From assembly GCA_013299045.1 (NCBI GenBank), contig JAAFJX010000002.1, positions 62,001-126,000 of the forward strand: a stretch of 64,000 bases of DNA. Reading direction: 5' to 3'. The stretch comes from Cytophagales bacterium (GTDB taxonomy: Bacteria > Bacteroidota > Bacteroidia > Cytophagales > Bernardetiaceae). Made by a program: the position numbers and the translations under genes. The notes beneath the pieces were generated by a model. It ran no database searches, was not told where the DNA came from, and saw only the letters and a list, made by a program, of their open reading frames with translations. Shown here one piece after another: positions 1 through 64,000 of this stretch (positions are counted from its first letter, which is position 1; the number at the start of each line of letters is the position of its first letter).

Positions 1-3000
1 GCAACAACGATATGATATTATTAATAGTACTGGTTTTGTTGTGAATTGGTTTCAAAGAGAGATTTAGCTATATTTGCAACAACTATTCAGTGGGTGGCGG
101 ATTATCTGAAGGGTTGTGAATTGGTTTCAAAGAGAGATTTAGCTATATTTGCAACAACATAAGTTCTTGTTCTTTGAATTTGATAAAGTTGTGAATTGGT
201 TTCAAAGAGAGATTTAGCTATATTTGCAACAACGTAAATAGGTTTCAAGGCCGCTTTTTGCAGGTTGTGAATTGGTTTCAAAGAGAGATTTAGCTATATT
301 TGCAACAACTTAAAAAAAATGAACAAAAACGCAACAAAAGTTGTGAATTGGTTTCAAAGAGAGATTTAGCTATATTTGCAACAACAACACTGCCTGAAAA
401 AAATTGGCTTAAATTGTTGTGAATTGGTTTCAAAGAGAGATTTAGCTATATTTGCAACAACGACAAATCTCTGAACCTATACGAAGTGTTGTTGTGAATT
501 GGTTTCAAAGAGAGATTTAGCTATATTTGCAACAACTATCTCCTTGTATTTTGGCGGCAAAGGCGCGTTGTGAATTGGTTTCAAAGAGAGATTTAGCTAT
601 ATTTGCAACAACTTTGAAGCAGCACCAAGAACTAAAGTATTGTTGTGAATTGGTTTCAAAGAGAGATTTAGCTATATTTGCAACAACCGAAGGGTATTCA
701 GATGCTTATTACGCGCAGTTGTGAATTGGTTTCAAAGAGAGATTTAGCTATATTTGCAACAACTCTACTTATTGAATTAAATGCACTTTCTGAGTTGTGA
801 ATTGGTTTCAAAGAGAGATTTAGCTATATTTGCAACAACTTTGAGGCAGCTTATGAATTGCGCAAAGCAGTTGTGAATTGGTTTCAAAGAGAGATTTAGC
901 TATATTTGCAACAACAATGTTTGGCCACTTACAAGGGGGGTTGTTGTTGTGAATTGGTTTCAAAGAGAGATTTAGCTATATTTGCAACAACTTCACTTGC
1001 AGCATCTACAGGTTTTCAAAGTTGTGAATTGGTTTCAAAGAGAGATTTAGCTATATTTGCAACAACTAGCAGATAACTTATTTGTATCAAACCTAGTTGT
1101 GAATTGGTTTCAAAGAGAGATTTAGCTATATTTGCAACAACGTAGAGATGTATCCGTCTGTTTCTGTATGGTTGTGAATTGGTTTCAAAGAGAGATTTAG
1201 CTATATTTGCAACAACATTGCGAGTTGCCAAAATGGCGTTTAATGCGTTGTGAATTGGTTTCAAAGAGAGATTTAGCTATATTTGCAACAACAACAGCAA
1301 GGCCTAGCCCACTGCACGAAAGGTTGTGAATTGGTTTCAAAGAGAGATTTAGCTATATTTGCAACAACAACGAAGCTATGACTCGTAATGGTAGCAAAGT
1401 TGTGAATTGGTTTCAAAGAGAGATTTAGCTATATTTGCAACAACCGCAGGTAAGCTGCCTAAACAATATGGCGGGTTGTGAATTGGTTTCAAAGAGAGAT
1501 TTAGCTATATTTGCAACAACAAAAGCTATGAAAGAGCGGCTGCGGCTGCGGTTGTGAATTGGTTTCAAAGAGAGATTTAGCTATATTTGCAACAACAATA
1601 ATGCAATGCAAGTTCTTTATTGTCAAGTTGTGAATTGGTTTCAAAGAGAGATTTAGCTATATTTGCAACAACTTTTTCTTTGCAAACAGCCTCAAGTTCA
1701 TCGTTGTGAATTGGTTTCAAAGAGAGATTTAGCTATATTTGCAACAACTTTAGCTATGACTGGAATGAATTAGCCGAGTTGTGAATTGGTTTCAAAGAGA
1801 GATTTAGCTATATTTGCAACAACTGGAAAACGAGAGCTTGGGCACTAAAGAGGTTGTGAATTGGTTTCAAAGAGAGATTTAGCTATATTTGCAACAACTT
1901 AGGCTGGTGGCATCAGATTATGTGCCAAGTTGTGAATTGGTTTCAAAGAGAGATTTAGCTATATTTGCAACAACTTTTGGCATCATTTGCGGAATAGTTC
2001 GCGAGTTGTGAATTGGTTTCAAAGAGAGATTTAGCTATATTTGCAACAACATTGGCCTCAAATAAAGTAAGTAATTCGTGTTGTGAATTGGTTTCAAAGA
2101 GAGATTTAGCTATATTTGCAACAACAATATTGGGGGCAATTATTTAGAGTATCTGTTGTGAATTGGTTTCAAAGAGAGATTTAGCTATATTTGCAACAAC
2201 ATCAACGAAAGAGATGTGATATGCTTAAACGTTGTGAATTGGTTTCAAAGAGAGATTTAGCTATATTTGCAACAACACTTAAAAAGGATATTTTGGCGCA
2301 TTATATGTTGTGAATTGGTTTCAAAGAGAGATTTAGCTATATTTGCAACAACTCTTGCATAAAAACAAGTAAGGTTTTGTCGTTGTGAATTGGTTTCAAA
2401 GAGAGATTTAGCTATATTTGCAACAACCAATCTGAAAAATTAACATTGGAACTTCTGTTGTGAATTGGTTTCAAAGAGAGATTTAGCTATATTTGCAACA
2501 ACTGCAAATTATTGTAATTAGGGTTCACGCTGTTGTGAATTGGTTTCAAAGAGAGATTTAGCTATATTTGCAACAACCATTGACTGCAAATATTCCGCAG
2601 ATTTTCGTTGTGAATTGGTTTCAAAGAGAGATTTAGCTATATTTGCAACAACAATAAACAGCATATTCGCGGTCTTTTTTTGTTGTGAATTGGTTTCAAA
2701 GAGAGATTTAGCTATATTTGCAACAACTGCTAGCATAGTGAATGCAAGTAGCAATTTGTTGTGAATTGGTTTCAAAGAGAGATTTAGCTATATTTGCAAC
2801 AACTGTGCCATCTAAATATAGCTCTACGGTGCTGTTGTGAATTGGTTTCAAAGAGAGATTTAGCTATATTTGCAACAACGGCGCTTTGGTTCGCCAGAAT
2901 TTCACACCGTTGTGAATTGGTTTCAAAGAGAGATTTAGCTATATTTGCAACAACCGCACCCCTCTGGCACACCTAGTCTAATAAGTTGTGAATTGGTTTC

Positions 3001-3634
3001 AAAGAGAGATTTAGCTATATTTGCAACAACATCAAAAAAATTTTGAAAATATTTAAGAAGTTGTGAATTGGTTTCAAAGAGAGATTTAGCTATATTTGCA
3101 ACAACTACATTCCGTATTCAAAAATGTTTTCGATGTTGTGAATTGGTTTCAAAGAGAGATTTAGCTATATTTGCAACAACCGATTTATCGTAATCGGTAA
3201 GTTCTGCATAGTTGTGAATTGGTTTCAAAGAGAGATTTAGCTATATTTGCAACAACGAAGATTAGGAAATAAACAAGCAATAGCAGTTGTGAATTGGTTT
3301 CAAAGAGAGATTTAGCTATATTTGCAACAACTATGTTATTGGTTCACCTTACATTGTTTAAGTTGTGAATTGGTTTCAAAGAGAGATTTAGCTATATTTG
3401 CAACAACTTAGGTTGGTGGCATCAGATTATGTACCAAGTTGTGAATTGGTTTCAAAGAGAGATTTAGCTATATTTGCAACAACCTTTGAAGGCAATAGAC
3501 CAAGTACAGTATGTTGTGAATTGGTTTCAAAGAGAGATTTAGCTATATTTGCAACAACTGCGCGCCCCTTTTTGAATGCTTGTGCCCAGTTGTGAATTGG
3601 TTTCAAAGAGAGATTTAGCTATATTTGCAACAAC
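1..3634 (+). CRISPR. Type II-C CRISPR array, 48 full repeats, truncated at window start
   Basis: A 46-bp repeat starting GTTGTGAATTGG and ending TTTGCAACAAC recurs every 75-76 bp with unique spacers of 29-30 bp. I count 48 complete copies (first 38-83, last 3589-3634) plus the last 8 bp of one more at position 1, so the array continues to the left. The repeats I read show no variation, even the last one, so no degenerate terminal repeat marks the cas-proximal end. Three signs put the crRNA on the plus strand: the repeat begins with G and its 5' half is the part complementary to the tracrRNA anti-repeat; each repeat has a plus-strand promoter; and a terminator follows the last repeat. Short reading frames that run through the repeats are artefacts. 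Two spacers, at 1899 and 3408, are near-identical. Confidence 0.99.
46..76 (+). promoter_or_regulatory. Repeat-embedded promoter (first full repeat shown as example)
   Basis: Inside the repeat, TTG lies at repeat positions 9-11 and TATATTTG at positions 32-39, 20 nt apart. This is an exact fit to the Bacteroidota sigma-A promoter (TTG, 19-21 nt, TAnnTTTG), the same layout seen before tRNA-Leu and rpsT in this window. Start of transcription is expected 4-8 nt downstream, at the repeat-spacer junction. Since the repeats are identical, the same promoter is present 48 times, one per spacer. This resembles the repeat-encoded promoters known for Neisseria type II-C arrays, but with the Bacteroidota promoter code. 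Confidence 0.75.
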
Positions 3635-3693
3635 AGACCCTGCGTAAGTTGTTGGTTATTAAAAGAATATGGCTAAAAGAAGTTCAAAAAAAT

Positions 3694-3736
3694 GGCTTAT
3701 AACAACGGGCTTCCGTCTATTATAAGCTGTTTTTTT
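3694..3736 (+). terminator. Rho-independent terminator after the last CRISPR repeat
   Basis: GGCTTATAA pairs with TTATAAGC (3720-3727), with an inner ACGG/CCGT stem, and is followed by TGTTTTTTT. The U-tract lies on the plus strand only, so it stops transcripts that leave the array toward cas2. It would also keep array transcripts from running antisense into the cas genes. Confidence 0.75.
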
Positions 3737-3939
3737 GTTTCTATACAGGCTACCGAACCCCAAAAAATGCTTTTCTCTTTGGCTACAAAAGCATCATTCT
3801 TGAGCTATAGAACATCGATAAAATTAATTTTACAGATTTTCATAGATTTGTTATCTCCGTTCCCCAAAGGCGTAGCCATGTTTAGCCAAACCCCCTCGCT
3901 ATGATGCCAAGCCCCTAGGCTGCCCTCTCGGCCAAAGGC
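3737..3939. other. Spacer DNA between array terminator and cas2
   Basis: No convincing gene, repeat or promoter is visible here. Together with the terminator it makes up the roughly 300 bp between the array and the cas2 stop codon. Confidence 0.5.
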
Positions 3940-4290
3940 TTAAAAAAGCATCAATTGCTCAGACTCGTCCTGCTCGGGGCCGCGATGAGGCTTGCGCCCG
4001 TAAAAGCGCTCCATAAGCCCAAACTGACGGTCTGTAACCATCAAAATCTCTACCTTACCATCTGGCGGCAGGTTGTCCTTCACGTAGTTGATGTGCACTT
4101 CGGCGTTCTCTTTGCTCATTTGGTGGCGGATATACACCGAAAATTGCAGCAACTTAAAGCCATTTTTTAGCAGCTTTTTGCGGAAGTCGGCGGCGGCCTT
4201 GCGCTCGCGCTTGGTGTAGGTGGGCAGGTCAAACATCACAAAAATCCACATAATTCGGTAGCGGTTAAAGCGGTCGTCGGGTTTACTCAT
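3940..4290 (-). CDS. cas2: CRISPR-associated endoribonuclease Cas2
   Basis: Partner of Cas1 in the spacer integration complex. The protein has the small Cas2 ferredoxin-like pattern: hydrophobic first strand WIFVMFDLPT with the conserved Asp, then a basic helix (residues about 20-40), FSVYIRHQ, and a strand with VEILMVTDRQF, followed by an acidic C-tail. I choose the ATG at 4290 because it gives ATGAGTAA, an 8-nt overlap with the cas1 stop and thus translational coupling; an upstream ATG at 4305 would add five residues. It is the last gene of the cas9-cas1-cas2 order typical of type II-C; there is no csn2 or cas4. Confidence 0.95.
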   Translation of the reverse strand: MSKPDDRFNRYRIMWIFVMFDLPTYTKRERKAAADFRKKLLKNGFKLLQFSVYIRHQMSKENAEVHINYVKDNLPPDGKVEILMVTDRQFGLMERFYGRKPHRGPEQDESEQLMLF

Positions 4291-5257
4291 CGTCAAAGTC
4301 ATCAAATTCTTCGGGGTAGGTCTGGGCGCTTTTGCTGTCTAGCTTGCGGCGCTTGGTGGCATAGAGCTGGGGGTAGAGCAGCGTCCTGCTTTCGCCCGCA
4401 AAGCAGCGGTAGAGCGAAGCAGTGGTTTGTTGCAGCCCCACCATGAGCGGACTGCGGCGGCCTCTGATGTTAATTTCTTCGGTGGCTATGCTCAGCAGCT
4501 TGGCTTTTTGGCTTTTGTTGAGGTCTTCGTTCAGGCCTTGGCTTTCTATGAGTTCAAACACGAGCTTGTCCACAAAGGGACGAAAGGGCTCTATTACGTC
4601 GTCGGCCAGGCAGTAAGCGTTGTACTGGTTGCGGTGGAAAATACCGAGCGTGGGCAGCAAGCCGCTCGCCACCAAGCCCCGCGCCACAATGGCGCGCAGA
4701 ATGGCGTAGCCATAGTTCAGCAGGTTATTGGGGGCCGCACCGTCTGGGTCGCGCCTGAACTGCCCCAAACCCAAAGGTTCAAAGAGGCGCTTCCAATAAT
4801 AAGCCGCTCCTGCTCCCTCCAGATTGCTCTTGTCGCCCGACACAACAGCCCTGCTCCAGGCCCAAAGCTGGTCGGCTTCTATGCCGCGCTTCTCTAGGTG
4901 CAGGGCTTGGTTCTGGAGCTTGGCCTGTACGGTCTGCGCCCAGAGTTGCTTTTTGAGCGGCTCTTTGGCCTGAATCTGCTCGCGGAAGCGCACCGACTGC
5001 AGCGTATGGCCGCAGAGGTTCAGCATAAGGCCGGTGGGGTGGTGCTTGGCATCGCAGGTAACGAAGGCCACGTTATGCTCCATGAGGCTCTGCATGAGGC
5101 CGTGCGTAAACGTAATCTGGGGGTGTTCCAGCATGAGTACGCCTATGTCCATGATAGGCATTTGTTTTTCTGTGCCGTCTTCGAGGCGCACCAGCAGTTG
5201 CTCGTCGCGTTTAGAGAGGTAGGCAGGAGAGCCAAAATGCAAGGTGCGTTTAATCAT
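4283..5257 (-). CDS. cas1: CRISPR-associated endonuclease Cas1
   Basis: Integrase of the adaptation complex, 324 aa. It starts MIKRTLHFGSPAYLS, the opening typical of type II Cas1 proteins, with the beta-rich N-terminal domain over about residues 1-80. The helical catalytic domain carries the metal-binding Glu in SNLEGAGAAYYW (near residue 149) and the His and Asp in LGIFHRNQYNAYCLADD and the following DVIEPFRP segment (about residues 205-225). The tail is acidic. It overlaps cas2 by 8 nt and follows cas9 after a gap of 150 bp that holds a hairpin. Confidence 0.97.
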   Translation of the reverse strand: MIKRTLHFGSPAYLSKRDEQLLVRLEDGTEKQMPIMDIGVLMLEHPQITFTHGLMQSLMEHNVAFVTCDAKHHPTGLMLNLCGHTLQSVRFREQIQAKEPLKKQLWAQTVQAKLQNQALHLEKRGIEADQLWAWSRAVVSGDKSNLEGAGAAYYWKRLFEPLGLGQFRRDPDGAAPNNLLNYGYAILRAIVARGLVASGLLPTLGIFHRNQYNAYCLADDVIEPFRPFVDKLVFELIESQGLNEDLNKSQKAKLLSIATEEINIRGRRSPLMVGLQQTTASLYRCFAGESRTLLYPQLYATKRRKLDSKSAQTYPEEFDDFDDE

Positions 5258-5365
5258 AGCCTAGTGAGGGAGCTGAGTGAGAAAGACAGAAAAACCTAGC
5301 CAGTTATGCAAGCTACTAACTATCAAACTATTATGCAAGTGTTTGCCTAAATATTTTTTTTAGTA

Positions 5366-5395
5366 TCCGCACCACAGTCCTTGCCGCGGTGCGGA
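5366..5395. other. 8-bp perfect hairpin between cas9 and cas1
   Basis: TCCGCACC and GGTGCGGA flank a 14-nt loop. In the cas transcript (minus strand) the hairpin is followed by an A-rich, not U-rich, stretch, so it is not a classical terminator. It could slow processive transcription or shield the cas9 3' end, which would make cas1-cas2 less abundant than cas9. This role is inference. Confidence 0.5.
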
Positions 5396-5407
5396 TTCCA
5401 CCACGCC

Positions 5408-8400
5408 CTAAACCTTCACGAAAACGCCCTCATCGTTCCAGTAGCCCTCAATATGCCCCAAACGGTTCGTTTTGAGCTTGTAAAAATAGTTCTTGGCAGC
5501 CTTACTGCCTTTATCAACTATTTCAATACCATTTGTGCTAATTTCATCATTGACATCAAATTTTAATGCGCTAGACATATTAAGTGGTTCAAGAAAAATC
5601 TGAGGGCCGGTAAATTTTTTTATCCTGAATAGCCTAGAAGAGGCATTTCTGAAATCAACTTCGCGCATATTCTGGCCTTCGTACGGCACATAAACCACGT
5701 CGTTCTGAACAAGTTTGAAAGCCAAAGTGGCCTGGTTCTCTGTCAGAAAAGCCGCCTCTGGTTCTAAACCACTCTCTAAAGCATCTGCTAGAGGCACAGC
5801 GCCAAAAACACGCTTTTTATTACCGTTTTTGTCCAGATTGACTCCTACAACAAAGCAAAAATTATTGCCTTTGGTAGCATACTTTTTGTTGGCGAGTTTC
5901 TTGTTGGTTTCTTGAGTATCAGCGTTTAGTGGAGAGGCTTTTGTCCGCACGTGCGTTGCGGGTGGCAGTCCTTCAGCTTTACGTAGCTCATTGAAGGCGG
6001 TAATATTTTGCTCGCTTAGCATCTCTTTGAGCTGCTTTGGATTAGGAATAATGCCGCCCAAGAGTTCCTCTTTTATGGCAGTTTTAAGCTTCTCATCCAA
6101 AATATCCTCAATTTGTTTTTCGCTGAGGCTTTCTATTTTCCTGCGTTTTACCAAATAGGCTTTGAGCAGCGTAACTTCCTCAATTTCTTGCCCATTGGCT
6201 TTTCGGATAGGTTTTTCTTGCAAGGACTTTTGCGCTTTTTTGAGGTTATTCTGACACTCGGCTAGGCGCTCTCGTAGTTTAGCCTCTAGCCACGCGAGCG
6301 GCGTAGGAATTTTTTGGTACGCATCAGGCTTCACTATGAGTTTAAAGAGTTCAGCGATTTTTACCTTTTCATTCACCCAAACCTCGCCAAGTGGCAGTTC
6401 GTCATGCAGCTTCCCCCGCATTTCTTTTTTAGACTTCACGGATACCACAATGTTTTCAAGGGCATTCTGTGCGAGCTTTCTGGTGTTTTTGAAGGGTTCG
6501 GCAAAGCGCGTGGGGCCGCCTTTCTTGTGTTTTCGGCCTGCCTCAGCGCTCATTTTTTCTGCTTCGCGCTGTTTTTCAGCCCATTGCAGAATGAGTTTGT
6601 GGGTTAGGTTGCGTTCGCCGCCTTCTGGAATACCCGCAGCGGTCATTTTTTCTAGGGCTTCTGGGCTGAGCAGTTCTACCTTCGTGAGTTCGCCAGCGTG
6701 CATTTGAGGGTTCTGACCATACACCTTGTTCTTGTTGTTGAGCAGTTGTACGTGCCCTTGGGTGGTGCAAGCTATCACGAGTGCGTCTAGGGCGTGGTGG
6801 CGGTGGTCTAGGCGTTTGCTAAAGTTCAGAAAAACCTCCTGAGTCTGTATTTCGCCAGTTTCCTTGTCCAGAGTTTCCTTATCAAAAATAAGCTTTTGAC
6901 CCTTGAGCGCCTCTTTGCTCTTTTCCTGCATGGCCTCGTAGCGCGGGCGCAGCAGCTCTTGCATGAGGGTATCTAGCCCCCAGATGTGGCGCAGATAATC
7001 CGTAACGCCTCCGCTCGTAACCCAAACTTGGCCACCCTCTGGCACTACGGCGCGCAGCAACTCTTTGGCTTTTTTGGTAATGTACTGGGTTTCTTTGAGC
7101 TGGCGGTTAATGAAGTCATCAGGAATATCCTCAGCCCGCATGAGCAAGTGTTTGTACTTTTGTTTTTGGTCTTTGAAGCAAGCAATGTCCTTTTTATAGC
7201 TTTCTAGTGCTTCTGGCCCCTTGCTCTTCATGTAATCATAAGCCGTCTTGTCGCTTTTGGCTTTGTTTTCTTCCGTAAAAACAAGCACTTTGTTGGCGGC
7301 AGAGTCATCAAAAAAGCGCGCTCGCGGAATGATGTGGTCTACCTGTGTGATGTTATGATTAAAAACATCTTCCTTTCTTATTTTTTTTCCGCTATAAACG
7401 CATTTTTCTCCTGCTTTGTCCCAGAGCTGATAGCGCAGAACGTCGTTTTTAGAGGGGTTTGTTAGACCAGTATTTGCAGCTGCTTGTTTATTGGCCTTTT
7501 CACGTGCGCCGATGTACCTGGTCATTTGCTCACGTTCTTGGGCGTTCATACGCATTTCGCGGGCTAGTTCTATGCGAATCTCGTCGGGTCTGCCAAAGTT
7601 TTCCCATAGCTCCTTAACGAGCAGCAACACTTCGTTCACTACCTTTTCTACCACGGGGTTGCGGAGGCTGTGTTGGCGCATTGCTTTTATTTCGGCAGGC
7701 TCGCTAAAGTGCGTAAGGTTCTCTTCACGCGAGTGTGAGCCATACAGCAGGGAGGCTGCCATGTGGTAGAGCCAGCCACCCTCTAGGTTTGCGCTATGGA
7801 GTGTTTTGTAGGTTTTAGGGTCAATATCAGGCATTTCTAGGCCATTTTTGATGCTTTGCAGTAGGTCATGGGCTTTGTTGGGCAGCTTTTGGGCATCAAA
7901 ATAGCATCCGCTCCGCATCAGCGGCAGTATTTTCAGGATAGCCCGCTTAGAGAGTGCGCTGTAATCGTTCTTGAACTGCACTTTAGAGAGCAAAACAGCG
8001 CCTGCTTCGCTGAAACCAAAGCGTTTTTGGAGCGTCTTGACGATGGGGTTACGGATAGGCTCGGCTTCCAAGTCCGCCTCTATGGAATAAAGCAAGTGCC
8101 AAAGTAGCTCAAACTGCTGTGCGTTGGCCAGTATTTCTTCTAGACGCATTCGGTCTTGGTCAGATTGAGCTTTTTTGAGCACATTTTTCAGGTCGCAACG
8201 GGTGTCGTGTCCCTTGAGTTTTATGTCATTCTTCTTGTTAAACTCTACTTTTGCGGGGTTCTTGCCCCATAATTTTTTAGCAAGACTTCCCACTCCCACC
8301 TCTTTGCTGTTGCAGAGCATCTCGAAGAGTTTTGCTTTGTCGGTAGGGCTTAGGGGTCTTTCTTTTTTGGTTTCGTCTTCCTCCGCGTACATGAGGCTGT

Positions 8401-10177
8401 TAATCTGATTCCAAATTCTGTACTCTTGTGCGTAGGGGGCGCTGATGGGGGCTACGCGCACCGGCACTGGCTTGCCGTCCTTTCCTGTTTGGGTTTCAAA
8501 CCGGCAGGTGCTGATGCTGTTCGTCTGGGATTTGAGCGGGCGCTGGTAATAAATGATGTGCTTTTCGAGGAGGTGGCGCAGGGTATCATCAGGGCTTTGG
8601 GTTTTATGTAAGTACTTTTTTACCTCATCTTTGTAGGTCTTCCCCTTTTTAATGACCTCTATTTTGTGGCCGTCCTTGCCTTTTATGGTTTGCTTATCGC
8701 CTTCGCCATCGTTTTGGTAGAGGCGGTCTAGTAGGCCTAAAATCTCTTGCTCTTGCACCAGCCCCTTGTGTAGCTCTGCTTGCTTGCTCATAATGGCCTG
8801 AAGCTCTCGGATGTAGAATTTGCGCAGGATTATCTGGTCGCGTGTGGAGTAGATAGTGCCCGCAAAAGCGCTTTGTTGTTCTATGCCATCAAGCATTTTT
8901 TGAAGGTGTAGGCTCGCAACTTCTATGGGCTTTTGGGTGCGTGGGTCTAGGTTTTTTTCCAGCTCTTCTTTAACCTTTTCCTTGTTCTTGGCCCATTCGT
9001 TGAGCTTAGCGCGTTTAAAGGTTCTGGTGGTTTCGCCTTTGGCATCGGTGCTTTCGGTTATTTCTAGGAAGCAGGCTTTGCCTTCTTCCAGAAGGTTTTT
9101 TGCTGCCCCGTTATTTTCTAAAGTAAAATACATATCACCGTCCATGGTCTTATCTTCCACCACAAGCCTTAGACGATAAACCTTGAACTTTTTGCCTTTT
9201 ATTTCTGTCTCCTCAGCGTATTTGATAAACTTAACTTCTGCACGCGCCAACGTAACAGTCTTATGGGCTTTAGGCAGATGGTATTTAGAAGTTTTGCCCG
9301 ACTTTTCAATAGAGAGGAAAACTGTTTTTTCTTTAAACAATGGTTGGTGCTCTTGGCTGACGTTCACCACAAATTCTTCCTCTGTGTCTGGGTCTTTGAG
9401 CGTATGTTTTTTTCCCTCAATGCGCAGAACTTCGTAGTCTTTGTAATCAGAGTTATCCTCCTCTGCTTCCTGTTGCTTGGCACTCCCCTGATTTTTATCT
9501 TTGTCGTCTTCGTTGTTGGTTTTTCGTGAACTTTTAAAGCCTCTGCGCTGGTTGAGGTGGTAGAGGACAAGGGCGATTTCTTCTAGCTCAAGGCGTTCTG
9601 TAACTCCCAGATGCCTCAGGTAATAAACCAGTAGTTCTTCGTTCCAAAAGTCCTCTTTGCTGCCTAACTTCTCTGCAAATTCTTGGATAAACTGCTTTTG
9701 GCGTTTTTCTACTTGTGTTTTGGTAAGGACAGCCCGCACAAAACTCGCATTTTTGCTTTGCGCTTCTGGCCAGCCGTTTACCTGGGCTATTTGGCGCAGT
9801 GAGTCCTGCATAAAAAAAGGATTGACTCTTCGGTACTGGTGGGCCTGGCGGCTTTCTAGGCTCGGGAAGTTGATATTAAGCCAGCCCAAATGCTTGAGCG
9901 TGGTTATGAGGCGCTCGCGGCGTGCTTTGTAGCGCTGCAAGAGTCGGCGTGAACCGCGTTTGCTAGTACGCTCTCTACACGCACTAACAGACTGGCCTTT
10001 ATTGTAAGCGTTCAGTACATCGTCAGTGGTAGGAATCACACGGACTCCTATGGCTTCGTGGCCCTTTGGGTTTTTGACGAAGCCGCCAAACTCGCCATCG
10101 TCGCTGCGTTCCACCATCGCATAGCCAATAGAGGCGGTGCCGAGGTCTAATCCTAAAATTTTTTTAAAATTTGTCAT
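5408..10177 (-). CDS. cas9: CRISPR-associated endonuclease Cas9, large type II-C form
   Basis: RNA-guided DNA endonuclease, 1589 aa, well above the 1000-1100 aa common in type II-C but in keeping with large Bacteroidota forms. RuvC-I is ILGLDLGTASIGYAM with catalytic Asp11. An Arg-rich bridge helix (RRLLQRYKARRERL) follows near residue 80. RuvC-II is EIRIELAREM near residue 867. The HNH core is QVDHIIPRARFF near 946 with NKVLVFTEENKAKSD after it, and RuvC-III is LDHRHHALDALVIA near 1125. All catalytic residues look intact. A charged low-complexity stretch (EEDNSDYKDY, about residues 240-250) and a long Lys/Glu-rich segment after RuvC-III account for part of the extra size. The start ATG lies 8 bp from the -33 box of the divergent tracrRNA promoter. 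Confidence 0.98.
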   Translation of the reverse strand: MTNFKKILGLDLGTASIGYAMVERSDDGEFGGFVKNPKGHEAIGVRVIPTTDDVLNAYNKGQSVSACRERTSKRGSRRLLQRYKARRERLITTLKHLGWLNINFPSLESRQAHQYRRVNPFFMQDSLRQIAQVNGWPEAQSKNASFVRAVLTKTQVEKRQKQFIQEFAEKLGSKEDFWNEELLVYYLRHLGVTERLELEEIALVLYHLNQRRGFKSSRKTNNEDDKDKNQGSAKQQEAEEDNSDYKDYEVLRIEGKKHTLKDPDTEEEFVVNVSQEHQPLFKEKTVFLSIEKSGKTSKYHLPKAHKTVTLARAEVKFIKYAEETEIKGKKFKVYRLRLVVEDKTMDGDMYFTLENNGAAKNLLEEGKACFLEITESTDAKGETTRTFKRAKLNEWAKNKEKVKEELEKNLDPRTQKPIEVASLHLQKMLDGIEQQSAFAGTIYSTRDQIILRKFYIRELQAIMSKQAELHKGLVQEQEILGLLDRLYQNDGEGDKQTIKGKDGHKIEVIKKGKTYKDEVKKYLHKTQSPDDTLRHLLEKHIIYYQRPLKSQTNSISTCRFETQTGKDGKPVPVRVAPISAPYAQEYRIWNQINSLMYAEEDETKKERPLSPTDKAKLFEMLCNSKEVGVGSLAKKLWGKNPAKVEFNKKNDIKLKGHDTRCDLKNVLKKAQSDQDRMRLEEILANAQQFELLWHLLYSIEADLEAEPIRNPIVKTLQKRFGFSEAGAVLLSKVQFKNDYSALSKRAILKILPLMRSGCYFDAQKLPNKAHDLLQSIKNGLEMPDIDPKTYKTLHSANLEGGWLYHMAASLLYGSHSREENLTHFSEPAEIKAMRQHSLRNPVVEKVVNEVLLLVKELWENFGRPDEIRIELAREMRMNAQEREQMTRYIGAREKANKQAAANTGLTNPSKNDVLRYQLWDKAGEKCVYSGKKIRKEDVFNHNITQVDHIIPRARFFDDSAANKVLVFTEENKAKSDKTAYDYMKSKGPEALESYKKDIACFKDQKQKYKHLLMRAEDIPDDFINRQLKETQYITKKAKELLRAVVPEGGQVWVTSGGVTDYLRHIWGLDTLMQELLRPRYEAMQEKSKEALKGQKLIFDKETLDKETGEIQTQEVFLNFSKRLDHRHHALDALVIACTTQGHVQLLNNKNKVYGQNPQMHAGELTKVELLSPEALEKMTAAGIPEGGERNLTHKLILQWAEKQREAEKMSAEAGRKHKKGGPTRFAEPFKNTRKLAQNALENIVVSVKSKKEMRGKLHDELPLGEVWVNEKVKIAELFKLIVKPDAYQKIPTPLAWLEAKLRERLAECQNNLKKAQKSLQEKPIRKANGQEIEEVTLLKAYLVKRRKIESLSEKQIEDILDEKLKTAIKEELLGGIIPNPKQLKEMLSEQNITAFNELRKAEGLPPATHVRTKASPLNADTQETNKKLANKKYATKGNNFCFVVGVNLDKNGNKKRVFGAVPLADALESGLEPEAAFLTENQATLAFKLVQNDVVYVPYEGQNMREVDFRNASSRLFRIKKFTGPQIFLEPLNMSSALKFDVNDEISTNGIEIVDKGSKAAKNYFYKLKTNRLGHIEGYWNDEGVFVKV

Positions 10178-10185
10178 GCTTTTTA

Positions 10186-10215
10186 TTGTTTATTCCAAAA
10201 TATTAACTACTTTTG
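10186..10215 (+). promoter_or_regulatory. tracrRNA promoter
   Basis: TTG at 10186-10188 and TACTTTTG at 10208-10215 are 19 nt apart, matching the Bacteroidota promoter pattern. Expected start is around 10220, just before the anti-repeat. It lies directly upstream of cas9 and reads away from it. Confidence 0.75.
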
Positions 10216-10219
10216 CATC

Positions 10220-10313
10220 AAATCTCTTTTGAAATCAATTCACACTAAGGATTATTCCGTTTAGTGTTTTCTCTCTGGAGCGTATCTCATTCGGGCTACG
10301 CTTCATTGTTTTT
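10220..10313 (+). ncRNA. tracrRNA for the type II-C system
   Basis: The anti-repeat AAATCTCTTTTGAAATCAAT plus TCACAC (10220-10245) pairs with the 5' half of the CRISPR repeat, with G-U pairs and one internal bulge. It is followed by a hairpin CACTAAGGA-TTAT-TCC-TTTAGTG (10241-10266) and then AGCGTA...TACGCT (10280-10305) closing on ATTGTTTTTT, a terminator. This is the usual tracrRNA plan: anti-repeat, nexus-like stem, terminal stem, U-tract. Length is about 90-95 nt. The bulge should be where the Cas9-bound duplex is distorted before RNase III processing. Not exactly complementary to the array, so it evolves separately from the repeat. Confidence 0.85.
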
Positions 10314-10432
10314 TAAGGTTTGACCACAACGACACTTTTTGCTTCGCTTCAAATTTAAAAACTTTTTTTAAATAAAGCCAATACTAATCTCAGTATTCTA
10401 AGCCGTATTTTAGAGCCACAACAATGGTAACC

Positions 10433-10708
10433 GTTGCACAACTACGACAAAAATTCAAAAACCAAGAATTTTAAAAAATTTCGAGGGCTTAATATTGCGC
10501 TATTGAGGGCATTAAATTGTTGTTTTGCTGAAAAAACAAATATAACAGGGTCAATAGATTCCTGACCTTCTGTTCCGTAATAATGAGCAGTTTCTCTATA
10601 AATAAACTGTAAATCAAGTACTTGTGCTAATTTGCGATAAAAATTATCTTTGGCATTTTTTTGCAGAATGAAATTAGTTTTGTATTTTTGAAAAGCAAGT
10701 TGTGCAAC
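10433..10708 (-). mobile_element. Miniature element B, copy 1 (IS1182-derived, non-autonomous)
   Basis: 276 bp bounded by GTTGCACAACT and its inverse AGTTGTGCAAC. Reading from the right end on the minus strand, it encodes about 60 residues that look like the start of an IS1182/DUF772 transposase (NFYRKLAQVLDLQFIYRE, then YYGTEGQESIDPV). The frame then runs straight into 3'-end sequence, so the catalytic core is deleted. It must be moved in trans. Four other copies lie at 14261, 16247, 41013 (truncated) and 44612. Every complete copy is preceded by GTAACC and each is followed by AAGC. Confidence 0.8.
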
Positions 10709-10802
10709 AAGCACATAGGCTTGGCGAAAGCGGGGCAAAAGTGCTAAATTTAGGCTTTTGTGCTAAGATTTCCCCGACTTCGCCAAGCCTTTTCCGTTAG
10801 GT
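10702..10802 (+). other. attC-like recombination site 1
   Basis: Structure in order: GTGCAAC (last 7 bp of element B), then arm AGGCTTGGCGAA-AG-CGGGG (10717-10735), a 35-bp centre that is itself partly palindromic, arm CCCCGACTTCGCCAAGCCT (10772-10790), and GTTAGGT (10796-10802). GTTAGGT fits the integron core GTTRRRY. Long imperfect arms with unpaired bases and outer AAC...GTT triplets are the hallmark of attC. No integron integrase gene lies in the window, so this could be an integrase-less cassette array. The left core matches RYYYAAC at six of seven positions. Confidence 0.55.
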
Positions 10803-10997
10803 GCAACCCTAAAAGACGACACAACCGACATCAAATGAACAATAAAACGACAGACAAAATGTCAACGCTTCGCAAAATAAAAAGAGCTGCAACCCAACAC
10901 ACAAACCAACGCTTGCACCACATTTTATTTTGCCCTACCGCACCCCAAGCCTACCAATTACCCGACTTTGGGTAAAATGACAATTTGACGGGCATTA

Positions 10998-11029
10998 TTG
11001 ACAATAACTGATTTTAAAAATTATCTTTG
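10998..11029 (+). promoter_or_regulatory. Promoter inside the cassette, upstream of the methyltransferase
   Basis: TTG (10998-11000) and TATCTTTG (11022-11029), 21 nt apart, fit the Bacteroidota promoter. The start codon follows at 11058. The cassette therefore carries its own promoter and does not need one from an integron platform. Confidence 0.7.
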
Positions 11030-11057
11030 CGACCTAAATAAATAAGAGAAAAGACGA

Positions 11058-13211
11058 ATGAATTTAATAGACACGGGAATAGAAAAAGGACTTATTCGGT
11101 TTGACGAAGACCGAAACTTTATAACATACATTCACCAAAATAAAAAACGGAATCACAACAATCCCGAAGAGAAAGTGCAAGCCGAAACTTTCTTGACTTT
11201 GGTTTTGATTTACGGCTATCCTGAAAGAAGAATTAAGCAATTTGTTTCAGTACAAATGGGTGCAGATACAAAAGAAGCTGACATTATTGTATATGCTGAT
11301 GATGACTGTCATGAAACATATATTTTAGTTGAGTGCAAAAAAGAAGATTTAACCGACCAGCAATTTAACATTGCGGTTGACCAAGCATATAGTTATGCAG
11401 TTGCAGAAGGTGCAAAATATGTTTGGACGACTTCACGCATCAAAAATCAGTATTACGAAGTTCCCGACAAGAAGCCGAAAAGCAGAATTGAAATTCCCGA
11501 CATTCCGCAATTTGGTATCAACAAACTTGCACCTTACAAATATGTGAAAGGTGGCATTTCGCAAACCGACACAGACGACATAAACATAGTTTCTGAACCC
11601 GACCCGAATGTAAAGCAGAAGTTTTTTGAATTACAAGTTGTAAGCGAAAGCGAACTGACAAAGATTTTCATTCAATCGCATCAAGCACTTTGGGGCGGTG
11701 GACAGCGTAATCCAAGCGTAGCCTTTGACGAATTGGATAAACTCATTTTCTGCAAAATTTGGGACGAGAAACATCCAAGAAAAACAGGCGAACCTTACGA
11801 CTTTCAAATTTTCCGTGATGAAGACCCGGAAGATTTGCTAAAACGCATCAAGAAAATTTATGCAGTTGGCGAAAAAGAAGCCCCCGAAGTTTTCAAAGAC
11901 GGCATCACCCTTACCGCACAAGAAACGCTGACCATTGTAAAATACTTTCAGCGTATCAACCTCAATAAAACTGACCTTGACAGCAAAGGCAAAGCCTTTG
12001 AGACGTTTATGGGCAGTTATTTCAGGGGCGATTTCGGACAATATTTTACACCAAGACCCATTGTAAAATTCATTGTGGACAGTTTGCCAATTACGCACAA
12101 ATCAAGAGTGCTTGACACCAGTTGCGGAAGTGGTGGCTTTTTGCTTTACGCTTTGGACAAAGTGAGAGAACAAGCCAACGAATTTTACGACCCCATCAAA
12201 GACGAGAAAGACCATTACAAATATTGGCACGACTTCGCAGAGAAAAACCTCTTTGGCATTGAGATAAACGACCAAATTGCCCGAACCGCCAAGATGAATA
12301 TGATTATTCACGATGACGGACACACCAAGGTAATTGCATCAGACGGACTTTTAAGCGATACCGAAATGCAAGCCAAATCGGGCAACAAAGAGTTTAAATA
12401 CAATTCGTTTGACTTCATTATTACCAATCCACCTTTCGGAAGCAGCATTAAGCAAACCGAAAAGGCATATATGCACCAATACAATTTGGCAATTAAAGAA
12501 GTGGATTGGCTGAATACAACCGCAAGTGGCAAAGCCACTTTGCGTGATAGCCAAAGCACCGAAGTTTTGTTTTTAGAACAATGCCACAAGTTTTTGACTG
12601 AACACGGTTATTTGGCATTAGTAATTCCAGACGGCATTCTAACCAACAGCAGTTTGCAATATGTGCGAGACAACATTGAAGAAATGTATCGCATTGTTGC
12701 CGTTGTTTCTATGCCTCAAACAGCTTTTAGTGCCACAGGTGCAGGTGTGAAAAGTTCTGTTTTGTTTTTGCGTAAACACAAAACCAAGCAAACCGAAAAA
12801 ATAAGCAATCAAAAAGCAAAACTGAAAGAACAGGTAAAAACCGACAACAACTATATGGCTACCGTTGAGAAATGGGAAAAGGAAAAAGCAGAAGCCATAA
12901 AGAAATTGGAAGCAGACGCAAAAGCCAAAAACCCGAAGGCATCAAAAACCGAAATCAACGAAATCATAAAAATCCTAAAAATCACAGTTCAGACTTCTTT
13001 TACAGACAAAGTGAATTTGCTGAAAGAAGAATTGACCGAAAAATACTTTTTGGCAAAACAAACTGTATTGGACGATTACCCCATTTTTATGGTAATAGCC
13101 GAAGATATTGGCTATGATGCTACAGGCAGAAGCACCAACAACAACGAGTTGATTGAAATAAGCAAAGAGTTATCCAAGTTTATTGCTCACATTAACAAGA
13201 CCGAAAAATAG
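11058..13211 (+). CDS. Fused type I R-subunit N-terminal nuclease-like domain and HsdM-type N6-adenine methyltransferase
   Basis: 717 aa. Residues about 30-150 resemble the N-terminal nuclease domain of type I restriction subunits (HSDR_N_2): acidic strand DIIVYADD and the PD-ExK end TYILVECKKED. Residues about 200-600 are an HsdM adenine methyltransferase with helical N-lobe, SAM motif VLDTSCGSGGFLLYALD near 351 and catalytic ITNPPFGS near 457. A Lys/Glu-rich coiled coil and the GYDATGR segment usual near HsdM C-termini end the protein, so it is not obviously truncated. A specificity (HsdS) gene is expected next but is absent; a RhuM gene follows 2 bp after the stop. Function may be methylation-linked defence with recognition supplied elsewhere, or a degenerate system. 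Confidence 0.85.
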   Translation: MNLIDTGIEKGLIRFDEDRNFITYIHQNKKRNHNNPEEKVQAETFLTLVLIYGYPERRIKQFVSVQMGADTKEADIIVYADDDCHETYILVECKKEDLTDQQFNIAVDQAYSYAVAEGAKYVWTTSRIKNQYYEVPDKKPKSRIEIPDIPQFGINKLAPYKYVKGGISQTDTDDINIVSEPDPNVKQKFFELQVVSESELTKIFIQSHQALWGGGQRNPSVAFDELDKLIFCKIWDEKHPRKTGEPYDFQIFRDEDPEDLLKRIKKIYAVGEKEAPEVFKDGITLTAQETLTIVKYFQRINLNKTDLDSKGKAFETFMGSYFRGDFGQYFTPRPIVKFIVDSLPITHKSRVLDTSCGSGGFLLYALDKVREQANEFYDPIKDEKDHYKYWHDFAEKNLFGIEINDQIARTAKMNMIIHDDGHTKVIASDGLLSDTEMQAKSGNKEFKYNSFDFIITNPPFGSSIKQTEKAYMHQYNLAIKEVDWLNTTASGKATLRDSQSTEVLFLEQCHKFLTEHGYLALVIPDGILTNSSLQYVRDNIEEMYRIVAVVSMPQTAFSATGAGVKSSVLFLRKHKTKQTEKISNQKAKLKEQVKTDNNYMATVEKWEKEKAEAIKKLEADAKAKNPKASKTEINEIIKILKITVQTSFTDKVNLLKEELTEKYFLAKQTVLDDYPIFMVIAEDIGYDATGRSTNNNELIEISKELSKFIAHINKTEK

Positions 13212-13213
13212 TA

Positions 13214-14221
13214 ATGAAAGACACCCAAATCATTATCTACAATACGGCAGACGGCAAGGCGGCTGTATCCTTGTACGCCAAAGACGGTTCGGTGTGGATG
13301 AACCAAAACCAAATAGCGGAACTTTTTGATACCTCTGTCCCAAATATTAGTATGCACATATCTAATATTTTGAAAGAGGCGGAGTTAGATGCCAATTCAG
13401 TTATTAAGGATTACTTAACAACTGCCTCCGATGGCAAGAACTACCAAGTAACTTTTTATAGCTTAGAAATGATTTTAGCGATTGGGTTTAGGGTGCGCAG
13501 CAAGCGCGGAACGCAATTTCGGCAGTGGGCAAACCAAAACTTGAAAGAATACATTGTAAAGGGTTTTGTGATGGACGACGAACGCCTGAAAAACCCCGAC
13601 GGAAGACCTGATTATTTTGATGAACTTTTAGCGCGAATACGAGACATTCGTGCCTCTGAAAAAAGATTTTACCAAAAAGTAAAAGACCTGTTCGCTTTGA
13701 GCAGCGACTACGATGCCACCGATAAGGCTACACAAATGTTTTTTGCAGAAACTCAAAATAAAATACTCTATGCCATTACGGGCAAAACCGCAGCCGAAAT
13801 AATTGTAAAAAGAGCTAATGCTCAAGCACCCAATATGAACCTAACCAGTTGGAAAGGTAATATTGTAAGAAAACAAGACATATATACCGCCAAAAACTAT
13901 TTGACAGAAGACGAACTCGACAGCCTCAACCGATTTGTAACGGTATTCTTAGAAACAGCCGAATTAAGAGCCAAAAACAGGCAAGACCTTACTACCGATT
14001 TTTGGCGACAAAACATTGACAAAATCATTAAACTCAACGACAAAACCGTACTGAAAACCGCAGGCAAAATAAGCCACGCCCAAATGGAAAAAATGGTGGA
14101 AGCCGTTTACCAACAGTTTGACACCAAAAGAAAAGCCGACGAAGCCCAAAAAGCCGACGAGCAGGAAGCGGAAGAACTAAAACAACTGGAAACCAAACTA
14201 AAAGGCAGAAAAAAAGAATGA
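13214..14221 (+). CDS. RhuM family protein
   Basis: 335 aa, recognised as the RhuM (Virulence_RhuM) family: N-terminal IIIYNTADGKAAVSLYAKDG, then SVWMNQNQIAELFDTSVPNI, a helix-turn-helix-like segment (residues about 30-50), ISNILKEAELD, and YSLEMILAIGFRVRSKRGTQ (about 90-110). The C-terminal 60 residues are highly charged and helical. RhuM genes often sit within or beside type I restriction-modification loci, but their biochemical role is not established. It is co-transcribed with the methyltransferase (2-bp gap) and ends the cassette: element B and an attC-like site follow. Confidence 0.85.
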   Translation: MKDTQIIIYNTADGKAAVSLYAKDGSVWMNQNQIAELFDTSVPNISMHISNILKEAELDANSVIKDYLTTASDGKNYQVTFYSLEMILAIGFRVRSKRGTQFRQWANQNLKEYIVKGFVMDDERLKNPDGRPDYFDELLARIRDIRASEKRFYQKVKDLFALSSDYDATDKATQMFFAETQNKILYAITGKTAAEIIVKRANAQAPNMNLTSWKGNIVRKQDIYTAKNYLTEDELDSLNRFVTVFLETAELRAKNRQDLTTDFWRQNIDKIIKLNDKTVLKTAGKISHAQMEKMVEAVYQQFDTKRKADEAQKADEQEAEELKQLETKLKGRKKE

Positions 14222-14260
14222 GCAGCTACACTATTTCACCAACACTCAACAAAAGTAACC

Positions 14261-14536
14261 GTTGCACAACTACGACAAAAATTCAAAAACCAAGAATTTC
14301 AAAAAAATTTCGAGGGCTTAATATTGCGCTCTTGAGGGCATTAGATTGTTGTTTTGCTGAAAAAACAAATACAACAGGGTCAATAGATTCTTGACCTTCT
14401 GTTCCGTATAATGAGCAGTTTCTCTATAAATAAACTGTAAATCAAGTACTTGTGCTAATTTGCGATAAAAATTATCTTTGGCATTTTTTTGCAGAATGAA
14501 ATTAGTTTTGTATTTTTGAAAAGCAAGTTGTGCAAC
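14261..14536 (-). mobile_element. Miniature element B, copy 2
   Basis: 276 bp with the same GTTGCACAACT/AGTTGTGCAAC ends as copy 1. One base is missing relative to the others near 14407 (CCGTATAATG instead of CCGTAATAATG), which shifts the frame of the transposase remnant and confirms that the encoded peptide is not under selection. It sits 39 bp after the RhuM stop codon. ACTCAAC at 14244-14250, a match to RYYYAAC, lies just left of it. Confidence 0.8.
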
Positions 14537-14668
14537 AAGCACATAGGCTTGGCGAAAGCGGCTGGCTAATCTGCATAATTTAGGCGTTTGTGCTTTCTAT
14601 AAACTTTGTGCGTAGGGCAAGGGAAGTGCTATTAAATTCCGCCCTTCGCAAACATTTTTCCGTTATGG
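14530..14668 (+). other. attC-like recombination site 2 (possibly hybrid)
   Basis: The left arm GGCTTGGCGAAAGCGGC matches that of sites 1 and 3, but the right arm CCGCCCTTCGCAAACATT is different and pairs less well with it. The site ends with GTTATGG (14662-14668). It looks like the left half of one site joined to the right half of another, which recombination or cassette loss could produce. The site separates the methyltransferase-RhuM cassette from the serine hydrolase cassette. Confidence 0.45.
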
Positions 14669-14712
14669 GCAACATAAGAGCCATCATCTAAAATATTCAG
14701 AACAAAAGACAA

Positions 14713-16218
14713 ATGATAAAGACTTATTTATTCCCAATCTTCTTTCTAATACAACTACTAACAGTAAGTAAAAATGCTTATTCGCAAAGTACAGCAGACC
14801 TTTTATACAAATTCGAGAATGGATTAACTACCTATTCTCAACTGAAAGACAGTATTCCGAAACTCTATAACATTTATGACAGAATGAAATTGCGTAAAGT
14901 GCCAGCCGTTGCAGTTGCAGTAATAAAAAATGGCAACATTCTATTATCTAAGCAATTTGGATTTGCAAATTTTGAAAGTAAAATTCCGGCGGATAGCACA
15001 ACACTATTTCATTTTGCTTCAATTAGTAAAACTGCAAATGCATTATGTGTTCTGAAATTAGTAGAACAAGGAAGCCTCTCTTTAACTAAAGATTTTAGAG
15101 AATATTTTACAGACGGAAGCTTTAAAGAAAATAAATATTCAAAAGGACAAAAAATTACTATCGCCAATTTATTAAGTCATACTGCTGGTATCATCAGAGA
15201 TGATGGCCCCTCGGGGGACTATACACATAACAAGCCTTTACCAAATATTACACAAATAGTTAAAGGTGAAAAACCTGCTTTAGGAAAAGGTGCATATTGT
15301 ATCAGAAAACCAAATGAAGCCTATGAATATTCAAACCAAGCTATTTGCATTACACAGAAAATATTGGCAGATAATTTTAATACCGATTACAATAGGCTAT
15401 TGACTGACAGTGTTTTTATTCCTTTGCAAATGACCAATAGTAGTTTTGAATTAAAGCTGGATAGCGGGAAACAAAAGAAACTTGCAGAAGGTTATATTTT
15501 TAATTATGAAGCGGTACCTCCTTATGTTTTTCCTTGTCAATCTGAAGGCGGTTTGGTTTCCACTGTTTCTGATGTAGCAAAAATGGTAATCGCTATTCAA
15601 AATGCCTATAATGGCAAAGAAAATAGTTTTTTAAAAAAAGAAACAATTGAAAAGATGTTCACCCCACAATTGGGAGAAATAACTTATGATGGAAATTTAG
15701 ATGTTCCTTATAAAAATGGTTTAGGAGTTATGTTATTTGAAAAAGGTGGAAGACAATACTTTACACATACTGGTAGCATTGATGGTTATACTTCGATATA
15801 TATTGGCAGTTTTGACGGTAAGGACGGTGCTGTTATGATAGTAAACACATCCTATGCAGGAATTATTACCGAGCTAATAAATAGTATAGCTTGTACTTTT
15901 AAGTGGGAAAACTATGTAAGTTACAAGTACAAAGTTGCGACTGTGCCCAATAAAGATTTATGGAAAGATTATATTGGAACATACAAATTACCTACAAAAA
16001 AAGGCGAGTTTATAACATCGATAACAAAAGTAGGTGAGCAATTATTCATTCAAAACAGCAGTGATGGTGAACCCGAACCATTGTATTTTTCATCAGAAAA
16101 TGAAGGTTTTGTTTTATCTCGTAGTTATAGCTTTTCATTTTCCAATAATGGTACAAAACGAGTGCTTATATTAAAAAACAATGGCAGCTTTTCTGGAGAA
16201 TCTGTGAAATTAGACTAG
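14713..16218 (+). CDS. Secreted serine hydrolase of the beta-lactamase/DD-peptidase family
   Basis: 501 aa. Signal peptide MIKTYLFPIFFLIQLLTVSK ending near NAYSQ. The class C beta-lactamase-like fold follows: HFASISKTANAL gives the SxxK motif with the nucleophilic Ser and Lys (near residue 100), YEYSNQA gives the YxN motif (near 205), and HTGSIDGY (near 355) replaces KTG. LLSHTAGI is another conserved block. The C-terminal 90 residues form an added beta domain as in many Bacteroidota members. The substrate could be a peptide, ester or cell-wall fragment; true beta-lactamase activity is not implied. It is a single-gene cassette, low in GC, starting about 50 bp after GTTATGG. Confidence 0.85.
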   Translation: MIKTYLFPIFFLIQLLTVSKNAYSQSTADLLYKFENGLTTYSQLKDSIPKLYNIYDRMKLRKVPAVAVAVIKNGNILLSKQFGFANFESKIPADSTTLFHFASISKTANALCVLKLVEQGSLSLTKDFREYFTDGSFKENKYSKGQKITIANLLSHTAGIIRDDGPSGDYTHNKPLPNITQIVKGEKPALGKGAYCIRKPNEAYEYSNQAICITQKILADNFNTDYNRLLTDSVFIPLQMTNSSFELKLDSGKQKKLAEGYIFNYEAVPPYVFPCQSEGGLVSTVSDVAKMVIAIQNAYNGKENSFLKKETIEKMFTPQLGEITYDGNLDVPYKNGLGVMLFEKGGRQYFTHTGSIDGYTSIYIGSFDGKDGAVMIVNTSYAGIITELINSIACTFKWENYVSYKYKVATVPNKDLWKDYIGTYKLPTKKGEFITSITKVGEQLFIQNSSDGEPEPLYFSSENEGFVLSRSYSFSFSNNGTKRVLILKNNGSFSGESVKLD

Positions 16219-16246
16219 AACAGGGCTGCACATAACATAGGTAACC

Positions 16247-16523
16247 GTTGCACAACTACGACAAAAATTCAAAAACCAAGAATTTCAAAAAAATTTCGAG
16301 GGCTTAATATTGCGCTCTTGAGGGCATTAAATTGTTGTTTTGCTGAAAAAACAAATACAACAGGGTCAATAGATTCCTGACCTTCTGTTCCGTAATAATG
16401 AGCAGTTTCTCTATAAATAAACTGTAAATCAAGTACTTGTGCTAATTTGCGATAAAAATTATCTTTGGCATTTTTTTGCAGAATGAAATTAGTTTTGTAT
16501 TTTTGAAAAGCAAGTTGTGCAAC
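16247..16523 (-). mobile_element. Miniature element B, copy 3
   Basis: 277 bp, same ends as copies 1 and 2. It is preceded by ACATAAC (16230-16236), which is complementary to the GTTATG that opens this same cassette at 14662, as expected for the two ends of one attC. Codes the same truncated transposase N-terminus on the minus strand. Confidence 0.8.
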
Positions 16524-16653
16524 AAGCCCATAGGCTTGGCGAAAGCGGGGCAAAAGTGCTTTATTGAACTTTGGAATATAAATGGGCTAAATTAATTTAT
16601 TTAGGCTTTTGTGCTAAGATTTCCCCGACTTCGCCAAGCCTTTTCCGTTAGGT
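16517..16653 (+). other. attC-like recombination site 3
   Basis: Arms identical to site 1 (AGGCTTGGCGAAAGCGGGG near 16532 and CCCCGACTTCGCCAAGCCT near 16623), with a longer centre that contains about 30 extra bp. Ends with GTTAGGT (16647-16653), a GTTRRRY match. It marks the start of the cassette that holds the glycosyltransferase-radical SAM operon. Confidence 0.55.
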
Positions 16654-16791
16654 GCAATGGCAGCACGACAAAATAGGACTTTAAATTTAGTATCTTTAAC
16701 AAATGGTTATTCTAACGTCCATTCAAAACGAAAGGTGCGGAAGCCGAAAAGCAAATTAAGAGTAGGCGTAACTTCTAAACTGTTATGATTT

Positions 16792-19206
16792 ATGAAAAAC
16801 AAATCATTTAATCATCAGGTAGACATTAAGAACCCAAGCAAGGGAACTAATGGAAGCAACACGACCTTTGACAAAAATCAGGGTAATCGTGGAAAACAGC
16901 TTAATCGATTAGAAATACACATTCTAAAAATAATACACGGCTATCCGCCAAACTATAATGCAGGTTCAGAAGTTTACAGCCAATCCATTTGTAACGAACT
17001 TTCAAAACATCACAAAGTTTCCGTTTTTACACGGGAGGAAAACCCTTATTTGCCTGATTTTCAAGTAAGACATAAAAACGAACATTCAAACCTTGATTTT
17101 TATTTTGTTAATAACCCACAAGGAAAAGATGGGTATAGGCATCAAAAACTTGATGAAATTTTTGTAAAACTAATATCCGAAATAAATCCCGACATTGCAC
17201 ACATCGGGCACGTTAATCACCTTTCAACAGGTTTGATTGATGAACTAAACAAACTCAAAATTCCTATTGTTTACACGCTACACGACTTTTGGCTAATGTG
17301 TCCACGTGGACAATTTTTGACACGAAGCATAGGAAACGAAAACAACTTTCAGTTATGCGAAAAACAAGACGACAAAAAATGTGCGACTGATTGCTACAAA
17401 GTTTATTTCAGCGGACGAGAAGAAAATGAAAACGCAGACATTGAAAATTGGAGCAGTTGGATACATCAACGAATGATTGAAACAAAAGCAATCATCAAAA
17501 AAGTTGATTTATTGATAGCACCTTCAAACTATTTGCGTGATAGATTTATCAATAACTTTGGTGTGCCCGAAAACAAAATCATTTACTTAGATTATGGGTT
17601 TCCTACTGAATATTTAACACAAACCGAAAAATCAAAAGAGAAAACGAATTACACTTTTGGTTACATCGGAACTCACATCCCAGCAAAAGGAGTAAACATT
17701 CTGATTGAAGCATTTAAGCAAATTGAAGAGCCTGCAACGCTTAAAATTTTTGGCAGAGCAAACGGACAAAGCACAAATGCTATGAAAGCATTAGCCGAAA
17801 CTTCTAAAAACAGAATTGAATTTGCAGGCGAGTACATCAATCACAATTTGGCTAATGATGTTTTTTCAAATGTGGATTGTATTGTAGTTCCAAGTATTTG
17901 GGGCGAAAATTCGCCTCTTGTAATTCACGAAGCGCAATCGTGTAAAGTTCCTGTAATCACCGCCGATTTTGGTGGAATGAAAGAATATGTTCAGCACAAT
18001 GTAAACGGACTTTTGTTTGAACATCGCAACGCAAATTCACTGGCAGAACAAATGAAATTTGCTGTTTCAAATCCTGACAAAATGAAAACTTTAGGTGAAA
18101 AAGGTTATTTGTATTCCGCAGACGGAAGCGTTCCAAATATTCAAGACCATTGCAAAGAATTAGAAAACCTTTACAGCAAATTCATTTACAAACTTTGGCG
18201 TGTTACACTTGACACAAATCCCGAAGATTGTAATTTGAGTTGCACAATGTGCGAAGAACACAGCCCGTTTTCAACTTACATCAAAGAAAAACTAAACGGT
18301 AAACATCGCAGAATGCCGAAAGAATGGTTAGAACCAATTTTTGAGCAAGCGAAAAAAATCGGTGTTACGGAAATGATACCGTCCACAATGGGCGAACCAC
18401 TAATCTACAAGCATTTTGCCCACTTTATTGAGTTGTGTTACAAATACAACATCAAGATGAATTTGACAACTAACGGAACATTTCCGAGAACAACCGAGAA
18501 AACCGTTACAGAATGGGCGAAACTAATTGTTCCAATTACAACGGACGTAAAAATAAGTTGGAACGGTGCAACTGCCGAAACTTCGCAAAAAGTAATGAAA
18601 GGAATTGACTTTGAACAAACCGTTGCAAACGTGAAAGAGTTTATCCGTATTCGTGATGAACACTTTGCAAAAACAGGTTATTACTGCCGTGTAACGTTTC
18701 AACTTACGTTTATGCAAAACAATATGCACGAATTGGCAGACATCGTAAAATTGGCTTCACAACTTGGTGTGGACAGAGTAAAGGGACATCAGCTTTGGGC
18801 GCATTTTGATGAAATCAAACATTTGTCAATGAAAGCAACGCCTGAAAGTATTTTGCAATGGAATGAATATGTAAATCAAGCGAATGAAGCACAGGCGAAA
18901 TTTCGCAAACCAAATGGTGAAAAAGTGATTTTGGAAAATATTATTCCATTACAGAAAAACGAAAACAAAGAAATCCCCGAAAGCTACGAATGTCCTTTTT
19001 TAGAAAAGGAACTTTGGGTTTCAGCAACAGGTAATATTTCGCCTTGTTGTGCACCAGACGAAATGCGAAAAACGCTTGGACACTTTGGAAACATTGAAAA
19101 CACAAGCATTGAAGAAGTGTTGCAAAGCAATACTTATCAAACTCTTGTAAAAAATTACAAGAAAATTGATTTGTGTAAAACTTGTAATATGCGTAAACCG
19201 AACTAA
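16792..19206 (+). CDS. Glycosyltransferase (GT-B, family 4-like) fused to radical SAM/SPASM domain
   Basis: 804 aa. Residues about 43-450 are a GT4-type glycosyltransferase: HILKIIHGYPPNYNAGSEVY is the N-terminal nucleotide-sugar fold entry, VYTLHDFWLMCPRGQF a conserved block of the family, and VVPSIWGENSPLVIHEAQSC the C-terminal donor-binding E-x7-E region. From about 473 a radical SAM domain begins with CNLSCTMC, the CxxxCxxC [4Fe-4S] motif. Its SPASM-like C-terminal cluster region has CPFLEKE, GNISPCCAPDE and DLCKTCNMRKPN. A single chain joining a sugar transferase and a SPASM radical enzyme suggests modification of a peptide or protein. The next two genes are translationally coupled. The N-terminal 40 residues are polar and probably disordered. 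Confidence 0.85.
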   Translation: MKNKSFNHQVDIKNPSKGTNGSNTTFDKNQGNRGKQLNRLEIHILKIIHGYPPNYNAGSEVYSQSICNELSKHHKVSVFTREENPYLPDFQVRHKNEHSNLDFYFVNNPQGKDGYRHQKLDEIFVKLISEINPDIAHIGHVNHLSTGLIDELNKLKIPIVYTLHDFWLMCPRGQFLTRSIGNENNFQLCEKQDDKKCATDCYKVYFSGREENENADIENWSSWIHQRMIETKAIIKKVDLLIAPSNYLRDRFINNFGVPENKIIYLDYGFPTEYLTQTEKSKEKTNYTFGYIGTHIPAKGVNILIEAFKQIEEPATLKIFGRANGQSTNAMKALAETSKNRIEFAGEYINHNLANDVFSNVDCIVVPSIWGENSPLVIHEAQSCKVPVITADFGGMKEYVQHNVNGLLFEHRNANSLAEQMKFAVSNPDKMKTLGEKGYLYSADGSVPNIQDHCKELENLYSKFIYKLWRVTLDTNPEDCNLSCTMCEEHSPFSTYIKEKLNGKHRRMPKEWLEPIFEQAKKIGVTEMIPSTMGEPLIYKHFAHFIELCYKYNIKMNLTTNGTFPRTTEKTVTEWAKLIVPITTDVKISWNGATAETSQKVMKGIDFEQTVANVKEFIRIRDEHFAKTGYYCRVTFQLTFMQNNMHELADIVKLASQLGVDRVKGHQLWAHFDEIKHLSMKATPESILQWNEYVNQANEAQAKFRKPNGEKVILENIIPLQKNENKEIPESYECPFLEKELWVSATGNISPCCAPDEMRKTLGHFGNIENTSIEEVLQSNTYQTLVKNYKKIDLCKTCNMRKPN

Positions 19207-19776
19207 ATGAATATAAACGAAAAAATATCGCTTTTACTTCGCCACGCTGACAGAGATGACATTCCGCAAGGTTCTTTCGGAAATGAAATTTTATTGAACG
19301 AAAAAGGAAAACAAAACGCACAAAATTTTGGTGAAAAATTAGCAGAAAGAAAAGTCAATAGAATTTTTACAAGTCCAGTTGGGCGTTGTGTTCAAACGGC
19401 TGAATACATTACCAAAGGTTATGGAAGTTTAATAGAAATAATTGAAACAACTTCTTTGGGTGCGCCCGGACTTCATATTTCAGACGAAAAACTGGCTGGC
19501 GATTTTTTTCTTCAACACGGTTTTGACGAAATGTATAAACGATTTATGCAAGGTGAAAAAATTCCAGGCATTCCGAACATTAACGAGTTAAATTTTAGAA
19601 TTACGAATTTCATAAACGAAAACTCAACACAAAACGGAATGACAATTTTCATCACTCACGATATGTTGATTGCATTTTATCATTTCAGCATAAACAAGAA
19701 AGTTTACACAAAAGATAATTGGATAAACTATTTAACAGGGCTTACATTTAGAAACAATGAACTGGCAAGAAATTAA
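19207..19776 (+). CDS. Histidine phosphatase superfamily protein
   Basis: 189 aa. LLLRHADR at residues 9-16 is the catalytic RHG-type motif (here RHA), and FTSPVGRCVQTAEYI (about 55-70) has the second phosphate-binding Arg. ITHDMLIAFYH (about 140) supplies the second catalytic His. The start ATG directly follows the stop codon of the fusion gene (TAAATG), and the 3' end overlaps the WG-repeat gene by 20 nt. The natural substrate could be a sugar phosphate or phosphorylated intermediate of the upstream glycosyltransferase; this is inference. Confidence 0.85.
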   Translation: MNINEKISLLLRHADRDDIPQGSFGNEILLNEKGKQNAQNFGEKLAERKVNRIFTSPVGRCVQTAEYITKGYGSLIEIIETTSLGAPGLHISDEKLAGDFFLQHGFDEMYKRFMQGEKIPGIPNINELNFRITNFINENSTQNGMTIFITHDMLIAFYHFSINKKVYTKDNWINYLTGLTFRNNELARN

Positions 19777-20458
19777 AGTATCGGCAGACAACACGCATTT
19801 TTTGTTTGACGGTAAACCAATTTTCGGAAAAACATTTATTGAAGTTTTAAAATTTCATTCGCCAGCACTTGCCCCTGTTTTAGACAATTCGGGAGCTTAT
19901 CACATTGACGTAAACGGAAACGAACTTTACAAAAATCGCTATTCACGGACATTTGGTTTTTATTGTAATCGTGCTTCTGTAATTGACGACAATCGTTGGT
20001 TTCACATCAACGAAAAAGGCGAAAAGGTTTATCAAACTTCGTTTTCGTGGACAGGAAATTTTCAAGAAAATATTTGCACCGTTCGCAATGCAGACAACCA
20101 ATATTTTCACATTGATTTGCAAGGAAACGGCATTTATGCCGACAATTTTGTTTACGCAGGCGACTACAAAGACGGAATTGCTTGCGTAAAATCGTTAGAC
20201 GGTTTTTACAGACACATTGACAACAAAGGAAAGTTCATCACCGACAAATCGTTTCTTGACTTAGGAATTTTTCACAAAAACTTTGCAACAGCAAAAGACA
20301 AAAATGGTTGGTTTCACATAGACAGACAAGGAAATGAACTTTACAATGAACGCTATTTGACAGTTGAACCATTTTACAACGGCTTTGCTTTGGCGACCAC
20401 ACTGGACAACGACAAACTAATAATTGACGAAAAAGGAAAGAAAATAATTGAAGTTTAA
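19757..20458 (+). CDS. WG-repeat protein
   Basis: 233 aa, no signal peptide. Six degenerate units share the pattern W/Y-FHID-xx-G-x-xLY followed by a short strand pair: YHIDVNGNELYKNRY, WFHINEKGEKVYQTS, YFHIDLQGNGIYADN, YRHIDNKGKFITDKS, WFHIDRQGNELYNERY and LIIDEKGKKIIEV. WG repeats form small beta structures often used for binding. As last gene of a tightly coupled three-gene operon it is a plausible substrate, scaffold or effector of the fused glycosyltransferase-radical SAM enzyme; nothing in the sequence decides which. Confidence 0.8.
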   Translation: MNWQEIKVSADNTHFLFDGKPIFGKTFIEVLKFHSPALAPVLDNSGAYHIDVNGNELYKNRYSRTFGFYCNRASVIDDNRWFHINEKGEKVYQTSFSWTGNFQENICTVRNADNQYFHIDLQGNGIYADNFVYAGDYKDGIACVKSLDGFYRHIDNKGKFITDKSFLDLGIFHKNFATAKDKNGWFHIDRQGNELYNERYLTVEPFYNGFALATTLDNDKLIIDEKGKKIIEV

Positions 20459-20472
20459 AAATTTGGGGATTG

Positions 20473-21004
20473 CTAACAAAAAGATAGTTTTATTTTATTC
20501 CTATTGTTCAACATATCAATAAGCAAACGAATGCTTAGCTCAATCATTTCAATTTTTTTAGAATAACATTTAGTTTTTCTATGGAAACGTACCAGATAAT
20601 GCCTAAAAAGGGCATTGTAAGACTCTATGTTGTATGTTTGCAATTTTGAGCGCCTGTGCTTATCGGCTGGGATAAACTTTTGATACACCTCCCAGTGGTC
20701 TGTGCAGTAGTGTTTACATGGAATATCTTTAATTTTTCCCATAATTTTTTTGCTGTTTTCAGACCTCTGCATCACAGTTCAAAGGCAAGAATTCGTTTGT
20801 TATCACGACAAATTGACAACCAAAGCCATACTTTTCTTTTTTTTTTTTGACAATAATGCCACATTTCATCTATTCCCATGACACGAATGGAAAGCGGATT
20901 TTCTATCGTTGGCATCTGTTCAGCCGCTTTTCTTACCCAGTACAAAACGGAAACATTGCTCACGTTCAGGAACTTTCCAATGGCACGAAAACCTAAACCG
21001 AATT
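20473..21004 (-). pseudogene. IS1-family transposase remnant, 5'-truncated and frameshifted
   Basis: Minus-strand frames read FRAIGKFLNVSNVSVLYWV (helix-turn-helix), GIDEMWHYCQKKKRKVWLWL, then ILAFEL and a stop near 20772. The coding continues in another frame with KIKDIPCKHYCTDHWEVY, KFIPADKH and a tail like IS1 InsB. The Asp motifs of an IS1 DDE transposase are thus present in two frames. The zinc-ribbon N-terminus is missing because element A sits at that end. A sequence near 20464, GGGGATTGCTAAC, could be the surviving terminal repeat. The insertion ended the upstream cassette, whose right attC-like site is no longer visible. Confidence 0.8.
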
Positions 21005-21337
21005 GGTCTTCCCTTAAAATATACATAATGTGCTTGTTATCAATAAATTAAACAAGCACTTCATCTTCAGAATAGCTTAGTTTTTAGCCTATTTTGTCAA
21101 AAACTGGTAAAATCTCAAGAGCTTCTTACGGCCTGCCATGCCTCGCATCAGACAAAAGCCAATGGCTCAAATGTCAGAGAGTGAGATTTTCTGTGCAATC
21201 ATGTTTTATAAAAGCACCCAATCAAAGAAAAAGCCATTCTGCATCAAGGCAAAAAGTAGAGAGAAAAAGCCTCCCCAAAAAATCATATCAATCAATTGAT
21301 GTGCCTGTTCCTATGCCAACTTTTTAAGGGACGACTA
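21005..21337. mobile_element. Miniature element A, copy 1
   Basis: About 333 bp, from GTCTTCCCTTAAAAT on the left to TTTTTAAGGGACGAC-TA on the right. It matches the complete copy at 51970-52439 over both outer thirds, with an internal deletion. The right end is flanked by TA. Its left end lies inside the IS1 transposase remnant. Confidence 0.75.
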
Positions 21338-21342
21338 AATAT

Positions 21343-21373
21343 TTGCACTTTCAGCCAAAAGATATTAGCTTTG
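21343..21373 (+). promoter_or_regulatory. Promoter of the CoA pyrophosphatase gene
   Basis: TTG at 21343-21345 and TAGCTTTG at 21366-21373 are 20 nt apart, a perfect Bacteroidota promoter. It begins 6 bp after the end of element A, so the insertion left it intact. Start codon at 21411. Confidence 0.75.
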
Positions 21374-21410
21374 TAAATCTTTTTAGGGTCATTAACACAG
21401 CCGCTTTAAA

Positions 21411-22058
21411 ATGAATACTTTGATAAACGAGTTGACCGAATTTTTGGCCACTAGCCCCCTGCCAGGCGAAAGTTCTCACCTCAAAATGTGCATGACGCGC
21501 CGCTCCATCGGCGATTGGAAAGAGCTTGAGCCAACCCCAAAAACCAAAATTTGTGCCGTAACAGTCGTCCTGCTCGAGAGTGCAGAGGGCTGGATACTGC
21601 CTCTTATACAAAGGCCTATTTATAAGGGAGTTCATAGCGGTCAAATCTCCTTCCCTGGTGGCAAAAAAGACCCCGAAGACCCCGACTTGGTGCATACGGC
21701 TCTGCGTGAACTCCACGAAGAAATTGGCGTAAAAGCTGAACGTACCCAAGTACTGGGCGCACTCACCGATATCTATATTCCACCCAGCGACTCCCTCGTA
21801 ACGCCTTATTTGGTTTACTTGCCCCAAAAACCTAGTTACTTGCCCGATGAGCGCGAGGTTGTCAGTGTCATTGATTTTGCTCTGCGCGGTTTTTGGAATC
21901 CCGAGTCGGTCAAAACCAGACCCACCATTCACCCCGACAAAACCGAGTGGATTACGCCTTACTTTCATTTGCAAGATAAAGAAATTTGGGGCGCTACTTC
22001 TATGATTATCAGCGAACTGAAAGATATTATTTCTCATATAAGACCGCACGGATTCTAA
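21411..22058 (+). CDS. Nudix hydrolase, CoA pyrophosphatase (NudL-like)
   Basis: 215 aa. HSGQISFPGGKKDPED leads into the Nudix box, ending TALRELHEEIGV (about residues 80-105), with the catalytic RExxEExG. The HSGQISFPGG block before the box is typical of the UPF0035 CoA pyrophosphatase group, which cleaves CoA to phosphopantetheine and 3',5'-ADP. Length fits the family. A single gene with its own promoter. Confidence 0.85.
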   Translation: MNTLINELTEFLATSPLPGESSHLKMCMTRRSIGDWKELEPTPKTKICAVTVVLLESAEGWILPLIQRPIYKGVHSGQISFPGGKKDPEDPDLVHTALRELHEEIGVKAERTQVLGALTDIYIPPSDSLVTPYLVYLPQKPSYLPDEREVVSVIDFALRGFWNPESVKTRPTIHPDKTEWITPYFHLQDKEIWGATSMIISELKDIISHIRPHGF

Positions 22059-22093
22059 CAAAGTTATCCGTATTTTTATCAACAAAAAAGGTT

Positions 22094-22759
22094 ATGAGTG
22101 TTCAAATACACGAGAGTTGGAAGAAAGAACTCGCCCACGAATTTGAGGCAGACTACTTTAAAAATTTGATTCAGTTCATTAAACAAGAATACCAAACACA
22201 GCGCGTTTATCCTCCTGGTAAGCTCATTTTCAATGCCTTTGAGCAATGCTCATTTCAGGCTACCAAAGTGGTTATCATTGGGCAAGACCCCTATCATGGA
22301 GCAGACCAAGCCAATGGTTTGAGTTTTTCGGTGAACGACGGCATCAGAAAACCACCCTCCTTGCTTAATATTTTTAAAGAACTTCATAACGACCTCCACC
22401 TTCCTATCCCAGTATCGGGCAACTTGGAACGCTGGGCGCAGCAGGGAGTACTCATGCTCAACGCCACGCTGACCGTTCGCGCCAACGAGGCTGGTTCGCA
22501 CCAAAAAAAGGGATGGGAAGTCTTCACCGATGCCGTCGTTAAAATCATTTCGGAAAGGCTGGATAATGTCGTTTTTATGCTCTGGGGCCGCTATGCGCAA
22601 GATAAAGGTGCAGTGGTAAACCGCCAAAAACACTTGGTTTTAGAGGCTGTGCACCCTTCGCCTCTGGCGCAAAGCAAGGGAAGCTTTTTGGGCTGCCAGC
22701 ATTTTAGCAAGGCCAACATTTACCTCACCGAACATAAAAAAGCGCCTATTCAGTGGTAA
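22094..22759 (+). CDS. ung: Uracil-DNA glycosylase, family 1
   Basis: 221 aa from ATG 22094 (MSVQIHESWK); an upstream in-frame start would add 36 non-conserved residues. VVIIGQDPYHGADQANGL (about residues 57-74) is the catalytic water-activating loop with Asp in GQDPYHG. LLNIFKELHNDL and LMLNATLTVR are conserved blocks, and HPSPLA (about 183) is the Leu-intercalation motif. Removes uracil from DNA to start base-excision repair. It begins 35 bp after the CoA pyrophosphatase gene and ends 6 bp before the glycosyltransferase gene, so these may be one transcript. Confidence 0.97.
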   Translation: MSVQIHESWKKELAHEFEADYFKNLIQFIKQEYQTQRVYPPGKLIFNAFEQCSFQATKVVIIGQDPYHGADQANGLSFSVNDGIRKPPSLLNIFKELHNDLHLPIPVSGNLERWAQQGVLMLNATLTVRANEAGSHQKKGWEVFTDAVVKIISERLDNVVFMLWGRYAQDKGAVVNRQKHLVLEAVHPSPLAQSKGSFLGCQHFSKANIYLTEHKKAPIQW

Positions 22760-22765
22760 ACAAAC

Positions 22766-24043
22766 ATGATTACCTACCACACACCCCCAGCCAAACCCGA
22801 GCACAATGCCCCACCGCACATTGTGGTTTATTCTCTGCAAGGTGTCAAAGACCCTCTTTTTAGTGGCCTGATTTACAGCTATTTAAAAAAATTAAACGCC
22901 AATAAAACCTACCGCTTTCACGTCATTACACACGAGCAAGCTGCCTACGCCTATACACCCGAAGAGGAACAGCAAATGCGCCAGGAAATGGCAGAAAATG
23001 GGATTTCTTGGTATCCTGTTCAATATCATACTGGCCCATTGGTGCTGCTAAATCGCCTCAAAGACTTTATGCAGAGCCTCAAATATGCTGCTTTTATCAA
23101 AAAAAAATTTAAACCACGCATGATTTTAGGCTACTTGGTCATTGCTGGCGGCTTTGCATATTTGCTTTCGCGCATATTCCGATGGGACTTTGCCCTCTAC
23201 TGTTTTGAGCCACACAGCGAATATATGCTGGATTTTGGAACGTGGTCTAAAAGCTCGCTCAAATACAGAATCTTGAATTTTATTGAAAAACTAGAGGTCA
23301 AGAATGCCCTCTACCTGACCGTGCCTACCACACACACAGAGGCGCTTGTACGTTCGTGGAAGCCCAAAGCCAAGCAAATTTTTACTGTACCCATCAGCAT
23401 TGATACGGATAAATTTGTCTTTGATGAGGCTTTTAATCAGAACTTTAGAGAAAAAAACAATTTACAAGAGCGTGAAATTTGGCTCTACGTGGGCAAATTT
23501 GATGGCATATATTACAGCGCCAAAGAGGTGGCCGAATTTTACAAACAAGCCATATTGCTGCGCCCACAGGTTTTTGGTTTTCTAATAACCACTCTGCCCA
23601 AACAAGAAGTAGAAACTGCTTTTTGGGGCGCGGGCTTAAATCCTGAAGATATACTTGTGCTAGACAAAGTGCCCTACAAGGATATTGACAAATATATGGC
23701 AGTAGCCGACTTGGGCATAGTGGCCATTCCGCCCTTACCCTCACAAAAATTCCGAACCCCCGTAAAGGTAGGAAATTATCTCTCTTGCGGGGTGCCCTAC
23801 CTCATTGTACGAGGCATTGCAGACGACGACGCGCTGGCAGAAATGGAACGTGTGGGAGTTGTTTGTGAAAGTTTAAGTTATGCTCATATAGCAGAGGCCA
23901 TGCCACGCATAGACTTGCTGCTAAGCTCACCTAAAAAGCTTTTGCGAGAGCGCTGTAGGCAAACTGCTGTCAAATTCAGGGGCTTGCACAACAGCGTAAC
24001 CGTCCTACACGAGATATTCAAAAGAATGCACCTAACTCGCTGA
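22766..24043 (+). CDS. Glycosyltransferase, GT-B fold
   Basis: 425 aa. IVVYSLQGVKDPLFSGLIY opens the N-terminal Rossmann domain. A membrane-associating hydrophobic stretch (MILGYLVIAGGFAYLLSR, about 112-130) is followed by the second Rossmann domain with WLYVGKFDGIYYSAKE (about 235), DILVLDKVPYKDIDKYM, and the donor-site region KFRTPVKVGNYLSCGVPYL (about 330-350). The acceptor is unknown. Located 9 bp from the following TauE/SafE gene. Confidence 0.8.
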   Translation: MITYHTPPAKPEHNAPPHIVVYSLQGVKDPLFSGLIYSYLKKLNANKTYRFHVITHEQAAYAYTPEEEQQMRQEMAENGISWYPVQYHTGPLVLLNRLKDFMQSLKYAAFIKKKFKPRMILGYLVIAGGFAYLLSRIFRWDFALYCFEPHSEYMLDFGTWSKSSLKYRILNFIEKLEVKNALYLTVPTTHTEALVRSWKPKAKQIFTVPISIDTDKFVFDEAFNQNFREKNNLQEREIWLYVGKFDGIYYSAKEVAEFYKQAILLRPQVFGFLITTLPKQEVETAFWGAGLNPEDILVLDKVPYKDIDKYMAVADLGIVAIPPLPSQKFRTPVKVGNYLSCGVPYLIVRGIADDDALAEMERVGVVCESLSYAHIAEAMPRIDLLLSSPKKLLRERCRQTAVKFRGLHNSVTVLHEIFKRMHLTR

Positions 24044-24051
24044 TTTGAGGC

Positions 24052-24870
24052 ATGAACTGGCAAGAATTTGTAAGTTTTTTTCAAAACATAACGCCAGAAA
24101 CGGTTTTTATCCTTGTTCTTGCTGGCTTTGTGGCGGGTTTTGTCAATACGCTAGCGGGCAATGGCTCTGCCATAACTATGCTGGTTATGAGTGCTTTAGA
24201 CTTGCCAATAGCAATTGCTAACGCCACCAACCGTATGGGCGTGCTGGCGCAGAGTGGCGTAGGCGCACTCACGTTCAAACACCATCAACAAGAACAAAAA
24301 AAAGAGCTAAAATTACCTCAAAAAGCCCTCTACGCTTGTTGGGGAGCTGTTCTGGGTGCGCAAACCGCTAGTGTCATTCCGCGCACATGGCTTGAGTACA
24401 GCGTAGCAGCACTGATGCTTTTTTTGCTTTGGTTGGTGCTCAAAGAACCTCAAAAATGGCTAGTTGAGCAAGATAAAGCCAAATCTCTGAGTTGGTACAA
24501 TGAACTTTTTTTGTTTTTGGGAATCGGCTTTTACGGTGGCTATATACAAATAGGTGTGGGGGCCTTGTTGCTGGTAGGCCTGGTGCGGGGCTGCGGTTTC
24601 GCTGTCCAAACAGCCAATTTACTTAAAAATAGTTTGGTTTTTTTCTTTACCATACCGGCCTTTTGTGTGTTCTGGTGGCATGGCCAAATCCACTGGGCAG
24701 TCGGGCTTGTTCTGGTGCTGGGGCAGGTCTTGGGCGCTTGGCTAGCAGCCACACTTGGCAGCAAACACCCCAAAGCCTCTATTGGAATTCGCTGCTTACT
24801 GATAGCAAGTATCATTGCAGGTTTTTTGCTGTATTCGGGCTTGTTTAGTGGTCTCCGAAAAGTATCATAA
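24052..24870 (+). CDS. TauE/SafE family membrane transporter
   Basis: 272 aa with about eight hydrophobic segments. The first, FILVLAGFVAGFVNTLAGNG (about residues 18-37), with GS and NATNRMGVLAQS after it, is the typical TauE/SafE repeat; GGYIQIGVGALLLVGLV (about 163-180) is the second half-repeat. Members export sulfite, sulfoacetate or related organic anions. A Bacteroidota that makes sulfonolipids could need such export, but the substrate cannot be read from the sequence. Confidence 0.85.
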   Translation: MNWQEFVSFFQNITPETVFILVLAGFVAGFVNTLAGNGSAITMLVMSALDLPIAIANATNRMGVLAQSGVGALTFKHHQQEQKKELKLPQKALYACWGAVLGAQTASVIPRTWLEYSVAALMLFLLWLVLKEPQKWLVEQDKAKSLSWYNELFLFLGIGFYGGYIQIGVGALLLVGLVRGCGFAVQTANLLKNSLVFFFTIPAFCVFWWHGQIHWAVGLVLVLGQVLGAWLAATLGSKHPKASIGIRCLLIASIIAGFLLYSGLFSGLRKVS

Positions 24871-24894
24871 GGTAATTTTTATCAACAAGTTAGA

Positions 24895-25190
24895 TAGTCT
24901 TCTCTTAAAATATATCTAAGATATTTGTTATCAGTAAATTAAATAAGTACTTCATCTTTAAAACCTTTTAGGTTTTAGCCTGTTTTTTCATCTAAATTGG
25001 CCTTTTGCGAGGCTTGATTTTTTTGCTATGCCCTACGGTCGGAACTTTCAGCTCGCGCTTTAGTTCTACATCAAGGCAAAAAGTAGAGAAAAAAAGTCTA
25101 TCAAAGGCCGTCAGGGTGTTCCCAAAATAGGTAAACTATCCTCCTTAAATTTAGCTTACATCTATTGAAGGTACTTTTTAAGAGACGACT
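24895..25190. mobile_element. Miniature element A, copy 2
   Basis: About 296 bp, left end TA-GTCTTCTCTTAAAA and right end TTTTTAAGAGACGAC. It aligns with both ends of the complete copy (51970-52439) and lacks its middle. The inner part has GCCCTACGGTCGGAACTTTC and AAAGGCCGTCAGGGTGTTCC, shared with other copies. Confidence 0.75.
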
Positions 25191-25690
25191 CGCTGATAAA
25201 ATAGCCCTCACAAAGCCTCAAAACGTTGTAAGGTTTGTTTTGAACTAAGCCTCAAGGAACAGGAAAGCCAGAGTTTGACGGGGAGGTCTTATCCTCCGAA
25301 GCCAAATGTATATGGGCAACTGATAGGGCTTTCTGCAAAAATCTTTGGCAAGAGCTATTCTAAACAAAAATCTGGAAGGTTGTCAAAAGCAGATAGATTG
25401 GAGCAGAAATAGGTTTGATGAATACCAACAAAATATTGCCTTGGCAAGCGCCCTGTTGTAGTTTTGTTCTTTTTTTTGTAACAGATTCAACAACATGACT
25501 GTAAAATGCTTATCTTTGCGACCAAAGTGCCTAAGCTCATGCTCAGCAAAACGACCTTTTAGCAAAACAGAATGTTAAAAATTGGGTTGCTTGGTGTTTG
25601 AGGTTTTAATTTGCACACAATTTGAGCGTTTCTGGGCGTTCTGAAAAACCAGACCTGTTCTGATGTATTACCATTCAAAATACTATTTAA
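25191..25690 (+). promoter_or_regulatory. 500-bp intergenic region with one promoter-like box
   Basis: TATCTTTG at 25511-25518 fits the -7 box, but no TTG lies at the right distance upstream, so the promoter is uncertain. It would give a leader of about 170 nt before the alpha-oxoamine synthase. The rest shows no gene or recognisable repeat. Confidence 0.3.
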
Positions 25691-26935
25691 GTGGATATTT
25701 TTGAAAAAATAAAAGGCAACAGAGGCCCCCTTGGCCAACACGCAGATATCGCGCATGGTTATTTTGCTTTTCCGAAGCTGGAGGGTGAAATAGGCCCTCG
25801 TATGAGGTTTAGAGGCAAAGAAGTCCTTAACTGGAGTTTAAACGACTATTTAGGCTTCGCGAACCACCCTGACGTGCGCAAGGCCGATGCTGATGCGGCT
25901 CAGCAGTATGGCTTAGCCTATCCTATGGGCGCAAGAATGATGTCTGGCAACTCTAATAATTTAGAGCAGTTTGAGGCTGAAATTTCTGAGTTCATGAGCA
26001 AGGAGGATACTATGGTAGTAAACTATGGCTATCAGGGCATGGTATCGCTGATAGATGCGCTATTGGATAGAAAAGACGTGGTGGTGTATGATTCTGAGTG
26101 CCACGCCTGTATCATTGATGGCCTTCGTATGCACATAGGCAAGCGTTTTGTGTTTCCGCACAACAACATGGAAGCCTGCGAAAAACAACTTCAGCGCGCT
26201 ACAAAAATGGCAGAGGCCAATGGTGGTGGTATTTTGCTGATAACCGAAGGTGTCTTTGGTATGCTCGGCGACATGGGCAACCTCACTGACATTGTAGCTT
26301 TCAAGAAAAAGTATAATTTTAGACTCCTTGTGGACGACGCACACGGCTTTGGCGTAATGGGTGCTAAGGGGCGTGGAGCAGCCGAATCTATGGGTGTTCT
26401 GGACGAAGTAGATATTTATTTTTCAACCTTCGCTAAGTCTATGGCCAGTATAGGCGGTTTTGTTTCTAGCAAAGAAAATGTTATCCAATATTTGCGCTAC
26501 AACACCCGTTCACAAATTTTTGCCAAAACTTTGCCTATGCCTATCGTGGTGGGCAACAGACAAAGACTAAAAATGCTTCGCGAACAGCCCGAACACCGCG
26601 AAAAACTCTGGACTATTGTCAATGCTTTGCAAAGTGGACTTCGTGGGCGTGGCTTTAACATAGGCGGAACTACTACGCCTGTTACGCCAGTGTTTTTGAG
26701 CGGTGGCAACAACGAAGCAGCTAACTTGATTATCGACCTGCGCGAAAACTACCATATCTTCTGCTCAGTAGTCATTTATCCTGTAGTACCTAAAGGCGTT
26801 ATCATGCTGCGTCTTATCCCTACTGCCGCTCATACATTGGCAGATGTAGAGCAGACCATAAAGGCTTTTGAAGCAATTTCAGAGAAACTAAAAAGCGGCT
26901 TGTATGCCAACTCAGAAATAAAAATGAATATGTAA
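25691..26935 (+). CDS. PLP-dependent alpha-oxoamine synthase (serine palmitoyltransferase/cysteate acyltransferase-like)
   Basis: 414 aa with a GTG start; the residues after it (DIFEKIKGNRGPLGQ) match the family N-terminus, and no closer ATG fits. Landmarks: LNWSLNDYLGFANHPDVR, then YPMGARMMSGNSNNLEQFE, VYDSECHACIIDGLRMH, LLVDDAHGFGVMG (PLP Asp and His, about 215) and STFAKSMASIGGF with the PLP-binding Lys (about 245). The family condenses an amino acid with an acyl-CoA. In Bacteroidota such enzymes make the sphingoid base or, from cysteate, the sulfonolipid base capnine; which applies here is open. The C-tail differs from biotin BioF. A terminator follows. Confidence 0.8.
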   Translation: MDIFEKIKGNRGPLGQHADIAHGYFAFPKLEGEIGPRMRFRGKEVLNWSLNDYLGFANHPDVRKADADAAQQYGLAYPMGARMMSGNSNNLEQFEAEISEFMSKEDTMVVNYGYQGMVSLIDALLDRKDVVVYDSECHACIIDGLRMHIGKRFVFPHNNMEACEKQLQRATKMAEANGGGILLITEGVFGMLGDMGNLTDIVAFKKKYNFRLLVDDAHGFGVMGAKGRGAAESMGVLDEVDIYFSTFAKSMASIGGFVSSKENVIQYLRYNTRSQIFAKTLPMPIVVGNRQRLKMLREQPEHREKLWTIVNALQSGLRGRGFNIGGTTTPVTPVFLSGGNNEAANLIIDLRENYHIFCSVVIYPVVPKGVIMLRLIPTAAHTLADVEQTIKAFEAISEKLKSGLYANSEIKMNM

Positions 26936-26961
26936 GCTATAAATGCACTTTTTTTATAAAA

Positions 26962-26994
26962 GCCTATCTTTCAGTTAGTTAGATAGGTTTTTTT
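26962..26994 (+). terminator. Terminator after the alpha-oxoamine synthase gene
   Basis: GCCTATCT pairs with AGATAGGT, followed by TTTTTTTG on the plus strand. Confidence 0.8.
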
Positions 26995-27149
26995 GTTAAA
27001 ATTGTGCCTCTACGTGCTTTAAACGCAACTTTTTTTTTACTTTTTTTTTCAGTTTTATTGGATTATTTGATTCTAATACTTTTTATTTGAGGTAATTATT
27101 CTAGTTCAACTTCTTTTCTTTTGTTGTTTTAACCTAAATAAGTACCTCA

Positions 27150-27434
27150 ATGAACAAATTTGATAACGTTAAAAATTTGATTATGTCGTTGGAAGATGAT
27201 TTCAAAAAATTCTACGACAAAGACAACCAAGCTGCCGGCACACGTGTTCGTAAAGGTATGCAAGAACTTAAAGAAATTGCTCAGGCTATCCGTATGGAAG
27301 TGCAGAATATGAAAAACGAGCAAACATCTGAAAAAGAGAAAGTAGTAGCTAAACCAGCCGCAAAAAAGGCTGCTCCTGCCAAAGCTGCTCCTGCAAAGGC
27401 TGCTCCTGCCAAAGCCAAAACTGGAAAGAAGTAG
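27150..27434 (+). CDS. Histone H1-like (Hc1-type) DNA-binding protein
   Basis: 94 aa. Residues 1-60 form an amphipathic helical domain (FDNVKNLIMSLEDDFKKFYD, then GTRVRKGMQELKEIAQAI). Residues 65-94 are a Lys/Ala/Pro tail with three repeats of APAKA and KKAAPAK, as in eukaryotic H1 and chlamydial Hc1. Probably an abundant nucleoid protein. It has its own terminator and lies in a very T-rich intergenic stretch, common for highly expressed genes here. Confidence 0.88.
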   Translation: MNKFDNVKNLIMSLEDDFKKFYDKDNQAAGTRVRKGMQELKEIAQAIRMEVQNMKNEQTSEKEKVVAKPAAKKAAPAKAAPAKAAPAKAKTGKK

Positions 27435-27511
27435 TTTGGAGAAGTTTACTTCTCCCATCGTTTGATTCTGAGTGGTTAGGCAGCAAAAAGTTGCCTTACT
27501 TAAGTTAGAAA

Positions 27512-27543
27512 AAACCTTATCACTTGGCTGTTAAGGTTTTTTT
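27512..27543 (+). terminator. Terminator after the histone-like gene
   Basis: AAACCTTA pairs with TAAGGTTT around a 12-nt loop, followed by a run of T. Confidence 0.8.
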
Positions 27544-27620
27544 GTTTTTTTTATGCAATAGAACTACTTTTTTTCGTTTGTTTGTCTGATTCTGGTTGAT
27601 TTCCCGTGTTCAATAATTGT

Positions 27621-28364
27621 ATGTTTGCTATATTCAAAAAAGACATTAATGCCTTTCTAAACAGCCTGGTAGGTTATCTGGTTATTTGCATTTTTTTAAC
27701 TGGTGTGGGGCTTTGTGTGTGGGTCTTTCCACAAACCTCAGTTCTGGACAGCGGTTTTGCTGATTTAGACTCGTTTTTTAGCCTAAGCCCTTATGTTTTT
27801 CTCTTCCTGATTCCTGCAATTACGATGCGTTCTTTGGCCGAAGAGCAAAAAAATGGCACTCTGGAGCTGCTCCTGACGCAACCACTTCAAGACTGGCAGA
27901 TTATTTTAGGCAAGTACTTGGCTTGCTTGGTCTTGGTGGCCGTTGCTCTTTTACCAACGCTCATTTACTATGCTTCTGTTTGGCGGCTAGGCTCACCTAA
28001 GGGCAACTTGGACAGTGCAGCTGTGGTTGGCTCTTACATTGGTTTGCTTTTACTGGGTGCTTCCTTCACCGCCATAGGGCTTTGGGCTTCCGCTCTAACT
28101 TCTAATCAAATTATTGCCTTTATGTTGGGCTGCTTTGTTTGCTTTTTGTTTTACTATGGTTTTTCGGCCATAGCAAGTGCCGACACCTGGTCTTCATGGG
28201 GATATGCCGTCGCCTTTTTGGGCTTGGATACACACTACGAGGCGCTTGGTAAGGGTTTAATCGACTCTCGGCACGTCTTCTACTTGCTCAGTCTTATTGT
28301 GGCTATGCTCGGCCTCACGCACCTCACGCTTGGCAGCCGCAAATGGAGCAGTTCAAAAAATTGA
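27621..28364 (+). CDS. gldF: Gliding motility ABC transporter permease GldF
   Basis: 247 aa from ATG 27621 (MFAIFKKDINAFLNSLVGYL); a GTG 15 bp upstream is less likely. Six hydrophobic segments and the ABC-2 signature MRSLAEEQKNGTLELLLTQP (about residues 73-92), then WQIILGKYLACLVLV, are typical of GldF. With GldG and the ATPase GldA it forms an ABC complex needed for gliding in several Bacteroidota. Unusually, gldG does not follow; the next gene is on the opposite strand 11 bp away. Confidence 0.85.
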   Translation: MFAIFKKDINAFLNSLVGYLVICIFLTGVGLCVWVFPQTSVLDSGFADLDSFFSLSPYVFLFLIPAITMRSLAEEQKNGTLELLLTQPLQDWQIILGKYLACLVLVAVALLPTLIYYASVWRLGSPKGNLDSAAVVGSYIGLLLLGASFTAIGLWASALTSNQIIAFMLGCFVCFLFYYGFSAIASADTWSSWGYAVAFLGLDTHYEALGKGLIDSRHVFYLLSLIVAMLGLTHLTLGSRKWSSSKN

Positions 28365-28375
28365 TAGATAAGTTA

Positions 28376-29455
28376 TTACAATAGTTCGCGGCAGGCTTTG
28401 TAAAGGTCTTTCCAGCTATCACGTTCTTTGATGACGGTTTCCAAATACTCTCGCCAGGCAAGGCGGTCGCTCTGTGGGTCTTTGATAACAGCACCTTGCA
28501 GTGAGGCGGCAAGGTCTTCGGGCTGTAAAATGCCTTCTCCAAAATGTAGCGCCATAGATAAGCTCTGATTCAATACGGCAATAGCTTCGGCAGAACTGAG
28601 CGTACTACTCGGCGACTTTATCTTGAGCTTACCATCAGAGGTTTTGCCTTCGCGTAGCTCACGAAAGATAGTAACTAGCCTTAACATTTCTTTCTCTAAG
28701 GCCAAATGAGCTTGTTTGTCTGGCAGATAGGCGCTGCTGCTCAAACGCAAACGCACAATATCAGTTTCCTCCTCGAGCGTAGCTGGCAGCGGCATAACCA
28801 CTGTGTTAAAGCGGCGGCGCAATGCAGAAGAAAGCTCATTAATCCCTCGGTCGCGGTCGTTGGCAGTCGCTATAATATTGAAGCCCTTAACGGCTTGCAC
28901 CTCAGTTTCTAGTTCGGGCAGAGGCAACATTTTTTCAGATAAAATCGTGATGAGCGCGTCTTGTACCTCCGAAGGCACGCGAGTTAGTTCTTCTACGCGG
29001 GCTATTTTGCCGCTGCGCATAGCCCGCATAATAGGACTAGGCACGAGAGCAGCCTCACTAGGGCCTTCGGTAAGCAGTTTGGCATAATTCCAGCCATAAC
29101 GCAGATGCTCTTCGCCCATACCTGCCGTGCCTTGCGCCAGTAGTACCGAAGTGCCGCAGATAGCCGCCGCTAAATGCTCCGAAAGCCAACTTTTGGCAGT
29201 GCCCGGTACGCCAATCAGCAACAAAGCCCGTTCCGTAACTAAGGTAGCCACAGCAGTTTCCACAAGCCTTTGCGCGCCTATATACTTAGGAGTCAGCACA
29301 TAACCATTAGGTAGCGTTCCGCCCATGATGTACTGTACTACAGCCCAGGGAGAGAGCAACCAGCCCTCTGGACGTGGCTTAGTATCCTGCTCGGCTATGG
29401 TTGCGAGCTCCTCCTTAAATTGCTGCTCGGCGTGTTGGCGTAAAACAGTTTGCAT
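28376..29455 (-). CDS. MoxR-family AAA+ ATPase
   Basis: 359 aa. Walker A is LLIGVPGTAKSWLSEHLA (about residues 80-97), Walker B-like IARVEELTRVPSEVQDAL (about 150-168; the usual DE is VEE), sensor 1 FNIIATANDRDRG and the arginine-finger region SSALRRRFNTVVMP. MoxR ATPases act as chaperones, often with VWA-domain partners, but no VWA gene is next to it on this strand. It converges on gldF. A TACATTTG box (minus strand, 29491-29484) upstream could be its -7 element. Confidence 0.88.
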   Translation of the reverse strand: MQTVLRQHAEQQFKEELATIAEQDTKPRPEGWLLSPWAVVQYIMGGTLPNGYVLTPKYIGAQRLVETAVATLVTERALLLIGVPGTAKSWLSEHLAAAICGTSVLLAQGTAGMGEEHLRYGWNYAKLLTEGPSEAALVPSPIMRAMRSGKIARVEELTRVPSEVQDALITILSEKMLPLPELETEVQAVKGFNIIATANDRDRGINELSSALRRRFNTVVMPLPATLEEETDIVRLRLSSSAYLPDKQAHLALEKEMLRLVTIFRELREGKTSDGKLKIKSPSSTLSSAEAIAVLNQSLSMALHFGEGILQPEDLAASLQGAVIKDPQSDRLAWREYLETVIKERDSWKDLYKACRELL

Positions 29456-29627
29456 GGCTTCAGAAATAATGTATAAGAAAAGTCAAATGTAAATGTTTCT
29501 TCTTTATCGTTTGGCGAGGCTTTCTGATAAAAAGCAGGAAAAACACGCCCAAAACTAGATAAAGTTTGTGCTTCGTAGAGCAGAACAATACTTTTTTAAA
29601 AAAAATATTTCTTTTGTCTTATAAAGT

Positions 29628-29658
29628 TTGCCAGATAAAAAAAAGTCATTTACCTTTG
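29628..29658 (+). promoter_or_regulatory. tRNA-Leu promoter
   Basis: TTG (29628-29630) and TACCTTTG (29651-29658), 20 nt apart. The mature tRNA begins 14 nt later. As promoter of a certain gene it serves as an internal standard for the consensus used here. Confidence 0.85.
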
Positions 29659-29672
29659 CGCAAGTATTTTGA

Positions 29673-29756
29673 GCCCGAATGGCGGAACTGGTAGACGCGC
29701 TAGACTCAAAATCTAGTGAAGGCAACTTCGTATCGGTTCGATTCCGATTTTGGGTA
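29673..29756 (+). tRNA. tRNA-Leu (anticodon CAA)
   Basis: Cloverleaf with acceptor stem GCCCGAA/TTTGGGT, anticodon stem CTAGA/TCTAG and loop CTCAAAA (anticodon CAA, reads UUG), a long variable arm (GAAGGCAACTTC) as in class II tRNAs, and T-loop GGTTCGATTCC. The 3' CCA is not encoded. A terminator follows. Confidence 0.96.
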
Positions 29757-29778
29757 CACAGGCTCTGGTGAGCAAAAA

Positions 29779-29818
29779 ACGAGCATCAAATATTTTTTTG
29801 ATGCTCGTTTGCTTTTTT
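29779..29818 (+). terminator. Terminator after tRNA-Leu
   Basis: ACGAGCATCAAA pairs with TTTGATGCTCGT, followed by TTGCTTTTTTATT. Strong stem of 12 bp. Confidence 0.85.
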
Positions 29819-29956
29819 ATTAATATCCCTTTCTTTTATAACGCCAAAACAGGAAGCTGTTTATTTTTCTAGGGTTTGCTTTTGGATAGCCCATTCGGCT
29901 ACTTCGCAACCTTTTAAGTTCTTTTGCGTAAGGAACAAAAACAACAACACAGCCAA

Positions 29957-30631
29957 ATGAAAACATTTACTTTACTCAGCTTTGTGGGCTTGGCCCTCCT
30001 CTTAACGCTTGCGTCATGGTCGCAGCAAAAACACGTGTTATCGCAAGAGGCGCGGCTTTTAGCCATTGCAGAAGAATATGAAGATTACAGCATTTATCCA
30101 CAAATTAACAATGGTGTGCTTTACGACACGGCTTATTTGCGCTGGTCGCAGGTACTATGTAGGCCTAATGTAACACTAGACCAAAGTCAAAATTTTGAAA
30201 ATGAACATATTAAGTTTAGTCAGGCTGGAGCTAAAAGTAAGCATGGCGATAAGCTCTATAAGTTTTTTATCAAAGACCATGATGCTTATCTCTCCCCTAA
30301 GCTGGAAGCCCAGCCAGTAGGCCAAACTTTAGTTAAAGAAACATGGGAGATAGAAGTTTATGACCCCAAAACGGCTAGTGGCAACATCAACTCATGGAGG
30401 CCTTATAAGGTGAGTCAGAACGACGGCAAAGCCTACACACCAACCAAACCCATGCACTTGTTTGTTATGTATAAAGAAGCGCCTTCAGACAGCAATGACG
30501 ACGGCTGGGTTTATGGTATTGTTGATATAAGCCAGCCAGAAAAAAAGGCAACCGTTTTAGAAAAAGGAAAAATAAAAAGCTGTATGTCTTGCCATAAAAA
30601 CGCGAAGTACGACCGCATCATAGGACGCTAA
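29957..30631 (+). CDS. Cytochrome P460-like c-type haem protein
   Basis: 224 aa from ATG 29957 (MKTFTLLSFVGLALLLTLAS), which gives a clear signal peptide; a TTG start upstream would spoil it. The P460 family blocks are KLYKFFIKDHDAYLSP, PVGQTLVKETWEIEVYD and WVYGIVDISQ. One CxxCH haem motif, CMSCHKNAKYDRIIG, is at the C-terminus. Periplasmic. Some P460 proteins oxidise hydroxylamine or bind NO; others have no known substrate, so the role here is open. Confidence 0.8.
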   Translation: MKTFTLLSFVGLALLLTLASWSQQKHVLSQEARLLAIAEEYEDYSIYPQINNGVLYDTAYLRWSQVLCRPNVTLDQSQNFENEHIKFSQAGAKSKHGDKLYKFFIKDHDAYLSPKLEAQPVGQTLVKETWEIEVYDPKTASGNINSWRPYKVSQNDGKAYTPTKPMHLFVMYKEAPSDSNDDGWVYGIVDISQPEKKATVLEKGKIKSCMSCHKNAKYDRIIGR

Positions 30632-30669
30632 AACAGATTGCAAACACAAAGAATGCAATTTATACTTTT

Positions 30670-30729
30670 GGGCAAGAGAGTCCATGCCTTCGTTTATCCC
30701 ATATTTTAGCGCTCTCTTGTCCTTTTTTT
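30670..30729 (+). terminator. Terminator after the P460-like gene
   Basis: GGGCAAGAGAG pairs with CTCTCTTGTCC around a 30-nt loop, then TTTTTTT. The following 270 bp to the next promoter show nothing recognisable. Confidence 0.7.
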
Positions 30730-30998
30730 AGTTTTGTATTTTATTGAGTACGTAGGTAACTCTTATAAAGGAACAGAAATTTGCCCCTAATTGTACTTTG
30801 CGGACAGACGATTGCCTAAAGTATGCCTAAAGAGATTTCATTTGTATTTTTAGAGGAATTTTAAACGCCAAGAAAGCAATTTGGTTTCGCTGGGTCGTCG
30901 TTTGCATTTGCATTTTACTCATTTGTTAATCTGGCTTTGTTTTTGAGACATAGACCAGAAAAAGAATCTAAAACTTAGAAAAAAATCTGAACTAAGCC

Positions 30999-31028
30999 TT
31001 GCTAATTCTTAGAATAGTTATAATTTTG
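30999..31028 (+). promoter_or_regulatory. Promoter of the AraC-type regulator
   Basis: TTG (30999-31001) and TAATTTTG (31021-31028), 19 nt apart; start codon at 31053. Confidence 0.7.
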
Positions 31029-31052
31029 CCCCGCTAAAGTTACAATAAATTT

Positions 31053-31982
31053 ATGGAAGACTACAACAAAATCATAGAGTCCTTAAACATTAAATTTGTG
31101 AAGGCGCGCAAACTTTCTATGCTTAAATCTGTGCGCATAAATAATTATTATGACATCGAAAACTCTTTGATTCGTATCCACAAGGGCAATATTAGTTTTG
31201 GTAGCCCCGAGGTGTCGGTCAAGGAAGGCGATATTTTGTTCGTACCGGCTGGTCGTCCTATTAAAATTTGTTTTGGTAATGCCGCCTCAGCGCCCGCTAT
31301 GAATCGTGATGAGTTCACAAACTCTCAGGTGAACTTTTTTGATAAGTGGCAACCCAGCTCAGAGCTTTCCGAGAGTTTTTCGCAAATCATGCTCGACGTA
31401 AAAGTATTTGATTCTGTTAGCTTTTTTCGGTCTTTGGATATTCCAGCCTTTGTTATCGAAAAAGACAACATCATGTGTAATCTTATAGACAACATTATTA
31501 ATGAAGAGCGCGATACCAAAGCTGGGCGTGAGCGAATGATGGCTATGCTTACCGAGCAGTTGGTTATTACAATAGTGCGCTATATTCTCACACAAAAAAT
31601 ATTTGTTGAAAAACTAGCCACCAATAGCACTTATTTTAAAGATCCACGTCTTATCAGTATTTTTAACTACATCAAAGAAAATTTGGACAGTGACCTTTCT
31701 AATAAACAACTTGCCAGTGTGGCCAATGTTTCGGAAGACTATGTGGGGCAGTACTTCAAGATGCTTACAGGCATCAATCCGCAGGACTATATTGAGTATC
31801 AGCGCATGGAAAAAGCTGTTAATTTACTCAGAACTTCTAAAAAGAGTATTCGTGTGATTGGCTCAGACGTTGGTTATAAAGACACAGCCTATTTTTGTCG
31901 TAGATTCAAAATGATGTTTGGGCTTCCTGCTGGCCGTATGCGTAAGCGTGAATCTCTTATTCTGGACATTAACAACAAATAA
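31053..31982 (+). CDS. AraC-family transcriptional regulator
   Basis: 309 aa. The N-terminal half is a cupin-like sensor domain (IHKGNISFGSPEVSV, VKEGDILFVPAGRPI). The C-terminal 100 residues have both AraC helix-turn-helix units: LSNKQLASVANVSEDYVGQYF and IRVIGSDVGYKDTAYFCRRF, the latter followed by a variant of the usual FKKxxGxxPxxYR end (MMFGLPAGRMRKR). Ligand and targets are unknown. The LysM gene starts 11 bp after its stop, so the two are probably co-transcribed. Confidence 0.88.
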   Translation: MEDYNKIIESLNIKFVKARKLSMLKSVRINNYYDIENSLIRIHKGNISFGSPEVSVKEGDILFVPAGRPIKICFGNAASAPAMNRDEFTNSQVNFFDKWQPSSELSESFSQIMLDVKVFDSVSFFRSLDIPAFVIEKDNIMCNLIDNIINEERDTKAGRERMMAMLTEQLVITIVRYILTQKIFVEKLATNSTYFKDPRLISIFNYIKENLDSDLSNKQLASVANVSEDYVGQYFKMLTGINPQDYIEYQRMEKAVNLLRTSKKSIRVIGSDVGYKDTAYFCRRFKMMFGLPAGRMRKRESLILDINNK

Positions 31983-31993
31983 AAATTACTTTT

Positions 31994-32533
31994 ATGGAAA
32001 AAAACGGGCTCATAACTGCTATTTCGGTGGCGGTGCTTACTGTTTTTATCTCTTTTTTATACCTGAGTAATCGCAGTGAATGGACACACCAACTCGCCAA
32101 GTTACAAAGCACTAATGACAGTTTAATGGCTATTCAGACTGGTAGAGGCTCTACGGTTGGCAAAGCCGCTGCCGATATTGTGCTGGCTGACTCACTGGCG
32201 CGTGTAGAGGTATATAAAAATTATTTTGACCCCACGGACTTTGATAAATTCCGTCCCTATGGTGTTTTTAAAGATACCAGCGGCACGTATTCCTCCACAA
32301 GTCTGGCCGAACGCTTCAATGTTCAGCCGCCTGCCGCCATCAAAGAGGCCTCACGTGTGGGCAGTAGTGTGTGGTATATTGTGCCAGTAAAAGGCGTTCA
32401 TTTGGTACGAAAAGGAGAAACGCTTGAAACAATAGCAAAGTACTACTACTTCAATAGCCAAGACGCTACTTTGATAGCAGAATTTAACCCAACTATTAAA
32501 GAAGGTCAGTTTGTATTTATTCCCTTTAACTAA
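31994..32533 (+). CDS. Membrane-anchored LysM protein
   Basis: 179 aa. N-terminal membrane segment (ITAISVAVLTVFISFLYL, residues 7-24), a middle region rich in Ala and Asp, and a C-terminal LysM domain (HLVRKGETLETIAKYYY, ending FNPTIKEGQFVFIPF) that would bind peptidoglycan. It probably spans from the inner membrane into the periplasm. Confidence 0.8.
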   Translation: MEKNGLITAISVAVLTVFISFLYLSNRSEWTHQLAKLQSTNDSLMAIQTGRGSTVGKAAADIVLADSLARVEVYKNYFDPTDFDKFRPYGVFKDTSGTYSSTSLAERFNVQPPAAIKEASRVGSSVWYIVPVKGVHLVRKGETLETIAKYYYFNSQDATLIAEFNPTIKEGQFVFIPFN

Positions 32534-32609
32534 GGCTCGGCGTTGTTCTCACACAAAAAATGCCTATTTTGCCGCACTATTCACACAACAGCGTTATTTT
32601 AACAGATAA

Positions 32610-33599
32610 ATGATGAGAGCATTAATATTTTTTCTTGTTGCCAAATTATTGGTTTTGGCTCTGGCCGCGTCTTGCAGTGCTCAAGTCAAAAGCAGCAAAG
32701 GCTTATTCTTACAAGAAGGAACAGCCGTTGCGTTGGCCAACGCTGCTCGTTCAAAAGTACTTTTAAACCAAGAAGATGACTACACCAAAAATTTGAGCCA
32801 GTTTGACCTCATGGCTAAGCTACAAAAGCTAGATACGACTCTCAAAAGCTCAGATTATTTAAACTTTGCAGCCAGCCAAGCCCTAGACTGGACTCCCCAG
32901 GAAGAAAAACGCATGATAAAGACCATAGGCGTTGTAAGCCAGCGCATAGCCAAGTTAGGCTTAAAACTGAATCTGCCGCAAACCATAGAATTTGTAAAAA
33001 GTACGGGTGCTGAAGAGGGAAATGCAGCCTATACACGCGCTAACTATGTTGTTTTTAGTAAAGAAATGCTTAAAACGGAACATCTGGACGACCTTGTAGC
33101 ACACGAGCTTTTCCATATTCTGACCCGTCACGACCCTGCTGCCAAAGAAAAAATTTATATGGCGCACGGCTTCCTGAAGTGTAATGAAGTGCCTTACCCA
33201 GCCGAGATGGCACACCTTAAAATATCTAACCCTGATGCACCCTATAATGACTATTACATCAAACTCAAGCACGCCGACCACAATATAGAGGCCGCCATTA
33301 TCATTCATTCAGAGAGTGTTTATCAAGGAGGTATTTTTTTTAGTTATCTTAAAAAATCTTTGCTCGTTTTGACAGGCAAAGATGAAAAGAAACCTAAGTA
33401 TGTTAATGGAAAACCTCTTTTGTTGAACTTTGCAGAAGTAGAAAGGCTCTATGAACAAATAGGAAAAAATACCGAGTACAACATTCATATAGAAGAAGTA
33501 GCCGCCGACCACTTTAGTATGCTCTTAAACGAAACTTCTAACCTACCTAATAGCAATTTACTAGAAGCTATGAAAGTTGTTTTGAAGGGAGGGCAATAA
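32610..33599 (+). CDS. Secreted putative zinc metalloprotease (HExxH)
   Basis: 329 aa. Signal peptide MMRALIFFLVAKLLVLALAA, cleaved near SCSAQ; a lipoprotein site is possible but the box is weak. LDDLVAHELFHILTRHDPAA (about residues 160-179) holds an HELFH zinc motif. A later conserved-looking segment, EVAADHFSMLLNE, may supply the third ligand. I do not recognise a named peptidase family. Confidence 0.6.
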   Translation: MMRALIFFLVAKLLVLALAASCSAQVKSSKGLFLQEGTAVALANAARSKVLLNQEDDYTKNLSQFDLMAKLQKLDTTLKSSDYLNFAASQALDWTPQEEKRMIKTIGVVSQRIAKLGLKLNLPQTIEFVKSTGAEEGNAAYTRANYVVFSKEMLKTEHLDDLVAHELFHILTRHDPAAKEKIYMAHGFLKCNEVPYPAEMAHLKISNPDAPYNDYYIKLKHADHNIEAAIIIHSESVYQGGIFFSYLKKSLLVLTGKDEKKPKYVNGKPLLLNFAEVERLYEQIGKNTEYNIHIEEVAADHFSMLLNETSNLPNSNLLEAMKVVLKGGQ

Positions 33600-33615
33600 A
33601 AAGATAATTGAATGT

Positions 33616-33645
33616 TTGCAAGATAAACCTAAAGCGTTATTTTTG
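33616..33645 (+). promoter_or_regulatory. paaB promoter
   Basis: TTG (33616-33618) and TATTTTTG (33638-33645), 19 nt apart. The start codon at 33699 leaves a leader of about 48 nt. Confidence 0.7.
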
Positions 33646-33698
33646 GGCTGTTGTAGCCAGACAAATTATCATCTCTTCATCAAAAAAAACGAGCCGCC

Positions 33699-33986
33699 AT
33701 GAACAGTACTCAAGGACACCTCTGGGAAGTTTTTGTGCAAAGTAAAGCAGGACAGCCCCACAAGCACGTAGGCAGTGTACACGCTGCAGACCATGAAATG
33801 GCACTACAAAATGCCCGCGATGTGTATGCACGCCGTAATGAGGGTGTAAGCCTTTGGGTGGTGAGGGCTACAAACATCATAGCCTCAGCGCCTACCGACG
33901 CAGATGCGTTTTTTGAACCCGCCAATGACAAAATTTATCGCCACCCTACTTTCTATGTTGTGCCAGAAGGTGTCAAACATTTATAA
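33699..33986 (+). CDS. paaB: 1,2-phenylacetyl-CoA epoxidase subunit PaaB
   Basis: 95 aa, full family length. Typical blocks: LWEVFVQSKAGQPHKHVGSV, HAADHEMALQNARDVYARR, and SLWVVRATNI. PaaB is a small structural subunit that bridges PaaA-PaaC dimers in the multicomponent oxygenase that epoxidises phenylacetyl-CoA. It is followed after 74 bp by paaC. The catalytic subunit gene paaA, usually directly upstream, is not in the window. Confidence 0.93.
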   Translation: MNSTQGHLWEVFVQSKAGQPHKHVGSVHAADHEMALQNARDVYARRNEGVSLWVVRATNIIASAPTDADAFFEPANDKIYRHPTFYVVPEGVKHL

Positions 33987-34060
33987 ACATTTGTGCACAG
34001 CAGACTGTTTTTAGCATAAATTTTCTTCATCAACCCTCAAAAAACTGAGACAAAAATCTT

Positions 34061-34828
34061 ATGAGCCAGTCTATTTCAGAACATTTATTTGAGTATTGTT
34101 TAAGGCTCGGCGATACCAGCCTCGTGCTTGGGCATAGACTTTCGGAATGGTGCGGGCACGGCCCCTTGTTAGAAGAGGATATTGCCCTGACCAACATCGC
34201 CCTAGACCATATCGGCCAGGCTACGTCCTTGCTACACTATGCAGGCCAGTTAGAGCAAAAAGGCCGAGATGAAGACAATTTGGCTTATTTCAGAGAGGTG
34301 GGAGAGTTCCGAAATGCGCTTCTTTCCGAACAGCCCAACGGAGATTTTGCCTGTACTATGTTGCGCCAGTTTTTTATAGATGCTTTTAACTTTCATCTTT
34401 ATAACTTGCTCAAAGAGAGCCAAGACGCAACGCTGTCTGCCATTGCAATTAAGTCGCACAAAGAAATTACTTATCATTTGCGCCACAGCAGCGAATGGGT
34501 TGTGCGTTTAGGACAGGGCACTGAGGAAAGCAAAAGACGCTTAGAAAGTGCCTTTGCTGAGCTTTGGATGTACACGGGCGAGTTGTTTGAAATGACCGAA
34601 ACAGATGAAAATCTCATTCAGGCAGGGATTGCTTTTAGCCTGAATGAGGTGCAAACCAAATGGCGGCAAAGTGTGGAAGACACTTTCAAAAGAGCGGGTT
34701 TGGCCTTACCCAACTATCAAGATTGGATGGCGAGCGGCAGCCGCAAAGGGATTCATACCGAGTATTTGGGTTATTTACTCGCTGAAATGCAAGTACTTGC
34801 ACGCGCCAATCCGGACGCTAAGTGGTAG
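34061..34828 (+). CDS. paaC: 1,2-phenylacetyl-CoA epoxidase subunit PaaC
   Basis: 255 aa, ferritin-like helical protein. LFEYCLRLGDTSLVLGHRLSE opens helix 1, EEDIALTNIALDHIGQA helix 2 and IKSHKEITYHLRHSSEWVVR helix 5. PaaC lacks a full di-iron site and supports PaaA. The downstream partner genes paaD and paaE and the upstream paaA are absent; a penicillin-binding protein gene follows. Confidence 0.93.
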   Translation: MSQSISEHLFEYCLRLGDTSLVLGHRLSEWCGHGPLLEEDIALTNIALDHIGQATSLLHYAGQLEQKGRDEDNLAYFREVGEFRNALLSEQPNGDFACTMLRQFFIDAFNFHLYNLLKESQDATLSAIAIKSHKEITYHLRHSSEWVVRLGQGTEESKRRLESAFAELWMYTGELFEMTETDENLIQAGIAFSLNEVQTKWRQSVEDTFKRAGLALPNYQDWMASGSRKGIHTEYLGYLLAEMQVLARANPDAKW

Positions 34829-34920
34829 ATTTTTTGCAGCAGCATATACTAAAAAAAGACTAAAAATTAGGTTTCATAACAAATCAGTTCTAAATTTGCG
34901 GGTTAAATGATGCTTGCAAT

Positions 34921-37254
34921 ATGCTAAGAAATATGCGTTTTAGAGCAGCAATACGCTGGCTATGGATTCTGTTTGGGGGAGGGGCTGTGTTTGTGTTGTT
35001 CTGGGTAATGGCTGTTTCGGGAGACTGGTTCGGCTTGTTTGGTGGTATGCCTGACCTTGAGCAGCTTGAAAATCCTCGTAGTGCAGTAGCGTCCGAACTC
35101 TACTCCTCTGACGGCGTTCTGCTGGGCAAATACTATCGTGAAAATCGTAGTCTGATTGAGTTTGAGCATATCTCGCCCAACGTCATTGATGCACTCGTCG
35201 CCACGGAAGATGTACGCTTTGAGCAACACTCTGGTATAGACTTTTTAAGCTTACTTCGTGTATTTTTTGGCATTGTTACCTTTGACCTTAAAGGCGGAGG
35301 CAGCACTATTTCGCAACAACTTGCGAAAAACTTATTTTCTACACGTGGTGCACGCTTTGAGGGCGGTTTGGCCAAATCGGGCAACCTTTTCAAGATGGGT
35401 ATTATCAAAACCAAAGAATGGATTTTGTCCATCAGGATAGAAAGAGCCTACACCAAAAAAGAGATTATCACGATGTACCTGAATACCGTTGATTTTGGAA
35501 CAAACTCTTTTGGGCTGAGCGTAGCAGCAAAAAAATACTTCAATAAAGATTCTAAAAAGTTAGAGATACAGGAAGCTGCTGTTTTGGTAGGTATGCTCAA
35601 AGCGCCAACTGCTTTTAATCCTAAACTAAACCCAGATGCTTCCAAAAGACGGCGCAATACGGTATTAGAACAAATGCTCAAGTACGAGTACCTTACAGAC
35701 GAGGAGTGCGAAAAATTTAAGGCAAAGCCTCTTGTGGTCAATGAAAAAATATTGGAGGTAGATGACCACAATGCTGGATTAGCGCCCTATTTTCGCTCTG
35801 TCCTGCGCGACGAACTAATGACTTGGTGCAAAGAAAATGGCTATGATTTGTTTGCAGATGGATTAAAAATTTATACAACCATAGACTCCCGCATACAGGC
35901 CCATGCCGAAGACGCTATGTTGGAACATATGCCTTCTCTCCAAAAAGAGTTTTTTTCGCATTGGAAGGGCAAAAATCCTTGGATTGACCGTAACTTCCGC
36001 GAAATAGAAGGCTTTTTGAATAAAGCCTGCAAAAATAGTGAGCGCTACAAGGCTTATGAGGCCATTTATGGTGAAAGGGACTCTCTTAAGATATTGCGTC
36101 TGATGGACCAGCCTGTTAAAATGCGGGTTTTTACATGGCAAAATGGCGAAACATTTGAGAAAGATACGACGCTCAGCCCACGCGATTCTATTCGGTATTA
36201 CAAACACTTTTTGCATACTGGCATGATGGCTATGGAGCCCGGAACTGGCTATGTGCGTGCATGGGTGGGAGGCATCAACTTCAAGTACTTTAAATACGAC
36301 CACGTCAAGCAGTCGCAACGCCAGCCAGGCTCAACCTTCAAGCCCATTGTTTATGCAGCTGCCATGGTAGAAAAGGGGTTTGACCCCTGCTACAAAGTAG
36401 TAGATGTTCCTATTAGTATTCCTTTGCCTTCGGGCGGGAGCTGGACAGCCAAAAATAGCGGTGCTTACAGTGGCCAGAGTTATACTTTAAGACAGGCATT
36501 GGCGCGTTCTATTAACACAGTAGCGGCTTATCTGATTCGTGAGGTTGGCGTTAGCAAAGTCATTGAATACTCTCGTCGTATGGGTATTACAAGTGCATTG
36601 GACTCTGTTCCTTCGCTCTGTTTAGGTTCAAGCGACGTATCGGTTTATGAACTCACCGGCGCTTATTCTACTTTTGCTAACCGAGGGACTTGGCTACAGC
36701 CTACCTATTTGCTGTCTATTCGTGATAAAAATGGCAAAGTGCTACAAGAATTTAGCCCAAAAGATACCGAAGTTTTTAACGAAAAAAATGCGTATGTTAT
36801 GCTCCATATGCTCAAGGGGGCTACCGAAGAACGAGGCGGAACCGCTGGCGGACTGTGGCGTTATGAGTTTAGGCGTGCGGCAGGCTGTGAAGTAGCAGCC
36901 AAAACGGGCACTACTTCTAACTACTCAGACGGCTGGTTTATGGGTATGACCAAAGATTTGGCCATTGGGGTATGGACTGGTGCAACAGACCGCAGTGTGC
37001 ATTTCCGCGATGCCCGTGGGCAAGGCTCGCATATGTCTATGCCTTTCTTTGGAAAATTCTTGGATAAACTTTATGCTGATGAGGAAGTCGTAAAAACCTA
37101 TAAGTATAATAAAGGAAAATTCATAGAGCCGCAAAATTTTGACAAAGACCAACGCATAGAACTAGACTGTTCCAAGTATGAAACGGGTACTATTGATTCT
37201 ATGCAGTACGTTCAGCCCACCGGCCCAGACGAGGACGAGGAGGGAATGCTTTAG
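34921..37254 (+). CDS. Class A penicillin-binding protein (PBP1A type)
   Basis: 777 aa bifunctional peptidoglycan synthase. One N-terminal membrane anchor (about residues 13-35). GT51 transglycosylase: ATEDVRFEQHSGID with the catalytic Glu (about 99), GGGSTISQQLAKNLF and KKEIITMYLNTVDFG. Transpeptidase: RQPGSTFKPIVYAAAM with active-site Ser (about 465), SINTVAAYL (SxN, about 525) and AAKTGTTSNYSDGWF (KTG, about 660). A TAAATTTG box at 34891 may be its -7 element. The C-tail is acidic. Confidence 0.95.
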   Translation: MLRNMRFRAAIRWLWILFGGGAVFVLFWVMAVSGDWFGLFGGMPDLEQLENPRSAVASELYSSDGVLLGKYYRENRSLIEFEHISPNVIDALVATEDVRFEQHSGIDFLSLLRVFFGIVTFDLKGGGSTISQQLAKNLFSTRGARFEGGLAKSGNLFKMGIIKTKEWILSIRIERAYTKKEIITMYLNTVDFGTNSFGLSVAAKKYFNKDSKKLEIQEAAVLVGMLKAPTAFNPKLNPDASKRRRNTVLEQMLKYEYLTDEECEKFKAKPLVVNEKILEVDDHNAGLAPYFRSVLRDELMTWCKENGYDLFADGLKIYTTIDSRIQAHAEDAMLEHMPSLQKEFFSHWKGKNPWIDRNFREIEGFLNKACKNSERYKAYEAIYGERDSLKILRLMDQPVKMRVFTWQNGETFEKDTTLSPRDSIRYYKHFLHTGMMAMEPGTGYVRAWVGGINFKYFKYDHVKQSQRQPGSTFKPIVYAAAMVEKGFDPCYKVVDVPISIPLPSGGSWTAKNSGAYSGQSYTLRQALARSINTVAAYLIREVGVSKVIEYSRRMGITSALDSVPSLCLGSSDVSVYELTGAYSTFANRGTWLQPTYLLSIRDKNGKVLQEFSPKDTEVFNEKNAYVMLHMLKGATEERGGTAGGLWRYEFRRAAGCEVAAKTGTTSNYSDGWFMGMTKDLAIGVWTGATDRSVHFRDARGQGSHMSMPFFGKFLDKLYADEEVVKTYKYNKGKFIEPQNFDKDQRIELDCSKYETGTIDSMQYVQPTGPDEDEEGML

Positions 37255-37259
37255 AAGGC

Positions 37260-38540
37260 TTAAATCTGGCGTTTGAGCACTAACTTACAAACAACTTCTT
37301 TGCTACCACGCAAAACACGAACCTTGAGCTTTTTGCCGTTGCGCAAACAAAAAAATCCATTGATTTCGTCCAAGGTCATGGATTGGGTATGGTTGTGGTT
37401 AATACTCACTATTTGGTCTTCTGGCATAAGCCCTGCTGCCTCGGCTGGCGAGTTGGGTTTTACTTCTGCTACCACAAAGATAGGCAGAGAAGGATAAGGA
37501 GAATAAACCTCCATGCCGCTCATGTTGTGTTCAAAGGCTGCCTCATAAAATTTATTGGGAGTTAAGTACAAGCGTCCATGGCTATAGTCCAAAGCAAAAT
37601 GAAAACGACGGAGAATGTCAGAGCCAATACTGCCGTTTCGGTCGCTCATTAACTGAAAATCTTTGGTAGCGGCTAATTCCGGATAAGAAACAAGCATATC
37701 CTCAAAAATATATTCGCCCAAATGTAAGGCTGGCAGGCGTGCCAAATGCCCACGTACATCGCCGTTCAGGCCTCTACCCAAATAAACAGGCAGCGAATGA
37801 CGCGGAACTGTAAAACCGCTATTCACGCCTCCAAAAAGCCAAAGTGAATGACTGCCGCCAGTGTCAATGAGTAGTTTGAGGGGCACAAGGCTATCTTGGT
37901 TTAGGCGCACGTGTGCTTGTATATATGGCTTTTCATTTTCGATAGCCACAGGCAGATAGGCTTTCTTTCCGCGCTTTGTGTAGTGTGCATAAAACTTTTT
38001 GGGTGGATAAAAACTCAACAGACGCGACTCATAGTTTACTTCCACAACAAAGTGCTTGAATACATCATAACCTATAATGCCATGCACACGTAGCCCCATG
38101 CGCGTACTGAGGTGAAACACATCTTGCATAAGGACCAACACGCGCTGGGAATCAAACTCTACGCCAGCAATGCGCAGTAAATTGTTGATAGAAACAAGCG
38201 CTTCAAGAGGGTCGCCCGTACCATAGCCACGCACTTTGACACGCCCAGTAGCACGCAGGCTCAAAGAATCATTATAGGCCAGTTCCGAAATAATAGTAGA
38301 GCGCACTCCTGTATCCAAAATAAAACGAAGTGTATCGGATCCATTGATACTGATGGGTATAATCATCAGGTTGTGAACCGTATAAAAGGGCAAGTGTCTA
38401 ACCTTTCCTTTCTCTAAAATCCATTCAATATCCTGCCCTGCTTGAGTTATCTGAGCAAAAGACCTTGTATAGATAATTGCCCAAAAGGCAATCGTTATGG
38501 ATAAAACGAGCACCCCGGACGGCGGTAGAACTTTTTGCAT
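37260..38540 (-). CDS. Secreted retropepsin-like aspartyl protease with PDZ domain
   Basis: 426 aa. Signal anchor near residues 8-27. Two aspartyl active-site motifs, FILDTGVRSTIISE (about 75) and LLIDTGGSHSLWLF (about 213), so both lobes lie in one chain. A C-terminal PDZ domain (PNSPAEAAGLMPEDQIVSIN, about 362-381) follows. Bacteroidota commonly encode such proteins; the target is unknown. It converges on the penicillin-binding protein gene with a 5-bp gap. Confidence 0.85.
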   Translation of the reverse strand: MQKVLPPSGVLVLSITIAFWAIIYTRSFAQITQAGQDIEWILEKGKVRHLPFYTVHNLMIIPISINGSDTLRFILDTGVRSTIISELAYNDSLSLRATGRVKVRGYGTGDPLEALVSINNLLRIAGVEFDSQRVLVLMQDVFHLSTRMGLRVHGIIGYDVFKHFVVEVNYESRLLSFYPPKKFYAHYTKRGKKAYLPVAIENEKPYIQAHVRLNQDSLVPLKLLIDTGGSHSLWLFGGVNSGFTVPRHSLPVYLGRGLNGDVRGHLARLPALHLGEYIFEDMLVSYPELAATKDFQLMSDRNGSIGSDILRRFHFALDYSHGRLYLTPNKFYEAAFEHNMSGMEVYSPYPSLPIFVVAEVKPNSPAEAAGLMPEDQIVSINHNHTQSMTLDEINGFFCLRNGKKLKVRVLRGSKEVVCKLVLKRQI

Positions 38541-38875
38541 ACAGCTGCCAGATTTTGAGTTGAACTATCCTAAAAGACGTAATTAGACAATAAAACGTTA
38601 CTGGAAAGTGCTGTTCAGAACAGAAAAATTCACATCAGAAGCCAGAAACACAAAAAATGACTCTGCTATACTGCGTGGGCATTCACAAACATACCCTTAG
38701 GCTTCCTTTAAAAGTGATGTTTCATGACCAGATTTACCCTGAGCCATACTTATATGCAAAATGTTTTCGCACAAAGCCTACGTTCATTAAAATTGCTATT
38801 ATTTTCAACATTAATAATTGCGGCCATTAAACCAGAAAGCTCTTGCAGCATCTAAGATGAAAGAAATAAAAAAAA
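38541..38875. other. 335-bp divergent intergenic region
   Basis: Separates the aspartyl protease (minus) from the esterase (plus). AT-rich; I see no complete TTG/TAnnTTTG pair, hairpin terminator or repeat copy. Confidence 0.4.
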
Positions 38876-39814
38876 ATGATGAAGTATATCATTCTGATAG
38901 TGATTCTAGCTGCACTGTTTTCGTGTGGTAATGATGATAAAGCCCCTCTGATTGCGGACAAAGCAAGTGAGCAAAAAATGATTGACTTGACTGTTGATGG
39001 TGAGGGGAGAAGTTTTATGGTCTATATGCCAAAGGGTTATAACAATGCGGGAAAAATGCCTTTGATATTTGCTATTCATGGCGGCAATGGTACGCCCGAA
39101 GGCATGATAGAGATTGCAGACTTCAAAGCGATAGCAGACCGCGACAAAGTTGTATTGGCTTACCCAAAAGGCATTGAAAAAAATTGGAATGATGGACGAC
39201 CAACCAATCCTAATTTATTAGGAATCAATGATGTAAATTTTTTTAATCAAATGTGTGATTATCTTGTTAGCAATCATTCTGTTGATGGAACAAGAATTTA
39301 TGCCACTGGCATTTCAAACGGTGGCTTTATGTCTGCACGTTTGGGTTGCGAACTGAGTAACAGAATAGCCGCTATTGCAGTAAATGCTGCCTCAATAGAA
39401 GCAACCAGTATTGCCCCAAATTGTAAACCAGAACGACCAGTACCAGCTATTTTTATACATGGTACTACAGACCCAATAGTCCCCTTTGCGGGCGGAACAA
39501 TGACAAGCGGTGCAGGAGGTGTCATTCTGTCTCATTTTCAAGCGATTGACAAATGGATTGCTATCAATTCGTGTAGCACAACCCCCTTGGTCAATGATAT
39601 GCCAGATATTGCCAACGACGGAACTACTATTAAACAAAGAATTTATTTGGGTGGCATTAACGGGAGCGAAGTGGTCAGTTATGTTATCCTGAATGGTGGG
39701 CATACTTGGCCGCAGGGCTTTCAATATCTGAACGAAAGAATAATTGGTAAAACAAGTCAAGATATGAATGCTTGTGAGGTTATTTGGACATTTTTTAAAC
39801 GATTTAAACGATAA
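38876..39814 (+). CDS. Lipoprotein esterase of the polyhydroxybutyrate depolymerase/feruloyl esterase type
   Basis: 312 aa. Lipoprotein signal with LAALFSC (Cys about residue 17). The alpha/beta-hydrolase core: PLIFAIHGGNGTPEGM carries the oxyanion-hole HGG, YATGISNGGFMSARL the nucleophile elbow GISNG (Ser about 144), AIFIHGTTDPIVPFAGG the acid and NGGHTWPQGF the catalytic His. This is the LpqC/PHB depolymerase arrangement. Exported to an outer or periplasmic membrane face; substrate unknown. Confidence 0.85.
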   Translation: MMKYIILIVILAALFSCGNDDKAPLIADKASEQKMIDLTVDGEGRSFMVYMPKGYNNAGKMPLIFAIHGGNGTPEGMIEIADFKAIADRDKVVLAYPKGIEKNWNDGRPTNPNLLGINDVNFFNQMCDYLVSNHSVDGTRIYATGISNGGFMSARLGCELSNRIAAIAVNAASIEATSIAPNCKPERPVPAIFIHGTTDPIVPFAGGTMTSGAGGVILSHFQAIDKWIAINSCSTTPLVNDMPDIANDGTTIKQRIYLGGINGSEVVSYVILNGGHTWPQGFQYLNERIIGKTSQDMNACEVIWTFFKRFKR

Positions 39815-39848
39815 GGTTTTAATCTGTTAAACCTAAACAGATTTTAAG

Positions 39849-39965
39849 TGAGGCTTACGGTCGTCTGTAATGGGCTTAACGGTCAGAGGGTGAAGTTTTC
39901 TGTGTAAGAATGTTTTGTAAAAACACCCAATCAAAGAAGAGCCATTCAAAATCTTGAGTGGGCAT
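39849..39965. mobile_element. Miniature element A, copy 3 (internal fragment)
   Basis: GGTCAGAGGGTGAAGTTTTC, TGTTTTGTAAAAACACCCAA and CAAAGAAGAGCCATTC match the interior of the complete element at 51970-52439 with several changes. No terminal repeats remain, so this is an old decayed copy. Confidence 0.65.
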
Positions 39966-40139
39966 AAAGCTGGTAAATCATAAAAATTAATTCATTAGAC
40001 ACAGCTTATAAGGTCTTTTTCAGCGGACGGCTATATGCCAAAAAATAGCCTTTTTTGTCAGAGTATAGCGCCTAACACAAAATATTTTTTAAATTGCAGT
40101 TTAAATCTTAAACACGCTGCACACTTATCAAAGTCCTTT

Positions 40140-40832
40140 ATGTATAGCTACAAATATCCGCGCCCAGCACTTACCGTAGATTGCGTTCTTTTTGGCTGGG
40201 ATATGCAAACAGAACAACTCAAAGTGCTTTTGATTGAACGCGCGCACGACCCTTACAAAGGTTTTTGGGCCTTTCCTGGCGGCTTTGTGGATATGGACGA
40301 AACAGCAGACGTGGCTGCAGCACGCGAGCTAGAAGAAGAAACCGGAGTTACGAACGTTTATATGGAACAACTCTATACCTTTACAGGTGTGGAGCGCGAC
40401 CCCCGCGAACGAGTAGTGAGTGTGGCCTATTTTGCACTTGTGAAGCCACATAAGCATAAAGTGGTGGCTGCTTCGGACGCAACTCGTGCACAATGGATTC
40501 CGCTTAGTGAAATTGAAAAACTAGCTTTTGACCATGCAATCATCCTCAAAACAGCTCTAGAAAGACTGCGCGGAAAGGTTCGCTATCAACCTTTGGGCTT
40601 TGAGCTACTCCCCGAAAAGTTTACACTTACACAGCTGCAAAGCCTTTACGAAGCAGTGCTTGGCGAACAGATAGACAAACGAAATTTTAGACGCAAAGTT
40701 CTGAAAAGTAACATTCTGATTCAACTAGATGAATATGAAACCAATGTATCGCATAGAGCTGCCCGTCTTTTTAGTTTTGACCAAACGCGCTATGAAGAAC
40801 TGACCGCCAAGGGCTACATCTTTGAACTTTAA
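40140..40832 (+). CDS. NrtR-like Nudix protein with C-terminal winged helix
   Basis: 230 aa from ATG 40140 ([20 protein letters not shown]); upstream in-frame codons look non-coding. The Nudix box runs from [15 protein letters not shown] to [10 protein letters not shown] (about residues 44-70). The C-terminal part ([20 protein letters not shown], then [18 protein letters not shown]) is the winged helix of NrtR-type regulators. Such proteins hydrolyse or sense ADP-ribose and control NAD or sugar metabolism genes; no such target gene lies nearby. Confidence 0.85.
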
Positions 40833-40833
40833 G

Positions 40834-41012
40834 TAGCCGTCCCTTAAAAAGCCTGGATAAGAACAAGCACATCAACCGATTGATATGATTTATCAGCTTT
40901 AGGAACACCCTCATGATTTTTGGGTAGCTTTTTCTCTCTATTTTTTGCCTTGGTGCAGCACTGAAGCGCGAGCTGAAAGTTCCGACCGTAGGGCATAGCT
41001 TCGCTATTTTTT
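40834..41012. mobile_element. Miniature element A, copy 4 (truncated, reversed)
   Basis: Begins TA-GCCGTCCCTTAAAAAG and continues with AGGAACACCCTCATGA and the reverse of the GCCCTACGGTCGGAACTTTC block. It breaks off at about 41012, where element B sequence starts partway in. One element was therefore damaged by the other or by a deletion that joined them. Confidence 0.75.
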
Positions 41013-41250
41013 TGTAAAAATTTCGAGGGCTTAATATTGCGCTCTTGAGGGCATTAAATTATTGTTTTGCTGAAAAAACAAATACAACAGGGTCAATAGA
41101 TTCCTGACCTTCTGTTCCGTAACAATGAGCAGTTTCTCTATAAATAAACTGTAAATCAAGTACTTGTGATAATTTGCGATAAAAATTATCTTTGGCATTT
41201 TTTTGCAGAATGAAATTAGTTTTGTATTTTTGAAAAGCAAGTTGTGCAAC
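41013..41250 (-). mobile_element. Miniature element B, copy 4 (left end missing)
   Basis: Identical in layout to copies 1-3 from AAAATTTCGAGGGCTTAATA to the right terminus AGTTGTGCAAC, but the first 40 or so bp with the left terminal repeat are lost at the junction with element A. It lies immediately left of the Hachiman cassette. Confidence 0.8.
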
Positions 41251-41381
41251 AAGCACAGGGGGTTTGCAAAAGTGGCGGTTCAGTTCTCCGCAGACACATT
41301 TGTGGTTAATCAAACATTGGTTCTCCGCATCAACATTTGTGGTGAAAATTGCCACCTTCGCAAAGCTCAAAAACGTTAGGC
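41244..41381 (+). other. attC-like recombination site 4
   Basis: Different sequence but the same plan as sites 1-3: GTGCAAC, left arm GGTTTGCAAAAGTGGCGGTT, a centre with the repeated motif GTTCTCCGCA...ACATTTGTGG, right arm AATTGCCACCTTCGCAAAGCTC, and GTTAGGC (41375-41381), an exact GTTRRRY. Its complement, CCTAAC, recurs at the far end of this cassette at 44596-44601. Confidence 0.55.
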
Positions 41382-41424
41382 GTTATGCTATGAGCGACAC
41401 TGCAAACCGACAACAGATGAAAAA

Positions 41425-42324
41425 ATGAGACAATCATTACTTAACCTAATAGAGAAAACAATTGTTTACCAGTATGACTTGCCAAATACAACGGCAGGAA
41501 TAACAAAAACTATTGTTTCAGTTGACAACGACCAATGTTTCAAATCAGTTGACAAAAACGACTTTACTGAAATTATCTACAATTCAATTTTAGAATACTC
41601 ATTTAACGAATTTGAAATTGAAAATAAGGACTATGACAAATTACACTACATAGCTTTACAAAAAAGATTAAAATACAACCCAGATTTAGACCTTGACCAA
41701 AAAATTAAATACGGTTTTTTAGGAGAAGTTATATTGTTTAGTGTTTTGTATGTTTTGTTTAAATCTCAACCACTAATTGCAAGAGGATACTTTTATAATC
41801 CTTTAGAAAATTCAGAAACAAAAGGGTATGATTCTTACCATTTGATTGAAAACAAAAATCAAACGGAACTTTGGTTTGGAGAAGTTAAATTTCATAAAAA
41901 CTATAAAACTGGAATCGATAGTATATTTAAAAATATAGGCAAAGCTATTTCAGACGACTATTTGAAGACAAATGTATTTGCAATTTCAAACCAAATTAAT
42001 AATCTACATTATAAAGGTTCTAAAATAGAAACAGTAATTAAAGACTGGGAAGAAAACCCATATTTATCAATAATTGACGAGATTAAACAACATAATATGA
42101 AACTGGTTTATCCAGTAATGTTATTGTACGAAGAAGACGATTTAGGATATGATGATAGTATTAAAAATATTCCAAAATATATTATTGAAAAATATACAGC
42201 GAATACTTTCAGTATAACTGTTGACTATTCTATTTTTTTTATTTTGGTACCAATGAAAGACGTAAAAGCAATTAAAGAAAATGTAATCAAATGGATAGAA
42301 TTGAAGAAACCACTAATGTCTTAA
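41425..42324 (+). CDS. hamA: Hachiman anti-phage defence protein HamA (DUF1837 nuclease)
   Basis: 299 aa. The DUF1837 core is visible: KYGFLGEVILFSVLYVLFKS (about residues 93-112), then KGYDSYHLIENKN and ELWFGEVKFHKNYKTG (about 133-160). The Asp in GYDS with the Glu and Lys of GEVKF makes a PD-(D/E)xK-type nuclease site. In Hachiman, HamA is the DNase effector held inactive by the HamB helicase until DNA damage or phage DNA intermediates are sensed. Overlaps hamB by 34 nt. Markedly AT-rich compared with the flanks, in keeping with transfer. Confidence 0.85.
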   Translation: MRQSLLNLIEKTIVYQYDLPNTTAGITKTIVSVDNDQCFKSVDKNDFTEIIYNSILEYSFNEFEIENKDYDKLHYIALQKRLKYNPDLDLDQKIKYGFLGEVILFSVLYVLFKSQPLIARGYFYNPLENSETKGYDSYHLIENKNQTELWFGEVKFHKNYKTGIDSIFKNIGKAISDDYLKTNVFAISNQINNLHYKGSKIETVIKDWEENPYLSIIDEIKQHNMKLVYPVMLLYEEDDLGYDDSIKNIPKYIIEKYTANTFSITVDYSIFFILVPMKDVKAIKENVIKWIELKKPLMS

Positions 42325-44600
42325 GACAAATCAACAAATTCAATTCAAAAGAAATATCTGATGATATTCTTATTAAATCTGTATGCGATTATTTCAACGA
42401 AATAAAAAATGATTCACTAAATCAATCTGATTTAAAATTTCTAAAATACATTTCTAATATTGCAGGAATACCTCATTATTTTGACATTTTAAATAGCCAA
42501 TTCAATCAAGAAATAGAAATTGAAGAATACAATTTAAACACTTTTTCCTCATTGCTTTATGAAAGCACTTTACACACAAATGAGAATTTAAAAGTCCATA
42601 AATATCAAATGAAAATTATGGATTTGTTTCAAATAGGGAAATTGAACAGATATTTTTTATCGGCAAGCACTTCGTTTGGTAAAACACATATCGTTTTTGA
42701 AATCATTAAGAAAATGAACTATGAAAACGTAGTTTTAATTTTTCCAACAATTGCGTTACTTTCTGAAAATCTAGAAAAATTAATATCCGATGACAACTAT
42801 AAGTATTTTAGAGAGAAATACAAAATTCATACTTTAAGCGAAGTCAGTGAATTTGAAGAAACCAATTTATTTATTTACACACCTGAACGATTTTTATCTT
42901 TCAAAGAAAAAAATCCAACTAGTATAACATTTAATTTCGCTTTTGTTGATGAGATTTATAAAATCGACAACGAATATTTGATTGATGAGGAAGTAAAAGA
43001 AAATGAAAGAGATCTTGCATATCGCTTATCTGTTTTTTATGCTTTAGAAAATAATGTTGATGTTCTATTAGCTGGTCCATATATAGATTTTTATGATTCT
43101 CAAAAAACAGGATACAATGGTTCATTTGACAAATTTCTTACTCAAAACGAAATTGAATTAATAAATTATAATCAGTATGAAATAGTAAGCAAATCATATG
43201 AAGACATTAAGTCTAAAAAGCATATTGAAGTTGATAAATTTCTAGAATTTGATTTTATTACCAATAAGAAGACAGATAGACTTATTGAGATAGTCAAAAA
43301 AATCAATGAAATCAATGAAAATACTATTGTTTATTGTTCAACAAGAAATTACTCGGAGACTTATGCTACAACACTTTTAGAATCAGATGTTTTCAATAAT
43401 CATTCTGATGATGATTATTCAGACTTTATAAAACATATATCTAAAAATTTTAGCATAGATTGGACAATAATAAAAGCATTACAAAAGGGAATTGGTGTTC
43501 ACCATGGTTTAATACCAAAATATATTCAAAAAGAGATTATATCATTATTTAATACAGGTCAATTAAAAGTTCTTTTATCAACAACTACAATTACAGAAGG
43601 CGTTAATACTTCTGCAAAAAACTTAATTGTACTTCATAGTAAAAAAGGAGATAAAGAACTTAAGAAATTTGATGCCAAAAATATTGCTGGAAGAGCAGGA
43701 CGGTTTTTATATCATTATTCAGGAAGAGTTATCGTTCTACAAAATGACTTTATGAAAGCAATTGAATCTGAACCAGAAGGAATAAAACACAAAAATTATG
43801 ATTTACAAGCACCAAAAGACGAAATAGATTTATTTTATTCAAAGGACGAGTTTCTTTCACAAGCCGACAAAAATAGAAAAACAGATATAAAAGCTGAACA
43901 AGAAAAAAGAGGAATTCCAGATGAAATATTCAACTTGTACAAAGTTGTAAGTAGACTTGATAAAATAACAATTTATGATGAAATCAAAAAATTATCGGCT
44001 TCTGAAATAGAATCAATAAATTCACTAATTAGGAAAATTCAATACAAAATGGATATTGACAATGATGGATTTCAAACCATTCTGAAAGTCATTTTTCCAA
44101 TTGTAAAAAGTGAAAAACTTAAATTCTTAATAACCGAAACAGATAAGAATGGACAATTTTCAATACTTACTCATTTACTACACTTTTATTTAGTGGGTGG
44201 GTTTATGAGTTCGGTAACTTTCAAAATTGCTCAAGGAAAAACAATTGACAAATCCATTTCTGAAACTGCCGAGTTTGTTTATAACACTTTAAAATATCAA
44301 GTTGTAAAGTATCTTGGAGTTTTTAATATCATGTTTCGTTTCATTCAATCCCAAAAGAATAATAAAACATTCGAAGATGTAACAGGAATTGACAGACTTT
44401 TAGTCAAACTTGAATATAATGCTTTGACAGATAAAGGAAGAATTGCAAGTGACTATGGAGTACCTTCAAGTGTTTTAGAATATTACGAGAATGTTGAAAA
44501 ATCAAAAGACATAAAAGCTAATTTTGACAATTACGAAATGAAAATATTTGACAGAATAGAAACAATTATTAACGGAACAGATAAAAGCACAAACACCTAA
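42291..44600 (+). CDS. hamB: Hachiman helicase HamB (SF2)
   Basis: 769 aa. Walker A is SASTSFGKTHIVFEII (about residues 123-138), motif II FAFVDEIYKI (about 218, DEIY in place of DEAD/H), and motif VI NIAGRAGRFLYHY (about 464), in the Ski2-like style; IGVHHGLIPKYIQKEI and LLSTTTITEGVN are the motif IV-V region. The C-terminal third is helical. As sensor of the two-gene defence system it translocates on DNA and releases HamA. The stop codon lies within ACCTAAC, the RYYYAAC-like end of the cassette, so nothing separates the gene from the recombination site. Confidence 0.88.
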   Translation: MDRIEETTNVLRQINKFNSKEISDDILIKSVCDYFNEIKNDSLNQSDLKFLKYISNIAGIPHYFDILNSQFNQEIEIEEYNLNTFSSLLYESTLHTNENLKVHKYQMKIMDLFQIGKLNRYFLSASTSFGKTHIVFEIIKKMNYENVVLIFPTIALLSENLEKLISDDNYKYFREKYKIHTLSEVSEFEETNLFIYTPERFLSFKEKNPTSITFNFAFVDEIYKIDNEYLIDEEVKENERDLAYRLSVFYALENNVDVLLAGPYIDFYDSQKTGYNGSFDKFLTQNEIELINYNQYEIVSKSYEDIKSKKHIEVDKFLEFDFITNKKTDRLIEIVKKINEINENTIVYCSTRNYSETYATTLLESDVFNNHSDDDYSDFIKHISKNFSIDWTIIKALQKGIGVHHGLIPKYIQKEIISLFNTGQLKVLLSTTTITEGVNTSAKNLIVLHSKKGDKELKKFDAKNIAGRAGRFLYHYSGRVIVLQNDFMKAIESEPEGIKHKNYDLQAPKDEIDLFYSKDEFLSQADKNRKTDIKAEQEKRGIPDEIFNLYKVVSRLDKITIYDEIKKLSASEIESINSLIRKIQYKMDIDNDGFQTILKVIFPIVKSEKLKFLITETDKNGQFSILTHLLHFYLVGGFMSSVTFKIAQGKTIDKSISETAEFVYNTLKYQVVKYLGVFNIMFRFIQSQKNNKTFEDVTGIDRLLVKLEYNALTDKGRIASDYGVPSSVLEYYENVEKSKDIKANFDNYEMKIFDRIETIINGTDKSTNT

Positions 44601-44611
44601 CATCGGTAACC

Positions 44612-44887
44612 GTTGCACAACTACGACAAAAATTCAAAAACCAAGAATTTCAAAAAATTTCGAGGGCTTAATATTGCGCTCTTGAGGGCATTAAATTATT
44701 GTTTTGCTGAAAAAACAAATACAACAGGGTCAATAGATTCCTGACCTTCTGTTCCGTAATAATGAGCAGTTTCTCTATAAATAAACTGTAAATCAAGTAC
44801 TTGTGCTAATTTGCGATAAAAATTATCTTTGGCATTTTTTTGCAGAATGAAATTAGTTTTGTGTTTTTGAAAAGCAAGTTGTGCAAC
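44612..44887 (-). mobile_element. Miniature element B, copy 5
   Basis: 276 bp with intact GTTGCACAACT/AGTTGTGCAAC ends, preceded by ACCTAACATCGGTAACC. Right of it, AAGCACAGGGGCTT begins like the other sites, but no arm or GTTRRRY follows. This may therefore be the end of the cassette array. Confidence 0.8.
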
Positions 44888-44977
44888 AAGCACAGGGGCT
44901 TACAAACGGGATTTAAGTCAAATTTATTACTTTATACTCTTTCCCGAAAACTAGAGGCTGTTTCGTGTTTTAGGTTA

Positions 44978-45006
44978 TTGTTTTCAATAAAAAAAATCTA
45001 CTTTTG
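44978..45006 (+). promoter_or_regulatory. Promoter of the tubulin-like gene
   Basis: TTG (44978-44980) and TACTTTTG (44999-45006), 18 nt apart, fit the Bacteroidota pattern. The start codon is at 45088. Confidence 0.6.
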
Positions 45007-45087
45007 AGACAGAAGCCCACAGGCTCGCTTGCATTCTTTGTCTGTATTTTTTATGTTTGCGGGAACTATCAGAAAAAAATACGCAGC

Positions 45088-46707
45088 ATGAAACTTTTTG
45101 TTATTGGCATAGGTGGTACGGGTATGCGCTGTTTGGAGTCTTTGGTGCAGCTTTGCGCTATTGGCATGGCCAACAACGCCGAAATCAATATTCTGTCTTT
45201 GGACACAGACACCAACAACGGTAATAAAAACCGTTCGGAAACCCTCATTGACACCTACATCAAGCTAAAAAAAGACCGCAATAACCAGCAAGTTTCGCTA
45301 GGCGAAGGCTTTTTTAGTGCCAAGCTCAATTTTTATCGCTTTGCGCCCAACTACTCCAAAGGACACAAAAACTTCAATCAGGTGTGCGGCATTGGCCAAG
45401 CTATGAGCAAGGAAGTGAACCAATTGAATGAATCTTTGGCCGAACTACTTTTTGACAAAGACACCCGCTCTTTTGACCTTGAGCATGGCTATCGTGCCCA
45501 GACACACATTGGCTCTTACCTCATTTATAACGCCATCAGGGACGAAATTCGCAGCATACACCGCGGCGGAAAAGCCCAACAGCCCTACGACATCATGAGT
45601 TTTTTGAGCAGGCTCCGCGACGCTGCCCAAGAAACCGACAACGAAGTGCGTGTTTTTATGATGGGCTCCGTTTTTGGCGGAACGGGTGCTTCGGCCATTC
45701 CTATCTTGCCCAAAGCACTAGAAGATGCCCTCACGGAAATAGACCCTTCTGCTAAGTTTTCGGGCAGGATTTTGTATGGTGCTACGCTCCTGACCAACTA
45801 TTTTGGTTTCAATAAGCCCAAGGACGACCAGCTCAAGCAAGAAAAGGTGATTGCAGATGCCGATAAATTTGCCTTTAATTGCCAAGCCGCACTCACATTT
45901 TATGACGGCGATGCCACCATCCGCAAAACCTACAACCGTCTCTACATGATTGGCTGGCCACTCACGCTGGCGCAGTACAATAGCCACAACCACACCACCA
46001 TCACTGGCGGTTTGGAGCAAAAAAACCCTGCTCACGCGGTGGAGCTGCTATGCGCCTCTGCTGCCATTGACTTTTTGTTGGACAATCCTACTTCGGCAGA
46101 CAAGCACGAGTTTGTGTTCCGAAACGTAGAAGCACCTACCGATACAGCAGAGTTCAATTTTGCCGATTTCTTTGGCGCACCCACACGCAGGCTGGCTTTC
46201 ATGAACAATCTGACCACTTTTTATGCCTTATGTTTCCTCTTGCAAAATGAGCAGGAAGGTAGTATTGGTACTTTTGCCAAAATTTTGGCCAAAGAACACG
46301 GCATTATGGACTACCGCGACATTCCTGAAGAGGATATTCGTGCCCTAGACGATTTTGCGCGGCAATTTGCATTTAGTTACAACAGTGGTGGAGCGGTAGA
46401 ATTGGGCTGGCTCAGGCAGATTAGGGCAAGCCTGAACACCAACTTTTTGTTTGATGCCAGTACTTACCAAACAGACGCGAAAGTCCTCAAAAAAGCCAAC
46501 TGGGGGGCTGTGTTGCCTACTAAGGAGCATCATTTTGCCGAAAAGGGCATTTTTAGCGGCCCTAAGCCCTACGAAGAGTTTTTGAGCAAATTCAAAAAAG
46601 ACCCGGACGTACGAACAGGGGCGGACTTTAAGTCCTCAAAGCAAATAGAACGCCTCCTGAACCACCTCTACAAAACCCTCACTAAGCTGCATAAAATCAA
46701 GGTTTAG
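45088..46707 (+). CDS. Tubulin/FtsZ-like domain protein
   Basis: 539 aa from ATG 45088 (MKLFVIGIGGTGMRCLESLV). N-terminal GIGGTGMRC resembles the first nucleotide-binding loop and RVFMMGSVFGGTGASAIPI (about residues 190-208) the GGGTGS tubulin signature T4. This pattern is seen in the bacterial tubulin_2-like group, whose members are often encoded with VWA, ATPase or membrane partners. None is adjacent: a Crp-like gene lies on the other strand. The C-terminal 200 residues match nothing I know. It directly follows the Hachiman cassette, so a defence role is possible but only by association. Confidence 0.65.
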   Translation: MKLFVIGIGGTGMRCLESLVQLCAIGMANNAEINILSLDTDTNNGNKNRSETLIDTYIKLKKDRNNQQVSLGEGFFSAKLNFYRFAPNYSKGHKNFNQVCGIGQAMSKEVNQLNESLAELLFDKDTRSFDLEHGYRAQTHIGSYLIYNAIRDEIRSIHRGGKAQQPYDIMSFLSRLRDAAQETDNEVRVFMMGSVFGGTGASAIPILPKALEDALTEIDPSAKFSGRILYGATLLTNYFGFNKPKDDQLKQEKVIADADKFAFNCQAALTFYDGDATIRKTYNRLYMIGWPLTLAQYNSHNHTTITGGLEQKNPAHAVELLCASAAIDFLLDNPTSADKHEFVFRNVEAPTDTAEFNFADFFGAPTRRLAFMNNLTTFYALCFLLQNEQEGSIGTFAKILAKEHGIMDYRDIPEEDIRALDDFARQFAFSYNSGGAVELGWLRQIRASLNTNFLFDASTYQTDAKVLKKANWGAVLPTKEHHFAEKGIFSGPKPYEEFLSKFKKDPDVRTGADFKSSKQIERLLNHLYKTLTKLHKIKV

Positions 46708-46779
46708 GCTTTGGGGCACAGAGTGGACTATCTAAAAGATGTGGCTATGTTTTTTTTTAAAACAAGCTATGCACTGCGT

Positions 46780-47364
46780 CTAGAGCATATTTTTTTTCAT
46801 TTTGCTAAAAAATTCAGGAGTTACACCTATGTATGAGGCAATTTCTTTTTGAGGAAGGTAATCCACCACGTCTTGGTACTTCTGCCTAAAGTTAAGATAG
46901 CGCTGTTCAGCACTTAAACTAAGGCCGTCCAAAATGCGCCTCTGATGCGCCACCAAAGATTTTTCTAGAATAATTCTAAAAAAACGCTCAAATTTTGGCA
47001 CTTGGTAGTAAAGCGTTTCTTGGTCTTGTTTGGACAACAAAACAATGGAGGTTGGCATAAGAGCCTGTATGTTTAGAATAGCGCCATTCTGCGAAATAAG
47101 GCTGTACATATCCGCCATCCACCAGTCTGAAGGCGCAAAATGCAAAATGCGTTCAAACCCGTTCCTGTCCACCGTAAAACTCTTGAGGCAGCCGCTCAGA
47201 ACAAAGGCAGAATGCTTACAAATAGCGCCTTCTTTGAGCAAAAAAGCCTTATTTTTGAGCTTCTGGCTTTTGAGCAAAGAAACAAAATGCGTTTCTTCGC
47301 TTGCAGTCAGCGTAATGTGCTTGGCTATATTTTTTAGCAGCAAGGAAACATCTATATCAGGCAT
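46780..47364 (-). CDS. Crp/Fnr-family transcriptional regulator
   Basis: 194 aa. Cyclic-nucleotide-binding-like beta-roll in residues about 20-115 (LKEGAICKHSAFVLSGCLKS, then FAPSDWWMADMY) and a C-terminal winged helix (LPQKEIASYIGVTPEFFSKM, about 168-187). The cAMP-binding RxS signature is absent, as in most Bacteroidota members of this group, so the ligand is unclear. Confidence 0.85.
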   Translation of the reverse strand: MPDIDVSLLLKNIAKHITLTASEETHFVSLLKSQKLKNKAFLLKEGAICKHSAFVLSGCLKSFTVDRNGFERILHFAPSDWWMADMYSLISQNGAILNIQALMPTSIVLLSKQDQETLYYQVPKFERFFRIILEKSLVAHQRRILDGLSLSAEQRYLNFRQKYQDVVDYLPQKEIASYIGVTPEFFSKMKKNML

Positions 47365-47407
47365 AAAAACACTTCGGCTTTTTGATAAGAACGAACCAAT
47401 ATCTCAA

Positions 47408-48874
47408 CTAGTCGCGCGGGGTGGGTGCATATTTCAGAATGCCGTTGTACCATCTATCTTCCAAAAAGAGCAATTCTTGGCAGATGGCCTCAAAGTTTTT
47501 ACGGCCCTTGACGGTTTTAAACTGCGTTTTGGCCAAAGCGCGCAGGCAGTCTTGATAATCAAACTTGGCAATGACGTAGTCAAAACCGTATGGATTGGGA
47601 GACTTGGCAGCGGGTAGGCAGACTGTAATGGTTTGGAACTGATAATGTTTTTTTTGTCCTTGTTTGTCATAAACCATTTGCCCTTGAATATTGAGAATGC
47701 TTAAATCTTTGGCAGTAAAAAGGTCTTTTTTAGTTATTTTCTTAGGCTTAATTTCCTGACCATTGTCCTCTGTAATAGCTGTTTGGGGCTTGCGGCTCAT
47801 GCGCGCCTGCATTTCGGCATAAGAAATCTCTTTTTCGCCTATTTTGGCTTTCAATTGCTGCTTCTTAGCAGCATTTAACAATTTTTTGACCAGTTTGCCT
47901 TTGGCATACAAATGACTGTTTTGGGCGAGTTCTAGGTTCAGCTCCCACCTGAAATCATTTGAGACATTTCTGAATGGGCTTCCCGAAAGGCTAACTTCCG
48001 TGGCCATATATCCGCTATTGGGCAGTTCAACTTCCTGAACCGATGAATAAGACTGTCCGTTCAAAACTTGCTCTGCATTTTCAAACACTTTTTGGGTTGG
48101 CGAGCATACAAAAACATTGTTGGCCAGAGCTGCAAAATCGGAGTAACTGACATGGCCAATCAATTTGTTAAATTTATCTCCGTTGATGTAAAGCGTCATA
48201 GAAACAGGTGTATAATATTTTCCTGTTTTTTCTTCATTTAGCTTTAAAAGATAATAGTTTGGGTGCTTGGGAATCAGATGATTAATACTCTCAACAGGGG
48301 TAGAAAGAGCCATATCTTGATAGAGTTTGATGCGCCCTAATTGTGCGTTTTCAATCAGGAAACCCGCCATATCTTCTTGGGTTTGGGTGTCTAGGCGCAG
48401 GGCTTCGCCTAGGCTCATTTTATTGTTTTCCCAAACCATGTATAAAGATTTTTGACTTTTCGCAAAAACTTCCTTTGGGCTATAGCTGCCTATATATTCG
48501 GCATCGGTGTAGCGGTACTCACCTTGTTCATCTATGCTGGCGACTTGCTCCCAAAAGTACGTATAGACATGGCAAACTTCCCACTTGTCGCCTTTTTTCT
48601 GTTTTACCAATGCCAGATACGGTATAAATTGTTTAAAGTGTGCCAAATTTTTGAGGCGCTCTGTGCTTAAAGGCTGCTCTGCTCCGTTGTTTTTGAATAA
48701 ATTTTGAGGTGCATTGCCGCTCAAGGTATCTGTTATGAATCCATAGAGCTTATCCAGAGCGGCATTCTGTGGCTTGGTAAGGTCATAAACAGACAGTACG
48801 CAATCTTGGGCTTGTAGAGGCCAAACAAACAAATAAAGGGCTAAACCTAGAAATAGCGTTTTTTTCAAAGACAT
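47408..48874 (-). CDS. Secreted protein of unknown function
   Basis: 488 aa with a signal peptide (MSLKKTLFLGLALYLFVWPL, cut after QAQ). No catalytic motif is recognised. The segments GFLIENAQLGRIKLYQDMAL and FLEDRWYNGILKYAP faintly recall GldN-type gliding/T9SS proteins (a block about kIkAY-d, and a closing xRxFxxyI motif), but I would not assign this. It lies 43 bp upstream of the Crp-like gene start on the same strand order. Confidence 0.6.
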   Translation of the reverse strand: MSLKKTLFLGLALYLFVWPLQAQDCVLSVYDLTKPQNAALDKLYGFITDTLSGNAPQNLFKNNGAEQPLSTERLKNLAHFKQFIPYLALVKQKKGDKWEVCHVYTYFWEQVASIDEQGEYRYTDAEYIGSYSPKEVFAKSQKSLYMVWENNKMSLGEALRLDTQTQEDMAGFLIENAQLGRIKLYQDMALSTPVESINHLIPKHPNYYLLKLNEEKTGKYYTPVSMTLYINGDKFNKLIGHVSYSDFAALANNVFVCSPTQKVFENAEQVLNGQSYSSVQEVELPNSGYMATEVSLSGSPFRNVSNDFRWELNLELAQNSHLYAKGKLVKKLLNAAKKQQLKAKIGEKEISYAEMQARMSRKPQTAITEDNGQEIKPKKITKKDLFTAKDLSILNIQGQMVYDKQGQKKHYQFQTITVCLPAAKSPNPYGFDYVIAKFDYQDCLRALAKTQFKTVKGRKNFEAICQELLFLEDRWYNGILKYAPTPRD

Positions 48875-49083
48875 GACAAAAATTGTGGCTAGAGGATAAC
48901 GAGATAGGATTTTTTAGCGCATAACTTTTGTTTGTAACGAGAAAGATATGATTGAAGTTGGGAAAAATTTATACAAAAGTATAAAATACCGCTTAGGTCT
49001 TCTGCTAGTACTCTTCTTGAATATTCCTGATTGATGCGTTTTGTTATCTGAACATTACTTTTTTTGATGGCACTACAGTATTC

Positions 49084-49611
49084 CTACATAAAAACATCAA
49101 AGAGCCATGTAAACAACAACAAGATATTGAGAAGTTCTGGAAAAAATAAACCACACAAGGAGGTTATGATACCAAAAATCAATATCCCAAACGATATGCT
49201 TATCCACAACGATAGCGCCATGACAACACTCATTAGTAGCCCTATCCCTCCTAGAACCATTAACACACAGCCTATGCCAAACATGAGCGGGTCGCGTGGA
49301 ATGGAGGAGTCTGGCCCCCAGTCTTTTAAATTTGTTGTTTTCCTCTTAACCTTACTCAAACTTCTGGTCTTTTCGTCTTTTTGAGCCATTTTAGTTATTT
49401 TCTTTTCCAGTTTTCGGGCTACCACTTTTTCTGCCCAACTCAAAGATTTCTTAGAAGAATGGTGTTGCAATACCTCCTTGGATTGGGGTAGCTTGATAAC
49501 AGCAGATTGGGTTTCTAAGTCTTTATCAAATTTGGCCGCCTTGATGCTGTTTGTAGAAAAAAAAGCCAAAAAAAGAAAGCAAGTAGTGGTTTTAAAGAAA
49601 ATTTGTAGCAT
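49084..49611 (-). CDS. Small membrane protein, signal peptide plus two hydrophobic segments
   Basis: 175 aa. N-terminal signal (LQIFFKTTTCFLFLAFFSTN), a basic middle part of about 75 residues with many Lys and Arg, then FGIGCVLMVLGGIGLLMSVV and a second long hydrophobic stretch (ISFGILIFGIITSLCGLFFP). Genes of this plan are frequent in Bacteroidota and have no assigned role. Confidence 0.6.
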   Translation of the reverse strand: MLQIFFKTTTCFLFLAFFSTNSIKAAKFDKDLETQSAVIKLPQSKEVLQHHSSKKSLSWAEKVVARKLEKKITKMAQKDEKTRSLSKVKRKTTNLKDWGPDSSIPRDPLMFGIGCVLMVLGGIGLLMSVVMALSLWISISFGILIFGIITSLCGLFFPELLNILLLFTWLFDVFM

Positions 49612-49896
49612 AAGAGCCTTTAGTTTTTTTGTGTAATTAAGGTCAAAGATGCAACAATATGGCTAATAGTTGCTCAAAAGTTACTTTTATTTTATGAGCC
49701 CATTTGCCTTATAATTCAAAAAACCATAGAGCGGATATTTTTTGTTTGAGCGTATCCGAAAAATTGAAGAATAAACTCTCCTGCTCTTCAAAAGTCAATC
49801 AAAAAAGCTAAAATTTACTGCAAAAGCCCATGCCACTCATAAAAAAGCATTGATTTGCAAGGAAAAAAGCATAAATTTGTGGCCAAAAAAAGCATT

Positions 49897-51180
49897 ATGC
49901 GGAAAGTAGCATTTCATACATTGGGCTGTAAGTTGAACTTCTCCGAAACGTCTACCATCGTGCGGCAGTTCGAACAGCGCGGCTACCAAAAAGTGGAAGA
50001 GAATGAGCAACCAGACGTTTTTGTGCTGAATACCTGCTCCGTAACGGACAATGCTGATAAGAAATGCCGCCAGATTATTCGCCAGCTACACAGCCACTCT
50101 CCCAACGCTTATGTATTGGTCATAGGGTGCTACGCTCAGCTAAAACCGCAAGAAATAGCAGATATACCGGGCGTGAGTGCAGTTTTGGGCGCTGCCGAAA
50201 AGTTCCGTTTGTTTGACTTACTCAATGACTTTGAGAAGCAAAGCACCGTGCAGGTTTGCGCCAGCGAAATCTCTCAGGCCAATACATTTACCGCCGCTTA
50301 TTCTATTGCAGACCGCACCCGCACTTTTCTGAAAGTGCAAGACGGCTGCGATTACCACTGCTCTTTTTGCACCATTCCGTTGGCAAGAGGCAACAGCCGC
50401 AGCGACACTATTCCGAACGTTTTGAAAGCTGCTCAGAAAATAGCAGACTCTGGTGTTCACGAAATTGTGCTGACGGGAGTCAATACAGGAGATTTTGGGC
50501 TTATCGATGGAGAGCGAGTCGCTGACTTTTATCAACTCGTACAAGCCTTAGAAACCGAAACAAGCATAGAACGAATCAGAATTTCATCTATAGAGCCAAA
50601 TTTACTGACCGACGAGCTGATAGATTTTGTAGCACAGTCAAAAAGATTTGTCCCGCATTTTCATATCCCGTTGCAGTCTGGCTCAGACAAGATTCTCAAA
50701 TTCATGCGACGCAAGTACCTAACAGCCCTCTACCGAAGCCGTTTAGACCGTATCAAAGAACAAATGCCTAAGGCCTGTATAGGGGTAGATGTTATTGTGG
50801 GCTTCCCAAATGAAAGTGAAGAGGATTTTCAAGACACTTTTAATTTTTTACACGAATTACCTATTTCGTATTTGCACGTTTTTCCATATTCTGAACGCCC
50901 CAACACACGCGCAGCTGAGTTGCTCAATACTGTCAGCGCTGCTCAAAAAAAGCAGAGGGCTGCTATTTTGGGTAATTTATCACATAAAAAAAGAAGACTT
51001 TTTTATGAAGAAAACTTAGGCCAATCGGCTACTGTCCTATGGGAGACTGCACCCAAAGATGGTTTTCTAGAGGGTTTTACAGAAAATTATGTGCGTTTGC
51101 GCCATGCCTACAGCCCTGAATTACCCAACACGCTCCAAAAATTACAAATTACATCTTCCTTGCTTTACCCTATTGACTAA
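49897..51180 (+). CDS. mtaB: tRNA t6A37 methylthiotransferase MtaB
   Basis: 427 aa from ATG 49897 (MRKVAFHTLGCKLNFSET). The N-terminal UPF0004 domain has its cluster Cys residues in HTLGCKLN, LNTCSVTDNADKKCR and VIGCYAQ; the radical SAM motif is GCDYHCSFCTIPLARG (CxxxCxxC, about residue 148). A TRAM-like end follows (LYEENLGQSATVLWE). The HTLGCKLN opening distinguishes MtaB from MiaB and RimO. It adds a methylthio group to t6A at position 37 of tRNAs. Confidence 0.93.
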   Translation: MRKVAFHTLGCKLNFSETSTIVRQFEQRGYQKVEENEQPDVFVLNTCSVTDNADKKCRQIIRQLHSHSPNAYVLVIGCYAQLKPQEIADIPGVSAVLGAAEKFRLFDLLNDFEKQSTVQVCASEISQANTFTAAYSIADRTRTFLKVQDGCDYHCSFCTIPLARGNSRSDTIPNVLKAAQKIADSGVHEIVLTGVNTGDFGLIDGERVADFYQLVQALETETSIERIRISSIEPNLLTDELIDFVAQSKRFVPHFHIPLQSGSDKILKFMRRKYLTALYRSRLDRIKEQMPKACIGVDVIVGFPNESEEDFQDTFNFLHELPISYLHVFPYSERPNTRAAELLNTVSAAQKKQRAAILGNLSHKKRRLFYEENLGQSATVLWETAPKDGFLEGFTENYVRLRHAYSPELPNTLQKLQITSSLLYPID

Positions 51181-51204
51181 AACAGCTCAAAATCATTCTC
51201 GGCG

Positions 51205-51951
51205 ATGAAAGTAAGTGCATTATCTGTATTCCCTGTTAAATCTTTGGCGGGTGTGAGCGTGCTTAGCAGTTCGGTTACGCCGTTAGGTTTGCACAAAGAC
51301 CGCCGTTTGATGTTTGTGGACGAGCGCGGACGTTTTATAAGCCAACGTGAAATCCCACAAATGGCCTTGATTAAACCCGTGTTTGAGGATACCGCAAAGG
51401 ATGTACATTTGTTGAACAAACAACTCATTTTGCCGCTAAATGAAACTTATTGGCCGCTTTTAGGAGAGCGCACCGTAACGGTATGGGGCAGGCAGATGCA
51501 AGCCAACATCATTGCGGAAGGGCTTTCGTTATTCGGTTACGTCGTGGATTTGGTTTGGGTCAAGCCTGATGCTGAGCATAGCTTTGCGGATAGTCAGCCT
51601 ATCTTATTGATGACGCAAGAATCCTTTGATTTTTTTGCCCAAAGTGCCACTTGTGCAGTAGAAATCAAACGTTTTAGACCCAACATTATTCTGAAAAACA
51701 GCCAGGCTTGGGCTGAAGACCAATGGAAGCGCATCAGAATTGGCAACACAGACTATGAGGTGATTAAATCCTGTGCGCGCTGCCAACTCATCAACGTTCA
51801 CCAAGATACTGCCACCATGAACAAAGATGTACTCAAATCATTGGCGGCTATTCGCCTTCTAGACCAAAAAATAAAAATGGGCATACTCATCAAACCGCTT
51901 AGTCTTTATGCTACCCTACAGCTTGGCGATGTCTGTACCGTTTTAGAGTAG
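51205..51951 (+). CDS. MOSC-domain protein with N-terminal beta-barrel (mARC/YcbX-like)
   Basis: 248 aa. MOSC_N block: VSALSVFPVKSLAGVSVLSS then GLHKDRRLMFVDERGRFISQ (about residues 28-47). MOSC core: RFRPNIILKN (about 152) and VIKSCARCQLINVHQDTATM (about 188) with the conserved Cys that ligates the molybdenum cofactor. Such proteins reduce N-hydroxylated compounds in the mARC/YcbX group. It follows mtaB by 24 bp. Confidence 0.88.
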   Translation: MKVSALSVFPVKSLAGVSVLSSSVTPLGLHKDRRLMFVDERGRFISQREIPQMALIKPVFEDTAKDVHLLNKQLILPLNETYWPLLGERTVTVWGRQMQANIIAEGLSLFGYVVDLVWVKPDAEHSFADSQPILLMTQESFDFFAQSATCAVEIKRFRPNIILKNSQAWAEDQWKRIRIGNTDYEVIKSCARCQLINVHQDTATMNKDVLKSLAAIRLLDQKIKMGILIKPLSLYATLQLGDVCTVLE

Positions 51952-51969
51952 GGGAGTTGTTGTGTTATC

Positions 51970-52439
51970 TAGTCGTCCCTGAAAATACATACAAAGTGCT
52001 TATTAACAGCAAATTAAACAAGCATTTCTATTTTAAAATATCGTAGTTTTTAGTCTATTTTGTCAAATAACTGGCAAAATCTCAAGAGCTTTTTAAGGCC
52101 TGCACTCCCCCGCATCAGACAAAAGCAAATGGCTCCAAGGTCAGAGGGTGAGATTTTCTGTGCCACTCTGTTTTGTAAAAGCACCCAATCAAAGAAAAAG
52201 CCATTCGCTGTTTTAGATGAAAAAAGGTTCTTTTTTCACCTAAATTGGCCTTTTGAGAGGCTTGATTTTTTTGCTATGCCCTACGGTCGGAACTTTCAGC
52301 TCGCGCTTCAGTTCTGCATCAAGGCAAAAAGTAGAGAAGAGAAGTCTATCAAAGGCCGTCAAGGTGTTCCCAAAATAGGCAAGCTATCCTCCTTAAATTT
52401 AGCTTACATCTATTGAATGTACTTTTTCAGGGACGACTA
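51970..52439. mobile_element. Miniature element A, copy 5 (complete)
   Basis: 470 bp. Ends are TA-GTCGTCCCTGAAAA and TTTTCAGGGACGAC-TA, perfect inverted repeats of at least 14 bp with TA at both outer edges, as expected from TA target duplication in the IS630/Tc1/mariner group. No transposase is encoded; a short plus-strand reading frame inside (52060-52416) has no recognisable domain. This copy defines the family; the others at 21005, 24895, 39849, 40834, 58446 and 60255 are deleted forms. Confidence 0.82.
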
Positions 52440-52894
52440 TCTATATCCTGATTGATAGGCCACAAAAGCAGCTTATCTTCTTGCCATTGCGCTATTGCAC
52501 TTCTCTCTTTCGGATAGATGGTTTTTAGTTCATTGACTGCCTCTTTGTTATACTGCGTCTTTGTGAGTACAACAGCAAGCGGCAAATGACTTTGCTGGGT
52601 GCGCAAAAGCAATACGCGGCTTTCTGTGCTGCTTTTTGACAAAAAAATGGCTTCAGGAATTCGGATAGCAAGAGGCAAGTGTAAAATTTCCAACAGCAAC
52701 AGGCCGTGTTTATCAATTGTTTTGCCTACTGTTCGTTGAAACATCATAATTGGGAGGTCTTCTACGCCATGATGAAGCAATAACTGGCTCGGCTTTCCCA
52801 ATTCAAAAAGATAGTTTCGCGAAAGCTGACCGCGTTGATAAGCAGCCAAAGCAGCATCATAACTTTTGAGTATCGTTTGGAAGTTCTCCCACAT
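52427..52894 (-). CDS. MuF C-terminal domain-like protein
   Basis: 155 aa from ATG 52894 (MWENFQTILKSYDAALAAYQ). The pattern FELGKPSQLLLHHGVEDLPI, KHGLLLLEILHLPLAI, PEAIFLSKS, LAVVLTKTQ and VNELKTIYPK matches the MuF-C domain, found at the ends of phage head-morphogenesis proteins and in polymorphic toxin systems. The last three residues (SRP) and the TGA stop come from element A, which was inserted at the 3' end; the domain appears almost complete without the lost tail. The start overlaps the upstream small membrane gene by 38 nt, so the two are coupled. Function unknown. Confidence 0.65.
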   Translation of the reverse strand: MWENFQTILKSYDAALAAYQRGQLSRNYLFELGKPSQLLLHHGVEDLPIMMFQRTVGKTIDKHGLLLLEILHLPLAIRIPEAIFLSKSSTESRVLLLRTQQSHLPLAVVLTKTQYNKEAVNELKTIYPKERSAIAQWQEDKLLLWPINQDIDSRP

Positions 52895-53144
52895 GACGGC
52901 TATTTTTCCGTAAAACGTCGAGATAATATTTGTAAGCAAAAAAAGCAGCGAGAATAGCACCAAGCAAAAAAAGTAAAAAGAAGGTATCGTCTAGAGGGAC
53001 TTCCATGCCCCCCCCTGTATCAATAGGCGGCGGCTCGGGGTCTGTGGGCAGAGCAGGCCCTGGCAGCGCGAACACGTAAAAAGGACTCCAGCAGAAACTG
53101 AAAATACTTAATAACAAGAAATAAGACTTAAACTGATTTTTCAT
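52857..53144 (-). CDS. Small secreted or membrane protein upstream of the MuF-C-like gene
   Basis: 95 aa. Signal peptide (KSYFLLLSIFSFCWSPFYVF), a Pro-rich linker (ALPTDPEPPPIDTGGG) and one hydrophobic helix (TFFLLFLLGAILAAFFAYKY) followed by a basic tail. Small proteins of this plan are common in Bacteroidota. It overlaps the next gene by 38 nt. Confidence 0.65.
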   Translation of the reverse strand: MKNQFKSYFLLLSIFSFCWSPFYVFALPGPALPTDPEPPPIDTGGGMEVPLDDTFFLLFLLGAILAAFFAYKYYLDVLRKNSRHVGELPNDTQKL

Positions 53145-53245
53145 AAATATCCATAAATCATTAATCTATGTTATTTGTACCAGCAAATATTTAGCTCAAT
53201 TATTAGAGGCAGGTCATTATGGTTTGTACCACCACAAAGAGCCTG

Positions 53246-53277
53246 CAAAGTAAAACTCTTTAGGATTCTTTACTTTG
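53246..53277 (-). other. Inverted repeat downstream of rpsT
   Basis: CAAAGTAAA and TTTACTTTG form a 9-bp stem with a 14-nt loop, about 120 bp past the rpsT stop. No long U-tract follows, so termination is only a possibility. Confidence 0.35.
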
Positions 53278-53393
53278 TCTAGGTGCGGCAGTTTTTTGAC
53301 GTATCGTCCATAAACACGAAAGCGAATCAGCGAACGTTTAAATGCTCACAAATTCGTTTTCGTTTTGTTTTATGTTTTGAGGCTTAAAACGCA

Positions 53394-53648
53394 CTAAGCC
53401 AAAGAGGCTACATACTTTGCCAACTGCGACTTCTTGTTAGCTGCTTTATTAGGGTGTATGATGTTCTTTTTAGCCAATTTGTCTAACATTGCATACACTT
53501 TGCTGATGAGAGCAGTTGCTTCGGCCTTATTTTTAAGGTCGAGCAAACGACGTACAAAAGTACGTGCAGTTTTGTGTTGGTAGCGGTTTCTCAAACGTTT
53601 AGCTTCATTTGAGCGGATTCTTTTGATTGCAGATTTATGGTTTGCCAT
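53394..53648 (-). CDS. rpsT: 30S ribosomal protein S20
   Basis: 84 aa, full length. MANHKSAIKRIRSNEAKRLR and HPNKAANKKSQLAKYV are the conserved S20 blocks. Very Lys/Arg-rich, three-helix 16S rRNA-binding protein. It has its own promoter at 53759-53788 and a leader of about 105 nt, which leaves room for autogenous control. Confidence 0.98.
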   Translation of the reverse strand: MANHKSAIKRIRSNEAKRLRNRYQHKTARTFVRRLLDLKNKAEATALISKVYAMLDKLAKKNIIHPNKAANKKSQLAKYVASLA

Positions 53649-53758
53649 GATAAAAACCAGAGAATATTCTATTAAAAACCTATTTTGAATGTTTTAAACC
53701 GCCAATAAACAGTTGATTTTAAACAACCTGTGTTCATAAAGTACGGTATTTGAGAGCG

Positions 53759-53788
53759 CAAAGGTAGATATTTTTTTAATATTCACAA
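53759..53788 (-). promoter_or_regulatory. rpsT promoter
   Basis: On the minus strand, TTG (53788-53786) and TACCTTTG (53766-53759) are 19 nt apart, with the same -7 box as tRNA-Leu. The start of transcription is expected near 53753. Confidence 0.8.
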
Positions 53789-53848
53789 ATTATAGCTGGG
53801 CTTTATTTTTAAAAAAGAAGTAATTTTAAAAATATTAACCTTGCTTTA

Positions 53849-54946
53849 TTGCTAGGCGCGTCAAGAATACATATATTTGGCTCTAATCTGTCGCCCAATT
53901 CTATGTTTGAGTTTAATTACAAAGACTTTTTTTCATTTAGAATAAAACATCATTTTTATTCTAGTAGCCGCTGCCCAGACTTTGAAATAGTGCCTACCCC
54001 AGAAAGCAAGGCTCTGATGCAGCGCGCCGATATGCTCTATAAAATTCGGCCTGATGGCTTAGATGTACGCTATAACACAAACAGAGAAGAAATTTTGAAT
54101 CTTTTGGTCAGGGAGAACCCTGCTGCCAAACTTTCTTTTGCTTGTTACGTCAAAAATCCTTTATTTTTTAACTTTACCGAGCTGCCCGTAGAGTTCAAAG
54201 GCTATGGTTTAATTTGGGATAATCTGACACCGCACCAAGACAAAGACGCAAAATTGTCTTGGTGTATTTCGCCAAAAAATACAATTAATGAGTTGGATTT
54301 ATTGCCAAGTTGGCACAAGCTATTTGAAGAAAAATATGCGGACAGCCCGCATGAAGTTTTAGCAGAACATTTGCAAAGCTCCGAAAAGCAGCTTTTACAT
54401 TGGGAAGGAGTCAATATGCCAGCGTTTGCGCCACCCCAATATGGCGTTTATGAGGTTTTTGTGGACGCACAAAAGAAAGGCAACTATTTGTATACATGGA
54501 CAGACCGGGCGGCTTTACCTTTTGCATATTTAGAAATTCATTTGGCAAAAGGGCAAAAGCCTATCTTCATGGACGGCAGAGTACAGCCCATTCAATATGA
54601 AGTTTGCTTTGAGGCACGCACTTCTTATTGGCGTTATTTGATACTGCCACGCCACCTCAAAGATTTTGCGAAACTACTCGTACTCGGCGAACGCGAAAAC
54701 AAAGAACTATTTGAGTTTAAAGATAAAAGACTGGTTGCTGGCCAAGAAGCCCATTGTTTTGAAGCCAAAAAACCGCTGCCCATGACAGAAAGAGCACAAT
54801 ACAACTTTCAACTACAAAAGTTACAAACAGGTGGCCTCCCTAAAATTGTTTTGGACAAACTGCCTGTGGCTTCTTTTCAAAACCTAAAGCCAAACGGCAG
54901 AGAAAAAAATAGCAAAATTTTCTCTGAAATATTTGTTCACGTTTAA
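53849..54946 (+). CDS. Unknown protein preceding the contractile-tail genes
   Basis: 365 aa, unrecognised. It has no signal peptide. The beta-rich first part contains PDFEIVPTPESKALMQRADM and GLDVRYNTNREEILNLLVRE; the second part has YGVYEVFVDAQKKGNYLYTW and VCFEARTSYWRYLILP. The start may be the TTG at 53849 or the Met about 18 codons later (MFEFNYKDFF, 53903), which I find more likely. Only 42 bp separate it from the tail-sheath gene, so a role in assembly of the contractile particle is probable. Confidence 0.6.
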   Translation: MLGASRIHIFGSNLSPNSMFEFNYKDFFSFRIKHHFYSSSRCPDFEIVPTPESKALMQRADMLYKIRPDGLDVRYNTNREEILNLLVRENPAAKLSFACYVKNPLFFNFTELPVEFKGYGLIWDNLTPHQDKDAKLSWCISPKNTINELDLLPSWHKLFEEKYADSPHEVLAEHLQSSEKQLLHWEGVNMPAFAPPQYGVYEVFVDAQKKGNYLYTWTDRAALPFAYLEIHLAKGQKPIFMDGRVQPIQYEVCFEARTSYWRYLILPRHLKDFAKLLVLGERENKELFEFKDKRLVAGQEAHCFEAKKPLPMTERAQYNFQLQKLQTGGLPKIVLDKLPVASFQNLKPNGREKNSKIFSEIFVHV

Positions 54947-54988
54947 AATACTTCTTATAATTCGCACAAATAAATCTTAAACTTTTTT

Positions 54989-56515
54989 ATGGCGCAGCGA
55001 TTAGCAACACCCGGCGTTTACATTGAGGAAAAAAACGCATTTTCCAACTCAGTAGTAGGTTTGCCTACTGCTGTTCCCGTGTTCATTGGCTATACTGAAA
55101 CTGCCTTTAAAGGCGGAAAATCAGTAATGAATAGGGCAGTTCGTATTACCTCTTTGGCTGAATACCACACCTATTTTGGTGCTGGGCCTACTGCCAAATT
55201 TACAATTTCTCCTGCCAGTGGGGCAGATTTTGATTTCGCTGTTGGTAACGACAAGTATTTGCTTGAACAAACAGCCCAAACAAAGTTTATGCTCTACAAT
55301 GCCATGCGCCTATTTTTTGACAATGGCGGTGGTATTTGCTATGTGCTTTCGGTAGGGCACTATACTAAACCTGATGGCTCTGCCAATGTGGTTGAATTTA
55401 CTCCTCTCAAAGAAGCCTTGAATATCCTTATTGCAGAAGAAGAACCTACACTCTTACTCGCGCCTGAGGCTGTTCTGCTTGACGCAGAAAACTGCTACTC
55501 GCTTTATAAGCTCATGCTTAATCATTGTGGCGACAAAATGAAGAATCGTTTTGCAGTTTTAGATGTTCATAGCGGCTTTAACAAACGTTCTTATGATGAA
55601 GAAGACGTTATTCGTGGTTTCCGCGAAGGCGTAGGCTCAAACTTTTTGAACTATGGTGCTGGTTATTATCCTTGGATTCATACTACCATTGTGCAAACTA
55701 ATGAGCTAGACTACCGAAATATTGCAAATGCAGATGTTCTTGAGGGTATTTTGAGCACCGAAATTGATTTGATGACTGATGAAAGCAAGCCTGTGGAACT
55801 GCGCAAAGCGAACGAAATTAAAACCGTCATTGGTCAAATTTCTGACGAAGATGCCAATCCTAATTCGCTCAACCAAACGCTTTTGGCTGTTTGCCCTATG
55901 TTGAAGACCATTCTAAACCAAGTGCGTGGCCAGTTGAACACTCTTCCGCCTAGTGCTGCTATGGTAGGTATTTATAGTATGGTCGACAATTCGCGTGGTG
56001 TATGGAAAGCCCCAGCCAACGTGAGTTTAAGCTCGGTTGTTGCGCCAGCAGTCAATATTACTGGCGAAGACCAAGAAGATTTGAACGTAACCATTACAGG
56101 TAAGTCGGTGAATGCTATCCGCCCTTTTATTGGCGAAGGTGTTATTGTTTGGGGAGCAAGGACTCTAGACGGCAACAGCCAAGATTGGCGCTATATCAAC
56201 GTTCGTCGCACTTTGATTTACATAGAACAGTCTATCAAATATGCGGCAAAGGCGTATGTATTTGAACCTAATACGGCTGGAACTTGGCTGAACATCAAGT
56301 CTATGCTTAATAACTTCTTGACGGAGCTTTGGAAACAGGGCGGCTTAGTAGGCGCAACGCCAGACCAAGCCTTTGAAGTAGCAGTAGGCATTGGTTCTAC
56401 CATGACTTCAAACGACGTTTTGGACGGTATCATGCGAATTTCGGTTAAGGTAGCTATCTCTAGACCTGCTGAATTTATTGTGGTTACTTTCCAACAGAAG
56501 ATGCAAGAGTCTTAA
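54989..56515 (+). CDS. Contractile tail sheath protein
   Basis: 508 aa. RLATPGVYIEEKNAFSNSVV and VPTAVPVFIGYTETA are the N-terminal block shared by sheaths of R-type pyocins, T6SS-like and extracellular injection particles. The C-terminal domain (YINVRRTLIYIEQSIKYAAK, then VGIGSTMTSNDVLDGIMRIS and VAISRPAEFIVVTFQQ) forms the inter-subunit handshake. The inserted middle domain is small, as in extracellular injection systems. It precedes a tube gene by 78 bp. Confidence 0.92.
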   Translation: MAQRLATPGVYIEEKNAFSNSVVGLPTAVPVFIGYTETAFKGGKSVMNRAVRITSLAEYHTYFGAGPTAKFTISPASGADFDFAVGNDKYLLEQTAQTKFMLYNAMRLFFDNGGGICYVLSVGHYTKPDGSANVVEFTPLKEALNILIAEEEPTLLLAPEAVLLDAENCYSLYKLMLNHCGDKMKNRFAVLDVHSGFNKRSYDEEDVIRGFREGVGSNFLNYGAGYYPWIHTTIVQTNELDYRNIANADVLEGILSTEIDLMTDESKPVELRKANEIKTVIGQISDEDANPNSLNQTLLAVCPMLKTILNQVRGQLNTLPPSAAMVGIYSMVDNSRGVWKAPANVSLSSVVAPAVNITGEDQEDLNVTITGKSVNAIRPFIGEGVIVWGARTLDGNSQDWRYINVRRTLIYIEQSIKYAAKAYVFEPNTAGTWLNIKSMLNNFLTELWKQGGLVGATPDQAFEVAVGIGSTMTSNDVLDGIMRISVKVAISRPAEFIVVTFQQKMQES

Positions 56516-56593
56516 AGACCGCTTGATGAGCGTACTTCAATCGTAAAAAAACTTCTCTAAAAATATTTAATAACCCACTAAAATTTTTATAAA

Positions 56594-57058
56594 ATGGCAG
56601 ACGACGGTTCAGCACAAAATGGTATATGGCCTCTCCCTAAGTTTCACTTTAAAGTTAAATGGGGCGACGTGGCCGATGAGCTTGGTTTTCAGGAAGTTTC
56701 TGGCCTAGATGTTGAGGCACAAGTTATTGAGTATCGTCATGGCAACAGCCCAGAGTTCTCTAACCTCAAAATGCCTGGCCTTAAAAAGAGCGGAAACGTT
56801 ACGATGAAAAAGGGAGTTTTTGTTGGCGACAATCAAATGTGGGACTGGTTCAGCACCATTACCATGAACACCATCAAGCGCGAAGTTGTTGTTATTTCTC
56901 TCCTAGATGAGAGCGGCGCGCCTACTATGGTCTGGACTCTACACAACGCTTTTCCTACCAAATTAACAGGCACAGACCTCAAATCCGACGGCAACGAAGT
57001 GGCTATCGAAACCATAGAGCTTGCTTACGAAAGACTCGAAATAAGCATGGAAGCCTAA
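56594..57058 (+). CDS. Phage T4 gp19-like tail tube protein
   Basis: 154 aa. FHFKVKWGDVADELGFQEVS and GLDVEAQVIEYRHGNSPEFS then LKMPGLKKSGNVTMKKGVF are typical of tube proteins in extracellular contractile injection systems. It stacks as hexamers inside the sheath. A terminator follows, so the cluster ends here: no baseplate, spike, ATPase, or cap genes are present. Confidence 0.92.
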   Translation: MADDGSAQNGIWPLPKFHFKVKWGDVADELGFQEVSGLDVEAQVIEYRHGNSPEFSNLKMPGLKKSGNVTMKKGVFVGDNQMWDWFSTITMNTIKREVVVISLLDESGAPTMVWTLHNAFPTKLTGTDLKSDGNEVAIETIELAYERLEISMEA

Positions 57059-57081
57059 ACCTTGCTTAATTGCTTTAAAAA

Positions 57082-57114
57082 AAGTCGTTCTACTAAACTA
57101 GGACGGCTTTTTTT
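57082..57114 (+). terminator. Terminator after the tail tube gene
   Basis: AAGTCGTTCTA pairs with TAGGACGGCTT with two G-U-type pairs, followed by TTTTTTT. Confidence 0.75.
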
Positions 57115-57162
57115 ATGAATGCTTTTTTTCTTTATCTCTTTTGCCTAAACCGAAGTAACCTG

Positions 57163-58446
57163 ATGCGTCCTTATAAGATTCTTTACACGCTCTTCTTTAT
57201 TTTAACAGTCCAAACCTCTTTTGGACAAAATAAAGTACAGATTCTTTATCAAAGTGCAGACAGCGCCTTTAAACAAAAAGATTACAAGACATTCTTAATC
57301 CTTTACCAACAGTTAGATAGCCTGCGGTCAGCACACCCACGCGTCTTGTATCATCTTGCGGCGGCATACTCGCTCAACAATAAACTTCCTGAAGCGTTAA
57401 GGACACTTGAACGCTTGCTCCCGCTCAATGCGACTTTAGCTATGCAGCAAGATAGCAGTTTTATGAACCTATGGCTATATCCTGATTTTCAAAACATCTT
57501 GAAAGACATGAGTCAGGCACAACAGCCAGTTACTAACAGTCAAGTTTTTTTTACAGTTCCGCAACGCGACCTACATTTAGAATCTATTGCATACGACTCT
57601 AAAACAGGCTTTTACTACAGCGGCAGTGTGCATCAACGAAAGATAGTTTATTTTGATAAAAGATTTAAGTGCCATGACTTCAGCCAAGAAGGAGACAATG
57701 GGGCCTATGCTATTCTAGGCATTCAGATAGATACCAAAAGGCGTTTGTTATGGGCTGTAAGTGCTGCAACTGCCGAAATGCGAGGTTACAAACCCGAAGA
57801 CGAAGGGAAATCTATGTTGCTGAAATACGATTTAGATACTCAAAAATTATTGGCTACATACAGCATCAGTGATGAGCAGACTCATTTTTTCGGCGACCTG
57901 CTGTTGTTGCCAGACGGAAGTCCACTCATTTCGGATAGCGTAACACCAGCCCTTTATAAATTAGACAAAGAGCAAAACAAGCTAACGGAATGGTTACGTT
58001 TACCGGCTCGTTCATTGCAAGGATTGTGTATGGACAAAAAAAGCCAGAAGTTATTTTTGGCAGACTATACACGCGAAGACCTCTTTGTGATTGATATTCC
58101 TACCAAAATAATTCATACGCTCGTCCTACCAGCTGGCCATTCTGCAAAAGGTACAGATGGGCTTTATCTTTGGAAAAACCAACTCATTTGCGTACAAAAC
58201 GGAGTAAGTCCTATGCGAGTTTGTAAACTGAAACTAGATAAAAGTCAGAAAAAAATTCTGGGCTGTCAGATATTAGAGCGAGCAAATATTCATTTTGGCG
58301 AGCCTACTTTGGGTACTTTGGTAGGCAAAAAGTTCGTTTACATAGCCAATAGTTCCTGGGCAGCATACAAAGACGGCACACTACAAACAGAGCAACTCAA
58401 AGACATTGTATTTTTAATTTTGAATTTATCTGCTAAAGCGTTGTAG
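57163..58446 (+). CDS. Secreted TPR plus beta-propeller (SMP-30-like) protein
   Basis: 427 aa from ATG 57163 (MRPYKILYTLFFILTVQTSF), which gives a clean signal peptide. Residues about 25-110 hold TPR-like helices (YQSADSAFKQKDYKTFLILY, then RVLYHLAAAYSLNNKLPEAL). The rest has propeller-type repeats (GIQIDTKRRLLWAVSAAT, LLLLPDGSPLISDSVTPALY, LQGLCMDKKSQKLFLADYT) as in SMP-30/gluconolactonase-like folds. The catalytic metal ligands are not evident; a binding role is equally likely. Confidence 0.7.
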   Translation: MRPYKILYTLFFILTVQTSFGQNKVQILYQSADSAFKQKDYKTFLILYQQLDSLRSAHPRVLYHLAAAYSLNNKLPEALRTLERLLPLNATLAMQQDSSFMNLWLYPDFQNILKDMSQAQQPVTNSQVFFTVPQRDLHLESIAYDSKTGFYYSGSVHQRKIVYFDKRFKCHDFSQEGDNGAYAILGIQIDTKRRLLWAVSAATAEMRGYKPEDEGKSMLLKYDLDTQKLLATYSISDEQTHFFGDLLLLPDGSPLISDSVTPALYKLDKEQNKLTEWLRLPARSLQGLCMDKKSQKLFLADYTREDLFVIDIPTKIIHTLVLPAGHSAKGTDGLYLWKNQLICVQNGVSPMRVCKLKLDKSQKKILGCQILERANIHFGEPTLGTLVGKKFVYIANSSWAAYKDGTLQTEQLKDIVFLILNLSAKAL

Positions 58447-58587
58447 ATGTGAGGCAGGGCGGGAAAAGCCTTGAGATTTTGCCAATTTTTTTGATAAAAT
58501 AGGCTAAAAACTAAGATATTTTGAAGATGAAATACTTGCTTAATTTACTGATAATAAATATCTTATATATTTTTTAAGGGACGACTA
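58446..58587. mobile_element. Miniature element A, copy 6 (right part)
   Basis: From GCCTTGAGATTTTGCCAA to TTTTTTAAGGGACGAC-TA. Corresponds to the reversed left third of the complete copy. It lies 8 bp from the C-terminus of the following minus-strand gene. Confidence 0.75.
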
Positions 58588-58595
58588 CTTAAATT

Positions 58596-59657
58596 TTATT
58601 TCTTCTTGTTTAAACTCTCTTCAAATTTAAGATATTCCTCTTGTAAGCGGCGCTTTAAAGGCTCCTGCGTGATGTACTCAGAAAATTTATTGTGCATGGC
58701 GGTTGCAAAGCCCATGTCCTCCCATGAGGCAAACACATAAAAAAGAAAAGTATATAACAAAAGATACTCAGCGGCTTTCAAAGGCTTTTCTATCCCAACA
58801 AAACTATCAATAATGCACTGAAGTAAACCTTCTTTATCCCTGCGTATCTGCACGTAGTCTATTTCTTGACGACTTGGATAACAAATACCTTGATGCTTTC
58901 TCACCTTATTGAGAATTGCTTGGGTAACCCCATAATAATAGCCCGTTGAGAAAAGTGCGTCCTCATTAATAAAAGCCAACGCCCTGTTTCCTCTAAAAGT
59001 GCATTTATGGGTGTTATGCTTCGGCATCGCTGCACTCATATCATCTACTTCAATTGCGGGATTTATTAGATACTCTAATTCAGCATCAAGATGCTTCAAA
59101 AAATAGGCAGGCAGGTTGTGCTTAGGTATTTCGCGCTCATTAAAGCTCTTAAGCTCACAAAGCACGGAGTCTATTTCGGCACTACTACGGCCACCTTTCA
59201 AAAAATGTAGCTCTGGATGCCCTTTAGCCACTTCAAGGTAGCGTTTTTGGTAAAACCTAGACATTTCGGCGCTTCTACCCGAAATAAATTGTAACTGCCT
59301 TTGCCCATTTATCTCTACCAACTTGGCTCTGAGCGTATCGTTGGGCAGCAAAAACATATTACCATGATAAACTCCACTAGGATATCTGTAGAGAATAACA
59401 TTCATAGGATGATCTACTTCCATTAATAGCGTAGAAGTCCCATTCGCTATGGGTGTAAGACTTGAAGATATACGATGAGCTCTTCTAAATGTGGTTGTGC
59501 CAAGCAGGCTAAACCCAGTAGGTGTTCTAAATGTATCTACATCAATAATCACCACAGACTTTGCGCCTAACTGCATCAAATCAGCGGCGCGCTCTTCTTG
59601 AGCCTGTAAGGTCAGGGTGTGTAGGCAGAGAATGAGGGATAAGATGATTTTTTTCAT
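58596..59657 (-). CDS. Secreted protein of unknown function
   Basis: 353 aa from ATG 59657 (MKKIILSLILCLHTLTLQAQ, a signal peptide). The first half has the beta-rich look of the N-terminal domain of Bacteroidota TlpA-like proteins (STLLMEVDHPMNVILYRYP, FLLPNDTLRAKLVEINGQRQ), the second half is helical. The thioredoxin domain that usually follows is missing, and the gene ends 8 bp from element A, so loss of a C-terminal domain is possible. Confidence 0.55.
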   Translation of the reverse strand: MKKIILSLILCLHTLTLQAQEERAADLMQLGAKSVVIIDVDTFRTPTGFSLLGTTTFRRAHRISSSLTPIANGTSTLLMEVDHPMNVILYRYPSGVYHGNMFLLPNDTLRAKLVEINGQRQLQFISGRSAEMSRFYQKRYLEVAKGHPELHFLKGGRSSAEIDSVLCELKSFNEREIPKHNLPAYFLKHLDAELEYLINPAIEVDDMSAAMPKHNTHKCTFRGNRALAFINEDALFSTGYYYGVTQAILNKVRKHQGICYPSRQEIDYVQIRRDKEGLLQCIIDSFVGIEKPLKAAEYLLLYTFLFYVFASWEDMGFATAMHNKFSEYITQEPLKRRLQEEYLKFEESLNKKK

Positions 59658-60254
59658 GGTTGGTCTCTGATTTTTAAACTTGCAGTACAAAACCTCTTTG
59701 CAATTCTAATCTCATACTGCAAGTTACTATTTAACAATTTAAGGATTAAAAACAAGCTCTTCATTAACCTCTCTAAGAGATGTACGTTTTAGAAAGCGAA
59801 TAATTGTATTTTTCTAAGATAGAGGCTTTACTTTTAAAGTAGGGCCAACTACGGCTATCCTATAGCTAAGGCAAAATAGGACAAAAAGCATAAAGCGGGT
59901 TTGCGGCTTTATCTTTTTTTTTGTTATCTAGTACGTCTATTGGCCTGTATTTGCGTTAGAGAGGCGGCGGGTTTAGTGCGTAGCACCGAAGCGAAGCCCA
60001 AAGACGAACGACCGCGAAGCGGGAACGCCCAATAAATTGTAGAAAAACAATCATTAGTCAAAAAGTCAGATGTAAGGAATTTGACAAAAAGTTATTTGAA
60101 AACGCGAGAAAATGGCCTCTACAAGGGACAAAAGAGGGCAATTAGAACTTAAAAAACTCAAAAAGGGCTTTTTGACGACTCAAGAGAGATTAGTTTAAGA
60201 ACTTGCTTTCGTCCAACCCCCCCCCGCAACTCTGCGGAAAGGACGGTTTTAATA
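59658..60254. other. About 600-bp intergenic region without a gene
   Basis: Holds a GC-rich stretch (GCGTAGCACCGAAGCGAAGC and GACCGCGAAGCGGGAACGCC, near 59980-60030), a run of nine C at 60217-60225 followed by a small CCGCA/TGCGG hairpin, and CTTTTTGACGACT near 60168, which resembles an end of element A. No tRNA, conserved RNA or coding frame recognised. Confidence 0.45.
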
Positions 60255-60334
60255 AACAACTAAGATATTTTAAAGATTAAGCGTTTGTTTAATTCGCTTT
60301 TAATATGCATTTTATATATCTTTTAAGAGAAGAC
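60255..60334. mobile_element. Miniature element A, copy 7 (right end only)
   Basis: AACTAAGATATTTTAAAG through TTTTAAGAGAAGAC matches the right end of copy 6. It ends exactly at the TA that begins the CRISPR repeat fragment, the target-site dinucleotide of this family. Confidence 0.7.
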
Positions 60335-60367
60335 TAGCTAAATCTCTCTTTGAAACCAATTCACAAC
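60335..60367 (-). repeat. Lone CRISPR repeat fragment, 33 of 46 bp, identical to the array repeat
   Basis: On the minus strand it reads GTTGTGAATTGGTTTCAAAG and continues to AGCTA, identical to repeat positions 1-33 of the array at 1-3634. It stops at the TA of the repeat's promoter box, where element A copy 7 is joined. No second repeat or spacer-like spacing is seen nearby. On the plus strand the fragment is a perfect anti-repeat. Confidence 0.9.
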
Positions 60368-60460
60368 CAGCAGCAAAGCCCAATGCTCTACTTTTATGGG
60401 AATGATTTTTGCGGTTCTTGTTGCCAAATACTTATAAGCCACCTCAATAGTTCCCAAAAG

Positions 60461-63400
60461 ATGAAGAAGTACAATCTTCTACTAATCTTGCTTTGGTCAG
60501 TACACTTGGCATTGGCTCAAAACTGGCAGGAATTGGATAAAAAGGCAACATCTTTTTATACGATAAACCTAGATTCTGCTATATTTTACGCTCAAAAAAG
60601 CGTAAACGTATGTTACACGGCGCTTAGCGCTCAAGATACTGCTTGCGCACTTTGTGTGGGGCATTTGGCTCAGGCTTATGAGCGAAAGCAAAAATTTATG
60701 GTTGCCGATAGTCTTTATAACCTTGCTATTGGCTGTTTTGATAAAAGTAATACAAAATCTGTTACGCTGGCCGAACTGATGAATGCTTCTGCCACCATCA
60801 AACAGCACCAGAATAACTTTAGCGGGGCAGAAAGGCTATTTTTTAAAACGAGAAGGCTTTTTGCTGAACTTATAGGAAAAGAAAACCACTTCTATTCTAG
60901 TGGTTGTAATAACTTGGGCTATCTCTACCGCGAAGCTGGCCGCTACCAAGAATCCGAAGCCTTACTGCAAGAAGCCAGAGGCATACGTGAGCGTACAGTG
61001 GGCAAGGAGGACCCCGCCTACGCAATAGTTTGCAACAATCTAGGCTTGCTTTATCAAAGCATGGGGCGCTATGAAGAATCCGAAGCCTATGCCAAAGAAG
61101 CCCTTTACATTCGCGAAAAGAAGTATGGCGAAAATAGTTTGCTTTGCGCCACCTCTTACAACAACTTAGGGCTTCTGCACAAGGAGAGAGGGCAGCACGT
61201 TTTAGCAGAGCAGTTTTTACTAAAATCCAAGGAGATACGCGCACGACTGTTGGGTACGCAGCATCATATTTATGCAGCAGCCTGCAACAATTTGGCAGCG
61301 CTTTATCAAGAACAAGGCAGAAATGCTCAAGCGCTTAACTTTCAGAAAGAAGCCTTAGAAATCAACAGAAAGAATAATGATAAAAAAAGTGCACTTTACA
61401 CCAAATCCCTTCTCAATCTTGCTACTTTAGTTACAGACGTTAGTACAGATACAGATTATGCAGAAGCGGAACAGTTGATTGACGAAGCCGCCACCATTCG
61501 TGCAGAGCAATATGGGCGAGAGAGTGCAGCCTACGCTTCGGTACTTGTGGCAAATGCACGGCTGAGTCATGTTAAAAAAGATATAGCCAGAAGTGAACTT
61601 TTGTACCAAGAGGCTATTGAGATAATGAAAAAGACTAGTGGCGAAAAAAATTACCAAAGTATAAGCGCCATGACTCTTCTTTTGAGTTTATATATTTATG
61701 CAGAAAACTATGAAAAAGCCTCTTTGTTAGGCAATAATACGCTTGATTTACTTGAAGACATAGGCAGCAAGGAAAGCATGGATTGGTTTAACATCATGAG
61801 CTGCATGGCCATAGCCTACGAGGGTTTACTAGACTATAAAAAGGCCATCAAAGCGCACAGTGAGGCGATGCGTGTTTTTTGGTATCAAATAGAAAATAAC
61901 TTTGATTTTTTGTCCGAAAAAGAAAAAAGTAAGTTTGCCGCACAGCTGCGCAATAAGGCTGAAATGGCTTATTCCATGCTCCTGAGGCACGCAGACCCTG
62001 AACTAAGCAGCCTTCTCCTGAACAACTTACTCATTACCAAATCCATGTTTTTCAATACCTCACAAAACATGAAGAGGCATATACAAAACACCAAAGACAA
62101 CAAGCTACTCCAGCTTTATAACGACTGGTCTTTGGTACGCAAGCAACTTGCTAACGCCACACAAATGAGCAATGAGTATTTAAAAGCACAAAATATTAGT
62201 TTTGACTCCCTTACAGAAACTGCAAATGCTTTAGAAAAGGAGCTCTCGCTCAAAACCTCCTTACAAATTGATAAAAAGAGAGTAGTGTGGCAGGACGTGC
62301 AGCGCCAACTCAAAAAAAATGAAGCAGCGGTAGAAGTTATCAGAATTTGGTATCACAACAAATCTTATAAGGATTCTGTCATGTATTTGGCCTTTATTAC
62401 TACACCAGAAACAAGCAGCTCCCCACTTTTTGTCCTGCTCCCAAACGGCAATTATCTTGAAAAAGAAGGTCTTAGCTTCTATCAAAATAGCATTCAGTAC
62501 AGTCATTTGGATACCTTTTCTTACAACTCTTTTTGGAAGCCCATACAAGAAAGAATAGGAGCAGCCAAAACCGTTTATTTTTCTGGCGACGGAGTCTTTC
62601 ATCAAATCAATCTGGCCACTCTTTATAACCCCCAACGCAAGCGTTATTTACACCAGAGCATCAAGATACAGCTTTTGAGCAGCACACGCGACCTTATGTT
62701 GATACAAAACACTAAAAAACAAACAAAAAACTACAAGGATTATCAGATTCATCTCTTTGGCTATCCGAACTACGCACTCAAACAAGCCGCTATGCTATCC
62801 GAACCTGAACTCAAAGGCGTACTGGAAGAACAACAAGAACAAAACATCAAGAAGCTGCGCTTTTTTAATTTAAGCATAGGCCAAGTTAAAGAACTGCCCG
62901 CCACTAAAGTAGAAGTGGAACAAATTGTAAGTATGGCGCAAAGGCAAAATATAAAAACCCACATCTATTTGGGCAACAAGGCTACCGAAAGCTCACTCAA
63001 GGGTTTACAAAGCCCCAGCATTCTGCACATAGCCACGCATGGCTTTTTTATCAAAGAAGAAGATAACAACAGCAACCTGAGTATGGACAACGCCCTTACT
63101 CGCTCAGGGCTATTACTTGCAGGCGCGGAAGAGGGCATTACTTTGGCTGATAAGGGCGAAGAAAACGGCATACTTACCGCACAAGAAGCCTTTGGTCTGA
63201 ACTTGAATGATACGGACTTGGTCGTTTTATCGGCCTGTGAAACAGGGCTGGGTGATATACAAAACGGTGAGGGTGTAAATGGTTTACAACGCGCTTTTAT
63301 GCAAGCTGGCGCAAAATCAATCTTGATGAGCCTCTGGAAGGTGGACGACGATGCTACCCAAAAGTTAATGACTTTGTTCTATCAAAATTTACTAGAAAAA

Positions 63401-63502
63401 AAGCAAAGTAAAAGATTGGCTTTTGAAAACGCCCAAAGCAAGTTGCGTAAAACCTACCCAGAGCCTTACTATTGGGGTGCTTTTGTGTTATTGGGGGAAT
63501 AA
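60461..63502 (+). CDS. TPR-CHAT protein (caspase-like peptidase)
   Basis: 1013 aa from ATG 60461 (MKKYNLLLILLWSVHLALAQ, signal peptide); an earlier TTG inside the CRISPR repeat fragment is not the start. About ten TPR units span residues 30-430 (e.g. NNLGYLYREAGRYQESEALL, NNLGLLYQSMGRYEESEAYA). A helical linker follows, and a CHAT domain fills the last 320 residues with catalytic His in LHIATHGFF (about 859) and Cys in LVVLSACETGLGD (about 925), then GLQRAFMQAGAKSILMSLW. The signal peptide puts the peptidase outside the cytoplasm. A second gene of the same type follows. Confidence 0.88.
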   Translation: MKKYNLLLILLWSVHLALAQNWQELDKKATSFYTINLDSAIFYAQKSVNVCYTALSAQDTACALCVGHLAQAYERKQKFMVADSLYNLAIGCFDKSNTKSVTLAELMNASATIKQHQNNFSGAERLFFKTRRLFAELIGKENHFYSSGCNNLGYLYREAGRYQESEALLQEARGIRERTVGKEDPAYAIVCNNLGLLYQSMGRYEESEAYAKEALYIREKKYGENSLLCATSYNNLGLLHKERGQHVLAEQFLLKSKEIRARLLGTQHHIYAAACNNLAALYQEQGRNAQALNFQKEALEINRKNNDKKSALYTKSLLNLATLVTDVSTDTDYAEAEQLIDEAATIRAEQYGRESAAYASVLVANARLSHVKKDIARSELLYQEAIEIMKKTSGEKNYQSISAMTLLLSLYIYAENYEKASLLGNNTLDLLEDIGSKESMDWFNIMSCMAIAYEGLLDYKKAIKAHSEAMRVFWYQIENNFDFLSEKEKSKFAAQLRNKAEMAYSMLLRHADPELSSLLLNNLLITKSMFFNTSQNMKRHIQNTKDNKLLQLYNDWSLVRKQLANATQMSNEYLKAQNISFDSLTETANALEKELSLKTSLQIDKKRVVWQDVQRQLKKNEAAVEVIRIWYHNKSYKDSVMYLAFITTPETSSSPLFVLLPNGNYLEKEGLSFYQNSIQYSHLDTFSYNSFWKPIQERIGAAKTVYFSGDGVFHQINLATLYNPQRKRYLHQSIKIQLLSSTRDLMLIQNTKKQTKNYKDYQIHLFGYPNYALKQAAMLSEPELKGVLEEQQEQNIKKLRFFNLSIGQVKELPATKVEVEQIVSMAQRQNIKTHIYLGNKATESSLKGLQSPSILHIATHGFFIKEEDNNSNLSMDNALTRSGLLLAGAEEGITLADKGEENGILTAQEAFGLNLNDTDLVVLSACETGLGDIQNGEGVNGLQRAFMQAGAKSILMSLWKVDDDATQKLMTLFYQNLLEKKQSKRLAFENAQSKLRKTYPEPYYWGAFVLLGE

Positions 63503-63647
63503 AACATGGCCAGTCATCTAGTATTCTAAACAGAAACAAGGCCTACTAAATTTTCAAGCTAGCGCGGATTCTTTTTTTAAAAGATAACGAATAAACAGCA
63601 TACTTCATAAATAAAACTCTCACTATCTCCACTTTCTCTAACTGTTT

Positions 63648-64000
63648 ATGTGCTCAGTACGTCTTTATCTTCTAATCTCTTTATTAGCGCTTTCAAGTTT
63701 CAGTACTCAAGCCCAAACTTGGCAGGTTTTAGACAGTCTAGGACAGGTGCTTATCAAGAAGCAAAAGTTCAAAGAGGCAGACTCTGTTCTGAAACTTGCT
63801 CTCAAAAAAATAGAGATACAGCACGGCAAAGATACTGCTTATAGCATTGTAGCTATTCGTTTAGGCAAACTTTATTATGGCAACCTGAGCCGCTACCAAG
63901 AAGCCATACCTATTTTGGAAGAGGCGCACAGGCTTTTAAGCCAACACAAAACGCAAAAAATCCTCCCTTATGCGTTGGCCTGCCACGAACTAGCCAATTT
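63648..64000 (+). CDS. TPR protein, paralogue of the preceding gene, cut by window end
   Basis: The frame is open from ATG 63648 to the last base (117 codons). It begins MCSVRLYLLISLLALSSFST with a signal peptide cut after QAQ. TPR-like helices follow: WQVLDSLGQVLIKKQKFKEA, VLKLALKKIEIQHGKDTAYS, and YQEAIPILEEAHRLL. Signal peptide, opening TWQVLD and TPR arrangement match the upstream TPR-CHAT protein, so this is probably a tandem copy; whether it also ends in CHAT lies outside the window. Confidence 0.8.
   Translation, partial: MCSVRLYLLISLLALSSFSTQAQTWQVLDSLGQVLIKKQKFKEADSVLKLALKKIEIQHGKDTAYSIVAIRLGKLYYGNLSRYQEAIPILEEAHRLLSQHKTQKILPYALACHELAN

Follow-up and report, generated by a model that had tools for sequence, protein, structure and literature searches.

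How are the spacers of a CRISPR array expressed when the array reads towards its own leader? We address this question at a type II-C locus in a 64,000-nucleotide stretch of DNA from a Cytophagales bacterium (hereafter the window), in which every repeat resembles a promoter directed into the adjacent spacer.

The locus and the motif in its repeat

The locus has the composition that defines type II-C, with cas9, cas1, cas2 and a tracrRNA but neither csn2 nor cas4 (Table 1), and the interval between cas9 and the array holds no gene beyond the three cas genes. The window edge cuts through the array, whose full extent is 70 repeats (G000:C9:60373-65634); within the window the 46-nt repeat, GTTGTGAATTGGTTTCAAAGAGAGATTTAGCTATATTTGCAACAAC, is present in 48 identical copies separated by spacers of 29-30 nt. 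At its upstream end the array has a decayed repeat; this marks the older end, with the leader on the opposite side, beside cas2, so that the array reads towards its leader, as II-C arrays with repeat-borne promoters do. New spacers are inserted beside cas2 in Riemerella anatipestifer (PMC6008519), whose CRISPR1 resembles the array of the window in being of type II-C with long repeats (47 nt in RA-CH-2; PMC5006608). Spacers 25 (1899-1928) and 45 (3408-3437) share 93% identity and look like samples of two variants of a single target. The crRNA orientation is confirmed by the anti-repeat of the tracrRNA, which pairs with repeat positions 3-28; the tracrRNA itself folds far better than shuffled sequences, and a copy of the promoter motif ends 4 nt upstream of it. 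A solitary copy of repeat positions 1-33, exact but reverse-complemented, lies at 60335-60368 (+), some 50 kb away from the array, where a TPR-CHAT gene region begins (ORF 60350-63502); no tracrRNA-like fold was found downstream of this copy.

Table 1. Features of the CRISPR locus, in window coordinates.
Feature	Position	Strand	Basis or remark
Type II-C array, 48 full repeats and 47 spacers	38..3634	+	continues leftwards beyond the window
-33 TTG of the first full repeat (repeat positions 9-11; recurs in every repeat)	46..48	+	sequence
-7 box TATATTTG of the first full repeat (repeat positions 32-39; recurs in every repeat)	69..76	+	sequence
Predicted transcription start in the first full repeat (repeat position 44, A)	81	+	inferred from box geometry (PMC9723704)
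Interval from array to cas2 on the leader side; expected site of new spacers	3635..3939	.	analogy with Riemerella (PMC6008519); decayed repeat at the opposite end
cas2	3940..4305	-	PF09827
cas1	4283..5257	-	PF01867
cas9, 1589 aa	5408..10177	-	RuvC_III, HNH_4
tracrRNA promoter, TTG-N19-TACTTTTG	10186..10215	+	motif match
tracrRNA, predicted to start at 10220; anti-repeat 10220-10246 followed by hairpins	10220..10316 (about)	+	fold z-score -4.3

Promoters of the primary sigma factor of Bacteroidota are characterised by a -7 TAnnTTTG and a -33 TTTG (PMC7366714, PMC9723704). We found TTG-N19-21-TAnnTTTG in 48 of 48 window repeats on the + strand, in the crRNA orientation, and in none on the - strand. 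As the sequence-only reading had described, TTG occupies positions 9-11 of every repeat and TATATTTG, an exact match to the box, positions 32-39, at a spacing of N20. The repeat therefore shares both elements and their spacing with the Bacteroidota primary sigma promoter, but holds them inside a CRISPR repeat, and one promoter sequence per repeat in the crRNA orientation is what marks II-C arrays with repeat promoters. The full motif arose in 86 of 20,000 dinucleotide shuffles of the repeat (0.43%). The window beyond the array has 25 matches, 22 of them on the + strand, for an expected total of 5.7 +/- 2.2, and this excess argues that the motif marks promoters in this DNA; the promoters of tRNA-Leu (29628-29658) and of the tracrRNA, cited in the earlier reading as instances of the same motif, are true matches. 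Nine of these 25 matches sit in copies of one dispersed repeat, a family of about 250-430 bp with 90-98% identity (10417-10806, 14237-14594, 16229-16657, 41016-41276 and 44588-44901), most copies of which contain two promoter-like matches to TTG-N-TAnnTTTG.

We consider it likely, from these features and from those of related repeats described below, that every repeat carries a promoter for the host primary sigma factor, of which the -7 box is the essential part, and that spacers are expressed singly without a leader promoter. Under this proposal the sigma factor would recognise one promoter per repeat, the TAnnTTTG box being placed just 3' of the half that pairs with the tracrRNA. RNA polymerase would start in the final nucleotides of the repeat and continue through the neighbouring spacer and the repeat that follows. 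If the box lies at -12 to -5, the geometry mapped in F. psychrophilum (PMC9723704), the predicted transcript of the window repeat starts at position 44 and consists of AAC followed by the spacer. The tracrRNA, whose own promoter is written in the same code, would pair with that following repeat, where RNase III probably cuts. Such expression of single spacers would fit an array whose leader lies downstream, and each stored phage sequence would probably be switchable on its own.

The -7 box in related repeats and at the tracrRNA

Cas9 was searched for in about 790 genomes (phylum and class), in 291 genomes of the order and in one named collection. About 215 Cas9 loci were taken, and their arrays were located and oriented by the conserved 5' end of the repeat that pairs with the tracrRNA; each distinct repeat was counted a single time, and separate searches may share species. 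The main set comprises 100 distinct repeats of the class, at least 42 nt long, of type II-C and adjoining a Cas9. A comparison of related II-C repeats with their shuffles, which the sequence-only reading had put forward as a check, found the box to be common, the strict TAnnTTTG being present downstream of the pairing part in 47 of the 100 against 2.3 in shuffles (maximum 9). The relaxed form TAnnTT[TAC][GA] was found in 79 (8.8 shuffled), and in 94 (14.6 shuffled) when G was permitted first, while the opposite strand of the same repeats gave 0, 1 and 9 for the strict, relaxed and G-first forms. TAnnTTTG is also the most frequent gapped 8-mer in the repeat tails of this survey. The repeats share descent and the survey counts therefore overstate independence; after clustering of the first set of 52 repeats, the strict box was present in 15 of 41 at 85% (against 1.3) and in 5 of 19 at 70% (against 0.6). 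The box was absent from the type I repeats of the class, about 14 in number, and about one fifth of the long repeats and most 36-nt repeats of the survey lack even the relaxed form. Many of the 36-nt II-C repeats (for example at loci L074, L165, L169 and L195) have GATATT, TACATT or TAGATT at positions 31-36, and their ends could be a truncated TAnnTT box with its last bases in the spacer.

The tracrRNA loci make both the promoter code and the end of the duplex known independently of the repeats. In the class, TAnnTTTG stands at a distance fitting a start at the anti-repeat in 44 of 72 tracrRNA loci, against a null of 1.5, and TTG precedes the box at N18-22 in 25 of 42 distinct cases, with a peak at N19-20. 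The tracrRNA genes of the same loci thus share the box, and the TTG/TAnnTTTG code is the one in use there. The duplex spans about repeat positions 1-23 in the class, and the box begins at or after its end, just as TATATTTG lies outside the crRNA:tracrRNA duplex of the window. Pairing with the tracrRNA does not, therefore, explain the conservation of the box, and we reject it as the cause. The last base of the box (G or A) showed no significant covariation between repeat and tracrRNA (p=0.22). What the sequences show directly is the box itself, the strand on which it lies, how well it is conserved and where it stands with respect to the duplex. We regard the -7 box as a well supported feature of the repeats of this class, and the sequences likewise support a Bacteroidota-type box that is widespread among the II-C repeats of the class, confined to the crRNA strand and outside the tracrRNA duplex.

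The -33 TTG, by comparison, is not independent evidence, because it is located in the tracrRNA-pairing half; both TTGs of the repeat lie in the conserved 5' half that this pairing requires. In decayed upstream terminal repeats the -33 TTG is retained in 5 of 27, against 4.0 expected, which is chance level. Mismatches in terminal repeats reach 32% at positions 1-16, 5.6% at 17-31 and 2.5% at 32-46, with the box intact in 30 of 32. We rejected this decay as proof of promoter selection: boxless repeats show the same pattern, so that recombination renewing the inner side explains the intact 3' half too.

The loss of the -33 TTG from terminal repeats would also suit a single promoter upstream of the first repeat, followed by RNase III cutting as in other type II systems, with the boxes in the repeats weak or idle. 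We judge this unlikely, as the box is conserved beyond the duplex, occurs once per repeat and is strand-specific, and as the within-array reads of Flavobacterium columnare, only eight in number, run towards the leader (PMC8092290).

Registers of the box and the class of the host

In the full set of distinct repeats from the class, 44 have the strict box starting at positions 23-27 and 4 have it at 31-32. Culturable carriers include Thermophagus xiamenensis DSM 19012, with the box at 23, Chryseobacterium taichungense DSM 17453, with the box at 26, and Pedobacter steynii DSM 19110, with a variant box at 32. The usual register (23-27) fits the first TTG, at positions 2-4, at N18-22, and the second fits TTG 9-11 at N19-20; the window repeat belongs to the latter. 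We therefore rejected the register of the window as the norm of the class, which is 23-27. The window-type register (31-34) is rarer and recurs in several separate branches of the Cas9 tree. The proposal that transcription starts at the repeat-spacer boundary would consequently hold for this register but not for most relatives, in which a box at 23-27 puts the predicted start about 11-12 nt inside the repeat. A second-register box was found in 0 of 74 long repeats with a relaxed first-register box and in 9 of 36 without one (20 of 36 if G is permitted first), an exclusion (0/74 against 9/36) with p=2e-5 in which shared descent is left in. In a same-genus relative whose Cas9 is 51% identical, repeat positions 20-29 are changed and positions 31-46, including TATATTTG, are identical. 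Between nearest Cas9 neighbours the six box positions are kept in 84% and the later tail positions in 61%.

The box also varies with the host. A first-register box is present in 73 of 100 class repeats and in 1 of the 10 long repeats that come from the phylum's other classes (p=1.5e-4, uncorrected for descent). The Cas9s of the class and of the other classes are intermixed in the tree, and in other-class repeats of the same Cas9 clades the site is mostly TTTCTTTG or GTTCTTTG. One class genome has a second Cas9 (locus L198, G469:C28:1-6381) with a 37-nt Neisseria-like repeat that ends in GGCTACAATC, the other promoter code; this locus may represent transfer or contamination.

These patterns bear on two further explanations. 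The box could serve the Cas1-Cas2 integrase as a DNA motif that anchors spacer insertion from inside the repeat, its resemblance to a promoter being secondary. Other CRISPR types have internal anchors of this sort, and the 3' side of the repeat adjoins the leader, the site of insertion. We nonetheless find an anchor improbable, given that the box lies anywhere from 5 to 17 nt from the end of the repeat, that its register shifts between related Cas9s, and that it matches in form the tracrRNA promoters of these loci and follows the class of the host. Inheritance from one ancestral repeat, by descent and not selection, would account for most boxes being TATCTTTG at 23-24, but is very improbable, with flanking tail positions diverging more than the box, a shift of the box to 31-32 in separate branches of the Cas9 tree, and a different site in its place in other-class repeats of the same Cas9 clades.

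A stronger proposition, to which we give about even chances, is that class II-C repeats must encode exactly one host-sigma promoter, whose box slides between two registers in step with the evolution of repeat and tracrRNA; the local promoter code would then shape the repeat sequence and could limit the transfer of arrays between phyla.

Relation to known systems and implications

Repeat-borne promoters are established in Campylobacter jejuni (PMC3656092). As proposed here, each repeat has a promoter, the start lies near the repeat-spacer border, and tracrRNA and RNase III make the 3' end. The C. jejuni promoter is an extended -10, GGTAAAAT, at the extreme 3' end of the repeat, with a start at spacer position 5 mapped by dRNA-seq, whereas the promoter predicted here has TAnnTTTG, inside a repeat of 46-47 nt. 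II-C repeats of N. meningitidis also bear promoters, according to papers that cite that work (PMC7038990, PMC5006608); as far as these accounts go, the leaderless expression of single crRNAs is like that predicted here, and the promoter code is a sigma-70-type extended -10, unlike that of the window repeat. An extended -10 of the Neisseria/Campylobacter kind (TAnAAT-type, at the repeat 3' end) is absent from the window repeat, which ends in GCAACAAC. Convergence with the Neisseria repeat promoters is possible; recoding of an old site is an alternative, because the second register and the ends of the 36-nt repeats coincide with the Neisseria and Campylobacter -10 sites.

Closer to the window, a TTG in the II-C repeats of F. 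columnare and F. psychrophilum was proposed as a -33 element (PMC8092290, PMC10309648), and these arrays share with that of the window a Bacteroidota host and a candidate -33 TTG; the available text of neither account mentions a -7 box within the repeat. Unlike the window repeat, the Flavobacterium-like repeats of 36 nt in our survey are without TAnnTTTG. In R. anatipestifer CCUG25054 (locus L229) we found TATCTTTG at position 25 with a TTG at N20. The paper on that species, which applied the BDGP neural network, not built for this phylum, to leaders, reports no repeat promoter (PMC5006608). B. thetaiotaomicron has no CRISPR array (PMC7366714). In the literature searched we found no mapped crRNA starts in Bacteroidota, nor any paper that describes a -7 box in the repeats of this phylum, how widely it occurs or its two registers. 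Repeat-borne promoters elsewhere and the Flavobacterium -33 TTG were thus known already; what is new is the putative full promoter of the host code in the repeat, its spread and its sliding position.

A box borne by the repeat may explain the roughly 10 nt of extra length in the repeats of the class, the expression of arrays that read towards their leader, and why repeat promoters went unnoticed in Bacteroidota. It also predicts where crRNAs begin in bacteria associated with the gut, the mouth and fish, and would tie the evolution of CRISPR repeats to the transcription code of the host.
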